From Hondaea fermentalgiana (lineage: Eukaryota; Sar; Bigyra; Thraustochytrida; Thraustochytriidae): DNA of 64,000 nt. Both the position numbers and the translations under genes were made by a program. Numbering within the stretch: the stretch's first letter is position 1; every line of letters starts with the position of its first letter. The stretch lies in contig NPFB01000019.1 in assembly GCA_014084085.1 (NCBI GenBank), forward strand, positions 833,832 through 897,831, written 5' to 3'. The notes under the pieces are model-generated. The model saw only the letters and a program-made list of their open reading frames with translations. It was not told the origin of the DNA and did not search any database. Below, in pieces: positions 1-64,000 of the stretch.

Positions 1-1022
1 TCGTTCTGAAAGAGATCCTTGGGCAGCAAAAACACCTGGTGCGCGAGCACATTGCAAAAGAGCGATATCCATGACGGCTTCTCTTGGCGGAGACTTGCGC
101 TCGAGGCCACCAGATGGACTGCCGTCTTCCAAAACTCGAGTCCAGGCAGACTCGCCAAGTACACAAAGAGAATAAAGGCAAGCTGGATCTCACCCAAAAA
201 GAGCTCATAGTCTCCATGATACGCCACCTTGATTAAGCGCTGTAAGAGAGGCGTGGGATCAAGATGCAATGCGGTAATTTCTGCAGGACTGAGCCAGGCG
301 CCGCTGGCCGACTTGAAAAAGTGCGCCCCCTTCGTGTCCGAGAGCGTGCCATTTGCACGCATTTGTCTGCTCAGACGAGCTAGGTCGGGAAGAGTGGTAA
401 AGTGGGGCGTGCAATAATCAGAGCCCACACCGCCAGGGCTCGAATGACTGACTTTGTCCCCTGTTAGATCCATATCATCACCGGTGTCAAGTCCATCGTT
501 ATTGTCATCATGATCATTACCTGCGCCCAACACGAGGACGTCAGGCCGAAGACCCGCTACATTGAGGACGCGCTCGTCCCAGAACTGCGTGAGCTGCTGC
601 CAGCGTGCATAATGCTCTGGGTCGTAGGCGCCGAGATTGGCGTCGAGTTCAAGGCGATGGACCGCTGCGGTAATTCGTGCAGTGTCTTCTTCGTCGACCA
701 GCGCAAAATCCTCGAGTGCTTTATCCCAGCGCAATGCCACAACTCTGTGCGCCTTCTCGTCGCCAGACTGTTCTGGGTTCCCCAATTGGAAAAAGAATGC
801 CCTGGCAGGACCATCGGATCCCCCAAGGCGGTAGTGCAGCATTCGCAAGCCCGGCGGCACAAGCTTGACCCCCTTGAACCTCGGACCCAGCGCGAACGCC
901 TTGAGATCCACGCCAAGCTGAAGGCCGGCGGGCGCGTCGAGACACACCACCGTGCACGCCTCGCCGTCCTTCTCTGCGACGAGCCCCGCCATGCGGCCCG
1001 CGTCCACATCTGCCCAGGCCAT
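1..1022 (-). CDS. AAR2: AAR2 family U5 snRNP assembly factor, 3' end outside window
   Basis: The minus strand is open from an ATG at 1022-1020 to the left edge (340 codons, no stop). Near the N-terminus it carries the AAR2 hallmark GPRFKGVKLVPPG followed by LHY, and further on the helical motif GEIQLAFILF with a later LEFWKTAVHL. In the AAR2 family the C-terminal part holds such helices, so only a few dozen residues should be missing (the human protein is about 384 aa). AAR2 binds Prp8 and holds it in an assembly-competent U5 snRNP before Brr2 replaces it; this is family knowledge. Two in-frame ATGs exist (1022 and 992). I prefer 1022 because the extra ten residues align with the usual N-terminus. 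An Asp/Gly-rich insertion (about 435-520) sits in mid-protein. No intron is needed. Confidence 0.85.
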   Translation of the reverse strand, partial: MAWADVDAGRMAGLVAEKDGEACTVVCLDAPAGLQLGVDLKAFALGPRFKGVKLVPPGLRMLHYRLGGSDGPARAFFFQLGNPEQSGDEKAHRVVALRWDKALEDFALVDEEDTARITAAVHRLELDANLGAYDPEHYARWQQLTQFWDERVLNVAGLRPDVLVLGAGNDHDDNNDGLDTGDDMDLTGDKVSHSSPGGVGSDYCTPHFTTLPDLARLSRQMRANGTLSDTKGAHFFKSASGAWLSPAEITALHLDPTPLLQRLIKVAYHGDYELFLGEIQLAFILFVYLASLPGLEFWKTAVHLVASSASLRQEKPSWISLFCNVLAHQVFLLPKDLFQN

Positions 1023-1368
1023 CTCAAGGCCACCTCGTCGTCGTCCTCGTCCTCGTCGTCCTCGTCCTCGCGGCTCTTCGCGCGAGCTTGGCGAGCAGCA
1101 GAGGTCTCCTGGCACGTCTCCGAGCGAGCCGAGCGAGGCCGGGCAGATCGGCTTCGCCTGGCAGCGGCCCGGGCGCCAGCTGGCTGTCGCGAGCTCGAGC
1201 TCGACCTGCCCTGGACCTCGGGCCCGGCCCGAGCTCGGGCTTGGCTTTGCTGTGCTGCGAGGAGCTTGGGCTCGCTCGGCTGGGCTGGGCTCGGCTTGGC
1301 AAAAGCGGTCTGCGCGCGACCCCGCGCGGCGCTCGCGGGCGGGCAGCTGCTCGCGCCGGGCGCGGCGA
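1023..1368. promoter_or_regulatory. Divergent intergenic region, AAR2 / gene at 1369
   Basis: This 346-base GC-rich spacer lies between the divergent starts of AAR2 (-) and the truncated gene at 1369 (+). It should hold both promoters. A CGTCCT-type repeat lies at about 1036-1072, just upstream of the AAR2 start. No TATA box or other core element stands out. Confidence 0.4.
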
Positions 1369-1564
1369 TGGCCTCGGAGGGCGGCGGCCTGAAGCGGCGG
1401 CTGTCGGAGCCGGACGCCAAGGGCAAGTCCGCGAAGAGGCGGAAATCGGAGGACGCCGGCGCCGCAGCTGGCGCTGGAGCTGCTGGAGCTGCTGGCGGCG
1501 CCGCCGCCGCCGGCGAGGCCGCGAGCAGCGCCGCCGCGAGCAGCGGGCCCGCGGTCGGCGGGGG
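1369..1564 (+). CDS. N-terminal fragment of a Lys/Arg- and Ala-rich protein, cut by assembly gap
   Basis: An ATG at 1369 opens a frame that runs into the N gap after 65 codons. The product begins MASEGGGLKRRLSEPDAKGK, continues with a KRRKSED-type basic cluster that looks like a nuclear localisation signal, and then becomes Ala/Gly-rich. Composition differs from the flanking GC repeats, and the start lies in a plausible divergent promoter with AAR2, so I think it is a real first exon or N-terminus. Sequence after the gap in this frame looks non-coding, so the body of the gene is probably missing from the assembly. Family unknown. Confidence 0.4.
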
Positions 1565-1664
1565 NNNNNNNNNNNNNNNNNNNNNNNNNNNNNNNNNNNN
1601 NNNNNNNNNNNNNNNNNNNNNNNNNNNNNNNNNNNNNNNNNNNNNNNNNNNNNNNNNNNNNNNN
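1565..1664. other. Assembly gap (100 N)
   Basis: Exactly 100 N, a conventional placeholder, so the true size is probably unknown. It is flanked by GGGG on the left and CCCCGCC repeats on the right. Confidence 0.95.
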
Positions 1665-2097
1665 TCTGCCCCGCCCCGCCCCGCCCCGCGTGCGCGCGGC
1701 CTCCGCGTCGTAGTCCCCACGACCGGCTCGCTCTGCTCCAACTTCTGCAGCGCCACGTCAGGCGCGGCGACGCCGCCCCTTAATCAACACGCCCCGCGGT
1801 TTCGCGACGTTGGCGTAACTTGCGTAACCGCAGATTATGTGCGTGCGTGTGTGCGCGCACGTGTCGTCCTCGTGCTGGGCCGCCGTCGACGTCCTCGTCG
1901 TCGGTGTCCACGATGGCGACAGGGAAGGAGGGGAAAGGGGAGGCAGATCGGCCGGGACCGCTCCGACCTGCGCAGGGCTGGCTGGCGATGCTGGGAGCTA
2001 CGCTCGGATTTTGGCTCGTGTTATTCATTGTTCGACTTTCTCTGCCTTGGGACTTGGCCGCGAGCTTGTGTGTCTCTTTCGTTGCGTTGCTTGCTTA

Positions 2098-2130
<33 letters not shown>

Positions 2131-2658
2131 CTGCCTGCCTGCCTGTGAGGGCCGCTGCCGCTGCCGGCTGCTCTTCTGTCCGCGCGCGCGCGCTCGCCCG
2201 CTCGTTCGTCCGTTCGTCCGTTCGTCCGTTCGTCCATCGCGATCATCATTTGCCAAGCCCGACTTGTTCTGCGAGCGTCGTGCGCGGGAGAACGCGAGGC
2301 TGGACGTGCAAATTGACAAAAGAAAAAGGGCAGAAAAGAAGTGCTTCTCTTCATGCCTTCCAAGTAGTAGTATACTAGTGGTATCCATGACTCTGCGAGC
2401 GCGTGCTGAATGGTGTCCAGAAACAGCAGAACTCGAAACCACCTGACTCGAAGATAGAACAGGCGCGGCGTCTGCGACGAAGCCGCGAAGCCGCGGAGCC
2501 CCGCGGAGCCCCGCGCAGCCCGCGCAGCCCGCGCAGCCCGCGCAGCCCGCGCAGCCCGCGCAGCCTGCGCGAGCCGGCCTGCCGCGCGGGCGGCAGCTCG
2601 CACGGGTCCCCCGGCCGCCCGCGCGATTGATTCGGGGCGCGCGAGGCTTCGTAGGACG
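1665..2658. repeat. Repeat-rich 5' region of the first PMP-like gene
   Basis: I see no convincing gene in this 1-kb stretch. It contains CCCCG repeats (1670-1690), a TTGC/CTGC run (about 2086-2145), a CGTTCGTC run (about 2202-2235) and a 9-base tandem repeat CGCGCAGCC, six perfect copies (2512-2565). The open frames across it are repeat translations. It probably holds the promoter and 5' leader of the gene at 2659. Confidence 0.6.
2512..2565. repeat. 9-bp tandem repeat, 6 copies of CGCGCAGCC
   Basis: Six exact head-to-tail copies, preceded by related degenerate units (CCGCGGAGCC) from about 2490. It lies 94 bases upstream of the ATG at 2659, so it is likely in the 5' leader. Confidence 0.9.
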
Positions 2659-5600
2659 ATGGCGACGACGGCGCCGGGACGGCTGCTGCTGGCGTCCGCG
2701 GCGCTGGTGCTGCTCGCGCTGGTTGCGCAGGGGCCCGCGTGGGCGAGCGGGAGCCGCGCGGCCTCGTGGACTCCGCTCGTGACGCTGACCACCGAGCCCA
2801 GCGATCGGGGTAAATTCAATCCGGCCTTTGCCTGCGACGTGGACGACGATTGCCTCCTTGCGTTCTCCCGAGGGGGGGGCGACCTGTACTACAAAATGCG
2901 CCCGAACGGCAGCGATTGGCCTACAGATAATGGGGCACTTGTATTCAATGACACAACCAGCACCAAACAGGAACAGGCCCAAGTGGCCGTGTACGGCGAG
3001 AACAAGGGTTGGGTCTTGGCGTATCGCAATAAGAACGATGCCAATCTATACAGCATCAGGGTTGCCTACATCACCAAAGCTGACGCTTTTAATGGCGAAA
3101 TGTGGATGGGGGCCGAAAAGGGCATCGGACAGCGCGTATCTGTGAGCGAAGTCAAGGGCAAAAATAATAATCGTCTGCCCACTATCGCCGCTGACAAAAA
3201 CAGCAATGTCGTCGTTGTGTGGCAGGCTCAGTATAGTTTCGCTCTTGGAGACGACGTCAATATCGGCAACGACAAAGATCTCATCTCCGTCTCATTCCCC
3301 ATTCGAGTTGGCGGCGGGCCCATCACCGCAAGCGATGTCACAATGGTCACCAGTGTCTTCTCCGGCATCGAAGACGATATCTTTCAAGATCGAAATCCTG
3401 TCCTCCTCAGCAGTTCACAAAGCCAGCGCATGGTCGTCGCTGCGACGGCCACGAACGGAGGAGGGCAGGCTGACATCATGTTTGGCGAGACCAAGGTGGA
3501 TGTCTGCGGCTGGAAAGACCGTGTTCGCGTCACAAATCTCGACGCCAAAGACGCTGATATCACCATCGCCGCGAGCCCGCACGATGACTACTGGCTTGCC
3601 GCCTGGGAGCACCGAGCCGTCGGCATCCGCTTCGCCCGCATCGCGCCCAATGAGCAGGGAAATCTCAAGGTAGACTCGCTTGGCTTTATTGCCCCGCTTG
3701 GCTTTCCGAATACCCAAGGTGACGAGCAAGTCGTCCTTGTTGCAGACCCAAACAAGCCCCAGCATTGGGCCGTCTTTTACCGCTTCAGGGTTTCAGAGGA
3801 GAGAATTTTCCACCTTGTATTTCGCGTCAGTACAGACGATGGAGAGAGCTGGTCAAGGGCTTACTATTTGACAGATGAGCCCAGTGACAACTACCATCGT
3901 TTTATCCCAGTTGCGACCCTTGGAGGGGAATTTCTTTTTGTCTCTAACGGCGTCGATAATGTCACGTTTGCAAAAACGAGCAGCGATGAGCTTTACGCAA
4001 TTGAGAACTTCACCGAAAATCAGACCGTCCCTGATTTGGACTTTAGAGAGAACGACTCAGATGCCGCGTGTTTTATCGTAGAGCTGCCTCGCAACGGGAG
4101 TCACTTGCAGTTGGGGGAATACATACGGGGCCTGGCGCCCAAAGTAATCCGCTGTCTGCAAATTGTCGTTCCAGATGCGCCTTCTGATACGGTGATCCAC
4201 ATGAATCTCGAGGTTCTCTTTGATCTCGATCTCGTCGCCGAATACCTGGAGCTGTGCCCCTTCAACTATGTTGGCATTCGCGAGGAGGCAAGACTCACCT
4301 CTGGCGACTTTGGCCTAGCCCAGATAGGGAGCATGCCACGACGAGCTTGCGCTGCAAGACGGTATGACAACGTGAACGTCGAGGCTGCTTCAGTCTTCAT
4401 TCTTGCCGCATCCGATGATCGCGGCCTTCCCGGTGAAAATCGAGCCGCTTTGCCACTTTCAATTGAGGCATGGGCATCGCCAACGCGGGAAGACGTGCCA
4501 GACCAAGGCGATCAGGTCATCGAATTTGAGCATCGAACGGCGGGCTCATATTTGGAGCTTCGCGCCCACCTCGAAGACAGCACTTTTGTTCATGGCGAGA
4601 TTGTCGTCACGACGGCATATATGGAGATAGCGTCCGAGCTTGTCATTCGACGGGGTGTAAACATCTCCCTTGTGGCTCAGGATGGTCTTAGCGTCTACAT
4701 TCAAGGCGACGATATCCTGCACGTCAAACCTGGCGCAGTGCTTTGGCGGCTGCAAGGAATCGAATTTTCACGGAACAAGCTCGACATTGAAATTCCCGGC
4801 AGCAACATCACGAACTCCAACGTCACCATTCCGCCGCGCGACGGAGGTCTTATGCTTGTGCAAGGGCGCGTGGGCAAGATTGAATCTTGCGTATTTTCAA
4901 AGTCCAAAGCCTATGGCAGTCTTGGCCAGCGGGTTGGAGGAGCCATTCTTCTTGATGGACAAGTAGACGCCATTGTCAACACCACTTTTGATCAGATGCA
5001 TGCAACGGAAGGTGGGGCTATCTCCATCTCAACTCAAGGAATCATTGCGCTCATTTATGGCTGTACGTTTTCCGGAAACCGGCAAAGAGACATGAAGACC
5101 GGCATGGCTGGTGCGATTGCTGTGTCTGGGCATATTGGAACGATTCAGGCCTCAGTCTTTGAGGAGAACCGCTCCAATGGTGTTGGTGGTGCGATCGCCG
5201 TTGATTTGACAGGCTCAATCAACCGCATACTCGAAACGGACTTTATCGGAAATTATGCAGGACTGTACGGGGGCGCATTGCATTTTGGGATTTCGAGCCA
5301 CTTTCCAACACTTTGGCGAGGTGGCACTCTGCGCGGAAATACTGCTTCTGGCGGAGCCGCCGTGTTTGCCAAGGGCGTGCTTGCGCCGCTTGTAGACGAC
5401 GAAACTTGCACGGCCGGAGAAGCGTGCATGCAAGATCTCAGCGTCTCATCCAACGAAGGTACAATTGGCGGAGCGCTGTATTTTGAAGAGAACCCTCAGC
5501 TCGCTGCTTTTGCGCTTTCGGACATTGCATTTTCAAGCAACTTGGCAACGCAAGGAACGGGCGCGGCCCTCGTTGTCGCTGGTGCGACCGTTTTGAAGCT

Positions 5601-8600
5601 GTCCGCGTCAACATTTGAGCTTAATTCTGTGACCGAACACGGAGGTGCGATGTCTCTTGAGTCCGGCGCAGAGGCTGATCTTACCGACGTAACATTTGTG
5701 AACAACACTGCTGACCTGCAAGGTGGCGCACTTTACGTTGGCGCTGGCGGCTACCTGTCCGCATCAGCGTGTGAATTCACGGATAATGCCGCTTTTCTTA
5801 CCTGCCGGGAATACCCGGTGTGCCAGCTAAAAGAGGTTGAGGGAGACAGGCAGCCGTGCGAGTCCAGAGATGGATGGATCGCTTTTCTCAACGAAACGGA
5901 AGTGGCGCCTAATGCAATGGGCTGCACCAAGGGTGTCGGTGGAAGCGTCTACCTTGCGGCAGGTGTTACGGCGCACATTCATCAAAGCAAATTTAGCGGC
6001 GCAAACCCGATCCCCAACGTGGACCTCGATGCTTCTTACTCGGACTCAAGTGGAGAGGAACTCTTCCTCAAGAACCAGGCCGGGCGTCACGTGTATTCAG
6101 AGAGTCGTTTTCGACTCTCTGAGAGCGAGTTTGACGGAGATGCAGGCTCGTTCGCTCCATCGACGTCAGTCATGGGATGTCCGGGAACGTGCGCATCAAC
6201 GGGCACATGCACAGCCGAAGGTCAACCTTCACCAAGTGTGAAGTGTACGTGCGCGGGCGCCTTTGAGGGAGAAAACGGTTATGAAGAAGGCGGGTGCGAG
6301 GGTTTGCGTGCCACGCACGTTTCCGCGGCCTCGGCCTTGCTGCTGCTTGGCGAAGACTCGGAAAGCACAACGGTAGCAGAAGTGGGGCCCGATGGCCTTG
6401 CTGTCGTGTCGTGGACCTGGACATTCGGGGAGGTGGACTACTTCATCGTCTATCGCACGTCGACGCGATCCGCAATCAGGACCTCTTCGAATGGATGGGC
6501 TTCTTGCGCCGACGCAAGCGAGGCAACCTCCCAAATTGCCTCTTGCGTCAAAGTCAGAGACTCCGAAGCAAGGTCAATCTCAATGGGTCTCCGGCTTGGA
6601 GAAGCTAGCTTTTTCCGAGTCATCGCAAATGTTGATGGCAAGGATAGTGCTCAAAGTGATGCCATGAGCTCCGCTTCGATCATATGCGAGGAAGGCATGG
6701 AGCAGGTTCCAACACTTGAGGACGGCATGCTCACTTGCGAGCGCTGCGCGCGTGGATCGTATGTCGAGGACAGTATGAAGGGTTGCATTGCGTGTCCTAA
6801 CGAGCTGCAAACCACGCTGGACGTAGCAACGAGCATTTCAGACTGCGTGGCTCCGGTTGGTTTCTATCAAGTGCAAGTGGATTCTGACGAGGACGGCGGG
6901 GCGAGCGAAGTGCAAGTGATCCCGTGCACAGAGGGCTTCCAGTGTGGGGATCAGGGACAAACGCTCGAGTCGCTCGAGCTCGCCCCTGGTTTCTGGCGTC
7001 CCTCCATCTATGCAGAGACTGTACTCGAATGCCCCCAAAAGGAATACTGCATCGGAGGAGGTGGTACGGGTAAGAAGAACGTATCTTCTGATTCCAGGTC
7101 CCGGGTGTTGTCGTCATGGCCAGAGCCAATCTATTGCCGGGAAGGACATACAGGTCCGTACTGCGCAGTGTGCAAGGATGGCTACAGTAAGCACGGCACC
7201 GAGACCTGCAAAGAGTGCAATGAGGCTACTCTCACGCGCGAAAGAGGCATTTTCGCCGGCGTCACGATTATCGTGCTTTTGTTGTGGCCTTGTTTCATCG
7301 CGGCAAACTTTTACGAGGCCCTGAGCACGAGAGATGATACGCAGCGAAGGAGGCGGTGCAGACCGTGCGGGTCTCTCAAAGCTTCTCTCCGGCGTGTCCG
7401 TGACACGGTAAGGGAAGCGCGCGGACCGATCACGATCACGATTGGCCTCATTCAGGTAACGACGGGTTTTCAGCGTGTCTTTGGCCCTACGTATGATTGG
7501 TGGGGCGAATGGTCCATGCTTCCTACATCAATGTCTTTGGTGACCTTGGACGCCTCGGTGCTACCGACTGTGACAGGTTGCATAATCCCAGACACGCACG
7601 CAAGCAAATTACTCATGGCGACGCTTGTGCCAGTGCTTATGCTGATGATCGCTGCAGCCATGTTTGCGATCACGCGATTGTTTTTCGCCCGCACTGAGGA
7701 CCGTCGTAACAGTCTCTCGTCGGCGACGTGGTACGTGATCGCAATGCTCCTTTTTCTGGTGTTTCCATCCGTGAACACGACGATCATGCAGACTTTTGTG
7801 TGCGATTCGTTCGAGGATGGGTCGCGAGCAATGCGCTTTGATCTATCAACAAAGTGCGAAGACTTGGGGTGGGTGCACACGTATGCGATTGCGATGGCAC
7901 TCCTGTATGTGATCGGTCCCATTGTGCTCTTCGTTGTCCTTATTCATGGCAGCCACAAACCGGCGCTGGAGCGCGCAGTGTTTTTGCACGAGCTATACAA
8001 AGACCCATCAGCATCGGACAAACGGACTGCCATTCGTATTCTGCGCAAGTTCTACGAGGTGTTTGAGCTATTGCGCAAGTATCTTCTCACTTCAGTGGTC
8101 TTACTTGTTGCGGACGGGACCTTGGGACAGGTTGCCTTCGGGCTCTACATCACCTTCTTCTACACGCTTCTTCAGACTTCCATGCGGCCGTATGACAAGT
8201 GGGAGGACAACTTGCTCGCGACCGTGGCTCACACCCAGCTCTTTTCCGTGTTAGGCATGCTCCTCTTTGCTTCGATTGCGGAGGACTCGGACTCTCTCGG
8301 CAGTGTCACACTCTGTATCCTCTTGATTGGGCCCTGTCTCGCCATTTGTTTTGGTTTCCGGCGAATCTGCAGTGGACGCCGGCGAAACGTGCGGAGCGGC
8401 AGCGCGGGTGGAGCATCAGATGCAAGCTCTTCCTCGGGGCCTCAGTCCGATGCGGGACTAGGAGAAGTATCAGGGGCGGGCCAAGGGGCAGACACGCCGC
8501 AGTCGATGGTTCTTCAGGCAAAAGGAGATGAGCCTGCGTCTTGGGTATCCGCAGGCCCGCCTGCGCAGCAGCAGATCGCTGATGCTGAGCCAGTGTCAGC

Positions 8601-8781
8601 GTCTTCTCTCGTTGTAGACTGCGACGCTGACCTTTCCTCGGAGTCTTCCATGGACGCTCCGCCTGGACCAGAGCTAGGTTCTCCACTTTCAATTGATGTC
8701 GTCATGATGGATGAGGGTGCGACGGATCATGATGTGGACGAGAACGGCCCCAAGCATCGAAATTCGCTCACTCTCCAATAA
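2659..8781 (+). CDS. Giant PMP-type beta-helix / multi-pass membrane protein, copy A
   Basis: 2040 aa. Residues 1-30 are a signal peptide (hydrophobic core, AWA-S cleavage site). Residues about 40-470 look like a BNR/sialidase-type propeller with an Asp-box STDDGESW at 391-398. Residues about 740-1050 are a beta-helix with repeated GGAI/GGAL and FxxN motifs like chlamydial PMP repeats. An EGF-like segment (GCPGTCASTGTC) lies near 1174, a fibronectin-like stretch with FIVYRT near 1270, and ephrin-receptor/GCC2-like Cys-rich repeats at 1345-1525. About seven membrane segments span 1530-1895, including FPSVNTTIMQTFVC, followed by a Ser/Asp-rich cytoplasmic tail. This suggests a cell-surface protein with a large exposed adhesive or sensing ectodomain; no function is proven and no catalytic sialidase residues were identified. 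It is a tandem paralogue of 11642-17893. The start is the first ATG, directly before the signal peptide. Confidence 0.85.
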   Translation: MATTAPGRLLLASAALVLLALVAQGPAWASGSRAASWTPLVTLTTEPSDRGKFNPAFACDVDDDCLLAFSRGGGDLYYKMRPNGSDWPTDNGALVFNDTTSTKQEQAQVAVYGENKGWVLAYRNKNDANLYSIRVAYITKADAFNGEMWMGAEKGIGQRVSVSEVKGKNNNRLPTIAADKNSNVVVVWQAQYSFALGDDVNIGNDKDLISVSFPIRVGGGPITASDVTMVTSVFSGIEDDIFQDRNPVLLSSSQSQRMVVAATATNGGGQADIMFGETKVDVCGWKDRVRVTNLDAKDADITIAASPHDDYWLAAWEHRAVGIRFARIAPNEQGNLKVDSLGFIAPLGFPNTQGDEQVVLVADPNKPQHWAVFYRFRVSEERIFHLVFRVSTDDGESWSRAYYLTDEPSDNYHRFIPVATLGGEFLFVSNGVDNVTFAKTSSDELYAIENFTENQTVPDLDFRENDSDAACFIVELPRNGSHLQLGEYIRGLAPKVIRCLQIVVPDAPSDTVIHMNLEVLFDLDLVAEYLELCPFNYVGIREEARLTSGDFGLAQIGSMPRRACAARRYDNVNVEAASVFILAASDDRGLPGENRAALPLSIEAWASPTREDVPDQGDQVIEFEHRTAGSYLELRAHLEDSTFVHGEIVVTTAYMEIASELVIRRGVNISLVAQDGLSVYIQGDDILHVKPGAVLWRLQGIEFSRNKLDIEIPGSNITNSNVTIPPRDGGLMLVQGRVGKIESCVFSKSKAYGSLGQRVGGAILLDGQVDAIVNTTFDQMHATEGGAISISTQGIIALIYGCTFSGNRQRDMKTGMAGAIAVSGHIGTIQASVFEENRSNGVGGAIAVDLTGSINRILETDFIGNYAGLYGGALHFGISSHFPTLWRGGTLRGNTASGGAAVFAKGVLAPLVDDETCTAGEACMQDLSVSSNEGTIGGALYFEENPQLAAFALSDIAFSSNLATQGTGAALVVAGATVLKLSASTFELNSVTEHGGAMSLESGAEADLTDVTFVNNTADLQGGALYVGAGGYLSASACEFTDNAAFLTCREYPVCQLKEVEGDRQPCESRDGWIAFLNETEVAPNAMGCTKGVGGSVYLAAGVTAHIHQSKFSGANPIPNVDLDASYSDSSGEELFLKNQAGRHVYSESRFRLSESEFDGDAGSFAPSTSVMGCPGTCASTGTCTAEGQPSPSVKCTCAGAFEGENGYEEGGCEGLRATHVSAASALLLLGEDSESTTVAEVGPDGLAVVSWTWTFGEVDYFIVYRTSTRSAIRTSSNGWASCADASEATSQIASCVKVRDSEARSISMGLRLGEASFFRVIANVDGKDSAQSDAMSSASIICEEGMEQVPTLEDGMLTCERCARGSYVEDSMKGCIACPNELQTTLDVATSISDCVAPVGFYQVQVDSDEDGGASEVQVIPCTEGFQCGDQGQTLESLELAPGFWRPSIYAETVLECPQKEYCIGGGGTGKKNVSSDSRSRVLSSWPEPIYCREGHTGPYCAVCKDGYSKHGTETCKECNEATLTRERGIFAGVTIIVLLLWPCFIAANFYEALSTRDDTQRRRRCRPCGSLKASLRRVRDTVREARGPITITIGLIQVTTGFQRVFGPTYDWWGEWSMLPTSMSLVTLDASVLPTVTGCIIPDTHASKLLMATLVPVLMLMIAAAMFAITRLFFARTEDRRNSLSSATWYVIAMLLFLVFPSVNTTIMQTFVCDSFEDGSRAMRFDLSTKCEDLGWVHTYAIAMALLYVIGPIVLFVVLIHGSHKPALERAVFLHELYKDPSASDKRTAIRILRKFYEVFELLRKYLLTSVVLLVADGTLGQVAFGLYITFFYTLLQTSMRPYDKWEDNLLATVAHTQLFSVLGMLLFASIAEDSDSLGSVTLCILLIGPCLAICFGFRRICSGRRRNVRSGSAGGASDASSSSGPQSDAGLGEVSGAGQGADTPQSMVLQAKGDEPASWVSAGPPAQQQIADAEPVSASSLVVDCDADLSSESSMDAPPGPELGSPLSIDVVMMDEGATDHDVDENGPKHRNSLTLQ

Positions 8782-11641
8782 CGGGCGGAAGGCAGGTGGG
8801 AGAGGGGCGGGCTCGCAGATCGATCTTTGTCACATCTTCTTGACACTAACATGTAAGAATTTCCATTCTGAGAATTTACAAATTTAATTAAAAAACATGG
8901 TGGGTTCGCGAATGACTCCGCGTGACGAGTTGACTGAATTTATTCGGTAGACCAAAACCCGTAGCTAGATTGACCTGTTCTCGGTGATGCTTTTCCCGTC
9001 CGTGCCTGTCATGACTCAAGCCAGTTTACATCAATCGTATACAATATACGCTTCGCCGTGCTGTCGTTGAACCCTTGCATGCATGCTTGCCTCTTAAAGA
9101 CTCTGTTTGTGAGTCAAACCTAATCGAAGTGTCTGGCCAGGATTTGGTTGGCCGCTCAATTGCGGAAGATTCGGCGGAATAATGGGCAGCCACGTCGTCC
9201 GTTCGGCCGCCAGCCGGACGGTCGATCCGTGAAAGAGACGGCTTTCGTTCACACCTATACGTATTTGACCATTAGTCAAAGGTTCGGAGCATAATTGCGT
9301 AGATACGTATCTGACCACTAATAGTTCAGAGCAAGGTTTTTCAATCTCACTTCGAATGAAGGCCATTTCAGAGGTCGCCGAACACGTTCTTTTTTACCAT
9401 TTTACTTGCTGTTGGCAGTTCGTTGCATTCCAGGTGGCAGCATAATTTGGTTGTCGTCACTCGCTGTCGGTCGTTGCCACGGGCGCACGATACGAGCACC
9501 TCCACTTTCTCCTTTGGGAGGCCGTGGCCGCCAGGCCGGTCTGCCGCCACTGTGCCTAGGCATGAGGCTGTCTGCTGCAGCTGTGGCTGCTGCAGCTCCA
9601 CAATGAATCCTTGTTCATCGCAGCAAACACCACAGCTTTCCCTGCTCTAGCTTCGCAGTTGATTAAGAGGCCCTGTTCACATAACGCCGTCGGCGCCGCA
9701 CGGACCTGGAGAGAACAGGAAATAAGAGAATGGACTCGACTCGCAAGACGTGAGGCGTTTGCAAGGCAAGGCAAGGCAAGCCAAGCCAAGCTAAGGCAAC
9801 TTGCTTGAAGACGTCAGTCAGTCCACCAGGCCAAGCCACCTCGGCCGTTCGATCATCCCTCGCTCCCGCGTTCCTCAGCCGGACGCCGCGCGCGCACGGG
9901 GCCGCGACCGTCGATCCGGGCTGGCTTTAGCGGCAGCGCGGCCTCGATCAATCCTCCGCAGCCTCATGTGAAAACCTATGAATGCAGCTGCAGCCTGTGG
10001 AGATGGCCCCGCAGCGCGCGCGCGAGAGAGAGAGAGAGAGAAAGAGGGAGAGACCGTGGCCAGCTTGTCTGTCTGTCTGTCGACCGGGCAGCAGACGCTC
10101 GAGGCGCGACCGAGAGGAGAGCCAGGGCGGCGAGGTGAAGGTTGGCGCGAGGGAGCAGCCGCAGCGAGCGAGTGAGCGTGCACTGCTCTGCATGCAAGCC
10201 GAGGGAGGAAGGAGGCCGATGCAGATCGAGAAGCCGCGGACTCGGAAGCGACACAGGCTTGCTTGGTTCCTTCCTTCCTTCCTTCCTTCCTTCGCTAGCT
10301 TGTCTGCTTGTTTGCTTCGGTACGCCGAACAGACGGGAAGCGATCGAAGGATGGTCGAAATCCGAGACCGACCGATCAGTCGTGATCGCGCGGACCGACG
10401 GTCTGTTTTCCAGAATCGCAGCGGCTATGCATCATTCACCCTCCCCCCTTGTCCTCCTGCGCTCCGGCGCCGCTCCGTCTATGACAGGCGTACCGCAGTC
10501 TCGCCGCATGCCGCATGTCGCACGCGTGGGCTGGCTGGGACCGCGCGTAGCCGTGCCCTCGGCGCGTGCGGACCCAGCAGATCAGCCGCGACTGAGCGCC
10601 CCGCAGCCTCAGTGAAATCGGGGCCCCCGTCTGCAAGCTAGGCCCGCTCATCCCGAAGTTACAGGCGCGTGCTGCGGCGGAGCTGCAGCTCACACAGCCG
10701 CCGCGCTGCGGGCGTGCGCGCGTGAGTGTGGAGAAGGGGAAGGGGGGGGAAGGGCTGCCTCCCCTGCCACCCACCCCAGAGCCGGCTGTCTAGCTACTAC
10801 CCAGAAAGCTAGCTGGAGAGCTAGAAGGCTTGGTGGGTAGACCCACCCCCACCGCGAAAGCTAGTCGTAGCCAGGCCGGGCCGGGCGCGACGACGCGCCA
10901 ACTGCTGCCTGCCTGCCTGCCTGCCTGCGCGAGGCGGCCGGGCGCGGCGCCGCGGCGGCAGACCCGCTTGGCTTGGCCTGGCTTGGCTTGGCTCGGCGCT
11001 GCTTCCGCCGGGCCCGCGCGGCCGCGACCGCGAGCGCGGCGAGGTAATTGCGGCGGCGGCGTGACGGGACACAGGCAGGCAGGCACGTGCAGCAGCGGCT
11101 GATTTGAGCGGCGCGCGGCAGCGGCGGCGGCGGCGGCGGCCCAGAAGAGCAGAGCTCGTTGGCGCGGCCGCGAAGAGCGCGCGGCGCGAACGCGGACGCA
11201 GGCCGAGCGCGCGCGCGCGCGCAGCCTCGGGCCGGCAGGCAGGCAGGCAGGCTGGCTGGCTGGCTGGCTGTCTGTGTGCGAGAGGGCCGAGGCAAACAAA
11301 ACCAGGCCAGGCCAAGCAAAACCAAGCGAAAAGCCCAAGGCGTAAGGGCAGTCCAAGAGCTCATCCCATCACCGACCCGCTTGGAGTCTTGAGACAAACA
11401 AGCAACCAAGCTCGAGGTGCCCGCCCTCGTAGGGAAGACGAGAAGTTGTTTGCCTACTGAGACGACAGAACCAAGAAGCGCCAAGTCCGGGGAGCAAGGA
11501 AGAAGAAGGGTCTGTGGTCTGGTTCGCTGAGTCTGCACGATCGAGTGCAAGTCGCCGGGCCAAGCCCATCGCAACGGACGCAAACCTCGATTGCTTGCTG
11601 CGCTTCTCGCTTGAGCTTTAGACCCCGAGAAAAGAATCACG
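8782..11641. repeat. 2.9-kb intergenic region between the tandem PMP-like genes
   Basis: No gene is supported. 8782-9000 is a relatively AT-rich 3' flank. 9257-9333 holds an imperfect direct repeat built on ATACGTAT. From about 9760 the DNA becomes a chain of simple repeats: CAAGG/CAAGC (9760-9795), GA (10019-10053), GTCT (10066-10081), TTCC (10266-10293), CTGC (10905-10928), CTTGG (10966-10994), and GGCA then GGCT (11233-11270). Open frames here are low-complexity translations (Arg/Ala/Pro-rich) with no domain. The right part likely holds the promoter and a long leader of the gene at 11642. Confidence 0.6.
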
Positions 11642-14600
11642 ATGGCCATCCACGTCGCACTCGCAATCGCGGCCGTCGTGCTCTCGTTCCTGACCCACGA
11701 ATCCCTCGCTATCGCTGGCGGCTTTGGCGACGCCGTCGTCCTGAGCCGGGCCTTCTCCTACAAGAACAGGTTCAGACCTGCCATCGCTTGCGACGACGAG
11801 AATGACTGTCTCGTTGTCATCAGCCAAATGGACAACGTCACCGACTACGAAGCGCTCGATGATGCTGTCAACGGCATTGGCAAGAAAACCTTACTCGATG
11901 GAGACCGTACCCTCTGGTACGCGATCCGCAAGGCTGGTAACACGACATGGGATCCGGCCGTTCCCGCCTTGTACGACGCAACAGTGCAGGCACAAAAGGA
12001 TTCCCGCACGCCAAACCTGGATTTTCGCGTTCAGATAATTCCCTCCGTCTCCGTGTATGGCAACAGCTCTGGCTGGGTCATGAGCTGGCGAGAGCGGCAG
12101 AACACGACCGATTCCAGCACCATCATTGACAGTATCCGCGCTGCCTTCATTCCCAAGGAAAAGGCGCTCGCCGGAGGACTCTGGATTGGCGAGGCAGAAG
12201 GGATCGGCATACCAGTAAATTATACTGGAAACACGGACTCGCGCACCGACCGAAACCCAGCAGTCGCCGCTGACGTCGAAGGCCGGGTCGTGCTTGTCTG
12301 GGAATCGGAAGACCCCCAAGCAGTTGCAGACATTAATCTGGGCAACGACAAGGACCTCGTGTCGGTCTCCTTTACATTGGCCGGCAGAAGCGAGGGGGAC
12401 CCTCTGACCCAGGATGATATCACAGTCGTAGAAACCGTCTTTCCCGACGAAGAAACCGACATTTTCCAAGACCGTGATCCCGTCATCTCCATCAACCCCG
12501 TGTCTGGTCGCGTAGTTACCATTGCAACCGCGCAGATCATTGGTCAGGTCTCAGACATCATGCTTGCCGAAACTTCGACCAGTGAATGTACCTGGAAGAG
12601 TCGCGTACGGATGACCAACGCCGACTCGCGGCAGTCCGACGTCATGATCGCACCGAGTAAAACGGACGGCGACTTATGGCTTGCAGTCTGGACCGATCGT
12701 GGCACGGGCATCGCATCAGCGCAGGTGAGGCCGGACTCCAACGATGACCTTCGTGTCGCAAGTACGAGCTACATTAATCCGCTAGCATTTGCTTACTACG
12801 TCTTCAAAAATGCCAAGCCCGTGCTGGTGTCCGACCCGAACAAGCCCAAACACTGGGCCATCTTTTACTCGCCAATTGTCAGGTCAACATCCAAGAGTAA
12901 TCTCGTTTTTCAAGTGTCTGTGGACGACGGTGTGACGTGGAGCCCAGCTTACTACATTGAGCGCGAAGAACGAAAAAAGGCGGTTGTGGGTGTCGACACG
13001 ACGCCTGAAGGCAGCTACGTCATCGCTCTATTCGACGAAGCAGAGACCACCTTTTCTGTGTTTGAGACGACCAGCGATGCATTGTACAATGTGACTGCAT
13101 TCAACGAAACGGACATGGTCGATATTGAATTCAGAGAACGCGATGCCGACTTCACGTGTCTCGAAATCGAGTTGCCTCGCAATGGAAGCGTCATGGACTT
13201 CTCGGACTACATTGTTGGCATGGTCCAGAAGCTGACGCGCTGCCTCGTACTCGTGGCCCCTGACGCGAATGAAGATACAGTCATTCACATGAATCTTGAG
13301 GTCCTCTTGGATCTCGAACCCACCGAAGCGTACCAGGACAGCTGTCCCTTCAACTACGTTGCCCTTCGCGAAGAAGAAGATTTGCATGAAGCCAACCCGG
13401 GTTCTTTTCCGCGGCGAGCATGTTTGGCTTCCAACTACACGGACGTTCAGGTCCAGGCAGATTCAGTCTATGTATTCATGGTCACGTCCTTGCGCGGCCT
13501 GCCTGGGTCCGACAAGGGGGCCATTCCACTCGCCCTTCAAGCATGGGTTACGCCTGCCGACACAGAGTTTGAAGATTCTGACTCCAGTGTTCTTCCACCT
13601 TGGGAGAGCAGGACTGCAGATAGCCTCAAGACCTTGCGAGGTCATCTCGAAGACGAGTCGTTTGTCCACGGAGAGATTGTCGTGAGCGCAACGGAGCTCG
13701 ACATGCGCTCTGATTCTGATGACCTCGTCATCCGCTCAAACACTAACATTTCCATTGTGGCGGCGCCAGGCATGAGCGTTGCCGTGGGCAACGCCACTTC
13801 GTTTCTTCGCGTTGACCCCGAGGCCACCCTCTGGACTCTTGATGGCTTTCATGTCTCCGCGCGTGATGGCAAAAGTAGCGGGCGTTTTGGAGGCCTCTTT
13901 CTCGTTCTGGGTCACGTTGGTTCAATCAGAAATTGCACCTTTACCGGCACAACTGGAAACAACAATGGAGGTGCCATTACTGTTGATGGCCGCGTGGATG
14001 AAATCCTTGATTGCACGTTCGACAAGCTCGTAGCAAATGTTGGTGGTGCTCTTGGTGTCACCTTGCAAGGTGAAATCGGGCTCATCGAAAGATGTACCTT
14101 TACAGACACCTATGCAGATGGCTTCCAGGGTGTCCCCGCTGGCGCAGTTCTGCTCTATGGCAAAATCGAGACAATCTCATCGTCTCTTTTTCAAGGCTGC
14201 TGGTCTACGGCAGCAGGAGGGGCCATCAGCGTGGAGGCCGGCGGCGAGATTACACGAATCCTGGACACAGATTTTATCGAGAACAGCGCAGAAATCGGAG
14301 GCGGGGCAATCGAGTTCAAGCAAAACAGCACCCTTCCTGCAGTCTGGCGGGGAGGCGTTATCAGGGGTAACACGGCCAACACCGGAGCCGCCTTTCACGC
14401 TGTAGGCGCCTTCCCATCGCTGCTCGCCGCGAATTCGACGTGTTCGGAGGGCAACGTGTGTTTCACAGACGTAACCTTTGAGGAAAACAGCGCGCAAAAG
14501 GGCGGCGCTGTCCATTTGGATGACTGCGAAGACGTCTCGCAGTTTTCCTTTGACAACGTTCTCTTTCTGGGCAACACTGCAACTCATGCTGCAGGAGGCG

Positions 14601-17600
14601 CTATTTTGGCGAGTGGCTCCGTGTCTCTTTATTTCGTCGATGTGACCTTTCAGGACAATGCCGCCAAGACTTCGGGCGGCGCGTTGGAGCTCGAGCTCGG
14701 CGCACAAGTTAGTGCAGCCGGTGCTCTCTTCGATAACAACGCCGCCTCGACCCAAGGCGGCGCGGCGTTCATTGGCGCAGGCTCCGTTGCCAACATTGCA
14801 AGCGCGGTCTTCACGGACAACGCTGCCAACCTAACGTGCCGCGAGCAGACTATCTGCGCGCTCGAAGCGGTTGAGTCGACCGGGCGCAGGACCTGCGGCG
14901 CGGAGGAAGGCTACCAGTGCGTACTTAGCGAGACACCTCAAGACTACAGCACGATTGGGTGCACTAAAGGTGTCGGGGGCAGCTTATATCTTGCTGCTGG
15001 TGTAACAGCCCACATTCACAACTGCAGCTTTAGCGCAGGCACACCGCTGCCCAACATCGACCCGAACGCGACCTATGTTGGCGAAAGTGGCGACACGACC
15101 TCGTACAGTGATGGGGCTGGCCGCTTTGTGTACTCGGAGTCTCGTTTCCGGCTTTCGGAATCGACATTTGGCGGTGACAGGAGTGGCTTTGCGCCCTCAA
15201 CAGCTGTGATTGGATGTCCCAATACGTGTTCTTCGACCGGAACGTGCACGGCAAGCTCTGCAAACGCGCCAAGCGTGTCCTGCAGCTGTGCGGGTGCCTT
15301 TGAAGGTGATGATGGTTACGAGGAAGGCGGGTGCACGCAGCTGCGCGTGCGAAGCGTTCGAGCAACCTCGACACCTCAGGTATCTGCGTCGTTTGGGGTC
15401 GACAACTCAAATTGGATCGCCTCGGACGGCTTTGTGACAATCTCCTGGGAATGGGAGCGCACCGAGGACAACTTGCCACGCGACGTCGACTATTTCATTG
15501 TCTATCGTACGGCAAATCGATCAACTACACTCTCGTCCTCGGATGGCTGGTCTTCATGCGCGACCCCGAAAATTGCCGCTGAAATTGTCGCTCCGTGCGT
15601 CAAGGTGACCGACATTTCCGCAGAGTCGCTGATCATGGGCCTTACCCTTGGCGTCTCAAGTTTCTTTCGCGTCGTTGCTCACGTCAACGGCCAAGACAGT
15701 GCCGACAGCGACGCGATGAGCTCAGCAGCCATCATTTGCGAAGAGGGGTCCTCACAAACGCCTGCAGCTGCAGATGGTGTCTTCACGTGCGAACCCTGTG
15801 ACCGCGGCACCTATGTGCAAGACAGCACGGAAGGATGCATTCCGTGTCCAAATGAGCTGCAAACAACAGTCGGTGTAGCGACGAGCATCGATGACTGTGT
15901 TGCGCCTGCTGGGTTCTACCTCGAAGAGGACGAGGAAGGCAATGTCGATGTCTTGCAATGTGCGACTGGGGTGAACTGTTCTGTCGCCGGAGGGACACTG
16001 GAGGCACTCGAATTGGAGCCCGGGTTCTGGCGCCCCTCGCTTCTTGCAGAAACTGTGTTCGAGTGCCCAAATATGGCGAGCTGCATTGGTGGCACTGGGA
16101 CCTTGAGCAGCGAAAGCAAGTTACGAAGGGAGCTGTCCTTGTGGAGTGAAACGCGATACTGTCGGGAGGGTCATACGGGTCCATACTGTGCCGTTTGCAA
16201 GAGCGGGTACAGCAAGGACTCGAATGGCCTGTGCTCCATCTGCACAGCAGAAAAGATTGGCCGCGAGAAAGGTCTACTTGCTGGAGTGACGCTGTTGATT
16301 GGCATTCTGTGGCCCATCATCATAATTGCCTCGTATTACTCTGCTCTGGTGAGAACTCCACGTCGACGCCGCGGTGCAAACGCGAACCAGCAGGTGCCCA
16401 CTGGATTTTTTCAAAAGCTTCGCCTCAAAATGCGGGTCATCTTCAGACATTCCCACGGCACGATGAAGAAACTTCGTGGCCCGATCAATATCACCATTGG
16501 CCTCATTCAAGTTGCTACGGGCTTTCAGCGGGTCTTCGGTCCCACCTACAACTGGTGGTCGAACTGGGATATCGTCACGTCAGCTTTCGCCTGGGCCAAT
16601 GTCGATTCAAGCGGTGTCCCATCTGTGACAGGTTGCGTCATAGAGGACAACCACCAAAACCGCCTGCTCTTCTCCACCATTTTGCCTGCTGGAATGCTAC
16701 TCATCCTCGCCACACTTTTCTGGGTCACACGCTGCCTCTTTGCACGTACTGCGGAGGCGCGAAATGATCTGTCATCCTCAACTTGGCGCACTGCAGCCTT
16801 TTTGCTCTTTCTTGTGTTCCCCTCGGTGAACACGACTATTGTGCAGACCTTTGTATGCGATAGTTTCGAGGATGGCTCGCGAACGCTGCGTTTTGATTAT
16901 GCGACTGACTGCGATGACATGGGCTGGATCTGGCAGTACGCGGTGGCCATGAGCATTCTTTATGTGCTCGCCCCTGTTGCGCTCTTTGCAGCGTTAATTG
17001 CAAAAAGCAGCAAGCCAAGCGTGGAAGGAGCAAGCTTTCTGCACGAGCTCTACTACGACGAGGAAAAGCACGGTCAGCGACAAAAGAACCGACTGCGGCG
17101 GTACTTTGAGGTGTTCGAGCTTCTCCGCAAGTACCTCCTGACCTCGGTCGTGATGCTTGTGGCCGATGGAACGCTGGCCCAACTTGCGTTTGCATTTATG
17201 ATCACCTTTCTTGCCACCATTTCGCAGACGATGTTGAGGCCATATGTGCGCATGCAGGATAACATTCTTGCAACGATCGTTCATTCCCAGCTGTTTTTCG
17301 TACTCTGTGCATTCCTCATGACTCCGGTGGTGGACGACATTGACGCGCTCGAGATCGCTGTCATTTGCGTTCTCCTCGTCGCGCCAGTGACTGCTGCCTT
17401 CTTTATCTATTTGCGCCTTTCGGAATCTTCGACAATTCCAGTTCGATGCCAGTCAGGATCAACTGACGATGCCTCTGCCCAAGACGGGAAAGCCGTCATG
17501 GGCCAAGAGCGCGAGTCCCGGCTAGGTAGCGATTCAGGACAGACGGATTCTCTCGAGTACGACGAGCCCGCCTTTCAGGCGAAGGCGAAAAGTGATGGTG

Positions 17601-17893
17601 ATAGCTCGAGATGCAGCCAGCCTGAAGGAGAGACGACGGACGTACCTTGCGCTGAGGCGCCAACTGCGCGAACGATTCGCAGCCACGACGTTTCTTTCGA
17701 AATAACGCCGACTGCGGAGAGAGCCTCAACTTGCCGCGATGCAGATCGTGAAGGGGATCTTGAAGGCCAGGTGCTGGAGGAGCGGCAAGTCCCCGATTCG
17801 AACGACGTTGGGGACGTTCTCCGTGCCAGCTCGACCGATCAAGAGAGAGGAAACTTTAGTGAATCAAAGGACGGATCTCTAGCGCTGCAGTAG
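11642..17893 (+). CDS. Giant PMP-type beta-helix / multi-pass membrane protein, copy B
   Basis: 2083 aa, same architecture and order as the gene at 2659. It has a signal peptide (1-24, rich in Ala/Val/Leu) and a propeller-like region with Asp-box SVDDGVTW at 426-433. A beta-helix with GGAI/GGAL and FxxN motifs follows, then an EGF-like GCPNTCSSTGTC segment, a FIVYRT stretch and ephrin-receptor/GCC2-like Cys repeats (CREGHTGPYCAVCK is shared with copy A). Membrane segments start at 1544, and there is an acidic/Ser-rich tail. The most conserved parts between copies are the C-terminal membrane module (GLIQVATGFQRVFGP; QTFVCDSFEDGSR) and the Cys-rich region; the propeller and tail have diverged more. 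Same strand and head-to-tail, so it arose by tandem duplication. Exact function unknown; a cell-surface location is inferred. Confidence 0.85.
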   Translation: MAIHVALAIAAVVLSFLTHESLAIAGGFGDAVVLSRAFSYKNRFRPAIACDDENDCLVVISQMDNVTDYEALDDAVNGIGKKTLLDGDRTLWYAIRKAGNTTWDPAVPALYDATVQAQKDSRTPNLDFRVQIIPSVSVYGNSSGWVMSWRERQNTTDSSTIIDSIRAAFIPKEKALAGGLWIGEAEGIGIPVNYTGNTDSRTDRNPAVAADVEGRVVLVWESEDPQAVADINLGNDKDLVSVSFTLAGRSEGDPLTQDDITVVETVFPDEETDIFQDRDPVISINPVSGRVVTIATAQIIGQVSDIMLAETSTSECTWKSRVRMTNADSRQSDVMIAPSKTDGDLWLAVWTDRGTGIASAQVRPDSNDDLRVASTSYINPLAFAYYVFKNAKPVLVSDPNKPKHWAIFYSPIVRSTSKSNLVFQVSVDDGVTWSPAYYIEREERKKAVVGVDTTPEGSYVIALFDEAETTFSVFETTSDALYNVTAFNETDMVDIEFRERDADFTCLEIELPRNGSVMDFSDYIVGMVQKLTRCLVLVAPDANEDTVIHMNLEVLLDLEPTEAYQDSCPFNYVALREEEDLHEANPGSFPRRACLASNYTDVQVQADSVYVFMVTSLRGLPGSDKGAIPLALQAWVTPADTEFEDSDSSVLPPWESRTADSLKTLRGHLEDESFVHGEIVVSATELDMRSDSDDLVIRSNTNISIVAAPGMSVAVGNATSFLRVDPEATLWTLDGFHVSARDGKSSGRFGGLFLVLGHVGSIRNCTFTGTTGNNNGGAITVDGRVDEILDCTFDKLVANVGGALGVTLQGEIGLIERCTFTDTYADGFQGVPAGAVLLYGKIETISSSLFQGCWSTAAGGAISVEAGGEITRILDTDFIENSAEIGGGAIEFKQNSTLPAVWRGGVIRGNTANTGAAFHAVGAFPSLLAANSTCSEGNVCFTDVTFEENSAQKGGAVHLDDCEDVSQFSFDNVLFLGNTATHAAGGAILASGSVSLYFVDVTFQDNAAKTSGGALELELGAQVSAAGALFDNNAASTQGGAAFIGAGSVANIASAVFTDNAANLTCREQTICALEAVESTGRRTCGAEEGYQCVLSETPQDYSTIGCTKGVGGSLYLAAGVTAHIHNCSFSAGTPLPNIDPNATYVGESGDTTSYSDGAGRFVYSESRFRLSESTFGGDRSGFAPSTAVIGCPNTCSSTGTCTASSANAPSVSCSCAGAFEGDDGYEEGGCTQLRVRSVRATSTPQVSASFGVDNSNWIASDGFVTISWEWERTEDNLPRDVDYFIVYRTANRSTTLSSSDGWSSCATPKIAAEIVAPCVKVTDISAESLIMGLTLGVSSFFRVVAHVNGQDSADSDAMSSAAIICEEGSSQTPAAADGVFTCEPCDRGTYVQDSTEGCIPCPNELQTTVGVATSIDDCVAPAGFYLEEDEEGNVDVLQCATGVNCSVAGGTLEALELEPGFWRPSLLAETVFECPNMASCIGGTGTLSSESKLRRELSLWSETRYCREGHTGPYCAVCKSGYSKDSNGLCSICTAEKIGREKGLLAGVTLLIGILWPIIIIASYYSALVRTPRRRRGANANQQVPTGFFQKLRLKMRVIFRHSHGTMKKLRGPINITIGLIQVATGFQRVFGPTYNWWSNWDIVTSAFAWANVDSSGVPSVTGCVIEDNHQNRLLFSTILPAGMLLILATLFWVTRCLFARTAEARNDLSSSTWRTAAFLLFLVFPSVNTTIVQTFVCDSFEDGSRTLRFDYATDCDDMGWIWQYAVAMSILYVLAPVALFAALIAKSSKPSVEGASFLHELYYDEEKHGQRQKNRLRRYFEVFELLRKYLLTSVVMLVADGTLAQLAFAFMITFLATISQTMLRPYVRMQDNILATIVHSQLFFVLCAFLMTPVVDDIDALEIAVICVLLVAPVTAAFFIYLRLSESSTIPVRCQSGSTDDASAQDGKAVMGQERESRLGSDSGQTDSLEYDEPAFQAKAKSDGDSSRCSQPEGETTDVPCAEAPTARTIRSHDVSFEITPTAERASTCRDADREGDLEGQVLEERQVPDSNDVGDVLRASSTDQERGNFSESKDGSLALQ

Positions 17894-18536
17894 GCTCTTC
17901 CAAGCCAAGGGGAAAACGCAGAGCAAAGGAATTACATCAAGGCCAGATCTATTCCGCGCGAGTGTAAAAAGGTTACAGGATGACAAACTTTCATGTGAAG
18001 ATGCCACTCGCACCAAAACCTTGCGTTCGCTCTTCCCGAGACAGCACATCCGTGCACGCACTCGAAAGCTCTTGCCGTCGACCAGGTGAACGGCTTCGTG
18101 CCACGATACGGCTCTTGATGGTGAGTGATTTATCAACATGAGTGAGAGGGTGAGTGAGTGAGTGAGGTTGTGAATTGACCACGTGGTCTGCCTGCTTTTT
18201 GCAATAAGCACACACGCCCTACTACTAGGCCTGGGCCTACTAGGTATAGTAGCAATCAAAGCCAGTGCCATCAACGTTTTCTTTGTTCCTCTGTTTGCCT
18301 TTCTTTCTTTCGTTCTTTCTTTCTTTCGTTTGTCTGTCATCACATCACCAAAATCGCTTCGGAAACTTTCTGCACGTGGCACGCCTTGGCGCGGCGCGGG
18401 AGAGCGAGGGCGCAGGAGCGAGGGGAAGGGCAGCTCGCGACGGCAGGCGCAGGGGGCTTGCGCGCGGGCCGGTGCGGGCGCGCGCCCCGAGCGAGGCGGG
18501 CGTCGGTCTGCCAGCTGGCGGCCTGGAGCCGGTGCG
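17894..18536. promoter_or_regulatory. Intergenic region upstream of PRA1 gene
   Basis: 640 bases with no gene. It contains a GAGT run (about 18139-18166), the motif TAGGCCTGGGCCTA with CTAGGTATAGT (18226-18250), and a TTTC run (about 18297-18330). The frame upstream of 18537 is open but is translated repeat. Confidence 0.5.
18226..18250. promoter_or_regulatory. TAGGCCTGGGCCTA + CTAGGTATAGT motif
   Basis: A near-palindromic 14-mer directly followed by CTAGGTATAGT, 287 bases before the PRA1 ATG. The same pair of elements recurs at 50741-50780 upstream of another plus-strand gene. This suggests a promoter or chromatin element; role unproven. Confidence 0.35.
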
Positions 18537-19223
18537 ATGGCGCTTAAGATGGATGACGACGTGACGACGGTGCCGCTGGCGGCACCCGTGCACGAAGGCC
18601 CTGGCGACGGCGGCGTGGCGGATGGGCCGGACGCCACCGCCTCGGCGAACCTCCGCATGGCGCAGCTGATCTCGCTTGGCGCAGGCGCGGTCACGTACGC
18701 GAAAAAGGTCAACCCCTTGCAGGGCCTGAACAGCGTGGCGGACGCCACGGCCAAAATTCGCAGCGAGGCCAAGGACCTGGTGAACCCGACGGGCTTCAGC
18801 AAGCCTCAGACGCGATCCGAGTGGATGACGCGCATCAGCGCTAATGCAAAGCACTTCCGGCTCTCGTATACGGCCATGTATCTCTTGACACTTGTGTACT
18901 TTGTGCTCACCTCTCCGTTTCTACTCTTTGAAATTGCGCTTGTCGCCGGTCTTTGGGCCTTTTTCTTCAAGGTTAACAAGGCAGAGGACGTCATCAAGGT
19001 CGGCAAGTACGAAATTGGTCGAAATGAGAAGACGATGATCTTCATTCCACTTGTCCTATTCATTGCCTTTTTCGGCGGCGTCATCTCGACGCTCTTTTCC
19101 ATTGTCTTCTTTGGCACCTTTTTCACCGGCATTCACGCTTCCTTTCGTCAGCCGATTGAGCCAGATCCGCTTGACGCCCTCGACGGACCGGGTCTCAGCC
19201 CTCCCCCTCCCCAATTCGTCTGA
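18537..19223 (+). CDS. PRA1/YIP3-family prenylated Rab acceptor protein
   Basis: 228 aa from the ATG at 18537. An acidic/Ala-rich N-terminal half is followed by an amphipathic stretch (TRISANAKHFRLSYTAMYLL) and two pairs of hydrophobic hairpins separated by a short polar loop (NKAEDVIKVGKYEIGRNEK). This is the PRA1 layout: N-terminal cytosolic domain, four membrane passes, short acidic tail. PRA1 proteins sit in Golgi/endosome membranes and bind prenylated Rab GTPases, helping them leave GDI (family knowledge). The frame is open upstream of 18537 for 118 codons, but that part is TTTC-type repeat and I treat it as leader. The C-terminus ends Pro-rich (PPPPQFV). Confidence 0.75.
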   Translation: MALKMDDDVTTVPLAAPVHEGPGDGGVADGPDATASANLRMAQLISLGAGAVTYAKKVNPLQGLNSVADATAKIRSEAKDLVNPTGFSKPQTRSEWMTRISANAKHFRLSYTAMYLLTLVYFVLTSPFLLFEIALVAGLWAFFFKVNKAEDVIKVGKYEIGRNEKTMIFIPLVLFIAFFGGVISTLFSIVFFGTFFTGIHASFRQPIEPDPLDALDGPGLSPPPPQFV

Positions 19224-19558
19224 TTGACTGTGAACCAAGTAAAAAAACTAAAAAGCGAACGTGTCCATTTCTCTTTCCAATTTCAACGCGTTTTGTAAGC
19301 TCTAGTCAGGTTCAGCCTGTTCGTTTGTTCATTCGTAGGCAAACTTATCCAAAGAGCCAAAGAGAACAAGATGCCATTGTCCGATCGACAAGCATAGCGC
19401 ATTTCTCTTCACTCACTCACTCACTCACTCACTCACTCAACCACTCCACCACTCACTCAACTACTCATATTCCATGATTTTTCATAGAATTCTCTTCGCC
19501 GTGCCCATCACTATCAATCAGGAAAGCTTGAAATTGACCTAGCTTGACATCTACCTCA
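19224..19558. repeat. Convergent 3' intergenic region with CACT repeat
   Basis: 3' flank shared by PRA1 (+) and the ARM protein (-). It holds a perfect ACTC/CACT run at about 19408-19440 followed by degenerate copies to 19466. No RNA gene seen. Confidence 0.6.
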
Positions 19559-22500
19559 TTATTTCTCCGTCATCGTCGTTGTCGTCGTCGTCGTCGTTAT
19601 TGTCGCTTGAGCTGGCTTTCGAGGCGGTCTTGTGGCCCGCAGATCCGATCTCCGACCTGGTTGTCGAAATCTGCTTGCGCTTGGCACGGCCTCGGACAGC
19701 AAGCTTGTCAAATTGACCCCGAAGTCATTATCTTGCTCGCGATGTTCAGGCGGACGAGGAACCCGCGATTTCCGCGGACTTTTTCCGCGAGGACTTGGCT
19801 CGCCCGGCACTTTACGTTGTAATCGACCATCAAGCGCCGAATAGGTCACACCGAGGTCCAACTGCGTCCCAAATGGATTTTTAACGTGATTTGTGAGATC
19901 GTTTCGCAGAACCTCCTCATCTAGAACCTCCCGCGTGAGCGGCTCTTCCTTTTCAAGGCCAGGCGCCACTGTAATTTGCCGAGCGACTTCGGGGCCAAAA
20001 GCAAGCGAGAGACTAAGACTATCGAGCACAGCCCGCGCCATCTCCCGTACTGTAGGCTGCGCTGCCAATTGCGATCCTGACGTAGCTCCTTTGCGGCTGG
20101 CGAGTCGGCGCAATGTGGCTTCAATCCCCTTTTCCAACAACCTGCCTTGGTGGGTTCCCAGCATAAACGCAACGAGCGCGTGAATGATACGAAGTGCCTG
20201 AGAAAGCATCATGTCCGCTTCTGCATCACCACGATTCTCAAGAAGTTCAACGAGGCTACACATTCGCGAGAGCGCTCCAGCGCGAACCAGCCTAGGGACC
20301 GCAAACAGCTCGTCTTGTGCAAGCTGAGCTAGGGCCAACAAAGCCAAAAATCGTACTCGATTTGGCATGCTCTTGTCGCTCGCAAGCTTGAGAAGCGGAG
20401 CTGCGCAATTGTATCGCCCTCGAAGCACCATCTCATTGCAGGACCCATGCACCGGGTCATGCACATTTGCGACGCGTGCCACCAAAAGTGCAGCTTCTCC
20501 GTGAAGTCGCGGATCTTGTCGTGGACTCAGCAGACACAAGACGTCCACTGCGTGGCGGAGAACATCATCAGATATCATCGCGAGCTTACCCGTCCACGCT
20601 CGTGCCAAAGCTGCACACAGCGTAAAGTACGAGGGAGGTAGCATGGCCAGACGTTGAGCATGCGCTGCGTTTGGAAGACCATTTTCAACCTCACTTCGTC
20701 CTGGAAGCATTGCGACAATGGGCTTCAGGCATCCAATCGAAAGGAGACCACGTGCACCTTGATGCGTCCCTGCAAGCCGGCTGAGCGCATAGCAAATGCT
20801 GGCTTGGATGTCAACATCGCATGCCAATGTCAGCGCTCGAATGAGTTCTTTGCCGCAGGCTTCAAACACGGACGTGGCCAGCTTTCGCAGCTCCGCAGAA
20901 GGCAGCGTTGAACGCACATCGCCCCATCCTAGACCGAAGACACCTTGCGTAGCGGCCTTTTTGGCGTTTTGCCGCGCTCGTGAAATCAGCGCCCTTTGTT
21001 GCTGTGCATCATCCGTCACGTCAAGGCCCTCATCTTCATCCTTTTCGGCCTCGGTAGTTGTAGTCGACAAAAGGTCCGCGCTTGCCTCCTTTTCAAGACC
21101 TTGATATGGGAGCAGCGAGCCTAGCAGCTCCGCAGATTTACAACAAACCTCCTTATGAAGTGGTGCGGCATCTTCAGCAAATTGGCTCACCATAGTGCCC
21201 AAAGCTCGCACGGCGCCATCGCGAAGCAATGCTTCCACCAAATCCTTTCGTGCAGGCGTGCGTGCGACAGTACAGAGCGCCTGACACGCAGACGAGGCAC
21301 TAACGACCACAAGGCCTTGAGCATGCGCAGGGAATCTGTCCGTATCGCTCTCACTCTTTACAATAGTATGAACAGGCTCCGCAAGACGCCGAAATTGGTG
21401 ATCAAGTCGAATTTGACTCAGAATCTCCGAACCACATACGGAGCCCGCACGCCCCAAGATTATCGCAGCCACAGCACTGAGCTCTATGCGGTCGAGAAGC
21501 ACGTCCGATTTGGGCGTAAAGAGAAAGTCGAAAAGCGAACCCATAGCATTAAACTTGTGCGCCAACCTTTGATACGCGGCGCGCGCAGCATTATCTGGCT
21601 TGAGCGAGGCGAATGCAACAAGAGTGGATTCCAAACATCGGCGAAAGTCCATCTCAGACGCGAAGATGTCAAGCTCGACGATTCCCAGAGCAGGTCGTTG
21701 CAGGACGTCGACCTTTTCAAAGTCCAAGGATGAAGCACCAACTTCTTCTGGACGATGGCTTCCATCCAAATTTCTCTCGTCTTGTAGCTGTATGGGCCTC
21801 GAGCTCTGCGAACAGAGCAGCACAAGCGCGAAAAGACCGATGGATCCTCTTACGTTAGACCGTATGCGCGAAGCAAGGCCTGCTTCCATGAGAGAATCTC
21901 GTGTGGGTTTGAATCCGCTTAGCTGTGCAATCAGTTGAAGCGTGGCGATTTGCAGGCCTGCAGTGTCTGTATCGCAGAGATTGCTCACGAGGGCCTGAAC
22001 AAACTGAGCCCTCCGTAAACCGAGCTTTTCTAGATATCCAGAGTGGCGCTCATGCAAGGTCTTTGGCTCCGCGACGCTTGCAACTTGGGGATTGCAAACG
22101 CCGCTTGCGAGCTTGAACAAAGCAATAGTGGCCCCAAGGCGCACAATGCCATCATTTGCCTGCAGCTGCTCGCGAAGCCATCTCAAGAGGCCTCCATCGC
22201 GTCTTCGGTCGACTAAAAGGGCTGCGGCGTCCACCACACGGAGTTCAGGACGCAAGGCGCGACGGAATGTTGATACGCCTCGAAGATTAATTTCGTGTCG
22301 GCACTCATTTTCATATGTAGTGCCATGTGTTTCATGAGAGAAAGTATTATACAGACGCTTCCAAGCGCCAGCCCATGCAGTGTGAGTCTCGCCGAAGCAA
22401 GTTGCTGATGCAAGCAGGTCTGCAACTTCGAGAGCCATGCAACGATCCTCGACGAGATCCGACCGCAAAAGGACTCCAAGTACGAGGTGCACGCCGCTCT

Positions 22501-23659
22501 GTAAGAGCCCAAGTCGAAGACAGGGCTCTGACGCCAGGCTCGTGAGGATCTGCATGGCCAGAATTCGTGTTTCCTGGGAGCTACTCAACGCGAGCTCTTG
22601 AACCGCGAGAACCCCGCCATTCTCAACAATGAGTCTACGATCTTTGAGGCGGAAGTAGGTATTGGTGTCTGCTGTGAGGCCGCACAGAATTCGAAGTAAA
22701 ACAGTTTTGTCTGACAGCGCCAGGGACGCGGATGGGCTCGAGGAAAAGCGAGTCCACTGCTCCAGGCTGTCCATAAAGGCCACGAGAAGGAATGCGCGGC
22801 GTCGTACACGAAATTCGAGAGGCATGGTGTGTGCTTTATGTTGCTTGAAGATACGCATACGATGCCAAGACTGAATGACGAGAGCTGCGAGCTGAAATTT
22901 TCGCGCGAGGATGCGCGACGCTTTTTCTGCGCAAGCAAAGCGCGACATCTTCTCGGGCAATACAGACACTACATCGGCAATGAGCTGCGAGATTCGAGTG
23001 GTCTCAGAAGTGCGACGAGAAGCCGTCAAGTCCACAAATAATGCCTTTTCTACCAAGGAAGGCATGAGCAGATCGACATGATCGCGAGCCATCTGGTGTC
23101 TGCGAATGAGTTTACGAAGCATCTTTGTGGCAACGAGACGACGTTTTGCGTGTGGGGACCCGCGGATCTCTGCAATGAGTAAGTCTACGGCGCCTTCGAT
23201 TTCCCCCTTGCTCCAGGCATCTGTTTCCCAGTCTTCATCCTCGCTGGAATCTCCATCTTCGATATCTCCGTGGGGATTAGCGTAGTCGGAGGCAATAACA
23301 AGGTTCTTTTCGCCTTGTCGCCTGCCACGGCGACGGCCAGGGCCTTCGCCGCGAAGCTTTAGAGAAACGCGTCCAAGCTGTTGCACAAGTTGGCTGCGCT
23401 CTTCGCGCTCCCTCGCACGTGCCTTTTGCTCATCGTGATGAATATCCTCTGCCGATCGCTTGGCGTCATACGCCCGCCGGACCTCCTTGCGAAGCTTCAA
23501 AAGCTCGTTGGCAAAGTAGCGCTTGAACGCGAGAGCATTTCTGCCCGTTCGCGCGGCGCGCTCTCCGGCGTCGCCGTACCACTCCTCCCAGTCGTACGGC
23601 TCTGTGACCAGGGCTCCTGCAGTGCTCGCGTACTGCACGACGCGCTCCTCGAGCGGCAT
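19559..23659 (-). CDS. Large armadillo/HEAT-repeat protein with IQ motif
   Basis: 1366 aa, start ATG at 23659-23657. The N-terminus (residues 1-150) is charged and partly coiled-coil (WEEWYGDAGERAARTGRNA; later many Arg/Glu). An acidic patch lies near 155-165. An IQ-type calmodulin-binding motif, IQSWHRMRIFK, lies near residues 262-272. From about 290 to 1240 the protein is a series of Leu/Ala-rich helical repeats typical of armadillo folds (for example VLAVQELALSSSQETRILAMQILTSL in pieces, and VRFLALLALAQLAQ). The C-terminal 120 residues are polar, Arg/Pro-rich and end in a Thr run. ARM proteins act as scaffolds; no orthologue is recognised. The frame is open about 40 codons upstream without an ATG, so 23659 is the best start. 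Confidence 0.75.
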   Translation of the reverse strand: MPLEERVVQYASTAGALVTEPYDWEEWYGDAGERAARTGRNALAFKRYFANELLKLRKEVRRAYDAKRSAEDIHHDEQKARAREREERSQLVQQLGRVSLKLRGEGPGRRRGRRQGEKNLVIASDYANPHGDIEDGDSSEDEDWETDAWSKGEIEGAVDLLIAEIRGSPHAKRRLVATKMLRKLIRRHQMARDHVDLLMPSLVEKALFVDLTASRRTSETTRISQLIADVVSVLPEKMSRFACAEKASRILARKFQLAALVIQSWHRMRIFKQHKAHTMPLEFRVRRRAFLLVAFMDSLEQWTRFSSSPSASLALSDKTVLLRILCGLTADTNTYFRLKDRRLIVENGGVLAVQELALSSSQETRILAMQILTSLASEPCLRLGLLQSGVHLVLGVLLRSDLVEDRCMALEVADLLASATCFGETHTAWAGAWKRLYNTFSHETHGTTYENECRHEINLRGVSTFRRALRPELRVVDAAALLVDRRRDGGLLRWLREQLQANDGIVRLGATIALFKLASGVCNPQVASVAEPKTLHERHSGYLEKLGLRRAQFVQALVSNLCDTDTAGLQIATLQLIAQLSGFKPTRDSLMEAGLASRIRSNVRGSIGLFALVLLCSQSSRPIQLQDERNLDGSHRPEEVGASSLDFEKVDVLQRPALGIVELDIFASEMDFRRCLESTLVAFASLKPDNAARAAYQRLAHKFNAMGSLFDFLFTPKSDVLLDRIELSAVAAIILGRAGSVCGSEILSQIRLDHQFRRLAEPVHTIVKSESDTDRFPAHAQGLVVVSASSACQALCTVARTPARKDLVEALLRDGAVRALGTMVSQFAEDAAPLHKEVCCKSAELLGSLLPYQGLEKEASADLLSTTTTEAEKDEDEGLDVTDDAQQQRALISRARQNAKKAATQGVFGLGWGDVRSTLPSAELRKLATSVFEACGKELIRALTLACDVDIQASICYALSRLAGTHQGARGLLSIGCLKPIVAMLPGRSEVENGLPNAAHAQRLAMLPPSYFTLCAALARAWTGKLAMISDDVLRHAVDVLCLLSPRQDPRLHGEAALLVARVANVHDPVHGSCNEMVLRGRYNCAAPLLKLASDKSMPNRVRFLALLALAQLAQDELFAVPRLVRAGALSRMCSLVELLENRGDAEADMMLSQALRIIHALVAFMLGTHQGRLLEKGIEATLRRLASRKGATSGSQLAAQPTVREMARAVLDSLSLSLAFGPEVARQITVAPGLEKEEPLTREVLDEEVLRNDLTNHVKNPFGTQLDLGVTYSALDGRLQRKVPGEPSPRGKSPRKSRVPRPPEHREQDNDFGVNLTSLLSEAVPSASRFRQPGRRSDLRATRPPRKPAQATITTTTTTTTMTEK

Positions 23660-24169
23660 CTCCTCCGCCGTGTCACGGCTATGCTCGCGGCACTCCGCAG
23701 GGCTCTTCCTCCCGCCAGACCGCCGCAGCCAGCCAGCTCGAGCGCGTCCATCGCCCGGCTCTGCGCTTGCTCAGCTGCAGCAGCGCTCTCAACTCGTTCG
23801 TAAAGGTGACAAGGGATGAAAGACACGAGAAAAGAAATGAAAAGAAAAGAAAAGAAAGAAAGAAACCAAGTCCGAAAAAACCGAGCCAGGAGACCGTTTC
23901 AGAACAGGCAGGCAGCCAGCCACAGCACTGCACTGCACTGCCACTCACGAACTCCTCAGAGCTCTCTCCTTCCCTGCTCTACTTTGCGCTGCACAGGAGG
24001 GAATCAGCCTGCGCACACGGGGCAGGGCGAGGGAGCGAGTGAGCGAGCGAGAGAGTGAGCAGTATTGATTGGGACGCGCGCTGCGTCGAGCTCGGAAACA
24101 CGACCGCTCGCGCGCATATGTGTCTCTGGGAGCGAGACTGTACAAGAGAGCAACGCCGGCCCACGAGCG
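23660..24169. promoter_or_regulatory. Divergent promoter region, ARM protein / coiled-coil repeat protein
   Basis: 510 bases between divergent ATGs. It contains an AAAG-rich purine tract on the plus strand (about 23820-23870), CACTG repeats (23920-23940) and a GAGC/GAGT run (24028-24058). No gene is supported. The coding frame of the downstream gene extends to 24065 only through non-ATG codons. Confidence 0.45.
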
Positions 24170-27100
24170 ATGGAACCCTTGCAAAAGGACCAGCTCTTCG
24201 CGCCCAAGGCCCCTAACGCTTCTCTTTGGGCCAAACTCGGCGGCGAAGGTAGCGGCGCACTTGGCGGCGCAGGAGCGTCGGGCGATAGCTCTCGATCTGG
24301 GCTCTCGCGGGAAGAGCGCCTACGCAGACGTGAAGAGGAGCGACGACGCAGAAGGAACTCCAAACCCGCACAACTTGAAGCCCCTTCCCAAGAACTTGCG
24401 GCTTTAGAGAAGCAAAGAAGGCCCGCAGACGAGGGCGCGGGAACAGCTCAACTTTTTGCAACTGGAAATGCAAAGCTTGCAGACCTCTTTCACGACGTCG
24501 AAAATGGAGGCAGCGGGGTACACAAGCCTCCTTCGATGCATAGCGCCGAAGAGGAAAGGGCAGAGGAGCGCCGTCGCCAAGCGTACGAAGCCAAGCGCTT
24601 GCGATTTCAAGAAAAAACTCGAGATTCGATCCGCGCATCAAGTCAGGACGCCCGCAAAAGCTCAAATGGTGACACAATATCCAAATTACAAACCAATCAT
24701 CAATCACGAGCGCAAGAGAAACATTCAGACTCATCCTCCGTGCCAGAAGTATCGAACAACTTGGGTCAAATGAAGGACATGCGTTTCGGAGAGCGAGAAT
24801 TCCATCCAAACTCCCACAATGAATTTGCACCGAACGAAAGCCAGCAAGCTCATCACCATTACATCCAAAATATGATTCAAGAAGACCCTCATGTACAGTC
24901 TGCAAGCAAGTCATCTTCGCAATTTGAGCACTTTTCGAAAAGCTCAAACAGTTCGTCCAATATGTTTGTTGGTAGCGAAGAGCAAAAACGCTTTGCGATC
25001 GATACGTCAGCGCGGCATGCGCATGATACAGTAAACCAACACATACGTAATGGGGAGCGCGTAGAGTACCACAGTCATGATATGCACACACAACCTGAAA
25101 ATAGCAACCTGTCGAGCCTTGAGCAAGAAAAGAAAGAGGCGCTTGACGCGCGCTCTCGGTACGCCCGCGAGCTAGAGAATCAAATGCACGAAAAGAGGCT
25201 ACGCGAGGAGGAAGACCGGGTCTTACGAAATCAGCAAACGCAGTCTACTTCAAGCGATTATGAACGTAATACCCAAGCTGCCTTGGATGCCCGCGCACGG
25301 TACGCGCACGAACTCGAGCAGCAGATCCATGACAAGAAGCGACATGAGGAGCAAGATCGCATTATGCGTTCTCAACCTTCAAATACTGCACCGCTCAGCC
25401 ATGCGGAAGATGCCCAAGCCGCCCTGAATGCACGTGCTCAATATGCTCATGAGCTCGAACAGCAAATTCACGACAAGAAGCGGCGCGAAGAGGAAGAGCG
25501 TCTTCTTCGAGATCAGCCTCGAGGAATTCAAAGCGTAGAGCACGCGCGTGAAAATCAGCGTGCACTCGATGCACGTGTTCAATATGCTCATGAGCTCGAA
25601 CAGCAAATTCACGACAAGAAGCGGCGAGAAGAGGAAGAGCGTCTGCTTCGAGACCAGCCTCGAGGCTTTCAAACGGCAGCGCACGCACAGCAGAATCAGA
25701 GTGCACTCGATGCACGTACCCAATATGCTCACGATCTCGAGCAACAAATTCGAGACAAGAAGCGACGCGAAGAGGAAGATCGCATTCTCCGAAGCCAGCC
25801 TCAGGGCTTGACATCTGATGCCCATGACCAGCATGCCCAAGCTGCTCTCAACGGACGTGCACGATATGCTCATGAGCTAGAGCAGCAGATTCGCGAGAAA
25901 AAGCTCCGTGATGAGCAAGAACGCCTCCTCGCTCGAGGCATAGGACACGACGCGTCGCGAGAGCCGTCTCACCCTCAACATAATGAAGCTGAAAGTGCCA
26001 AGCAGCAATACGCAAGAGATCTAGAAAAGCAAATTCGTGACAAAAAGATCCGAGAGCAACAACAACGTCTTGAAACCCGTGTCGAAGAAGATTATTGCGC
26101 GCCAAGCCCAGTTGCAGCTTCTCATGCTCATCGAGGAATCCACCAAGCGCTGGACTGGGGTCCAGATTCGGAAAGCGCGGCTGCACAGAAAAAGTCAGAG
26201 TATGCGCGGTACCTTGAACAGCAGATGGCGGAAAAAAAGCAGCGAGAAAACGCGGAACGCGTCGCGCGTAGAGGCTTGGACACTTCACGATCCATAGGAT
26301 ATGGAAATGGGGCTCTACCTGCACCTCAAGGATTCCCTCACATTGTTCCGACATTTCCGTCTCCCACGCAACAGCAGGTACCTCCGTATCAGCAAACAGT
26401 CCCTTTTGATCCACGCCATCATCAGCAGCAGCCCTGGACTAACGCACCCTTTTCTGCTGCGTTGCAGCAACCGCAGCCGCCGCTCCAGAATTCGGCTCTG
26501 TCGGGTCCACAACAGTTTTCTGGCGGACCATTGGTTCAACATCAAATGTACCCTGTTCAGTATCCACCAGGAGGAGCGCTACCTGGATCCGGTCAGCTGC
26601 AGGCACCCCATTGTCAGCAGCCGCATCCAGCAGGCGTCCCAGCGCTCCACGAAGGCTCGCAAATGGGTAATTTGGGAGGCGTTTATTATTCTGGCCCCAA
26701 CGGTGCCAATTCTGGCATGCCCGGTATGCATGCGCTCGAGAGCGCAAGAAGTCAAGGGCCAGGATCGCCGTCTCGTGCCAGCGTGCCCCGGTTCACGAAG
26801 CTCATGCTTGATCCGTCTGATCCTGCGGTTCAAGCCGAGCTTGCAGAAAAGCGCATGAAGCAAATGGCGCAGCGAAACGAGTTACTTTCGCAAATGCAAA
26901 TGGATCAGGCTCGCAAGGAGCGCGAAAAGAAGGAGCGCGAGCGGCAAGAACGCGAGGATGAAGAGCGTCTTGCGCGGGAGCAACGCGAAATTCAAGAATC
27001 GTTAGAGCGCGAGAAAGAAGCCCAAAAACGCAAAATCGAGCACCAAGAACAGCTTGAAAAACAAATTGCAGAGAAAAAACGTCAACGAGAAGAAGAGGAA

Positions 27101-28540
27101 GAGCAGAGGAAGCGACAAGAAGAGGAGGAAGAGGAGCGTATTGTTAGGGAAAGGCGTGAACTCGAACTAAAGTTCAAGGATCCACGAAGACCTTCGATTG
27201 GCGCAATCGGCGCTGCGACGCCCGGAGGGCATCTGCAGCAAGGAAGCTCGTCAAGTCCTCGCTCTGCACATGCACCCATGGAGGCAGGCAAGGCAGGCTT
27301 ATTCGACCCTGCCTCACCAGAAATGCCGCCGCAAGGTCTTCCAGGGACCGCGCAGCTCTTCGAGCCCTCCGTCTCGCCGCGTGAAAACTTCATTCCTCCT
27401 GATGAACGACCAATCTCGAAGCGTAGCTCTTCCTTACAAGTGAGGCAATCAACAGGAAGACTGCCAAATTCGGTAGCAGCCGTTGATGCAAACGTTGCTG
27501 GTAGGAACTCTGGCGGAGCCGGAGCCGAACGAGGGACGCTCTCCAACGTCCATGACGACACGCTTGACACACTTCTCAGGGAAACTGCAGCAACACGAAG
27601 CGAGCAAGCGCGGACGCGGGAAGCTCTAGAGTACATGCGCGAACAACTTGAAGACCTTCGACACGAGAGTTCGAGCCAAGAGGATATCTTTCGCCGAAAT
27701 GTTCTGGGCTATGTGCCTGCACCGCAACCCACAGGTACGCGAAGGCGTCGGAGCAACTTGCGTGATGCCGGGAAACGCCAAATGCAGCCTCTGGGAAAAT
27801 TGTCATCGCCAAAAGATAGAGAACCATGGGATGATTTGGGTTCGCCAGCTCTACAACTCGTCAAGTCGCTTTTCCCGAGCGCGAGTAGCAGCAATGACAC
27901 CTTGAGAGGCGCGAGAAGCCCGCTTGGACAGACACTGGAAAGTGAGTCTAAATTTATTTTTCCTGATGGGAAAGCTTTTGGCGTGAGTAGGGATGCGTCC
28001 CGGCGAGCACCCCGGACCTCGCCGCGCAAGCATCGCGTGAGCGCGTGGACAGGAACAGGGACAGGAACAGAGGCACTCGGAACAGTGACTGATGAAAATA
28101 TGGGAATAGCTGTCAATCAAAAGATTGCTTCATCGCCCCCCCCTCCAGCAAGATTGCAACCTTCCGCACCAGCGTCATCGCCACCCCAAAAATGTCAGCT
28201 TGCGCGGGAAGCTACGTTGAGGGTATCTCCGGCTCACGATCACTGCCAAGCGGATGAGCCAGGAACAAAAAGTCACAATGCGCCGCGACAAGAACAGGGG
28301 CCTGCTGATTTCGACATTTATCGTATTCACGAGCAGAATCGCGAGCGCCTTGCTCGCTTGGAGAGCATGGGAGATTGCTCAAAACTTCACGGCGACCAGC
28401 TGGACGCTTTTCTGGAAGACTTTCTTGAAGGCAAACGATCAGGACACTATCACAAACGTCCTCTCGTTCCTGTTCCATCCGAGCGCAGGCTCGACTGTGA
28501 GACTCGCTGGCTGCCGACTTCTCCGCCTTCGGCTCCTTAA
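24170..28540 (+). CDS. Coiled-coil protein with eight tandem 'YAxELExQIxxKK' repeats (CSPP1/CCDC66-like)
   Basis: 1456 aa from ATG 24170 (MEPLQKDQLFAPKAP). Residues about 320-700 hold eight related units of 40-45 aa with core A-L-D-A-R-x-x-Y-A-x-E-L-E-x-Q-I-x-x-K-K-x-x-E-E-x-x-R, nucleotides about 25135-26270. Then comes a Gln/Pro-rich linker, a long charged coiled coil (residues about 880-1010, Lys/Glu/Arg), and a polar tail with a short coiled coil (REALEYMREQLEDLRHE). The YxxxLExQIxEKK motif is typical of cilium/centrosome microtubule proteins such as CSPP1 and CCDC66. That makes a basal-body or microtubule role plausible, but this is inference from motif style. It is intronless and diverges from the ARM protein gene. 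Confidence 0.6.
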   Translation: MEPLQKDQLFAPKAPNASLWAKLGGEGSGALGGAGASGDSSRSGLSREERLRRREEERRRRRNSKPAQLEAPSQELAALEKQRRPADEGAGTAQLFATGNAKLADLFHDVENGGSGVHKPPSMHSAEEERAEERRRQAYEAKRLRFQEKTRDSIRASSQDARKSSNGDTISKLQTNHQSRAQEKHSDSSSVPEVSNNLGQMKDMRFGEREFHPNSHNEFAPNESQQAHHHYIQNMIQEDPHVQSASKSSSQFEHFSKSSNSSSNMFVGSEEQKRFAIDTSARHAHDTVNQHIRNGERVEYHSHDMHTQPENSNLSSLEQEKKEALDARSRYARELENQMHEKRLREEEDRVLRNQQTQSTSSDYERNTQAALDARARYAHELEQQIHDKKRHEEQDRIMRSQPSNTAPLSHAEDAQAALNARAQYAHELEQQIHDKKRREEEERLLRDQPRGIQSVEHARENQRALDARVQYAHELEQQIHDKKRREEEERLLRDQPRGFQTAAHAQQNQSALDARTQYAHDLEQQIRDKKRREEEDRILRSQPQGLTSDAHDQHAQAALNGRARYAHELEQQIREKKLRDEQERLLARGIGHDASREPSHPQHNEAESAKQQYARDLEKQIRDKKIREQQQRLETRVEEDYCAPSPVAASHAHRGIHQALDWGPDSESAAAQKKSEYARYLEQQMAEKKQRENAERVARRGLDTSRSIGYGNGALPAPQGFPHIVPTFPSPTQQQVPPYQQTVPFDPRHHQQQPWTNAPFSAALQQPQPPLQNSALSGPQQFSGGPLVQHQMYPVQYPPGGALPGSGQLQAPHCQQPHPAGVPALHEGSQMGNLGGVYYSGPNGANSGMPGMHALESARSQGPGSPSRASVPRFTKLMLDPSDPAVQAELAEKRMKQMAQRNELLSQMQMDQARKEREKKERERQEREDEERLAREQREIQESLEREKEAQKRKIEHQEQLEKQIAEKKRQREEEEEQRKRQEEEEEERIVRERRELELKFKDPRRPSIGAIGAATPGGHLQQGSSSSPRSAHAPMEAGKAGLFDPASPEMPPQGLPGTAQLFEPSVSPRENFIPPDERPISKRSSSLQVRQSTGRLPNSVAAVDANVAGRNSGGAGAERGTLSNVHDDTLDTLLRETAATRSEQARTREALEYMREQLEDLRHESSSQEDIFRRNVLGYVPAPQPTGTRRRRSNLRDAGKRQMQPLGKLSSPKDREPWDDLGSPALQLVKSLFPSASSSNDTLRGARSPLGQTLESESKFIFPDGKAFGVSRDASRRAPRTSPRKHRVSAWTGTGTGTEALGTVTDENMGIAVNQKIASSPPPPARLQPSAPASSPPQKCQLAREATLRVSPAHDHCQADEPGTKSHNAPRQEQGPADFDIYRIHEQNRERLARLESMGDCSKLHGDQLDAFLEDFLEGKRSGHYHKRPLVPVPSERRLDCETRWLPTSPPSAP

Positions 28541-29369
28541 GCATGCGGGCAAAGAAAGACGAAGGCCTCGCGTAAAGTTCTGAAAAAGGCAAATGGATGT
28601 TTGTTTGAAGGATAGCATAAAAGGATAGCATAAACCTCTAGGCCCGGAAAGGCTAAGAAAGTCTAGCAAAGTTGAACTCAATTGTATGAAAAGGTCTTTT
28701 TTTAACCACAAAAGTAAAGTGCTCAACATGGCGAAAGAACGACCGACCAAGCCGGAGGAAGGGACATCGTGCTCGTCCGCACCTTTTCTCTTTCAAGAAC
28801 AGAGGGCCTCCTACTGAACGCAAGCATATGTGCCTCCCATGACCATACCTTGGCCTAGTTCCACTTGACATCGAACGATGTCCCTCGGCCCCCTCGCTCT
28901 GTCACACCCGGTCCATCTGCCAATAGCGACCTATCGCAGCGGCACATAGGCCGGGGACCGAGAGCGAGTGGCCCTCGGGCCTGGCAGCGCGCGGCGCAAG
29001 TGCACAATGGCTCCGGCGCAAGTGGCCCATCGGCGCGCGGCAAGTGCAGGGCGGCCGCGCGGCAAGTGCAGAATGGCGCAGCCGCTCGAGGCGGGCAGGC
29101 CTCAGAACGAACGCGGCGCCAATCCCGACTCGACTCGACGCGACGCGACGCGACGCGACGCGACGCGACCCGGCTCGACGCGGAGTCGCGCGAGGACGCG
29201 GCGGCGCGGCGTGCGCGCGAGCGGCGCGGAAGGGCCGGCCGGGCTGGCCGGCGCGAGGGTCGTCGCTTGAATCTGGCCATCGGGCTGCGCGAGGGCGCGA
29301 ACGAACGACCGGTTTGCGTGGCTCCAGCAGGCGGCGGCGAGCGAGCGCGCGAGGCGCGGCGGCGGCACG
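28541..29369. repeat. Intergenic region with GCGAC repeat, upstream of DFRP1-like gene
   Basis: 830 bases. The left part is ordinary 3' flank with a duplicated AAGGATAGCATAAA (about 28610-28633). The right part is GC-rich with GCAAGTG-type repeats (28985-29075) and a CGACG tandem run (about 29126-29170). No gene supported on either strand. Confidence 0.55.
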
Positions 29370-30656
29370 ATGGCGAAGGCCAAGGCGAAGGGCGCCGGCA
29401 AGGGGGCGGAGAAGAAGCGCGAGAAAATCGTGGAGGACAAGCTGTTTGGCATGAAGAACGCCAAGGGCCGCAAGGCGCGCGCCATGGCCAAGCAGGTGCA
29501 GGCGTCCGTGCACGGGTCCCGCGGCGGCGAGGCCATGGCGGCCAAGAAGGCCGCGGAGAACAAGCGCGCCAAGGAGGCGCAAAAGGCCGCCGAGAAGGAG
29601 ATGCTGGACCTCCTCGGCGACGCGTACGCGCTCTCGGGCAAGAAGAAGCCCAAGAGCAAGGAGCAAAAGAAGGTCAAGAAGAAGCTCGAGGAGGAGAACA
29701 AAGCCAAAGCCGAGGAAGACGCCGCCCGCCAAAAGGAGGAAGACGAAAAGGACTTTGGCATTCCCATCTGCCCCCTGCGCGAGGTGTACGGCCTGGGTCA
29801 AAAGGCGATTGTCGAGCGTCTTTGCGTGGAAATGACTCACAAGGACAACCTCGTCTCCAAAGCGCACGACGGCTCTCCGTGCCTCAACGTCAAGGTTGCG
29901 GACGGCACGACCCGCAATCCGATGACCATGGTCCTGATTGGCGAGACTCCTCAATCCTTCAACTACAAAAATGGAATGATTCTCGACGTGAGGAACATCT
30001 CGGCCATGGTCCGTGGCCAGCGCGTGCTCCTCGAGGTACCCAAGGGTGCGCAGGGCCTCTCGCAGCCGGCCGACGACGTCGAGGCTTCTGTCACGGAGGC
30101 GAGCGAACGCCTCACAAAGTTCATTAAGGAGAAGATTGTCGAGGAAGAGGAGATCCGCGAGCGTGGAGGCATTCCAATTGAGGAGCGCATCGAGGAAGAG
30201 CGTGCAAACTTGACAGGCACTTTGACGCCGGTCACCAAGGAGCGCTTCTTTGAGTGGAAGGAGAAGAAACGCAAGGAGAAAGAGGAGCAAGAGCGCAAGG
30301 CCGCTGAGGCGTCCAAGAAGGGAGGCAAGGCCGGCGCAGTGCTCAGTGGAAGGGCCCTGTTCCAGTTCGATCAGTCTGTCTTCAAGGACGACGACGACGA
30401 TGACTTTGGTGACACGGGCGGCACCGCGCAAGCTACACAAGAAGCGAGTGTCCAAGATGGCGACGCCACAGACGACAACGACTCCGACAACGAGGGCGCG
30501 ACGGGAGCGAGTGCTAAACCGCCAGCGGCTCCCCCTGCTGACGGCGATTCGAGCGCTATTCAGGAAACACTTTATTTGGAGGGCGATGACGATCTTGACG
30601 ACCTCGACGACCTTGACGATGACGACGACGACGACGACGACGACGATGAAGAGTGA
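29370..30656 (+). CDS. ZC3H15/Tma46 (DFRP1)-type protein lacking CCCH fingers, with OB-like centre
   Basis: 428 aa. Residues 10-45 match the ZC3H15 N-terminus (KKREKIVEDKLFGMKNAKG), a Lys-rich ribosome-associated tail. Residues 262-345 match the DFRP region (IPIEERIEEERANL, TPVTKERFFEWKEKK, SGRALFQF then acidic), which in this family binds and stabilises the DRG1 translation GTPase. The two CCCH zinc fingers expected between them are absent: only three Cys occur there (134, 152, 171), with no C-C-C-H spacing. Instead residues 144-224 look like an OB-fold (CLNVKVADGTTRNPMTMVLI, GETPQSF, GMILDVRN, VRGQRVLLEV). A poly-Asp tail ends the protein. Probable cytosolic translation factor; a normal orthologue with CCCH fingers may exist elsewhere in the genome. 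Confidence 0.7.
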   Translation: MAKAKAKGAGKGAEKKREKIVEDKLFGMKNAKGRKARAMAKQVQASVHGSRGGEAMAAKKAAENKRAKEAQKAAEKEMLDLLGDAYALSGKKKPKSKEQKKVKKKLEEENKAKAEEDAARQKEEDEKDFGIPICPLREVYGLGQKAIVERLCVEMTHKDNLVSKAHDGSPCLNVKVADGTTRNPMTMVLIGETPQSFNYKNGMILDVRNISAMVRGQRVLLEVPKGAQGLSQPADDVEASVTEASERLTKFIKEKIVEEEEIRERGGIPIEERIEEERANLTGTLTPVTKERFFEWKEKKRKEKEEQERKAAEASKKGGKAGAVLSGRALFQFDQSVFKDDDDDDFGDTGGTAQATQEASVQDGDATDDNDSDNEGATGASAKPPAAPPADGDSSAIQETLYLEGDDDLDDLDDLDDDDDDDDDDDEE

Positions 30657-31475
30657 GCACCACCCATTTTCATTTGACAAGATGGCGCTGCTCCTTTCTT
30701 CGCTGATCGCAATGCAATGCGATCCGAGGGTCGGCCAATCAAACGGAAAGGTTATTTTCAACAACAACAAAAAATTAGGGGTGTGCATTTATCTGTACGC
30801 GTTTTCCCGATGATTTAAAAAGCCTCGCGACCTAGACAGCTCTTGTCGCTGACACTCACTGACATCGATGGTCAAATTCACGAACGCAGGCAAGCACATC
30901 ACATAAAAAATCACACCTAAAAAAGAAAAAAGAAAGAATGATTACGAAGAGTATAACTTGGCGTCTCTCTTGCTTCTCTCGCCTAACCAGATGCGATCAC
31001 TTTGGGGCCAAGGGAAGGGGGGAAATCCTTCTCTTACCCCGCCTCCTCATCATCACGAGACACCGAGAACATCTATATCTTTTTCTTTGAAGCCTAGAGC
31101 GATTACATTCTTCTGGAGACTTGAAATAGCATGTTTGACGTAAGTTGACATAATATGATGTAGTATGGCATGACGTGACTTGACTTGACGTGACGGATGG
31201 ATAGACAGATAGATGATAGGTTTGTTGAGTCGTGGACTCATCTCAATTCTGAAATGTTGCCGGGGCAAGGTGAAAAAAAAAAAAGAAGAAAAGAGAAAGC
31301 GTGGTCTCTTCTTCAGAGTCGAACAGAAAGTCGACACGCAAGCTGGGATGACCTGCGCGCCATGCTTGAGAGTCTAATGATACTTACTCAAGGAACGCGC
31401 AGTCAGCCCAAGCCTAGGCCTAACGTTAACCTCATTGTTTGCCTTTGGGGGTCCCGACCCCAAGAACGAATTTCT
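30657..31475. other. Convergent intergenic region, DFRP1-like / NDUFAF5
   Basis: 820 bases of relatively AT-rich 3' flank for both genes. It contains TGACGTGACTTGACTTGACG-type imperfect repeats (about 31168-31195), a GATA/GACA-type stretch to 31220, an A-rich tract (31273-31290), and CCTAGGCCTA at 31413-31422. No gene seen. Confidence 0.5.
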
Positions 31476-32618
31476 TCATTGCGATGATGGCGAGCCACCC
31501 CGAGGGGAAGAATGTTGTGTGAGATCAAAACCCTTGCCAAGCGTTCCCAATGAGGTCTGAGCGACCTGAGGCTTGAGCGGTTTGGGCTGCGAGTCATGTG
31601 GCTTCCATCCAATCATGTAGACCATATCAAAGGTCGCAGGAACGTAGCCCTCCTCGTCACCATAAAGGTGCTCGTAAATCGTCGCAGCAGCTAGAAAGGT
31701 ATCCTTTGACACGTATGGCCGGCGGTTCCAAACCGCGTTCGATTCGCCCATGCCGCTCAAGTTTTCCATGCATTTAAAAGCGGACCCGAACTCGACAGTA
31801 AACGTCTCAGTGTCCACTGTTGTGAGGTTAAATCCTGCATTCGTCAACAGACCGCACGCATCTGCGTGCCGGATCATCGGCGAGACGTGTGCGCTAATGC
31901 CACCTTCGCGCTCTTGTTCAGCAATCGCAAGAGACGTGCGGAGTTCGTGAAGCGTGTCGCCGCCGAGCATCGCACCGATGAAGACACCATCTGGCTTGAG
32001 CGCTCGCTGAGCGCGCTGCAGAGCCTCCGTTAGACCATTGGCCCAGTGCATCGAAAGAGAGCTGACGACGATGTCCACAGAGCCTTCCGGAACGGCTTCG
32101 AGACAGTTTTCAAGAGGACACACGAGTGTCTCCACCTCGAGGCGACCCGAAGCCTCGAGCGTCTGGGCACGCTCGCGCGCAACATTGGCCATCATTGTCG
32201 AAGGCTCGAGCTGAATAACTTTTCGGATGGCGCCTGGCGCCTCAAAGCCGTCCTCATCTTCGATGCCCTCGCGCAAGAGCTCGGCCAAAATGCTGCCTGT
32301 GCCGCATCCGAGGTCAAGTGCGGTGTCAAAGTCTTTGGCAACATCAGAGATGCGGTCAACAATCCTCGAGGCGGCATGCTCGCGCAGAAAGTCGAAGTCC
32401 CCTCCGCTAGACACATAGGCTCGCGCCGCGCGGTCCCTGTGTGCGCGCTTCACGGCACTCTCGAAGGGATCTCGAGTTGCGCTCGGCGCCATGCCCGAGG
32501 CTGCGCGCCGTGCGTTCGCCGCTGCTGCTACTCTCAGACCAGGCGCCTTAGCAACCGCGCGCGTGATACCTGCGCCGCGCGCCATGCTGCTCACGACCAA
32601 GCGTCGTGGCCCGTACAT
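31476..32618 (-). CDS. NDUFAF5: NDUFAF5-type complex I assembly factor (SAM-dependent family)
   Basis: 380 aa, ATG at 32618-32616. The first ~45 residues are Arg/Ala-rich and lack acidic residues (mitochondrial presequence). The class I methyltransferase fold follows, with SAM motif LDLGCGTGSI. Family-specific blocks include VVSSLSMHWAN, KPDGVFIGAMLGGDTLHELR, EREGGISAHVSP, NLSGMGESNAVWNRR and PATFDMVYMIGWK. NDUFAF5 acts in the mitochondrial matrix, where it hydroxylates an arginine of NDUFS7 early in complex I assembly despite its methyltransferase fold (family knowledge). Length and block order fit the human protein (345 aa), with a longer polar C-terminus here. Diverges from the PqiA-like gene. 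Confidence 0.93.
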   Translation of the reverse strand: MYGPRRLVVSSMARGAGITRAVAKAPGLRVAAAANARRAASGMAPSATRDPFESAVKRAHRDRAARAYVSSGGDFDFLREHAASRIVDRISDVAKDFDTALDLGCGTGSILAELLREGIEDEDGFEAPGAIRKVIQLEPSTMMANVARERAQTLEASGRLEVETLVCPLENCLEAVPEGSVDIVVSSLSMHWANGLTEALQRAQRALKPDGVFIGAMLGGDTLHELRTSLAIAEQEREGGISAHVSPMIRHADACGLLTNAGFNLTTVDTETFTVEFGSAFKCMENLSGMGESNAVWNRRPYVSKDTFLAAATIYEHLYGDEEGYVPATFDMVYMIGWKPHDSQPKPLKPQVAQTSLGTLGKGFDLTQHSSPRGGSPSSQ

Positions 32619-33035
32619 TGTCTTCTGCTCCTGCCAACGCGTAGTGGAATTGCTGCGCCTTTCAATCCTCCGACATCATCGTAATGGGCAAGCTCAAATC
32701 GGTGAATCTGTGACGAATAGCCAGCCTGAGCAAACTGCGTTCGTACTGATCTCGTCGTTTCCTGCCTTGGATGAATGAGTCAGAACAACGGCGTGCGTAG
32801 GATATCTCCGCATTCACCGTCAGTCACATCACATGCAAGACGAGAAAAACGAAAATGTAAGGAAAACGCTGCGCCGGTGAAACAAACAAACAAACAAACA
32901 AACAAACAAACAAACAAACAAACAAACAAACANNNNNNNNNNNNNNNNNNNNNNNNNNNNNNNNNNNNNNNNNNNNNNNNNNNNNNNNNNNNNNNNNNNN
33001 NNNNNNNNNNNNNNNNNNNNNNNNNNNNNNNNGGG

Positions 33036-33071
<36 letters not shown>

Positions 33072-33172
33072 CTGGGATCCCCCCGCTCCTGCCCGCTCGC
33101 TGCCCTGGGAGCGGCGCGACGGGGCGCGGCGAGGGCCACAGAGGAGCGGACGAACTGCAGCAGGCACGCACG
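32619..33172. repeat. Divergent intergenic region with AAAC and GCCT repeats and a gap
   Basis: It holds the 5' flank of NDUFAF5 (-) and of the PqiA-like gene (+). An AAAC tetranucleotide run (about 32880-32932) enters the 100-N gap (32933-33032), and a GCCT run (about 33036-33071) leaves it. No gene seen. Confidence 0.7.
32933..33032. other. Assembly gap (100 N)
   Basis: Exactly 100 N, bounded by an AAAC repeat on the left and a GCCT repeat on the right; true length probably unknown. Confidence 0.95.
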
Positions 33173-36100
33173 ATGGGCCCGGCGACACCTCGCGGGGACT
33201 CTGGAACGTCGCGCGAGGAGGCCGTCGCGGCGGAGGAGAGAGAACATGAAGACGGGGTTTGCGCGCAGAATAGAGACGTTGCGCGCGCGCCCATGCCTGA
33301 AGAGCAAAACGCTAGCGCTAGCCAACTCCCTCAACCACCTCTGACTCACAGTCAGGATAACCTCGGGCGACAAATGAGCGACGGCATGGATTTTGCGGCA
33401 GCTGCAGCCACGACGATGCGTCCGCCTCTAGACGTCGACCTCGCCACTTCGTCATCGTCGTCGTCGTCGTCATCATCATCATCATCGTCCTCCTCGTCGT
33501 CGTCATCTTCAGCATCGTCGTCATCGTCGTCATCCTCGCCGCCGTCGACGTCGCCTTCCTCGGCTCATGTTCCTCATAATAAAGACTCCGCAAATTGCGT
33601 CAGCCGAGGGAACGTGGCGCAACACGAAGCGACGGATACAAACCTTGAAACTTCAAACTTTCTTCGCATGCTGGAAGAAGGCGAGGCGAGACGAACCCGC
33701 GAGGAGAATCAAACTGGGTCATCCTCGCTGCCGCCAGGCCCATCTTCGAGGCGACGCGTCCGACGGAGTGCACGCGCCAGTGAAGATTTCTCAAGCGGCA
33801 TCGAGGAGGCCGGCAAGCTGAGTGCGCACACTGTGGAGCTCATCTCCATGACAAGGGACCGTCTGTTTCAATCATATCCAGTGTGGCTTTCCGTCGTCGT
33901 CACTGCGATTCTTGGCGTCTACGCCATTTTGCTCACGTGCGCCATCGTAGCCGATGCCTTTATCCTTTGGAGTAACATCCCTGGCATTCTCGACGGAAGC
34001 ACCGATCTCGTTGCGGTCGGCCAATTTTCCCTCCACGAACTGATCCGACTCACTTGGGCCAATGGTGGCTACTCGTCAGCAATTTTTATCGTGGTCTGCT
34101 CGCTCATTTGGCCGATTGTCATTGTAGGTCTCATGCTCTCGGTATGGTTTGGCGAGCTTCAACTTCGAACGCGCTCGCGGATCTTGCGCTGGGTTTCCCG
34201 ACTTGGGACCATGTCCCTGTACTTTTTCTTTTTCATTTTCTTTCTCGACTCCTTTCTCCAAGTGGACTTCAATGATGATACGGGTACTCACCGCGCCATC
34301 CGCGGCGAGCCCGGCTGGGCTGTCTTTGTCTACCTCGCCAACGTCATTCTTTTGCTCGTGCTCACGGAGTGGATCTACGTCTTGCACTACAACGCAGTAT
34401 ATCTGCTCACCTGGACACTCGAGCGCGAGACCAAGTCGCTTCGTCTCAAGTGGTACTTTGGCAATGCAAATCCTTTGTGTCGGACTCTCTGTTGCGTAAA
34501 TTCCCTTCTCGGGGTGCACGGAGTTCCACAGGGAACATTCACCAAGGAAGAGGCGGCGGCGGCGGCTGCTGCGGCTGCGGCTGCTTCTGCTGCGCCCACT
34601 GCCGCCACTGCCACAAGTGCTGCCGCAACGACTACTTCGGCTTCAACACCGCACCACGATCAGCCTCAAGATGTCTCAGCCGTTGATGGTGACGATCCTA
34701 CTCCTTCTCCCTTTTCTCCTCCTCCTTCTCCTCCTCGAATCGCTGCGCCTCGTGTACAAGGCTCCGCTTGCGAAAGGGAAGTCTCACGAGAAGATGGTCC
34801 GGAGGAAGTGAGTCATGACGTCCTGTCAATAACGTCCTCCGAGCCTCTTATCCTTGGCGGCAGAGGCAACTCGACAGCACGCCGATCAATGTCTGCGGCT
34901 ACGGTTCCAACCTTTCTGCCAGCTCCGCCTTCGCCCATGTCGCCGCCGAGTCCTTCTACCACGGTGCACAGGGCTGCGTCGCAACAGCTGCGTCGCGATG
35001 GTCCGGCACTTGGAGCACAGTCGCATTTTATTCGCCATGCCAATCGCTTCGAGTCTGCCACAAACCGCTCGAGTCGTGCGCAGCGAAGAGAAGGATGGTA
35101 CTTTGCCGACAACAAAGAGGACTCGTCCGGGAAAAAGTCACCCAAGTCCTTGTCCACCGACATGGAGTTTATTCGCGGAAGCTATCGATTCGCCTGCTCT
35201 CGCCTCGGAGAGATCGTTGGCATCGGCGTTTCCATCATGATTGCCGCGCTCGGTGTCAGCGCGTACAGTCTCCCCGTTTTTAAACAGACGCTTGCCTTTC
35301 AGCTGGAAGGAGCGAATCTATCGCCAGGAATCCAGGTGCAATACCTGACACTTCCAGATATTGGTCAACGCCTCCTGCCCGACATTGAGCCAATCGAAGC
35401 GAGCTGGGTGGCAGGCGTGGTGTTCATCGTGGTGTGCTACTTTTTGCTTCTCTTTGCTCTTCCCATTGTGCTGCACTGCATCTCGTCCTTTTGTGCGTTT
35501 TTTCCTGTTCAGCACTACTTTGGGAAACGCTTTCTCCGGGCGCTTTGTCATGCAGGCAATCTTCTCTCCGTTTTTGCTGCCTTTGAGGTCGCCATGATGG
35601 TTCTCATCATCTTTTCCTATGACGTGGGCATGATTCTCTTGGCCATGATGGAGCGGGGCGGTATGAAGGCAGCAGATGATCTGGTCATCGATGGCCTCAG
35701 ATTTGGCTATTGTGCGCAATTCGAAGCTCTCACGCTTTGCCTCGGTCTCTCTCGAGAGGACGGCATTATTACGGGCCTCCTCGTCGCCGGCATGAATATT
35801 CCCTTTCTGTACTATTTTTCTGAAACCTATCATCGACACTTTGGCCTCGTCGCTGATGGCCGCAACGAGCAGAGTTATGCGTCGGGGGAGACGACGCACA
35901 AACATCGGGCCGAGGGATGCATCGTGTACCTTTGCTATCGCGGACATTGCTGCTCGCGCAAGTCGTACATGTTTCGCCAGCAGAGCGTCGATGAGGATCC
36001 CTATTATCGCTTGCAGCGCTCGGACAACTCTTTCATGGAACAGGTGAATCAGCTCGAGGATGGCAAGTATGCAAGCGAGGACGCGGGCGTAGTAGAACAC

Positions 36101-36667
36101 GATGGCGACGCGAGTACTAGTGATGGCAAAGACGGATCATCGAAGCCCGAATCCGGCTGGCGAGCGCGCCGTCGCAGCCTCGCCGCGAACTTTGGACGCC
36201 ACTCGGCCTTGCTGCGTGGGCTTCCGGGGTCGCCTGGGTGGCGGTCTCCTGACGGCAGCGGGACTGGCCTCGACGCAGATGCGCCACCTGCGAGCGCGGA
36301 CCGTCCGCGGCGGCGAAGTCAGCGCTTCACGTTCTCCCGAAGCTCGTCTCAGCCGCCAATTCTCCTTCAGACAGCGGCCTTCTCGGATCAGTCTTCGCCA
36401 CAGTTGACCTCTCCTGGTGCTTCCTCGGCACCTCCAGCTCGTGGTCGTAACGAGAGCAACGTGAGCAACACGAGCAACGCGAGCGCAGGTGGCCAAGCGT
36501 CTCGGCATGAAGTGACGTCCGAGCTCTCGGACGATACCTTGGATAACGAGGAGGAAAACATTTCGACGACGCAAGACACAAACGCCTCCTCCACAAGTTC
36601 AGCAGACCCTGAGCGCTTTGAGGACCTTGAGCAGCAAGATACCACGACAATTCTCAATGTGACATAG
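33173..36667 (+). CDS. PqiA-like multi-pass membrane protein
   Basis: 1164 aa from ATG 33173. The N-terminal 225 residues are polar and contain a long poly-Ser run (nt about 33450-33540). A first membrane block (residues about 237-430) has ELIRLTWANGGY, a FIVVCSLIWPIVIV segment and ILRWVSRLGTMSLYFFF, which resembles the PqiA (paraquat-inducible protein A) domain of bacteria and protists (R-I-L-R-W, then a helix ending in a D/F-rich turn). After a low-complexity Ala/Pro/Ser linker, a second block (about 680-900) has paired helices and FEVAMMVLIIFSYDVGMILL, like the second PqiA half. The tail is Ser/Arg-rich and acidic. In bacteria PqiA works with MCE proteins in lipid transport; the role here is unknown. 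The upstream frame is open into the gap, so an earlier start cannot be excluded. Confidence 0.55.
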   Translation: MGPATPRGDSGTSREEAVAAEEREHEDGVCAQNRDVARAPMPEEQNASASQLPQPPLTHSQDNLGRQMSDGMDFAAAAATTMRPPLDVDLATSSSSSSSSSSSSSSSSSSSSSASSSSSSSSPPSTSPSSAHVPHNKDSANCVSRGNVAQHEATDTNLETSNFLRMLEEGEARRTREENQTGSSSLPPGPSSRRRVRRSARASEDFSSGIEEAGKLSAHTVELISMTRDRLFQSYPVWLSVVVTAILGVYAILLTCAIVADAFILWSNIPGILDGSTDLVAVGQFSLHELIRLTWANGGYSSAIFIVVCSLIWPIVIVGLMLSVWFGELQLRTRSRILRWVSRLGTMSLYFFFFIFFLDSFLQVDFNDDTGTHRAIRGEPGWAVFVYLANVILLLVLTEWIYVLHYNAVYLLTWTLERETKSLRLKWYFGNANPLCRTLCCVNSLLGVHGVPQGTFTKEEAAAAAAAAAAASAAPTAATATSAAATTTSASTPHHDQPQDVSAVDGDDPTPSPFSPPPSPPRIAAPRVQGSACEREVSREDGPEEVSHDVLSITSSEPLILGGRGNSTARRSMSAATVPTFLPAPPSPMSPPSPSTTVHRAASQQLRRDGPALGAQSHFIRHANRFESATNRSSRAQRREGWYFADNKEDSSGKKSPKSLSTDMEFIRGSYRFACSRLGEIVGIGVSIMIAALGVSAYSLPVFKQTLAFQLEGANLSPGIQVQYLTLPDIGQRLLPDIEPIEASWVAGVVFIVVCYFLLLFALPIVLHCISSFCAFFPVQHYFGKRFLRALCHAGNLLSVFAAFEVAMMVLIIFSYDVGMILLAMMERGGMKAADDLVIDGLRFGYCAQFEALTLCLGLSREDGIITGLLVAGMNIPFLYYFSETYHRHFGLVADGRNEQSYASGETTHKHRAEGCIVYLCYRGHCCSRKSYMFRQQSVDEDPYYRLQRSDNSFMEQVNQLEDGKYASEDAGVVEHDGDASTSDGKDGSSKPESGWRARRRSLAANFGRHSALLRGLPGSPGWRSPDGSGTGLDADAPPASADRPRRRSQRFTFSRSSSQPPILLQTAAFSDQSSPQLTSPGASSAPPARGRNESNVSNTSNASAGGQASRHEVTSELSDDTLDNEEENISTTQDTNASSTSSADPERFEDLEQQDTTTILNVT

Positions 36668-37086
36668 ATAAAAAATAAACCTCTTCTTTCTTCCTTTTTT
36701 GCCAAAACAAAGAATGATTTGTCACACCCTGAAGGCCCCAAAAGCAGCTTTGCCATACCATGTCATGCCAAGTCATGCGCCATGCCATGGGCAATTTTGT
36801 CAAGGAAACAAATAACGTGCAATTGCAACCTGGAGAGCGAGTATGAGCAATCCGTGCTTGCATGCCGCTTGCTCTGCATGCATCATACGTCGATTACTTT
36901 TGTGTTGAAGGGTTATTGAAGTTGCGCTGCGCTTTTGACGGCGAAACGATGATGCCGGACGTGATTGAGCTCTGCCTCTCTCAAGAGCGCACTTCACTCG
37001 CCTGAACTAGTCGGGCCTACTGACTACAATGCCTGTCCAAAACTTTCGTTTTCTTTCCATACCAATGTTTTTTTTTTTTAAGAGTT
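36668..37086. other. Convergent 3' intergenic region
   Basis: Between the PqiA-like gene (+) and the bZIP gene (-). It contains several CATGYCA/CATGCCA copies (36757-36790), a possible AATAAA-type signal (36673-36678) just after the stop of the PqiA-like gene, and a T tract (37068-37080). No gene seen. Confidence 0.5.
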
Positions 37087-39102
37087 CTAAAGCACGAGAC
37101 CGTCGTCTCCGCCTTGCTCGCCGAGCATCTCATTGAATTCCTTGATGACTTCTGCAAACTTGTTGCTCATGGTCCCGTCCGGAGCCACGACATCCTCGAG
37201 TTTTTGCATGGCCTTGATGCTAAAATCATCTGGGAATGAAAAAACAACAATAATTCGAGAATCGCCGCCCTGGTTCCAAATCACGGAGCCTTGCACGAAA
37301 AGAGAGGTGATTCGACTCGAGTCTGCAGCCTGTGTCACCGCCGAGTGTTGCGTTGTTGACATGGCAATTACCGTGGCATCCACGCGCCTGCCTCCTCCTC
37401 CTCCACCTCCTCTACCTGCTCCTCCTCCTCGCGATGCTGCTGCCGCACGCACGGCGGGTGATGCAGTCGTGAGTGCAGTCGAACCAGCAGCGCCCGGAAC
37501 GTTTGAGTTTCCAACCGCGGCCACTGGCCCTCCGTGCACTGCAGCAGAAGAACCTGCTGGCGGCGGAGCCCCCGGGGCCTCGATGGAGGGGAGCGGGCTG
37601 GGTCCACTACGCGGACCAGGATTTCCACCAAAGGGACCCGGGAGGGCCACGGCGAACTTGCGAATAAAGTTGCCCATAAAAGACTGGACAGAATTCGTTG
37701 ACGACTCTTGGGCAGCTTTGAGATCACTGGCAGCAGCGCGCATCTCGGCAGGACTAATTTCAGAAGGGAGGGCTAGCGTGCGCAAAGCGATGTCGCTTCG
37801 CCTGCGGTTGCAAATGACGGCCCAATCCTGATCTTTTTGGGGCGGTTCGCGCTTCTCACGATAGTAAAGCATTTTTGTGTCTGCGTCAGGCATATCGTCG
37901 GCCAGCTGGGCGAGTTCAATGTTGTTCACCCGGTATAGTCTGCGCTGAATGTCTGGGTTACTCATCGAGTTCCACATGAACTCGGCCACGGTGGCCGCCT
38001 GCAAGCCTGGAAAGGTGATGTCCACGCGAACGTTGAGACGCTGGCGCGCCGCTGTCCCAGGTGGCCTCGCCCCAGGCCTTTCACCATATTCGTCCTTGAA
38101 CTTGTAATGAAACTGGAAATTCTGAAAAGGGATGTGCAAGTCCGGCGGGATGCGCCCCGGAATCCAGTGGTCCGCGAGGGACTGTGAGACGAGGCCGAGC
38201 ACATGGGCCTGTGCCGAGTCGCTGCCCTGCTTGTGTATAACGTGTCGCGCATCAAGTGCGGTAGGCGCGCCGTCGCAAAGGAATTTGAAGCAAGAGACGA
38301 AACGCTTGTGTTCCTCGAGCTGACCGCGCAAGAGTTCGTTTTCCATGCGCATGTCTGTCGAACCGTTCTCCCGCATCGTCTCCACCTTGGCCTGCAGCTC
38401 GCCGATTTTTGTCAGAAATTGAGAGTGCTCTTCCCGCAGGCGTTGGTTCTCTTCGCGAAGGTCCTGCAATTCGCGCTTGCGTCTGGCTCGCGAGGCTCGG
38501 CTCGCGGCGGCAATTTGTTTCCTTCGCTTCGCGCGTTTTTCCTCCTCGGTCACCGCGCCTTTGGTGGTGATACCGGATTTGTTCCCGCGCAAAGGGGCTG
38601 CGCCTTTGTCACGGGCTCCCACTCCTGTTGCTTGGGACGAAGAATTGTCGCTCAGCGCGCTGTCCATCGATCCGGTTGATGCCTCACGTTTTACACGCTT
38701 GGCTCGGTTACCGTCGAACGCATCAAAGCCATGGGACGCGCTTCCTGCCTGAGTGCTGGCGGCATTCGGTTTGGTTACGTTGCTTGCGGCAAGGTTTCCA
38801 CTGCCAGCGTTGTTGTTGGTGCTGCTACTGCTGCTGCTGCTGCTAGCGCCTTGGTTTGTTTGGATGTGATTGGTGCCATTTTGAAGGTGGCGGTGATGAT
38901 GGTCTTGGTGCTCTTCATTCCAGTCAAGCTCGACACCATCAAGATGACCTGGATCTTCAAGTCTCCCCAAGGCGCCTTCCCCTCCGGGTCCTGGAGACAT
39001 GGGCTTTAGCATGGCGCCCTCGATGGACGGGAGGAACATGTCAAAGTCATCCTTGTAACCCAGTCTGAGTTGTTCATCGAAGCCAAAAGGGTCTTCCTCC
39101 AT
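37087..39102 (-). CDS. bZIP transcription factor with START-like C-terminal region
   Basis: 671 aa from ATG 39102-39100 (MEEDPFGFDEQL). The N-terminus is acidic, His- and Ser-rich, a likely activation region. A Lys/Arg nuclear signal (NRAKRVKRE) lies near 132-140. The basic region is KRAKRRKQIAAASRASRARR (189-208), followed by a zipper with heptad residues L215, L222, F229, L236, M243. By the N-x7-R-x9-L rule, R205 is the invariant Arg and the invariant Asn position is Ile197. Residues about 330-640 have a START-like pattern (TVAEFMWNSMSN, TKMLYYREKREPP, then DWAVICNRR; near the end VIWNQGGDSRIIVVF). Likely a nuclear DNA-binding regulator, perhaps lipid-responsive (inference). The frame extends upstream to 39600 only through repeat translation. 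Confidence 0.8.
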   Translation of the reverse strand: MEEDPFGFDEQLRLGYKDDFDMFLPSIEGAMLKPMSPGPGGEGALGRLEDPGHLDGVELDWNEEHQDHHHRHLQNGTNHIQTNQGASSSSSSSSTNNNAGSGNLAASNVTKPNAASTQAGSASHGFDAFDGNRAKRVKREASTGSMDSALSDNSSSQATGVGARDKGAAPLRGNKSGITTKGAVTEEEKRAKRRKQIAAASRASRARRKRELQDLREENQRLREEHSQFLTKIGELQAKVETMRENGSTDMRMENELLRGQLEEHKRFVSCFKFLCDGAPTALDARHVIHKQGSDSAQAHVLGLVSQSLADHWIPGRIPPDLHIPFQNFQFHYKFKDEYGERPGARPPGTAARQRLNVRVDITFPGLQAATVAEFMWNSMSNPDIQRRLYRVNNIELAQLADDMPDADTKMLYYREKREPPQKDQDWAVICNRRRSDIALRTLALPSEISPAEMRAAASDLKAAQESSTNSVQSFMGNFIRKFAVALPGPFGGNPGPRSGPSPLPSIEAPGAPPPAGSSAAVHGGPVAAVGNSNVPGAAGSTALTTASPAVRAAAASRGGGAGRGGGGGGGRRVDATVIAMSTTQHSAVTQAADSSRITSLFVQGSVIWNQGGDSRIIVVFSFPDDFSIKAMQKLEDVVAPDGTMSNKFAEVIKEFNEMLGEQGGDDGLVL

Positions 39103-40236
39103 GATTGCTGTTTCTCGCACGCGCGCGCGCGCAGCGGTGGCGGTGCTGACAGCGGCGGTGGCAGCGCAAGGTTCGTCAGGCTCGGCTGGCTTTATTCTTC
39201 CCCCAGACTCGTCTGTCCTGCTTGCTTGCTTGCTGCCTGGGCGGGCTGGGCTGGGCTGGGCTGGGCTGGGCTGGCACGCGCGCGCCACACGCGCCAGGGA
39301 AAATAATGCCGCTGCTGCTGCTGCTGGCGAGCGAGCCCCTTCCTTCTCCCGCGGTGCCTGCTCCTCTCTTGCAGGCAGGGCAGGATCCAGACGCCCTCTC
39401 TGTCTGCACGAGCGCGAGCGTGCGCGTCGCGCGAGCGTGCGCGTCGTGGGTCGGCGCTGCCCCAGCGCAGGCCTGCTCGCTTGCTCGCTTGCTTGCTTGT
39501 TTTTGTTTTGTCTTGTTTTTGTCTTGTCTTGTCTTGTCTTGTCTTGTCTTGTCTTGTCTTGTCTTGTCTTGTTACTTGCTTTGTACGGCCTCACAGCCAA
39601 GTCAAGTCAAGTCGATCTAATCTCCTCGCTCACTGGAGGACCAAAGAGGAGGAGCGTGCCGTGCACCCGGCGCGCTCACCGCCCGCGCTCCTCCGCGCGG
39701 GGCCGACCGCTCGCGCGCTGCCCGGTCCGGCTGCCGCGACCAGCAGGGCCTGCGTCCGCCCGACCGGCCGCGCCCTCCCTTCGCCACGGCCGCCACGCAA
39801 GCGCGCGTGCGCAGACAGGGATGGATGGACCGATCGATCGACGAGATTGGGATGCTTTGGGCCTTCTTTGTTTGCCTTTCACATTGCTTGCGCAAGCGGA
39901 ACGATGGCATAGCCATGATGAGGCCATCACAAGTATCGATAGGTGAAAAGAGGCCGTGGCTGGCAGGGGCATTCATTCATGGTGCGCCGCCGCCCAAAGC
40001 AGCAAATGAGGTGACGCGACCGGTCGCTCAGCACCTTTTATTGGCTGTGGACCGTCGCTGCGGACTCACATTTGACGAGGTGGACATAGATGCACGAATG
40101 CAACATTCGCCGTGCGGTACTTTTTGTCTTGGTTGTGGAACCATGCTGACAAACAAACAAACAAACAAACAAACAAACAAACAAACAAACAAACAAACAA
40201 ACAAACAAACAAACAAACAAATAGTTGGAAAAACAC
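39103..40236. repeat. Intergenic region between bZIP and USP genes
   Basis: No gene supported. It contains GGGCT repeats (about 39239-39270), a TTGTC pentanucleotide run (about 39520-39572) in the bZIP leader, and an AAAC run (about 40149-40220) that ends 16 bases past the stop of the USP gene. The last is therefore probably (GUUU)n in the USP 3' UTR. Confidence 0.65.
40149..40220. repeat. AAAC tetranucleotide repeat, ~18 copies
   Basis: A near-perfect run of ACAAAC units, 72 bases, in the 3' flank of the minus-strand USP gene. The same unit in the same orientation borders the gaps at 32933 and 45903. Confidence 0.9.
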
Positions 40237-43200
40237 TCACATAATGGGACAGCGGTCCCGAAAGGTCTGGTTGTGAGGATCGAGAGCCTTGCGAGCTGCC
40301 CGAAGGCTCTTGGAGTTAAGAAATTCGCAAGGAAAGAGACGATTCACGTCAGCATTGGCTGCAACGTCCTTGCGCACGTAAAACAAAAGATAGGCCCGCG
40401 AAGAGACGGCCTCTTCTTCGCTGATTTCGGTGATGATCCGGTCATCAAAGTTGTACCACTTGCCGTTGATCGAGCTCTTCGTTTTGGCAATGTAGTGGCC
40501 ACCGCCCAGGCTGCCCGTGTGGTCCACAACACCGTAAAGATCGTACTCCGGAGGGATACCGCCATGCTCATGGCCGCCGTACGCCCGTAAACCGACATAC
40601 TCTGAGTCCACCAACACGTCGACAAGCTCGAGTGCTTCCTCTTCTGCTTCGGCTTTAGCTAGGGCCTCAGGTGACAACGTCTGATCAGACGTCTCTGCCG
40701 CAGCGACGGACTTTCCGTGGCCCCCACCATTTTCGCCTTCAAACTCTTCTTCTTCCTCCTCTTCCTCCAAGGCATTGACCGGAGCGACAGCGCTGTCTTT
40801 GCGTGCAGACATCGATGATGGGCGCGCGTTCACCTCCGATTCTTTGCCAACGAAATGCCCATGGCTGACTCCAGCGGCATTGTCCGGCTCCGCATCGTCG
40901 ATATCCTCCTTTTCTTCGTCGTCGTCGTCGTCTTGTTCGTCCCCGCTACTGTCCTCATCCGCTTTGACGCCACGCTTGCGCAGGGCGAGATCAAGAGATC
41001 TGCGGGATTTGCGAGGCTGAGCAGGCATCGCATGAGCCAAATAAGGCGAAAGATCGAGATCTCGGGTCGGATACTCGACCAAATTCAAGAGTTTGCGGCT
41101 ACCATCAAAGCGCTTCAGATGCATCACGAGGATAGGAGGCGCACGCCAGAGCCCGAGCGTCATGGAGTGGTCCTTGAAGTCCTTGCACCGTGCACAGCGG
41201 GCCTGATCCTCCCCGGTGAGCTGCTCCTTCCGGACGAAATTCTCCAGCAAGGAAGACAAGGGCATCCGCTTCTGCTCTTCGCGTCGCACATCGTCGACAC
41301 TCGAATGTTTGTCCACAGGCATAAGAGTCAAAGCATTCGACCTCGATTTACCAGCGGGGGAACTCGCGCTTCCCCAGTCGACCACAAGCGTGCTCGGCCC
41401 CGTGAAAATCGTGGACACGGGAGTGCTTGTGGGCTGAATCGGGCAACCATCGCATGCAGACATCCATGAGCAACTGCCGCAAGTTCGTTGTTGCCTGTCG
41501 GCACCGAGAGCGACAATGGTGAATCCCCAGGTCGATCGGATCTGTGACGCGGACACATCCTTGGTCGGCGGAGAGCCGCCCAAACCCGCAGACGCACCAA
41601 TACTTTCAAAGACGCCCGGAGAAAGCGCGCCGCCCTCGTCACCAGCGTTCGCAGAAGGCGAAGAAGCGCCGTTGAACTGCCGAACTTGCCTCGCGACAGC
41701 CTCGTACAATGCATACCCCGAGAGTCTGTCGGGACGCGCCATGAGCACAAAGGGCATTCCTACCAGGACGGGGCGCATCGGGTTCACAAAGTAGCACGCG
41801 TGTTTGTGCCAGACCCGCTGCTCCAGCTTGAGTAGCATGGGCCTCATCGGAACTGCACGGACCTCGTTGCTCACGAGCACGACAGTGCGAGTCTCGCTGA
41901 TGTCATTTGTATCCGCAGCGAATTTGACCTGGTATTTGGGCAAGCGTCCCTGTCGCTTACTGGTGGTGCCTTTGATCCCAACCACAACGCCAAGCATTGG
42001 ACCGAAGTGGTCGTCCGAGACGTGATATTCCACTTGGGTCCCAACACCGATTTCAATCTCATCATCTTGCTGAGGTTGCCCCTCCGGGTCTCCAGTAACG
42101 CCAATGTCGCCATCAACCTCTGCATTCTTGTCATCGTCCTCGCCATCCGCCTCTTTGGCATTGTCGTCGTCACCTTCGTCGTCGTTAGCAGCAGCAGCAG
42201 CAGCGGCAGCCTCCTTTAAGTTGACCGCCGCGCCAGAAAACCCGTCTTCATGATGCAAATGAGGGAGCTCAAACGCGTACAAAGGGTCACGCGCGCGCAG
42301 GGTTTTCAACGGACGAGCGTCGGGTACAAAGCTGAATATCTGACGCTCAAACACATATGCCAAGACCAAGCGCTCCGAATCGAGGTTTCGCGGCGCACGT
42401 TCGCCGGCATTTTCATCCTCTGTGTTCGAAGTAGGACCTTGTAAAATCGACTGCACGACACTGCCCGTGGTGCCGGGCTGAAGATCGAGCAAGGCGCGAC
42501 GCACATCGCCAAAGTTACCTTCCTTGCGAAGACGCATCGCGACCAAAAGGGGCGGCCGCGAGGCGTCGGCAAACACCACATGGACCATCACCGTCCGCTT
42601 GGGTGACTCTGGAAGCGGGAGCGACAACGTCGAGAAAGGTTCGAAACGCGCCGATTCATACCCACACGTGTCGCACCGCAACAAGGTCTTGAACTGACCT
42701 GAAAACAACGCTGTGACGATGCTCAGTTCACGACGCAAGTGCGCCATCCACCACTCTCGCGCTACCTCTTGGTCTGCCCGCCCGTCCGAGTCCTTGAGCT
42801 CCACGTACGCTTTGCTCTTGATGCGATTGAGGTCTTGCGCAAGTCCATCAAGCAGAGAAGACAAGAGTTCCTGTGCATCTTGCTGCTGCACCCCGAGAAA
42901 TCGAGGGTCGTGCTTTGAAAGCTCCTTTTTGAAACGGCGCGGAGCGATAGAAGCCGGAATTCGCCCATTGGCGCCCCAGGCGATACGAAAGAGATCCGCA
43001 AAGGCGTCAGCCAGGAGACCGTGCGTGCTATCCCTGAGCGTCGTGTTCACATCCGACACGTAGGCATCGTCAAGAATGTACTGCTTCAACGACTCTGTGT
43101 GCAAAAGGCACTGCAGCGAGGCGGACATGAAGCAAGTGTTGCCGAGATTGGCCATGCCCACGTTTCCGAGCACCTGGGGCGCCGGCCGGCCGGGCGACGG

Positions 43201-45171
43201 GGGACCTCCTACAGGTCGTGTCGCCAGCTGGGTCTTCGCATTGCTGCGCGCAGTCTGCGCACCAATTGCAGGAAGACCACTCGAGGCGCGCGAGGTTGGC
43301 GAGTTGTGAGGCGAAGGCCCACCCCCCAGCATGACCACGCGCGCATTGATATGAGGCCCAGAAGCAATTTGGGTCTTTGGATCCCGAGGCCGAAGCGAAC
43401 GCAGGGTCTCGATGCTTGCTAGGGGCCAGCTTCCATCGGCGCTGCAAAGTTCGAGTATGATGGTTTGGTCATCTTCAAGGTCCGCCTCCTCGACAGTTTC
43501 TTGGGGATCCTGCAGAAGCTTGGCATTGATGTTCGGCCCGCGAAGAGGGCGCGCCTCGGGTCCAGAAAAGGTTGCCGAAAGCGACTCGAGGCTATCATCC
43601 ACCATGCACCAGAGTCGCATACACTCGGCAGAGAAGCGGTCACGGTTCTGCAAAGCAGCCCGCTTTTGCGCGAGACCATCCTCCGCGGCAGCACTCTGCG
43701 TGCTGTAAAGACTATCCGTGGATAGCGCGCGTCCTCGGGGTTCCATGAGACGGTCCAAGATGGCACGCTCAATGTCCCGCACGGTAGCGCGACGTGAAAC
43801 TTGGATTCTTGCCGGTCTGTCGGCGTTGAAGCTGCCCAGATGGGCTCGATCAGAGGTGGTGTCAAGGCCCGACTCTGCTTCCCCGGAAAAGGCGACGCAG
43901 CGCACATGAAGCGAGACGGGGAAAAGTTCAATCTCAGCACGCTCGAAAGGCGTCTCGGCAGAAATGACCTTGCGCGCGAGGACGGGTCCACCCCCATACG
44001 TACGGTGAAGAAATTCCCAAGCATCACGACACAATATCACAAAGTCCTGCTGGTGGTTGAGCTCGGGGCGCAGCACGCAGAATTCGAGCTCGCCCAGGTC
44101 TCGCGGATCGTTGGGGTCTTGCTCGGGCTCAAGTCCGCGAACGATGTCGCGATTATCGATTGGTCCAGGCCGCTCGAGTTGGCGGCTGCTCCGCAGCGAC
44201 ATCAAATCGACCTCCCCATGAGAGTATCCGCTATAGGCCTGCCACGCTCGAAACCATCTTGCAGACACAACAAACCAGACATCACCCGGCACAAGGAGCT
44301 CGCGATCGGGAGATCGATGCATACGCTTGAAAGTGCTTCCTTCTTCAAGCTGTGCGCGACTTGACTGGTGACGCACAAAAGCAGGGTGTCGTATGAGATT
44401 AGCGTCTGCAAAGGGGCCGCCCGTTGACTGCGACAGATGCGCGTTGAGCCCATATCCTTGGGCTGCTTGGCGCATCATAGCACTTTCAACTTCATCCGGT
44501 CGGGGAGGGAGCGGTGGCCCGAGCTTGCTCATTGGCCCGCATTCGGCCACATCTGAAACAGTGGTCTGCGCAGCAGCCATGAAGACAGGACCCAGGAGCT
44601 TTTGCCCGACGCGCGTTGGCCAGCTCACAAGCGGGGAATCCATGAACTGCACCATACTTCGCGAGAACGCTTCTAGTGTGAGCGGGGAAGCCCATTCCGC
44701 ATTTGTTCCTCGCGTGCGAGCAAAGGCTTTGTCGATGAGGTCGTACGAAGACCGGCGCTCGTCGTCGCTCAAGCGATGATCATCGAGGCAATCGGCAAAT
44801 CGTAGAAGAGAATGGCGACTGAGAGCGCCGGTTCTTTCGTCGTCGTACACCTGAAAAAGAAAGCGCAACCGCTCTTCGTGCTTGCCGCGGCAGAGAATAC
44901 ATAGACCGCAGAGCAGCTCATTCCAATCGAGCGCCTGATTTCTGTTCACATCGAAAACACTAAACATGCGGAGCGCAAGAGGCTCGGGAAAATCTGGAAA
45001 ATCTGCGAGAACCAGAGATTTGAACGTCATGAAGCCAATTTCGCTGAATCCTTGTTGGGGAGACGCACTTGCCAGTCTGTCGAATCCGCTGCGAAGTGTC
45101 CTAAGTTCGAGCGGTGTAAACCGTTTTCGCGCCTCCTCCGGCGACACGATTCGCCCATGTGTCCCACCCAT
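40237..45171 (-). CDS. USP32-type ubiquitin-specific protease (EF-hand, DUSP, USP, CaaX)
   Basis: 1644 aa. MGG at the N-terminus could be N-myristoylated. EF-hand loop DVNRNQALDWNE at 74-85 is canonical; the next (from D110) is degenerate with Ser at position 12. A DUSP domain begins near 295 (PGDVWFVVSARWFRAW), and a ubiquitin-like stretch follows around 520-590. The USP catalytic domain has the Cys box GNTCFMSASLQCL (Cys680, codon 43132-43134), the USP32-like block YVELKDSDGRADQEVA, zinc-binding pairs CDTCGY and CARCKD, and the His box GSLGGGHYIAKTK (His1559) with YNFDD after it. An acidic insertion splits the domain as in USP32. The protein ends CPIM, a CaaX prenylation signal; human USP32 is likewise membrane-linked through a CaaX box. 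It removes ubiquitin from substrates on endomembranes (family inference). Confidence 0.9.
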   Translation of the reverse strand: MGGTHGRIVSPEEARKRFTPLELRTLRSGFDRLASASPQQGFSEIGFMTFKSLVLADFPDFPEPLALRMFSVFDVNRNQALDWNELLCGLCILCRGKHEERLRFLFQVYDDERTGALSRHSLLRFADCLDDHRLSDDERRSSYDLIDKAFARTRGTNAEWASPLTLEAFSRSMVQFMDSPLVSWPTRVGQKLLGPVFMAAAQTTVSDVAECGPMSKLGPPLPPRPDEVESAMMRQAAQGYGLNAHLSQSTGGPFADANLIRHPAFVRHQSSRAQLEEGSTFKRMHRSPDRELLVPGDVWFVVSARWFRAWQAYSGYSHGEVDLMSLRSSRQLERPGPIDNRDIVRGLEPEQDPNDPRDLGELEFCVLRPELNHQQDFVILCRDAWEFLHRTYGGGPVLARKVISAETPFERAEIELFPVSLHVRCVAFSGEAESGLDTTSDRAHLGSFNADRPARIQVSRRATVRDIERAILDRLMEPRGRALSTDSLYSTQSAAAEDGLAQKRAALQNRDRFSAECMRLWCMVDDSLESLSATFSGPEARPLRGPNINAKLLQDPQETVEEADLEDDQTIILELCSADGSWPLASIETLRSLRPRDPKTQIASGPHINARVVMLGGGPSPHNSPTSRASSGLPAIGAQTARSNAKTQLATRPVGGPPSPGRPAPQVLGNVGMANLGNTCFMSASLQCLLHTESLKQYILDDAYVSDVNTTLRDSTHGLLADAFADLFRIAWGANGRIPASIAPRRFKKELSKHDPRFLGVQQQDAQELLSSLLDGLAQDLNRIKSKAYVELKDSDGRADQEVAREWWMAHLRRELSIVTALFSGQFKTLLRCDTCGYESARFEPFSTLSLPLPESPKRTVMVHVVFADASRPPLLVAMRLRKEGNFGDVRRALLDLQPGTTGSVVQSILQGPTSNTEDENAGERAPRNLDSERLVLAYVFERQIFSFVPDARPLKTLRARDPLYAFELPHLHHEDGFSGAAVNLKEAAAAAAAANDDEGDDDNAKEADGEDDDKNAEVDGDIGVTGDPEGQPQQDDEIEIGVGTQVEYHVSDDHFGPMLGVVVGIKGTTSKRQGRLPKYQVKFAADTNDISETRTVVLVSNEVRAVPMRPMLLKLEQRVWHKHACYFVNPMRPVLVGMPFVLMARPDRLSGYALYEAVARQVRQFNGASSPSANAGDEGGALSPGVFESIGASAGLGGSPPTKDVSASQIRSTWGFTIVALGADRQQRTCGSCSWMSACDGCPIQPTSTPVSTIFTGPSTLVVDWGSASSPAGKSRSNALTLMPVDKHSSVDDVRREEQKRMPLSSLLENFVRKEQLTGEDQARCARCKDFKDHSMTLGLWRAPPILVMHLKRFDGSRKLLNLVEYPTRDLDLSPYLAHAMPAQPRKSRRSLDLALRKRGVKADEDSSGDEQDDDDDEEKEDIDDAEPDNAAGVSHGHFVGKESEVNARPSSMSARKDSAVAPVNALEEEEEEEEFEGENGGGHGKSVAAAETSDQTLSPEALAKAEAEEEALELVDVLVDSEYVGLRAYGGHEHGGIPPEYDLYGVVDHTGSLGGGHYIAKTKSSINGKWYNFDDRIITEISEEEAVSSRAYLLFYVRKDVAANADVNRLFPCEFLNSKSLRAARKALDPHNQTFRDRCPIM

Positions 45172-45671
45172 GATGCCTCGTGTAGATTGATTGCTGTCCC
45201 TTGATCTCTCACTCCACGCAATGCGCAGTGTAGTACAGTGCAGTGCAGTGCAGTGCAGTGCACAGCAAGAGAGAAAGCGATCTAGCTGGCTAGCTAGCTA
45301 GCTAGCTTTGCGTAGTACCAAGAATGGATGATGGGCAAATTCCAGCTGGAACAAGAAAAATGGGTAGCCCTCCCGTCACCTCTGTCGGTCCTCTCCTTCC
45401 TTCTATCCTTCGCGCGATGTCAGATCTCCGCAAGGGCCTTTGTTCTTCTCCTCTTGGCCTGCGCGAGGTTGCGCGACTGCCACGATCGCGTCTTCGTCGA
45501 TTGCGAGAAGCGAGCGAGCGTGCTGGCCTCAACTTTAGTTCGACGTGTCCTCTTTTCCGACTTCTGTGCGATCAGCCTGGCCTTTCTCGGTCGGTCTCCC
45601 TTGCGCCGGGCGACGACACGATAAGGGCTTGGCCCGTCCGGGCTGGTCCCGCGCGTATACTCTCGCGCGCG

Positions 45672-45702
<31 letters not shown>

Positions 45703-45902
45703 CTCGTCCTCGGCGTCGCGAGGTCTGCACGCGAGTTCGAGAAGAGGCCTCGGCGTCCTCCCCCGTGCCGCGTTTCAAAAAACACGCCTGACCGCTCGCT
45801 CGCTCGCTCGCTCGCCCGCTCTTGGCGTCGACGGCTCGCGGCAGCGGCGCAATCGCGCGCGCGTGCGTGCGCGCGCGCGCGCGTACGTGCGTGCGTGCGT
45901 GC

Positions 45903-46002
45903 NNNNNNNNNNNNNNNNNNNNNNNNNNNNNNNNNNNNNNNNNNNNNNNNNNNNNNNNNNNNNNNNNNNNNNNNNNNNNNNNNNNNNNNNNNNNNNNNNN
46001 NN
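45903..46002. other. Assembly gap (100 N)
   Basis: Exactly 100 N between a GTGC repeat and an ACAA repeat. Confidence 0.95.
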
Positions 46003-46054
46003 ACAAACAAACAAACAAACAAACAAACAAACAAACAAACAAACAAACAAACAA
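46003..46054. repeat. ACAA tetranucleotide repeat
   Basis: About 13 copies emerging from the gap; full length hidden by the gap. Confidence 0.9.
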
Positions 46055-47129
46055 AGCAGAAAGACTTCATGAATCTGTCATTTCATTGCATCGCGTACAA
46101 AGTACACTTGGACATAAGGAGAAAAGACTGATGTCCTCGACCAGAAGAAGAAGAAGAAGAAGAAAAAGGAGCGCCTTTGGTGAAGACAAACTTGCTCTCG
46201 AATCAAACCGAACATTCGCGACGACATTCCACAAAGGTGAAGCACCAAAGTGTACTTTTCATTATTGGACATGTTTGACGATCGATTCACATTAGGACTT
46301 TTTGCTTCTTTGGAAAACACTTGCATGAGGAGCAAGAGCATCATCATCCATCACATTATGCATTTAGAGGAACTATGATACAGAAACGAACAAATGCTTC
46401 ATCGGGGCAGATTGCTCGGCCGGAACACAAGGCAAGCAAAGCTCGGCTTGCACGAGTTTTGCTTGAATGAAGACATGGAAGCTCGCGCAAAGCGGTCAAA
46501 CACTAATTGCACGAACCTCGTCTCATTCCAGAGACACACCTATTGCATGCGGCTAAGAAAATAAGTGTCTTGCTTCATGAATCGGTGCTCGTTCTCGCAT
46601 GCGAGCTAGCTAGCGAGCTAGCTTTTCTTGAGCTTGCAATGATCCAACATAGCTTGTCACTTTTGAATACTCTCTGCAACGCCCAGAGTCAATTGTATTT
46701 TTTGTTTCTTTGTCACTGTCGCTCAGGCAACAGCTCACGACACTGCAACCCTCGGGCCACCTCTAACTGCGCGACTAGCTAAGCCCAAGCCAGGACACAG
46801 GAGAGACAACAAATAATTTCGAAAAATACATCAAGGAAAAAAGGACTGACTTGGTTGGCTGATCTAATCGAGTGGCGGCTTAAAATAAATGCCAGCCGCC
46901 TTCCAGCTCCATCTTGCCGGCGACCTCGTCAACTTCTCGATGGTACTTCGATTTATTCAGAGAATCGCACCATACCATGCTCAATAATGAACAGGCGTAG
47001 CAAAGTAGCACAATTTAAGGCAGGAACGGTGGCTTTGCAATGCCACAGCCCACAGACGCTGCTGCACGGGAGTCCTTATGCACCGGTAGACGGAATTAAA
47101 GTAAAGCTACCCAAGCTACTGTTTGCTGG

Positions 47130-47700
47130 ATGAATTATTTATTTGTAGTATGATTACCGTAGTACGAACCACTTACCCATGTTCGCCACAAACACCTACT
47201 GGTCACAAAATGAGCTTTCTTATCAAGATGATATTCGAAAGCTTTTGTGCATTCTCATAAAATATTACCAAAAATTCTCAAATTATAATTTTGACAATCA
47301 AAACTTACAAATTTGATCAAAATAGGTTATTATTTTGTTGATCAAAAGACAATTCGAAATTAATTTGTAACATTTGCACTATAATTTTGTTAAAGTCTAT
47401 TAAATTTTCCATAAAAGATTTAAATTTATCAGGAATTTCTATTTTTTTTTGAGAAAGTTGCTAAGATCTTCAAAAAGAATTTGAAATTTTATGAGGTCGT
47501 TTGATGACATGAGGATTTGGTAAAGAGTCGGGATCGACCAGGAGAGCGTAAGCTTGCTAGTAATTTGTGGATAAACGAGCTAACTATGATACTTTTTAAA
47601 CTTGATATGGCCCATTCATCTTCTTTCATTTCTGTTTTCTTCAAAAGAAATAAATGAAATCTCCAAGAACTTCGATTAGATTGCTTGAATCACTGATGAG
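47130..47700. other. AT-rich island
   Basis: Composition changes sharply to long A/T runs (for example AAAATTCTCAAATTATAATT) within otherwise GC-rich DNA. No frame of 60 codons is present on either strand. It could be an insertion of organellar or mobile origin, an origin- or centromere-like element, or simply AT-rich spacer. Confidence 0.6.
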
Positions 47701-48447
47701 GCCTACTTAACTTATTCACCTCACTCACGTCCTTCCGTTCTCTCTCTCTCTCTCCCTCCATTTCTGTTTTTTTTTTATTGGGCCGCGCATGATTGAATTG
47801 AATTTATGCTGCTGCATGTAGGCAAAGCGAATGTCATTTTAAAAAATGCATTGTGAATTGGCGGGCGACTCTATCTATCCGTCACTGCTTCAATCAATAC
47901 GTACGCACACGCAGCTGGTGCATGGGATCGGATCAATCTTCTTTTTCTTTCTCTCTCTATCTTCTTTCTCCTGAGGACTCCTTTTCGTTTGATTTGATCT
48001 GACATAATGAGCAACTGACTAACTAACTCAGTTGGAAGTGAGACTCTTTCTTTCCCCTCCTACATACACCCTGTCGAAGTGCATACGCCGTTGACCGCCA
48101 ACATGCCATCAAATGGCCATGCGCTGCGTGCTCTAGCTAGGCGTAGAAGGGGCTGCAAGGCAGCACCGCGTAAACAATCAAAGGTTGAACAAAAAATGAT
48201 TGATTCTACCTTATCTTTCTTTCTTTGCCTTCTTTCTCTCTCCCTCTCTCTCTTACACGCACATTGATCGTGTGTCTGTCACAGTGGACTCAATAACGAA
48301 GGCCAGCCATATCATGAATCAAATCGAAGGTGGACCGACGACAACAAAATCTGCAGAAAAGATAAACTCTTTCTTTTTCATCAAGTCAGAGGAAGCCAGT
48401 TTAAGGAAATCGGTGAACTTACTCAAAAAGAAATAGGCAAAAGGGAA

Positions 48448-50700
48448 TCAATCTAGCTTCAAAAAAGCTTGTCCCGTCGATTCCTGGTGTTTCTTGAGCG
48501 CTGCGGTGGACGTTTGGGCTTCAGCGGCCTTTGACATGCGAACTTGACGGTCAATCTCGCGCTGCCGCTTGGCGAGTTTCTTGAAGTTCGCCTTTTGACC
48601 ATGAAAGTCGCGGTTCATTGCGCGCCAAGCCTCCTTTTGAGACATGAGATGACCGTGCTCATCACGATATTCAAGCTTGGGACCAATGCCGTCGTCAACA
48701 ATGGGCTTCGCATCGTTGGCCCGACCAATGATAATATTGTTGCTTGCGTGCTTTCCAGGATCCAGATCGCCTCGCGCGCGAAGCTTACTTAGTGCGGACG
48801 TGAGCCCACTTTCAGTACGTCCGCCGGCACTTCTGTTTGCATGTCCTTGTGGGCCCGCATCCCCATCTGCGCCAAAAGCGTCGACGCCCAGAATGTTGTG
48901 CGTGCGCGGAAGCGAGATCTCCGCTTTGTTCCTCTTTCGACCATTGCTGTCGGGATCGAGCTCCCCGCTTGCAGAACGATCACGTTTCGAGGATGATGTC
49001 TCGGTCCCAACAACAGGCCCACGTTCCTCTTCCATCTTGTGACGGCGATCTGCGGTCTGGGCCTCAATTCGCGAAGCGAACTCAGCCGTACTCGAGAGCA
49101 CGAGGCCTTCATTCTCTGGATCAGCTGTCATCTTGTCGGACATCGCTTGGGTACTCGTGCCAGCAGCGCCACGTTCTCGAGCGATGCGTGCTGCAATTTC
49201 GTCAGGACGAAAAGAATTGTCTTCCAATGGCCTTTGGCTAAGCTCGGTGGGTAGTCTTAATGGTAGCCCACTCGAGGAAACGTCAGCGGGCTCGCCATCA
49301 TTATCTGCGATCCGTCTTGGTCGTTTCTCGCGACGGCGAAGAATGAGTGTTGCGTCGTCCTGGTCTCCGTTGCTGTCCTGCGCCTCTTGACCCGTCTGTG
49401 CTAGTCCAGGTGCTAGCGTTGGTGCTGGAGTTGCATCGTCTTCGTGTTTTGCGTCCCGTTTGCTTTCTTTGTCCCTTTTCTTTGACTTTTTCTCCTTTTT
49501 CTCCTTTTTGTCTTTCTTTTTTTTGCTCTTCTTGTCCTTTTTTGACTTTTTGCGACTCATTGCAGCGAGGTCTGCGTACTCTTCCGTTGTGTAATAGTCT
49601 TGCATTTGTTGAAAGACCGCAAAACCTGCCTGCTGCTCCTTGACCTCGCGCAAACGCGCAGCAACGGCGGCATCGAGGTCCTCGGGGTCATCATTGTGCT
49701 CACGTTTCACAGCAACGGCCTCCAGTTGACCACCCGACCCAAGGATCGTCGGGGCCGCGCTTCGATTTCCCAGTGCAGAAGGCCTCCCCTCGTCAGCAGC
49801 AGGGTCGACATCGTCATACTTTGCGAGGATACCTGTGGACTTGTTCTCAATACCGGAGAGAGAAGGCTCGCCCTTTCGCCGTCGAATCTTCTCGTGCGCT
49901 TCGGCGACGCGTTTCTGCGCGGCAAGGCGATGGTCCTCGAGTTCGTCGGGTTCACTTGCCAATTGCCCAGATGCGGCATCAATGACACCCGAGTCTCGAA
50001 GCGTGAGCACAACGCCGTCGCCTTGTGCTGCCAAGTCGGCAAGATCGTGGGCGACTCGAACCCCCGCAAGTTCGCTGTCATCAGCGCTTGCGCCGCCACG
50101 TTCAGAGGAAGCTGGTGTGTGTTGTTTTACCTTTCTCTTTGATGCAGACGGTTTCAAAGGCTTGGTCTTTGTTCCTGCGAGCATCGATGAGCTCCGAGCG
50201 AGCCAGTCGGCAGCAGACTCCCCATCGCGAGTCGTTTCATCACCCAGAGTCTTGCCTTCGAGCTTGGCACGAAGCTTGCGCTGTTTCTGAGCGTGGGCGA
50301 TACGATCTTGGACGTCGTTGCGCCGGGCTTCCGCAGCTGCGTTTTCTCGCGCAATTGCCTTTGCTTCGTGCGTGTCTTTGGGCCGCGCCGACGCAACACG
50401 TAATGGTTTGAGACCGAGAGAGGCCCGGATACGATTCGTCTCCTCGATGGAGCAGGAGATCTCTCCGTTGCTTTCAGTCACCAGTGCACGGCCAAAGGGT
50501 TCGTCTGCGCCCGCGCCTGCGCCGTCTTCTGTAGTGCCACCGCCATTCGCTGCCGTTCCTCCATGCTGCTGCTGCTGCTGTTGCGTTGTGCCGCGCAGAG
50601 GCTTGAGCCCGAGTAGTTTGCGCAGACGGTTCGTCTCCTCCACGGAGCACGAGATCTCCCCGTCTCGCTCCACCGTCTGCGCGCGCAGGCCCTCCATCAT
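48448..50700 (-). CDS. SART1: SNU66/SART1 tri-snRNP protein with two HIND motifs
   Basis: 750 aa, ATG at 50700-50698 (a second Met follows). Two copies of the Hub1-binding HIND motif stand at the N-terminus: SVEETNRLRKLLGLKPL (19-35) and SIEETNRIRASLGLKPL (84-100). A Lys-rich block (SKKDKKSKKKKDKKEKK, about nt 49490-49550) and the SNU66 C-terminal block follow: GLTSALSKLRARGDL, then KLEYRDEHGHLMSQKEAW, RDFHGQKANFKKLAKRQ and a short tail. The protein is a component of the U4/U6.U5 tri-snRNP needed for spliceosome activation, and it recruits the ubiquitin-like Hub1/UBL5 through HIND (family knowledge). The length is close to the usual 600-800 aa. Diverges from the FAD oxidase gene. Confidence 0.9.
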   Translation of the reverse strand: MMEGLRAQTVERDGEISCSVEETNRLRKLLGLKPLRGTTQQQQQQHGGTAANGGGTTEDGAGAGADEPFGRALVTESNGEISCSIEETNRIRASLGLKPLRVASARPKDTHEAKAIARENAAAEARRNDVQDRIAHAQKQRKLRAKLEGKTLGDETTRDGESAADWLARSSSMLAGTKTKPLKPSASKRKVKQHTPASSERGGASADDSELAGVRVAHDLADLAAQGDGVVLTLRDSGVIDAASGQLASEPDELEDHRLAAQKRVAEAHEKIRRRKGEPSLSGIENKSTGILAKYDDVDPAADEGRPSALGNRSAAPTILGSGGQLEAVAVKREHNDDPEDLDAAVAARLREVKEQQAGFAVFQQMQDYYTTEEYADLAAMSRKKSKKDKKSKKKKDKKEKKEKKSKKRDKESKRDAKHEDDATPAPTLAPGLAQTGQEAQDSNGDQDDATLILRRREKRPRRIADNDGEPADVSSSGLPLRLPTELSQRPLEDNSFRPDEIAARIARERGAAGTSTQAMSDKMTADPENEGLVLSSTAEFASRIEAQTADRRHKMEEERGPVVGTETSSSKRDRSASGELDPDSNGRKRNKAEISLPRTHNILGVDAFGADGDAGPQGHANRSAGGRTESGLTSALSKLRARGDLDPGKHASNNIIIGRANDAKPIVDDGIGPKLEYRDEHGHLMSQKEAWRAMNRDFHGQKANFKKLAKRQREIDRQVRMSKAAEAQTSTAALKKHQESTGQAFLKLD

Positions 50701-50829
50701 GGACTCTCCTCTTCTTCGCCCCTCTCTAATCTGCTTCTGCTAGGCCTAGGCCTATACCACTCACATCAACTAGGTATACCGGGCCAAAGAGAGGTCATAC
50801 CGATGTCGTTCGTCTACTGCTCTTTCTCT

Positions 50830-50860
<31 letters not shown>

Positions 50861-51162
50861 TCGGTCCTCGCGTGTCTCAGCGTCTCTTGGCGGGTTCTTG
50901 TCACGCTGGGTCTCTTGCTCCGCTTCGGACTCATGCCAAAGCTCTCGTCTCGTCTCGTCTCGTCTCATCGGTTCGCTGCCTATAATAATAACAATAGGTG
51001 AGTGCCAAGTAACCAAGCTCCTGAGTAGTACACACGGTCGTGCCAAGAAGAGCGCACTCGAGCGCAGCAGCACAGACACCTGCAGAAGCAGACCGATCAC
51101 CAAGGCGCTACGACCACCTCTCTCTACGACCAGTGCTGCGACTAGCGCTGCAGAGCGCGCGG
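50701..51162. promoter_or_regulatory. Divergent promoter region, SNU66 / FAD oxidase
   Basis: 462 bases. It holds TAGGCCTAGGCCTA (50741-50754) and CTAGGTATACC (50770-50780), a CCAG run (about 50831-50860) and a TCTCG/CGTCT run (about 50944-50966). No gene supported; the open frame reaching 51040 begins with GTG, not ATG. Confidence 0.5.
50741..50780. promoter_or_regulatory. TAGGCCTAGGCCTA palindrome + CTAGGTATACC
   Basis: The perfect palindromic 14-mer lies 41 bases from the SNU66 start codon and about 410 bases from the FAD oxidase ATG. CTAGGTATACC follows 15 bases on. The same two elements are adjacent at 18226-18250. Confidence 0.4.
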
Positions 51163-54100
51163 ATGGGAACAAGGTCGGCGCGCCGTGGCAGGCGAGACCC
51201 TCGCCTCACTGTCAGACATCAGGGCGAGACCGAACACGTCGTCCATTACGAGCACGAGGAGGAGGGCGAGGACGACGACGACGACGACAACGACGACGAC
51301 GACGACGCGAGGTCACCATCACCAAACACACGCGAGGGCGTCTCAGACGCGAGCGATGAGACCTTTAGCATCATGAGCTATTCGAGCGAGCTCGGAAGTA
51401 GATTTAGCTACGTGTCCGAGGAAGACGACGAAGTCCTCGGCACCTCAAGACAGCGAACGCGAGACCAGAACCACACCCATCACCGTCAGCGGCGCCGGCG
51501 CCGGCAGACGCTGGAACCCATATATAACCCTGATCACCGTGAAGAAACGCCGACGCGATCTCACACAGCCACCGAAGTTTCGCAGCAAAGCACGAGCCTC
51601 GAGGACGATGCGTCGTCTTCCTCAGTCCTGAGCCCGGCCTCAGCCTCATCGTTGAGCTCTTTGACGTCGTCCCTACCGGGATCCGGTTCTGGACGGCCCA
51701 GACTGCTGAAACGACTGGCCGTCTGTCTGTGGCACTTTCTTCCACTCATTGTCCTTGGCGGCTGGAGTCTGTATGCACTCTTTAGCGGAGACAGGGTGTT
51801 CTCGCAGCTCTCGCGTGGAGAAGTACTGGAATGGCGTGACGACGGCCGCGTTGCCGTCTTGCGGAACCGAACTATTGTATTCTCCAATGGAACACTGCTC
51901 TTTTATAATGGATCGCGTCGCTTCCCGGACGGAAGCTGGACCCACCGCGAGGATATCTGCTACGAGGACCTTGCCGAGTGCGCCGCCGATCGCGTCGCTC
52001 CCGATGCTCGAAACGCACTGAAAACTTTTCTCGAGTCCAACGTACAAGAGGAAGCAGCTGCGGCCGCCACGGCCGGCGTTGTCGAGCCTTATTGCGGGTT
52101 TGCCTCCAAGACTCGCTTCCGATCCTGGAGTGGAATGATTCAAAGCGAAGCACCCATCTTGTATCCACGAAACGACTCCGAGGTTGTTGACGCTATTCGG
52201 GCCATTGGCGACGCTGGCTGCAAAGTTCGTCCCGTCGGCGGACGTCATAGCGAAAGCGGTATCAGCGTGGACAGCTTTGATCTGCGTGCCGTGGGCATCT
52301 CCCTCGCGCGCTATACCGCCCCGCCAGACGCAGACTGGACGCTTCAAGACACGCCTTCGATGCGGGCTCGTCTCGGTCGTGAAAAACGCATCCGAGGCGA
52401 GGCTGGGCGCACCTTTTTGCACCTCAACAGGGTCATCCGGCCATTGGGGTACCATCTGCCAACCCTTCCAGAGACTTGGTCGCTTTCTCTTGGCGGGGCC
52501 GTCGCTGGTCTTGTGCCAGGTGCCACCTTTGGGCGATCCTTTGTTGGCGTCTATGCAACGCGTCTTCGCGTCGCTCTCGCAGATGGAAGAATCATCGACA
52601 TTGCGGACCCCCTTGACCTGGCCATGTGGCGAGGCTCTATGGGCCTGAATGGCCTCATTCTTGGAGTTGAATTCGAGGTCGAGCCACGTAAGCACTATTC
52701 CATGGGTGCTCGTAAAACGCTGGTGCACGAGTGGAATCCATGGTTTCTTGACGCCGCCATATCATCCCTGCTTCCAGGGGCCCAGGGGGCCCACTACATG
52801 CTCGACCCGTGGACCGATGAGCTCGTGGGCATTGGCTTTGTCACAAAACGGCCACGTCAGAGACTATACGAACGCCTCACATCATCCTCTGGGTCGACCG
52901 CGTCTCGCTTTCAATCCGACGATGATTGCACCTTTGACGTCGCGCGTCTGCAGTGCAATTTCCCCGAATTTTGCGAGTATCGCTTCATGTTTGGTGACTT
53001 CTTACCTGCGCACTCTTGTCGTTTACGTCGGCACCCTGATCCGGATCGCGAAGCAATACGCGAGGCGTACGATGCTCTCCAACCTATCATGGACCTTGCG
53101 GCCGACACAGGTCTGCCCGACGCGCCGGCCGAGCACCCGTCAGGTCTGAGGCAATGCCATTGGGACATGCGCCTGGAATCTATCATGCAGACCGCGCACG
53201 AGTCTCGAGCGTTACTCAACGACGGCTTTTGGTCGCTTTCCGCGCCGCGCAGCGTGTCCATCTCGTACCTCTTTCCTGTCGAGAAGCTTTTCCGCGCTCT
53301 CGATGTTTTGCGAACTCTCGTGCGCGAACTTGTTATCCGCAATGCTCCTTTTAGCATGCGGGACGCTCCGGTCACCTTTCAGTTCGTTCGCCTCGAGGAG
53401 CGCACACAGGTTCTATTGCCGCACAACGCGCCGGTGGGTGACTTTGTTAGCATACAGGTGCGCGTCACGCCGGGCAAGGGCGACACTGCACACGCCTGGC
53501 GATACGCGCTTGCAGAGCTGGAGCAACGTTGGCAGCTCGCCTTTCCTGACGTAGCCGTCTTTCCAAATCCTGGGCAGGTTTTTGGTCTCCACGTCTTTCG
53601 CGCGGCAAATGCAACGCGCGAAGAAGCCCTTATGGCGCGCTACAGACGCATTCGCCGCGTCCGTGATGCCTTTCAACTCATCAAGCACCACTACGAGGCC
53701 CGTATGCGCGAGGATGTACGGCGCAGGGCGCCTCACAGCCAACAGTCAACTTCTTGGTTTGGGGGCGGATCCTCGCAGGGCGTGGAGAACATGCGCACCT
53801 TTGAGGAAGTGTATGGAGTCGTTGACCCGTCGCTGGCCATGCTGCGTGAGATCCAGGCCGAGATTGCGGAGACTGACATTTCGGAGAGCGAGTTCCTTGC
53901 CCGCCGACAAGAGCACGAAGCCGCGCGGCTTGCCGTGGACCGCGAGGACGAGTATTTCGGGGACATCAATCGAGAGCTCATCCAAGAGGCGTACGCTGGC
54001 GATGGCGCAAGCGACGCCTCACTTTTGGGGAGTCTCCCTGTTCCCTTTATGGACCCAATGCTGCAGCGCAAAATGTTTTCGCAGGCTCAAATGGCCGCTT

Positions 54101-54513
54101 TTCTACGATATCGACAGACCGTCGATCCCGAGAATCGTTTTTGGGGCGGTAAGGCGACGCAACTTTTTTCCCAAAAGCTAAAGCGGTCCATTTCGGGGCT
54201 CGATGACCCTGATACCCTTGCAGAGGCACACTTGATTCTCGATCTTAAGCACTCGGAACTGCGGGCGGAAATTGCTCGCGAGGCGCGCAAGAACATGATT
54301 GGGTCTACGATTCTCGTGGCAATGCTCTTCTTTGGTGCATACAGAATTGGCCAATACCTTTGGCAACGACGAAGTCGTCGACGACGCCGAGGACGTCGAG
54401 ATAGCAGCTCAGATGACGACACGGCAAGCGACGCTTCGGGATCGGACAGTAGCAACAGTAGTAGTGAGAGTGATTCAAATAGCGAAAGTGGCAACACCTC
54501 GAGTTCGAGCTAG
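51163..54513 (+). CDS. Membrane-anchored FAD-linked oxidase (ALO/gulonolactone oxidase-like)
   Basis: 1116 aa from ATG 51163. The N-terminal ~180 residues are disordered, with a poly-Asp run (nt 51268-51308) and Ser/Arg-rich stretches. A single membrane helix (about 185-205, LAVCLWHFLPLIVLGGWSLY) suggests a type II anchor. The FAD-binding PCMH domain starts near 319 (FRSWSGMIQSEAPILYPRND) with VRPVGGRHSESGIS, whose His sits where family members carry covalent FAD, and SLGGAVAGLVPGATFGRSF. A C-terminal substrate-type domain ends near DPENRFWGGKATQLF; I do not see the HWxK motif of classical aldonolactone oxidases. A second membrane helix (about 1045-1065) and a Ser/Asp tail end the protein. 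The substrate is unknown; it may oxidise a sugar lactone or another alcohol. Confidence 0.7.
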   Translation: MGTRSARRGRRDPRLTVRHQGETEHVVHYEHEEEGEDDDDDDNDDDDDARSPSPNTREGVSDASDETFSIMSYSSELGSRFSYVSEEDDEVLGTSRQRTRDQNHTHHRQRRRRRQTLEPIYNPDHREETPTRSHTATEVSQQSTSLEDDASSSSVLSPASASSLSSLTSSLPGSGSGRPRLLKRLAVCLWHFLPLIVLGGWSLYALFSGDRVFSQLSRGEVLEWRDDGRVAVLRNRTIVFSNGTLLFYNGSRRFPDGSWTHREDICYEDLAECAADRVAPDARNALKTFLESNVQEEAAAAATAGVVEPYCGFASKTRFRSWSGMIQSEAPILYPRNDSEVVDAIRAIGDAGCKVRPVGGRHSESGISVDSFDLRAVGISLARYTAPPDADWTLQDTPSMRARLGREKRIRGEAGRTFLHLNRVIRPLGYHLPTLPETWSLSLGGAVAGLVPGATFGRSFVGVYATRLRVALADGRIIDIADPLDLAMWRGSMGLNGLILGVEFEVEPRKHYSMGARKTLVHEWNPWFLDAAISSLLPGAQGAHYMLDPWTDELVGIGFVTKRPRQRLYERLTSSSGSTASRFQSDDDCTFDVARLQCNFPEFCEYRFMFGDFLPAHSCRLRRHPDPDREAIREAYDALQPIMDLAADTGLPDAPAEHPSGLRQCHWDMRLESIMQTAHESRALLNDGFWSLSAPRSVSISYLFPVEKLFRALDVLRTLVRELVIRNAPFSMRDAPVTFQFVRLEERTQVLLPHNAPVGDFVSIQVRVTPGKGDTAHAWRYALAELEQRWQLAFPDVAVFPNPGQVFGLHVFRAANATREEALMARYRRIRRVRDAFQLIKHHYEARMREDVRRRAPHSQQSTSWFGGGSSQGVENMRTFEEVYGVVDPSLAMLREIQAEIAETDISESEFLARRQEHEAARLAVDREDEYFGDINRELIQEAYAGDGASDASLLGSLPVPFMDPMLQRKMFSQAQMAAFLRYRQTVDPENRFWGGKATQLFSQKLKRSISGLDDPDTLAEAHLILDLKHSELRAEIAREARKNMIGSTILVAMLFFGAYRIGQYLWQRRSRRRRRGRRDSSSDDDTASDASGSDSSNSSSESDSNSESGNTSSSS

Positions 54514-55144
54514 TCGGCCATGGTGGCGGAAAACTGAACAAGCGTTAAAAGAGATGAGGGTAAACGTCGTTGACTAGGCCTGGGCCCTCCTTCCGAACTA
54601 GCCAGTCAGCCAACCCATAGTGTGCATAGCATGTGACGTGAAATTCTTCTGTGAATAGGTGGCTGATCGAAACCGCATCCAATCAAGTCATCATCATCAT
54701 CATCATCATCATAATTTTCATCGTCGGAGTCAGATCGTCACCGACGAGTTGAGTTGAATTGGCAAGCAAAACAGTCTTGGGAAAGAAAGAAAAAACATTA
54801 TAACACATCTCAGCTCCTTTTATTTTAGTGTGTTGATTGGTCTCATTTTTTTGGTTTTGATAAAAGGAATATGCTGGCTGAAGGCCCAAAATTGAAAGTT
54901 CGAGCGTGATGCTCGCTCGTTGCAGTGTGTAGAAAATTTAAAGGCTCGCTCTATCAAAAGAAAGAACTGAGAGCCTAGAGCTTGGCATTGGCCATATGAG
55001 CGCAGCGCCGGTGGCGCCTGGCGCGGAAATATAGCGGGCAGGAGAAAGATGAATCTCGTGGCCCGGCAAAGCTGGTGGAATTGGAAAATGAAGGGGGAAA
55101 ACAGCGGAAAGACGTGGCCCATCCTGGCTAATTGGATATGTTGG
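54514..55144. other. Convergent 3' intergenic region
   Basis: 630 bases between the FAD oxidase (+) and the CHAT protein (-). It holds TAGGCCTGGGCC (54575-54586), an ATC run (about 54688-54713) and AT-rich 3' flank. No gene seen. Confidence 0.5.
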
Positions 55145-58100
55145 CTACTGGGGAGTCATGGACGGAGACGCGCTCGAATTGATTGACCCAGTGGTCTTGC
55201 TTCGTACAACTTGTGTTGTGTTGGCAATGACGAGTTGGCACTGTTCGATGATTGTCGTGAACCGCTCTGGCGTCAGCGCGTGCGTTTCATCCATGATCTG
55301 ACGAGGGTTGCCTGCCAGGGGCTTGAGAAAGGGATGCTCGCCGATCGCATCCAAAAGAGTGTACGGGTTTGCAGTCTTCTCGCGCGGGGGCTCTGCGCTC
55401 GACATGAGCTTGGCAATGTATGAGGGAGAGCAGAGGCGCGTCGAGAGGGCGAGGCGCAGAAAGAGAAGCGCTGCATCCCGATGATGCAGAGGCCGCAATT
55501 TCAGGTTGGTCACAGTGTAACCAGGAATGCGGCCGATGCTCTTGGAACTGGTCATGAGGATACAGAGTCCCTCAACCTCGTCCGAGAGGCGACCCAAAAA
55601 CGTGCGAAAGCTTGGGTCCTTGCTGTCAATGTTATCGCAGCCACTGAGCAGCAGTAGAAATTTGCGGTACCGCAGAAGCTCAAAGAGCTGCTCGCGATAC
55701 ACCTCCTCCATGTCCATAGCTGAACTATCGCCTTGGAGGCTAGATGAAGCCGTTTTGAGAGAACGGGTTCCGTGCGCCGGGGGCGCGCTGTGCGGATCAA
55801 TTGTGCGATCGCGCAGCTTTTTCACGAGCTCGCTCACGGAACTCATCTCGTTCGCGCGAATGAGAATCGCGCCTTGCGGAAAGTTGCCGCGGCGCAGTGC
55901 GTAATTGACCACAAATGAGGCCAGCGACAGCTTGCCGATACCAGACGTGCCCGTGCACGAAACGATGCGACGGGTCATGATAGCCGCCAAAAGGTCGTAG
56001 GCCTGCACATTGCGGCCAAGAAATTCCTTGGGCAGGGCCGAAGAGACAAAGCTCCCCCACCACAGCCGCCGGCGCTCTTCCTGCCGCTCCTGGTCCTCGG
56101 GAAGACCCGACACTATGGCATCGCCCGAGGGCCAGCGCTTGAGCTCGGCACGTCCGGGGAAAATGGGAACATCGTGGTTGGCATCCTTTGGCAGCAAGAG
56201 GAACTTGCTCGCTTGTTCAGGGCGAATGCTCGGCGCCATGGAAGCAGCGACGCCTCCGACGCGGGCCTGTTCTTGAGCCCGTACAGCCTGGGTGGCCACA
56301 TCAAAGGCCTTGCGGACCGTTCCTCCAATTGCGAGCTCCAGGTAGAACCATCGAGTGAAGGCTTGCGCAGCCGTATCCTGAATGCGCTCAGCAACCTTGA
56401 CGCAGACCACGTGAGGAACACCGGCGTCGATAAAAGCCTGGCCGGCAAACTCGGAATGGCAGGCAGAGACGAAGGCCAGCTTCACCTTGGACATCTTGCT
56501 GCCGCTCGCGCCGCCCGCCAGGTCGCGGAGTACCGAAGTAGCAACGGGCCGCGCACCTCCAATCTGGTCTTCGAAGAGGAGCGCGTCGCGGCTACCATGA
56601 CCCGAGTAGTGGATCGCACGACTGCGCAAGGTCACCTCGGAGCGAAGACGATCCATAGTCGCAAAGCCAAACGAGAGATTGATGTCGCGCTTTGCATCTT
56701 GAAAGGTCTGCATCAGCATATGGCGCTCCGCCTCATACTCAATGCTTGCGCAAGCCATCGGCTGACCATCCGGCCCAAAGTGCACCAAGGGGATGGAAAA
56801 CAAAACGCTCAAACGTGGGCGAAAGCCATCACGTTCGTCCTGAATCATGTCGTGCACCATTGGGTTCATCATAACGTCTCCATTGCCGGAGCCCGAGAGG
56901 GAAGGACCGCCTCCGCTTGTCGGAGACGGGTTTGCCCACGCGTCCGGGCTGTCGAAGCTTCCCGATGGGCTGGAGAACGAGGGGTCCATATCCCACGACG
57001 GGAGCGCGCTTGCCGAAGACCATTGCTGCTGCTGCTGGAGGCCTTGAGATCGCGCGCGGTTTACACCAATGAATTCGGACTTGGCGCGTTCCAGAAGCTC
57101 GCGCTTTTCCCTGGCACGAAGCGCCTCAGCCCAGATCCGACGCGAGCTTCGCACCGTCTCGTCAATAAGGTCGCGATCTGACTGACGCAGACCCTTGCAT
57201 CCATGGAGACCAATGTAGTGAGGGCAGCTCATGCGAAGCGCAAGGCAAATCTCCTTGCCAGCGACCTCGCCGAGCATGTTCTCGCTGAGATCGAGCTCCT
57301 GAAGATGCGTTCCCCTTTCCAGCAGCTCCACAACGGCGCACACCAAGACGTTGTCGCCCGAGAGACGGCAGCCGCCAAGACCGAGCGCGCGCAGGCGCGA
57401 GTCCGGGGTGGCGATGCGGCGAAACAATGCGCTGGCCGCGCGAGAACCAATGGGCATGTTACCCATGTGCAGCTCATGCAAGGTACCTGGACAGGACTCC
57501 GAACCGAGCAGCGGCTTGCCCTCATCGCTAAAGAGGGTCTGAAACATCTTGGTCGGGAAACCAAGAACCGCGTTGTTCGAAAGGTCAATGCCACGCACAG
57601 CCCAGTCCTCGGTGGAGGCGGTGGAAATCGCATCTAGCACCGCGGCGCAGTGCGCGTCCGTCAGGTTGTTACCACTAAGATCGAGCCACCGTACGCGCAA
57701 TTTGGGCGGCAACGCGGAGCCTTCGTGGTGCGATGTGGGCGGCTGCAGCAAATGCAGGATGGGGTTAAGGTCACGACCGGAAAGACCGCTTTCGCGAATG
57801 GAAAGGCCCGCAAGGCTGAGGGATATTGTGCGCCGCGTGAGAATGGCCTTGGCAATGAGGGCCACGTCCTTCCCGCGGCAGAGAAGGTTGTCGAACGTGA
57901 GCCATTGCACGGTATCAGGAAGAAAGCGGACAAGCTTGGCGAGCACCTTGGTGTCAATCCGCTGATCTCCGTCTGTAGGTCCAATGAGAGTGAGCGAGGT
58001 GATACTGGGGAAGCGACGCAGGCAGTCCAAAAGGTTGTCGAAAAAGTGCTCGTTGGAGCACTTGGTGCACTCCCGCACACAGAGCGCCCACTCTTGGGCA

Positions 58101-61100
58101 GGTGGTTCGTCTTTGTCGCCGACGCCACCAAGAACGGTCGCGACGCTATGAGAGGCGAGAACCTTTTGCAGAATTGAAGAGAACTGCTTTGTCAGATGAC
58201 GGCTGGAGGGGATCGTAATGTGAAGCGGAAGCTCGGGGAGGAGGAGCTCGGATGATGGGGTGCGATGACCTTCGCGTGCATATGGGAAGAGGAAGCGGCG
58301 ACGTTCCAAAAGATTGGGAATCGACTGCTTGAGAAGCTCAGCATACCACGAGGGCATGGAACGAGCAATACCGTCGAGTCCAAGATGAGCATCGTCGTGC
58401 AGAGGACCGAATGCGGAATGATCCAAGATGAAGCCAAGGTGAGATGCCCAGGACGTAATGTAGCGCTCCGAAATGATGCGCAGTTGCTGGTCAATCTCGT
58501 CAGAAGGTGTCGGCGTGGTAGTCGTGCCAACGAGCCCGCGCAGCCACAGGGGCGGCTCATAAGAGGGGGCGTCCTTCTGGTAGGCAAGGAAGCGGTTCAA
58601 CGTGACGGCAAAGGCGCTGTGTGCTGAGACCTCCTTGGCGGCCTGGTGAACAGCATCCGTAGGCGAGTCCCAGTATTCGGAACCCCTTTGCTTGAGTGCA
58701 ATGCCGGCAAGCGTCTGAAATTCGAGCGATGCCTGAATGCGGCCCCAGGTGCGCAAAAGCTCAGGGCTGTTTCCTGAGAGAATGACGTCGTCGATGCCAT
58801 CCTCGAAACCAAGGGCAATAAGTACGTCCTCGACGCTTTCTTGGAACTGGCCACCCGAAAGCGACCCGTCCGATTCCCCATTCAACAAGCCGAGGAGCCC
58901 TCGCAGAGAGCTCTGGATCATCTGCGGGCGAATGACCTCGCTACCCGGGCACTCGGCCACGGATGCAAGCAGACGGCAGAGCTCCATTTGGATGACGGCA
59001 ACAGGATAGTTGAGCATGGCGCTGGCGGTGGCCACGACGCCAGTAATGTTGGGAAGGTAGGTACCTGCAATGCGGTCCCAGCGCTTGGGGATCGCCAAAT
59101 TCCTCGAAATGACATGATAAAATCCCGAGAGGAGACGCACGGCCTGGTGAGCAACCTCAATTTCAGCACCAGGTGGGTCACACAAAGTAAGGTGCCGGGA
59201 TGAGGCAGACTCGATGCTCTCTGGAATTCCAAAAAGATGACGCAAGGTTTCCAACGCGTATTCAATACCACCTGCGAGAGCGACGCGAGTCGAGGCATCC
59301 GGAGAAGCGTTGGCCAAATTACCGAGCACGCTCGCGGCGGCGAGTCGCACTTCGTTTCGAGCGGTAATGATGTCTGGAGTGTCCGAAGCTGCGCAAGTAA
59401 TGGCCGCTTGGGCAGTGAGACGCAAGGTGCGAATCATGACGCGCGCCACGGACTGCTTCGCAAGTGCCTCGCACGCATCGCGTCCAAGCTTGCTGAGCTG
59501 AAAGACGGCTTGCAGCGTGTAAAAAGTGATGAGATCGTCCTGGCTCCGGCAAAGTCGCGTGAGAGCACGCGCATGCGTGGCAACAACCTTCCAGGGGAGC
59601 GCGTCTCCACTACCAACGTTCTTGTAACGCGCAGTAGCGCGCGAGACGGCATTGCAAATGTGCATAAAGGTAGCTGCCAGGTAGCGCAACTCTTCGCGAC
59701 GCTCGCGCGTCTCTGCCGAAAGGGCATCATCACCACCGCCGGCTTGATAGTGCCCTGCAATGACGCCGAGAATACCGTCAGGCTCTTCGCTGCTCGAGGT
59801 GCTCGGTCCGCCGCTGGAATCCTCGTTGCTGGACGTCCTGCTGTTGGAGCTCGAGGACCCGCCCGATGAGAGTCCGTGTTTGCGCTTTTTCGATTGCTTG
59901 GCCGACCCCATGGGCATGGGCACCGGACCTTGCACGACGGACTCCGGGCGCAGCATGACGCCCTGAACCTCGGACGCGGCATTCGCTCGGTTCGAAAGAG
60001 ACGAGCATGAACCGTCCGAGCCGGAAAGCAGCGAGGCGGAGCAGGTGCCGTCGCCTCCGGCGGCGGCGCTGGACAGAGGGGGCGCGCTTGCCATCGAAGG
60101 CCGAGTCATCGGCATGGGACCCGAACCATCTTTTTCTTCCAGAGGCGGGGTCTGCTCACGCACTGTGACGCCACCAGTCTCGTCTTTAGGGACCACGCCC
60201 GCGAGACAGTGACCCGCGAGGCTTCCCAAAACACGAGGAGCGTCGAGCTCGAGAAGTTTGCGTTCACAAGGCCCAAGCGACGAGAGGATGGCGAGTGCCG
60301 CAGCCACGCTGCTGCGCGTCGCAGGCGGGAGATTTTCGCGGTCGACGACCTTGAAGAGCGCGGCGACGGCGCCGCAAGAGACGAGCTGGCCAACCGTCCA
60401 GCCAACGGTGACGAGATCAACATCCTCCCCGGCAAAAGGATCGGCCCCGCTAATGTCGCATACAAGGCGCGGAGCAGCAGCGGCGGAGAGCCAAAAGACT
60501 GCACGCGTGGCATGATAGACAATGACATCATCGGCAGCGCCGAGCGTGGTGGTGATCATCTCGAGCACATTTTCTTCCAGGAGAACTTGATGCGCCCTTG
60601 TGTACTGGCAGAGGACCGAGATCGAGTAGACGGCAAACTGACGCGCCTCGCGCCAGACCTTGACAGGGTCCTCGTCGTCGAGGTCTCCGTCATCGGTCGC
60701 GCGATGACTGGATGCGTTGTCAGGGCAGGCGGCTAGACAGATTTCCATGAGAAGAGGTGTCGCGGACTCGGCCATGAGGTGCACCCACTCGCCAATCGCG
60801 TCTTCAGGATCGGCGATGGGCAGGACCGCACCAGTACTGAGACGAAGGCTGTCACGGTAGGCGAGGATCATGCACAGATTGGCAACGGCAAGCGAGGCCT
60901 CGCGCATGGTAAAAACACATCCTTTGCGGCCATGCTTCCACGAGTGAGCATCACAGCAAAAACAATCATTGCGCACAAGAACGCCGCAGGCGCGGATGAT
61001 GCTCGGAAGTTCTGCCAAAAACCCCTTGGCGACGAAGCGTGGGTCCGCGCGCGGGTCGAGCTCGGTCTGCGCGGTAGATGAGACATTTGAAAGCGAGGCC

Positions 61101-64000
61101 GCGGACGTGGGAGCCGCAGGGTGATCTTCCTCAGAGGCGATGGAAGGCCTTCGAATGCCCGATTGGCGTTGAGCGTTGGATCGGCTGTACGCCGCTGCGC
61201 GCGTGGATGACCCGGAAGAGTTCGAGGATGTAGCAGAGCGCTCGAGCGTCTGAAGCGTCGACGTCGAGTCCGTGCTGACCCACGACCCGCTGACAATAGC
61301 AACAATGGCGGTGGCGACAGCGTGCTTGAGCTTGAGGTTTTTGCGGCAGCGAGCGCTCGCCAGGACCGTAGAGAGCGTGCTCATGGCGCCCTCTTGATAA
61401 GCGTTCATCCGGCTCCAGGTACGGATCTCTGCATTCTTTTCCCCATCGCGCACAAGGTACGCGAGCGCGCGAGCGGCATTGAGCTGTGCCTGCTCTGTGC
61501 CACCGCGCAAGCTGCAGAGGAGCTCCTGGGTGCTGTCGGCCAAACCTTTGGACATGCTATAGGACTCGGTGGGTCGAAAGATCTTGCTGGCCTCTTCAGC
61601 GGAGACGGGGGGAAGTCCAGCCTCAACGCGCGAGCGAAAGAGGGAGGTGTGGTCGATGACTGTAAGGAGGGCATCTTGGAGCTCGAGCAGGTCGCCAAGA
61701 ATAGCATCGTCTGGAGTTTCGCAAATGAGGTTGTAAATGCGGTGTCTGAGGAGGATGCTCTTTTCCTCTGCAAGACTTGCCTCGTCGAGCGCCTCGACCT
61801 CTGAGGAGTTGGCCTTGGTGAAAACTTCGAGCTGCGCAGACAGCTCTGTGACGTCGCTTCGGAGTTGTTCGAGGCGTTCACGCAGAGCCTCGGTGGTCTC
61901 CATTGCCACCTCTTGCTCGACGGCCTCTTCGAGAGCGGGCGCCAGAGCGAGATCTACCTGCCGCAGCGAATTTGCGGCCGTGATCGCGCCGAGGTCGGAA
62001 GTATTCGTCGACGAATTCGAGGAGAGTTTTGAAACAGCGCGAGGAAGGGCATCGCGCTTGGCGCCGCGGCTCGCGGCCGTGCTTGCGCTGGCGAGTGTTC
62101 CGGTGTCGCTGCCATGAAGACTCGAGGTAGATGAGGCCTGGGAATCGAGGAGGCCCTGGATCCGAGAAGACATCTTGGAGGTGAGCTGAACGGCTTTTTC
62201 AATGTGGCCCGAACGACCAGCCAATCCCTCGTCCTCGGGTCGAGGGGACGACGGTGATGACGCGCTTGTTGCTGAGGATGCTGATCTGGATGAGGGAGCC
62301 GTGGGGTTTTGTGGTAATGCAGTGGAACCCATCATGTCCAACGGACGCTTACTAAGCGATGCGGAGGCGTCCGAATACTGTTGATGTGCGCTCGAGTCGC
62401 GACGCAAGGAGCGCATGAGGCGGCGTGAGGGCGCCTCGTTGGCCTCCTTGATCATATTAAGGCCGAGGCCGCGATCGATGGTCCGCGGTACGCCTTCGGG
62501 ATTACGTGGCGCCTCAACTTCGTGGTCGCTGCCGGACGGCGTCTTGCCCAGGGAAGCGAGCGAGGCGTCCGAAGACCCGCCCGATGTTGCTGATGAGGCG
62601 CGGGAATTAGAATTCGAAGAGGTGCCGCGGCCGATCTTGAGGTGGACGGGCGTGACGACAGCGGGTCGCGCACGCCGGACCTTGCCGAGGCGCGAAGAGT
62701 CCCAGCAAAAGCTGGAGTCGCCGAAATTAACCGAGGCATGCACGCAGGGTGAGCGGATGCCGAGGACAGGGAACAGGCTCGCGGTGGCTGGCATGGCGTC
62801 GAGCTCGCGGGCACCGTGAGCGATTTTAAAGGCAACGCCGAGAAGCTTTCCGTTGCGAGTGAAAAAGACATGGCGCTTGCAGGGGTCCCATCCGCAGCCA
62901 ATAACGTCGTTGGGAGCGAATTGGGGGCAGAATTGGTCGGCGGAGGCGCCGGCCATGCTCGCTGCCGAACCGGCAAAGAGACGGCCGCTGGAATGCAAGG
63001 CCCAGGAGCCAGGATTCCAGCCTGGATAATTAATTTTGTCGGGGGTACTGGCGAGCTCGAGGCCGATGGCGACCTCGCTGCCGACCTCGAGACGTGAAAA
63101 GCGCACTTCAAAGTAGAGGATTTCGTCGTCTTCGTCCTCGTTTGGTGCAAGGTCGCCGGTGGGTGACTCTTCGTTGTCGTCGTTTTCGGTATCGTCATCG
63201 GGTGCTCGTAATGACTTATTACCCTCGAGGCGAAAGGGGAAACCTACATCGCCGCATGCGACAAAGAGGCCGCCCGAGATCCAGGCTGCCTTTTCGCAGG
63301 TTTTGACAGCGGTGCCGCTGGCGGTAAGGCGTGCGGCGTTGCTTTCTGCGCCGCGTGCGAGCACGACGCGGGTGGGTCCATCATTCGGAAGGCTACCCAT
63401 CCTCGATGTCATGCGACTCGTGGCGCCGAGAGAGTCAGCTTCGTATTCGTCGTCGCTGGACTCGTCGAACTCGAGATTGGCGGCGTCAAAGACGAGGTCG
63501 AGTTCGTCAAAGTCAAGTTCGTCGTTCAGGCCCGAGGCTACGATCTCCTGCTTGCTGGGGTAGGATGAGGAGGCGTAGACGTAAGGGGAGTTGTTGACGT
63601 GATTGTTGTGGTTGTAGAGGTTGCTGTTGCTGTTGCCGATACCGGTGCCGGTGCCGGTGCCTGCGGCGGGCCGCAGACAGTCCGAGCCCCCGCGGCCTCT
63701 GCGGCCGCGGCCGGCGGGTCCGGCGTTCGCCGACGAGGAGGGCGGTGGCGGCCTCGCTACGGCGCAGCCCCGTGCGTCCTGCTCTTGTTGCTCGTCGTCC
63801 TCGGCGGCCCGGTTGACGCTGCCTCTCCTCGTGGCTGCTCCTCCTGCTCCGACGGCCTCGACCGTCCTCCACACGGGCTCGTGCAGCGCGCTCAGCTGCC
63901 CGAGCGCCAGCCGCGCCGCGCGCCTGCTGCCGCCCGCCTCCCGCGCCGCGGCGCCCGTCCGCGGCTCCGTCTTTCCTTCGCGCGCGCGCGCCTCCTGCTC
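55145..64000 (-). CDS. Giant SPRY-ARM-LRR-CHAT-STAND protein, 5' end outside window
   Basis: The minus-strand frame is open from the right edge to a stop at 55145 (about 2950 codons). No ATG exists near the edge (63874 is GTG), so the start lies outside. In order: Gly/Ser/Asn-rich N-terminus; SPRY domain (about 63300-62700, EILYFEVRF, IGLELASTP, DVIGCGWD); Ser-rich linker; coiled coil (about 61940-61730); ARM-type helices (about 61700-58650); leucine-rich repeats (about 58010-57190, WLDLSGNNLTD, GIDLSNNAVLG); CHAT caspase-like domain (about 56850-56250) with His in HYSGHGS (codon 56597-56599) and Cys in SACHSEF (codon 56459-56461); NB-ARC-like STAND domain (about 56070-55300) with FLGRNVQAYDLL, P-loop GTSGIGKLS and FLLLLSGCDNID. 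The P-loop Ser/Thr after GK is Leu and the Walker B Asp is Ser. It looks like an NLR/STAND protease switch; function inferred. Confidence 0.85.
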   Translation of the reverse strand, partial: EQEARAREGKTEPRTGAAAREAGGSRRAARLALGQLSALHEPVWRTVEAVGAGGAATRRGSVNRAAEDDEQQEQDARGCAVARPPPPSSSANAGPAGRGRRGRGGSDCLRPAAGTGTGTGIGNSNSNLYNHNNHVNNSPYVYASSSYPSKQEIVASGLNDELDFDELDLVFDAANLEFDESSDDEYEADSLGATSRMTSRMGSLPNDGPTRVVLARGAESNAARLTASGTAVKTCEKAAWISGGLFVACGDVGFPFRLEGNKSLRAPDDDTENDDNEESPTGDLAPNEDEDDEILYFEVRFSRLEVGSEVAIGLELASTPDKINYPGWNPGSWALHSSGRLFAGSAASMAGASADQFCPQFAPNDVIGCGWDPCKRHVFFTRNGKLLGVAFKIAHGARELDAMPATASLFPVLGIRSPCVHASVNFGDSSFCWDSSRLGKVRRARPAVVTPVHLKIGRGTSSNSNSRASSATSGGSSDASLASLGKTPSGSDHEVEAPRNPEGVPRTIDRGLGLNMIKEANEAPSRRLMRSLRRDSSAHQQYSDASASLSKRPLDMMGSTALPQNPTAPSSRSASSATSASSPSSPRPEDEGLAGRSGHIEKAVQLTSKMSSRIQGLLDSQASSTSSLHGSDTGTLASASTAASRGAKRDALPRAVSKLSSNSSTNTSDLGAITAANSLRQVDLALAPALEEAVEQEVAMETTEALRERLEQLRSDVTELSAQLEVFTKANSSEVEALDEASLAEEKSILLRHRIYNLICETPDDAILGDLLELQDALLTVIDHTSLFRSRVEAGLPPVSAEEASKIFRPTESYSMSKGLADSTQELLCSLRGGTEQAQLNAARALAYLVRDGEKNAEIRTWSRMNAYQEGAMSTLSTVLASARCRKNLKLKHAVATAIVAIVSGSWVSTDSTSTLQTLERSATSSNSSGSSTRAAAYSRSNAQRQSGIRRPSIASEEDHPAAPTSAASLSNVSSTAQTELDPRADPRFVAKGFLAELPSIIRACGVLVRNDCFCCDAHSWKHGRKGCVFTMREASLAVANLCMILAYRDSLRLSTGAVLPIADPEDAIGEWVHLMAESATPLLMEICLAACPDNASSHRATDDGDLDDEDPVKVWREARQFAVYSISVLCQYTRAHQVLLEENVLEMITTTLGAADDVIVYHATRAVFWLSAAAAPRLVCDISGADPFAGEDVDLVTVGWTVGQLVSCGAVAALFKVVDRENLPPATRSSVAAALAILSSLGPCERKLLELDAPRVLGSLAGHCLAGVVPKDETGGVTVREQTPPLEEKDGSGPMPMTRPSMASAPPLSSAAAGGDGTCSASLLSGSDGSCSSLSNRANAASEVQGVMLRPESVVQGPVPMPMGSAKQSKKRKHGLSSGGSSSSNSRTSSNEDSSGGPSTSSSEEPDGILGVIAGHYQAGGGDDALSAETRERREELRYLAATFMHICNAVSRATARYKNVGSGDALPWKVVATHARALTRLCRSQDDLITFYTLQAVFQLSKLGRDACEALAKQSVARVMIRTLRLTAQAAITCAASDTPDIITARNEVRLAAASVLGNLANASPDASTRVALAGGIEYALETLRHLFGIPESIESASSRHLTLCDPPGAEIEVAHQAVRLLSGFYHVISRNLAIPKRWDRIAGTYLPNITGVVATASAMLNYPVAVIQMELCRLLASVAECPGSEVIRPQMIQSSLRGLLGLLNGESDGSLSGGQFQESVEDVLIALGFEDGIDDVILSGNSPELLRTWGRIQASLEFQTLAGIALKQRGSEYWDSPTDAVHQAAKEVSAHSAFAVTLNRFLAYQKDAPSYEPPLWLRGLVGTTTTPTPSDEIDQQLRIISERYITSWASHLGFILDHSAFGPLHDDAHLGLDGIARSMPSWYAELLKQSIPNLLERRRFLFPYAREGHRTPSSELLLPELPLHITIPSSRHLTKQFSSILQKVLASHSVATVLGGVGDKDEPPAQEWALCVRECTKCSNEHFFDNLLDCLRRFPSITSLTLIGPTDGDQRIDTKVLAKLVRFLPDTVQWLTFDNLLCRGKDVALIAKAILTRRTISLSLAGLSIRESGLSGRDLNPILHLLQPPTSHHEGSALPPKLRVRWLDLSGNNLTDAHCAAVLDAISTASTEDWAVRGIDLSNNAVLGFPTKMFQTLFSDEGKPLLGSESCPGTLHELHMGNMPIGSRAASALFRRIATPDSRLRALGLGGCRLSGDNVLVCAVVELLERGTHLQELDLSENMLGEVAGKEICLALRMSCPHYIGLHGCKGLRQSDRDLIDETVRSSRRIWAEALRAREKRELLERAKSEFIGVNRARSQGLQQQQQWSSASALPSWDMDPSFSSPSGSFDSPDAWANPSPTSGGGPSLSGSGNGDVMMNPMVHDMIQDERDGFRPRLSVLFSIPLVHFGPDGQPMACASIEYEAERHMLMQTFQDAKRDINLSFGFATMDRLRSEVTLRSRAIHYSGHGSRDALLFEDQIGGARPVATSVLRDLAGGASGSKMSKVKLAFVSACHSEFAGQAFIDAGVPHVVCVKVAERIQDTAAQAFTRWFYLELAIGGTVRKAFDVATQAVRAQEQARVGGVAASMAPSIRPEQASKFLLLPKDANHDVPIFPGRAELKRWPSGDAIVSGLPEDQERQEERRRLWWGSFVSSALPKEFLGRNVQAYDLLAAIMTRRIVSCTGTSGIGKLSLASFVVNYALRRGNFPQGAILIRANEMSSVSELVKKLRDRTIDPHSAPPAHGTRSLKTASSSLQGDSSAMDMEEVYREQLFELLRYRKFLLLLSGCDNIDSKDPSFRTFLGRLSDEVEGLCILMTSSKSIGRIPGYTVTNLKLRPLHHRDAALLFLRLALSTRLCSPSYIAKLMSSAEPPREKTANPYTLLDAIGEHPFLKPLAGNPRQIMDETHALTPERFTTIIEQCQLVIANTTQVVRSKTTGSINSSASPSMTPQ

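Follow-up and report, generated by a model that had tools for sequence, protein, structure and literature searches.

The 64,000-nucleotide stretch of DNA analysed here (the window) comes from Hondaea fermentalgiana, a marine, single-celled thraustochytrid (Labyrinthulomycetes), and raises the question of what one very large protein does with its NLR-type parts. On the minus strand of contig NPFB01000019.1, a 2951-codon open frame (64000-55145) combines, in this order, a SPRY domain, armadillo repeats, leucine-rich repeats (LRRs), a CHAT protease domain and a C-terminal CED-4/Apaf-1-like NTPase core. An earlier note on this DNA had proposed the protein as a candidate protist immune or cell-death switch. 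Architecture, conservation, the His/Cys dyad and the NTPase motif losses were established directly and the folds by predicted structure, with Pfam, homology or an AlphaFold2 (AF2) model backing each of the modules (Table 1).

Codon usage preferred this frame over the other two in 10 of 10 blocks of 300 codons. The window ends with the contig on the 5' side of the gene. The frame has its first ATG at 63412, coding signal extends 5' of it to about 63,660-63,700, and the database copy of the megaprotein (P0001) lacks an initial Met and begins at 63658; a possible splice acceptor, CAG, ends two bases before it. For these reasons the gene probably has a further 5' exon beyond the contig end, and it is doubtful that 63660-64000 is coding. 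Visual inspection of the megaprotein showed neither a membrane nor a secretion segment, and on this basis it is probably cytosolic. The sole NCBIfam match (GvpQ, 10.4 bits for a cut-off of 100) was taken as chance.

Table 1. Features of the megaprotein gene in the window
Feature	Residues	Window positions	Strand	Basis or remark
Gene part visible in window		55145..63660	-	Stop codon 55147-55145; true 5' end probably off contig
SPRY/B30.2 with flanks	290-435 (Pfam core 296-397)	62696..63133	-	Pfam and homology
Helical lead-in and first armadillo array (predicted)	709-1262	60215..61876	-	Homology; AF2 of 790-1262; Foldseek
Second armadillo-like array (putative)	1476-1790	58631..59575	-	Homology to P0002, P0003, P0102
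Conserved segment preceding LRRs	1791-1985	58046..58630	-	Conservation among relatives
Leucine-rich repeats	1986-2290	57131..58045	-	Pfam on fragment; family profile ribonuclease-inhibitor/NLRP-like
CHAT caspase-like protease domain	2393-2625	56126..56824	-	Pfam, alignment, AF2 fold
Catalytic His2468 codon (second His of HYSGHG)		56597..56599	-	Catalytic role by position in CHAT motif
Catalytic Cys2514 codon (SACHS)		56459..56461	-	Alignment
Degenerate STAND core, NBD and helical domain, without winged helix (predicted)	2650-2915	55256..56053	-	Pfam, AF2, alignment
Walker A GTSGIGKL, Thr/Ser to Leu	2684-2691	55928..55951	-	Alignment/tree
Walker B LLLLSGCD, Mg-binding Asp to Ser	2782-2789	55634..55657	-	Alignment/tree

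The N-terminal recognition modules were recovered with unequal means. In a Pfam scan of the whole protein the SPRY domain scored 49 bits (cut-off 26.3). Pfam gave no ARM match on the megaprotein itself, but residues 709-1262 align at 31% identity (E 1e-55) with P0002, in which PF00514 is present. An AF2 model of residues 790-1262, made from a 5-row alignment of slices, was of middling quality (pLDDT 68.4, pTM 0.71). When it was compared with the PDB by Foldseek, all 50 matches listed were armadillo-type (best E 9e-6), with TM by query length of only 0.18-0.40; they were importin alpha/karyopherin, plakoglobin, designed armadillo proteins and the engineered OR497 and OR329, which we take to be armadillo designs. 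These results point to a predicted ARM-type alpha-solenoid in the first array, and homology suggests an armadillo nature for the second as well. A possible likeness of the segment preceding the LRRs to HECT ligases was dropped, no result backing it. On a cut fragment, LRR_1 reached 25.6 bits (cut-off 20.6) as a sum over repeats, no single stretch passing alone, and LRR_6, LRR_8 and LRR_4 stayed below their cut-offs. An 18-member family profile searched against the PDB retrieved RanBP9/10 SPRY, armadillo and NLRP/ribonuclease-inhibitor LRR structures among the best 60 of 356 matches, none of these 60 falling in the CHAT or STAND region.

The CHAT domain was not listed in the whole-protein Pfam scan at E<=10 and appeared once the fragment was cut, with 33.7 bits for PF12770 (35.8 bits in a profile search of the genome; cut-off 24). 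A caspase/CHAT fold was also present in the predicted structure of the CHAT-STAND part. The motifs HYSGHGS and SACHSEF lie at residues 2464 and 2512, and the His/Cys dyad, which the earlier note had called intact, was kept in 47 of the 47 proteins of our first search, the Hondaea megaprotein included. Averaged over the alignment columns of this set, the commonest residue had a share of 0.72 in CHAT and 0.55 in STAND. CHAT evolves slowly, with 59% identity between Hondaea and Mucochytrium.

The C-terminal core gave a more divided picture. All NTPase Pfam models stayed under their cut-offs on the fragment (NB-ARC 22.0 for 23.5; AAA_16 24.0 for 32.6); relative P0002 reached 29.1 bits for NB-ARC. 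An NB-ARC profile search of the Hondaea genome at E<=0.001 gave no match, with 6 of 14 controls positive, a result which fits degenerate cores. In the AF2 model, the core was predicted to fold as an NBD plus helical domain and its best matches were CED-4 and Apaf-1. The structural alignment stops at residue 354 of CED-4 and 347 of Apaf-1, and the domain borders on which the winged-helix call relies are those that we presume for these two proteins. From P-loop to C-terminus the megaprotein has 268 residues, and the median over 45 rows was 233 (range 219-486; at most 292 in 42 of them). The winged helix and a C-terminal sensor are thus absent from the predicted structure of the Hondaea megaprotein and, as judged by length, from 42 of the 45 rows.

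Residues of the nucleotide-binding motifs were lost as well (Table 1). A metagenomic sister, P0102, has both losses (GKL and LLLLCGCD). Arg stands in place of the Walker A Lys in 65 of the 67 tips of one clade, to which every labelled bolidophyte entry and most of the labelled diatom ones belong (GRS in the diatom core); the Mucochytrium core has GKT and the Walker B Asp. The predicted switch chemistry is lost more than once, in separate lineages, while the protease active site stays constant. Identity between Hondaea and P0102 was 88% in CHAT, 84% in STAND, 71% in the LRRs, 63% in the second armadillo-like array, 61% in the segment preceding the LRRs and 43% in the linker before CHAT; with STAND at this level, the degenerate core is therefore still kept. 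For the NB-ARC-like NTPase announced by the earlier note, a CED-4/Apaf-1 fold is predicted; the profile score is under its cut-off, the Walker motifs are not intact and the winged helix is missing. A working hydrolytic switch is not supported, as two motif residues for Mg/ATP hydrolysis are gone in this copy. The other modules that the note had named, their order, the N-terminal position of the recognition modules, the lack of anything following the STAND core and the labyrinthulomycete host all held.

Related proteins are widespread in stramenopiles (thraustochytrids, bolidophytes, diatoms and a chrysophyte), and the architecture is not peculiar to this protist. The CHAT-STAND query returned 47 proteins at E<=1 and the P0004 query 112 at E<=0.01, two overlapping sets whose counts take in related sequences and fragments; both searches scored only about 8000 candidates sharing most words, which favours conserved motifs. 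Among the named entries were Mucochytrium, Triparma (three entries from two species), Proboscia, Seminavis, Nitzschia (two), Pseudo-nitzschia, Epithemia, Entomoneis and Ochromonas; database labels shorten or abbreviate some of the organism names. More distant CHAT-STAND proteins came from Cafeteria, Aphanomyces and Polarella, a dinoflagellate. The diatoms Grammatophora and Extubocellulus have distant proteins in which CHAT comes first. Among the matches listed, which were clustered at 90% identity, there was at most one copy per named genome other than Hondaea.

At E<=0.01, Pfam called the five module kinds, ordered as in Hondaea, in four of the eight relatives scanned (P0002, P0003, P0006 and P0032, the last from Seminavis), although a few of these calls lie below curated cut-offs. 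P0004 had no ARM call, P0041 no CHAT call, P0016 neither LRR nor CHAT calls, and P0045 (Cafeteria) only a PUA domain and NTPase calls. A SPRY profile of eight members, partly circular since it was made from the family itself, matched 19 of 47 and 29 of 149 proteins in sets that include fragments. Among the labyrinthulomycetes, a Mucochytrium entry of transcriptome source carried the whole module order in one ORF. P0002 is from a transcriptome source (mmetsp) and P0004 has a transcriptome-style name and the label 'ORF type:complete', and therefore single transcripts appear to carry this order; P0102 independently matches residues 1499-2942 at 70%. The family can be described as one of predicted CHAT-STAND proteins with putative sensors leading and the NOD last. 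No description of the SPRY-ARM-LRR-CHAT-STAND architecture was found in the literature searched, most subscription papers and all preprints lying outside its scope, in agreement with the earlier note. Other front modules were also seen: SPRY-SAM-CHAT-STAND in P0120 and, going only by precomputed domain lists, in P0126 and P0127, as well as kinase-CHAT in P0135 and PDZ-SPRY-ARM in P0058.

Hondaea has further genes of related kinds. The paralogue FCC1311_100172 (P0048; contig C79, 3071-6610, plus strand, 100% identical to the translated frame) has a hydrophobic N-terminus, an EGF-like domain, a likely transmembrane stretch, CHAT and a STAND core. Going by a signal peptide and a membrane stretch that were assigned by visual inspection, it resembles a receptor of the cell surface with the CHAT protease as its inner part. 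In its relatives P0049-P0051, Gln or Arg replaces the Walker A Lys. A third CHAT-STAND gene (contig C15, 2714-5482, minus strand) ends in SH2 (25.0 bits, cut-off 21), so that CHAT-STAND is there combined with a phosphotyrosine-type reader. A protein on contig C133 (4858-9900, minus strand) matches CHAT at its C-terminus (25.1 bits for a cut-off of 24) and also has a SAP-like segment, its separase-like and SAP labels coming from motifs seen by eye. Four metacaspase-type Peptidase_C14 matches at three places on contigs C12 and C184 indicate that the genome also has ordinary metacaspase-like genes. Around the megaprotein gene, seven neighbouring ORFs were scanned with Pfam: three had no match, and the others were a FAD-binding protein, SART-1, a methyltransferase and a ubiquitin-specific protease with EF-hands and DUSP (window 40237-45171, minus strand; USP32_N weak at 19.6 bits, under its cut-off). 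These neighbours are ordinary and offer no clue to function.

What kind of protein would unite these features? We lean towards a large, sensor-gated and autoinhibited caspase-like signalling protease, whose NTPase core would be an assembly or gating platform and not a hydrolytic switch. The N-terminal modules would keep CHAT inactive and would recognise a protein, either a ligand or a partner; its binding would shift the repeat scaffold and let the C-terminal STAND core pack with its neighbours. Such packing may order the CHAT active site, by analogy with the partner-driven movement of a linker domain that gates TPR-CHAT in Craspase. The core may hold nucleotide and would need no hydrolysis. 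The output would be limited cleavage of a substrate, and death, defence or ordinary signalling are all possible consequences. SAVED-CHAT (PDB 8tl0) and the TPR-CHAT of Craspase share with the megaprotein the CHAT caspase-like fold, the His/Cys dyad and a sensor or repeats placed before the protease, and their activation through assembly or partner-driven rearrangement resembles the proposed mechanism. Unlike the Hondaea protein, both are bacterial and CRISPR-linked, with SAVED or TPR sensors and no known STAND core after CHAT.

A housekeeping or developmental regulatory protease, in which a big repeat scaffold precedes a CHAT-type protease with a single cellular substrate or a few of them, is a real possibility, although we would not put it first. 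It concerns function and is compatible with the gating-platform mechanism. Separase, similarly, has a CHAT-type protease ending a large helical-repeat protein; it is not known to have SPRY, LRR or STAND. The spread over several stramenopile groups and the slow evolution of CHAT would suit such a role, as would the resemblance of TPR-CHAT to separase described in PMC9729208. Because the matches listed hold at most one copy per named non-Hondaea genome, the idea of a conserved protease in signalling suits the data as well as an immune or death function does, or better, but this count is one of matches listed. Fusion of a CED-4/Apaf-1-type core to SPRY, ARM and LRR modules suggests signal-triggered assembly, which speaks against a housekeeping protease, and so does the separate separase-like gene that seems present on C133.

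That the protein is an immune or cell-death switch of the NLR type, with STAND ATP/ADP exchange and hydrolysis activating the protease after a pathogen cue, appears unlikely. PMC12881547 and PMC10197012 describe fungal CHAT proteases, fused to NLRs or TPRs, that control gasdermin-type death; these are, like the megaprotein, eukaryotic CHAT domains beside STAND or repeats, and by analogy with such CHAT-gasdermin pairs an immune or death output in Hondaea is plausible. However, the effector of the fungal CHAT NLRs is N-terminal, the NOD central and the sensor C-terminal, and PMC10907252 and PMC10197012 give the order effector-NOD-sensor for antiviral STANDs and fungal NLRs. The Hondaea order is sensors, protease, NOD, with the STAND core last and degenerate. 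The bacterial P0053 (Sulfuricella MAG; CHAT, SIR2, NB-ARC, TPR, FGE) likewise has CHAT ahead of the NTPase in the chain and lends the NLR-type switch some support, but SIR2 lies between them and TPR and FGE follow the NTPase, in the usual sensor-last layout. The similarity of the family LRR profile to NLRP and ribonuclease-inhibitor repeats would also favour it. The predicted NBD and helical domain share the fold of CED-4, Apaf-1 and plant NLR NB-ARC proteins, from which the Hondaea core differs in having no winged helix, no C-terminal repeats and no intact Walker residues, and in sharing a chain with its protease. The Walker A and B losses, the Arg of the bolidophyte-diatom tips and the missing winged helix and sensor all weigh against a hydrolytic switch, and the copy number among the matches listed does not hint at an expansion such as immune receptors usually show. 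Neither this copy number nor the ordinary neighbours give direct evidence for the immune or death role that the earlier note had put forward as a candidate. A gasdermin profile found no match in the Hondaea genome and equally none in any control genome.

That CHAT is a pseudoprotease scaffold is very improbable. The tree has 143 tips, of which ten have lost the dyad; eight of these ten (metagenomic P0136, P0138, P0139 and P0141-P0145) belong to a single nine-member clade, where LRR domains are listed beside CHAT-STAND and several members have odd Walker A ends such as GKD. In P0052, a CHAT-STAND protein of the oomycete Aphanomyces stellatus, His is replaced by Gln and Cys by Thr, yet the P-loop is a normal GVGKT. 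Against a pseudoprotease, both dyad residues are kept in the Hondaea megaprotein and the other 46 rows of the first search. A misassembly, or several genes read as one frame, which a single open frame at a contig end with an uncertain 5' end might suggest, can be practically dismissed in view of the order shared by half of the relatives scanned, of the match with P0102 and of the transcriptome-type entries, among them the Mucochytrium ORF, which argues against a fusion artefact.

The sensor-gated protease favoured here would use NLR-type parts in another order, its protease site constant while NTPase residues were lost in separate lineages, and this invites the question whether a STAND core is able to gate an effector with no hydrolysis at all. 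According to PMC8455989, phytoplankton have no caspases, and metacaspases take their place. For diatoms and their kin, a conserved caspase-fold protease fused to an Apaf-1/CED-4-type core represents a concrete gene for studies of regulated proteolysis and death. More tentatively, and with some doubt on our side, stramenopiles including diatoms may possess an ancient, undescribed apoptosome in one chain, whose diatom-bolidophyte core would be an ancestral non-hydrolysing pseudo-NTPase and whose activation would proceed by ligand-driven assembly alone. Caspase-like activity has been reported in dying phytoplankton, and if this proposal is true, the family would be a candidate source of it.
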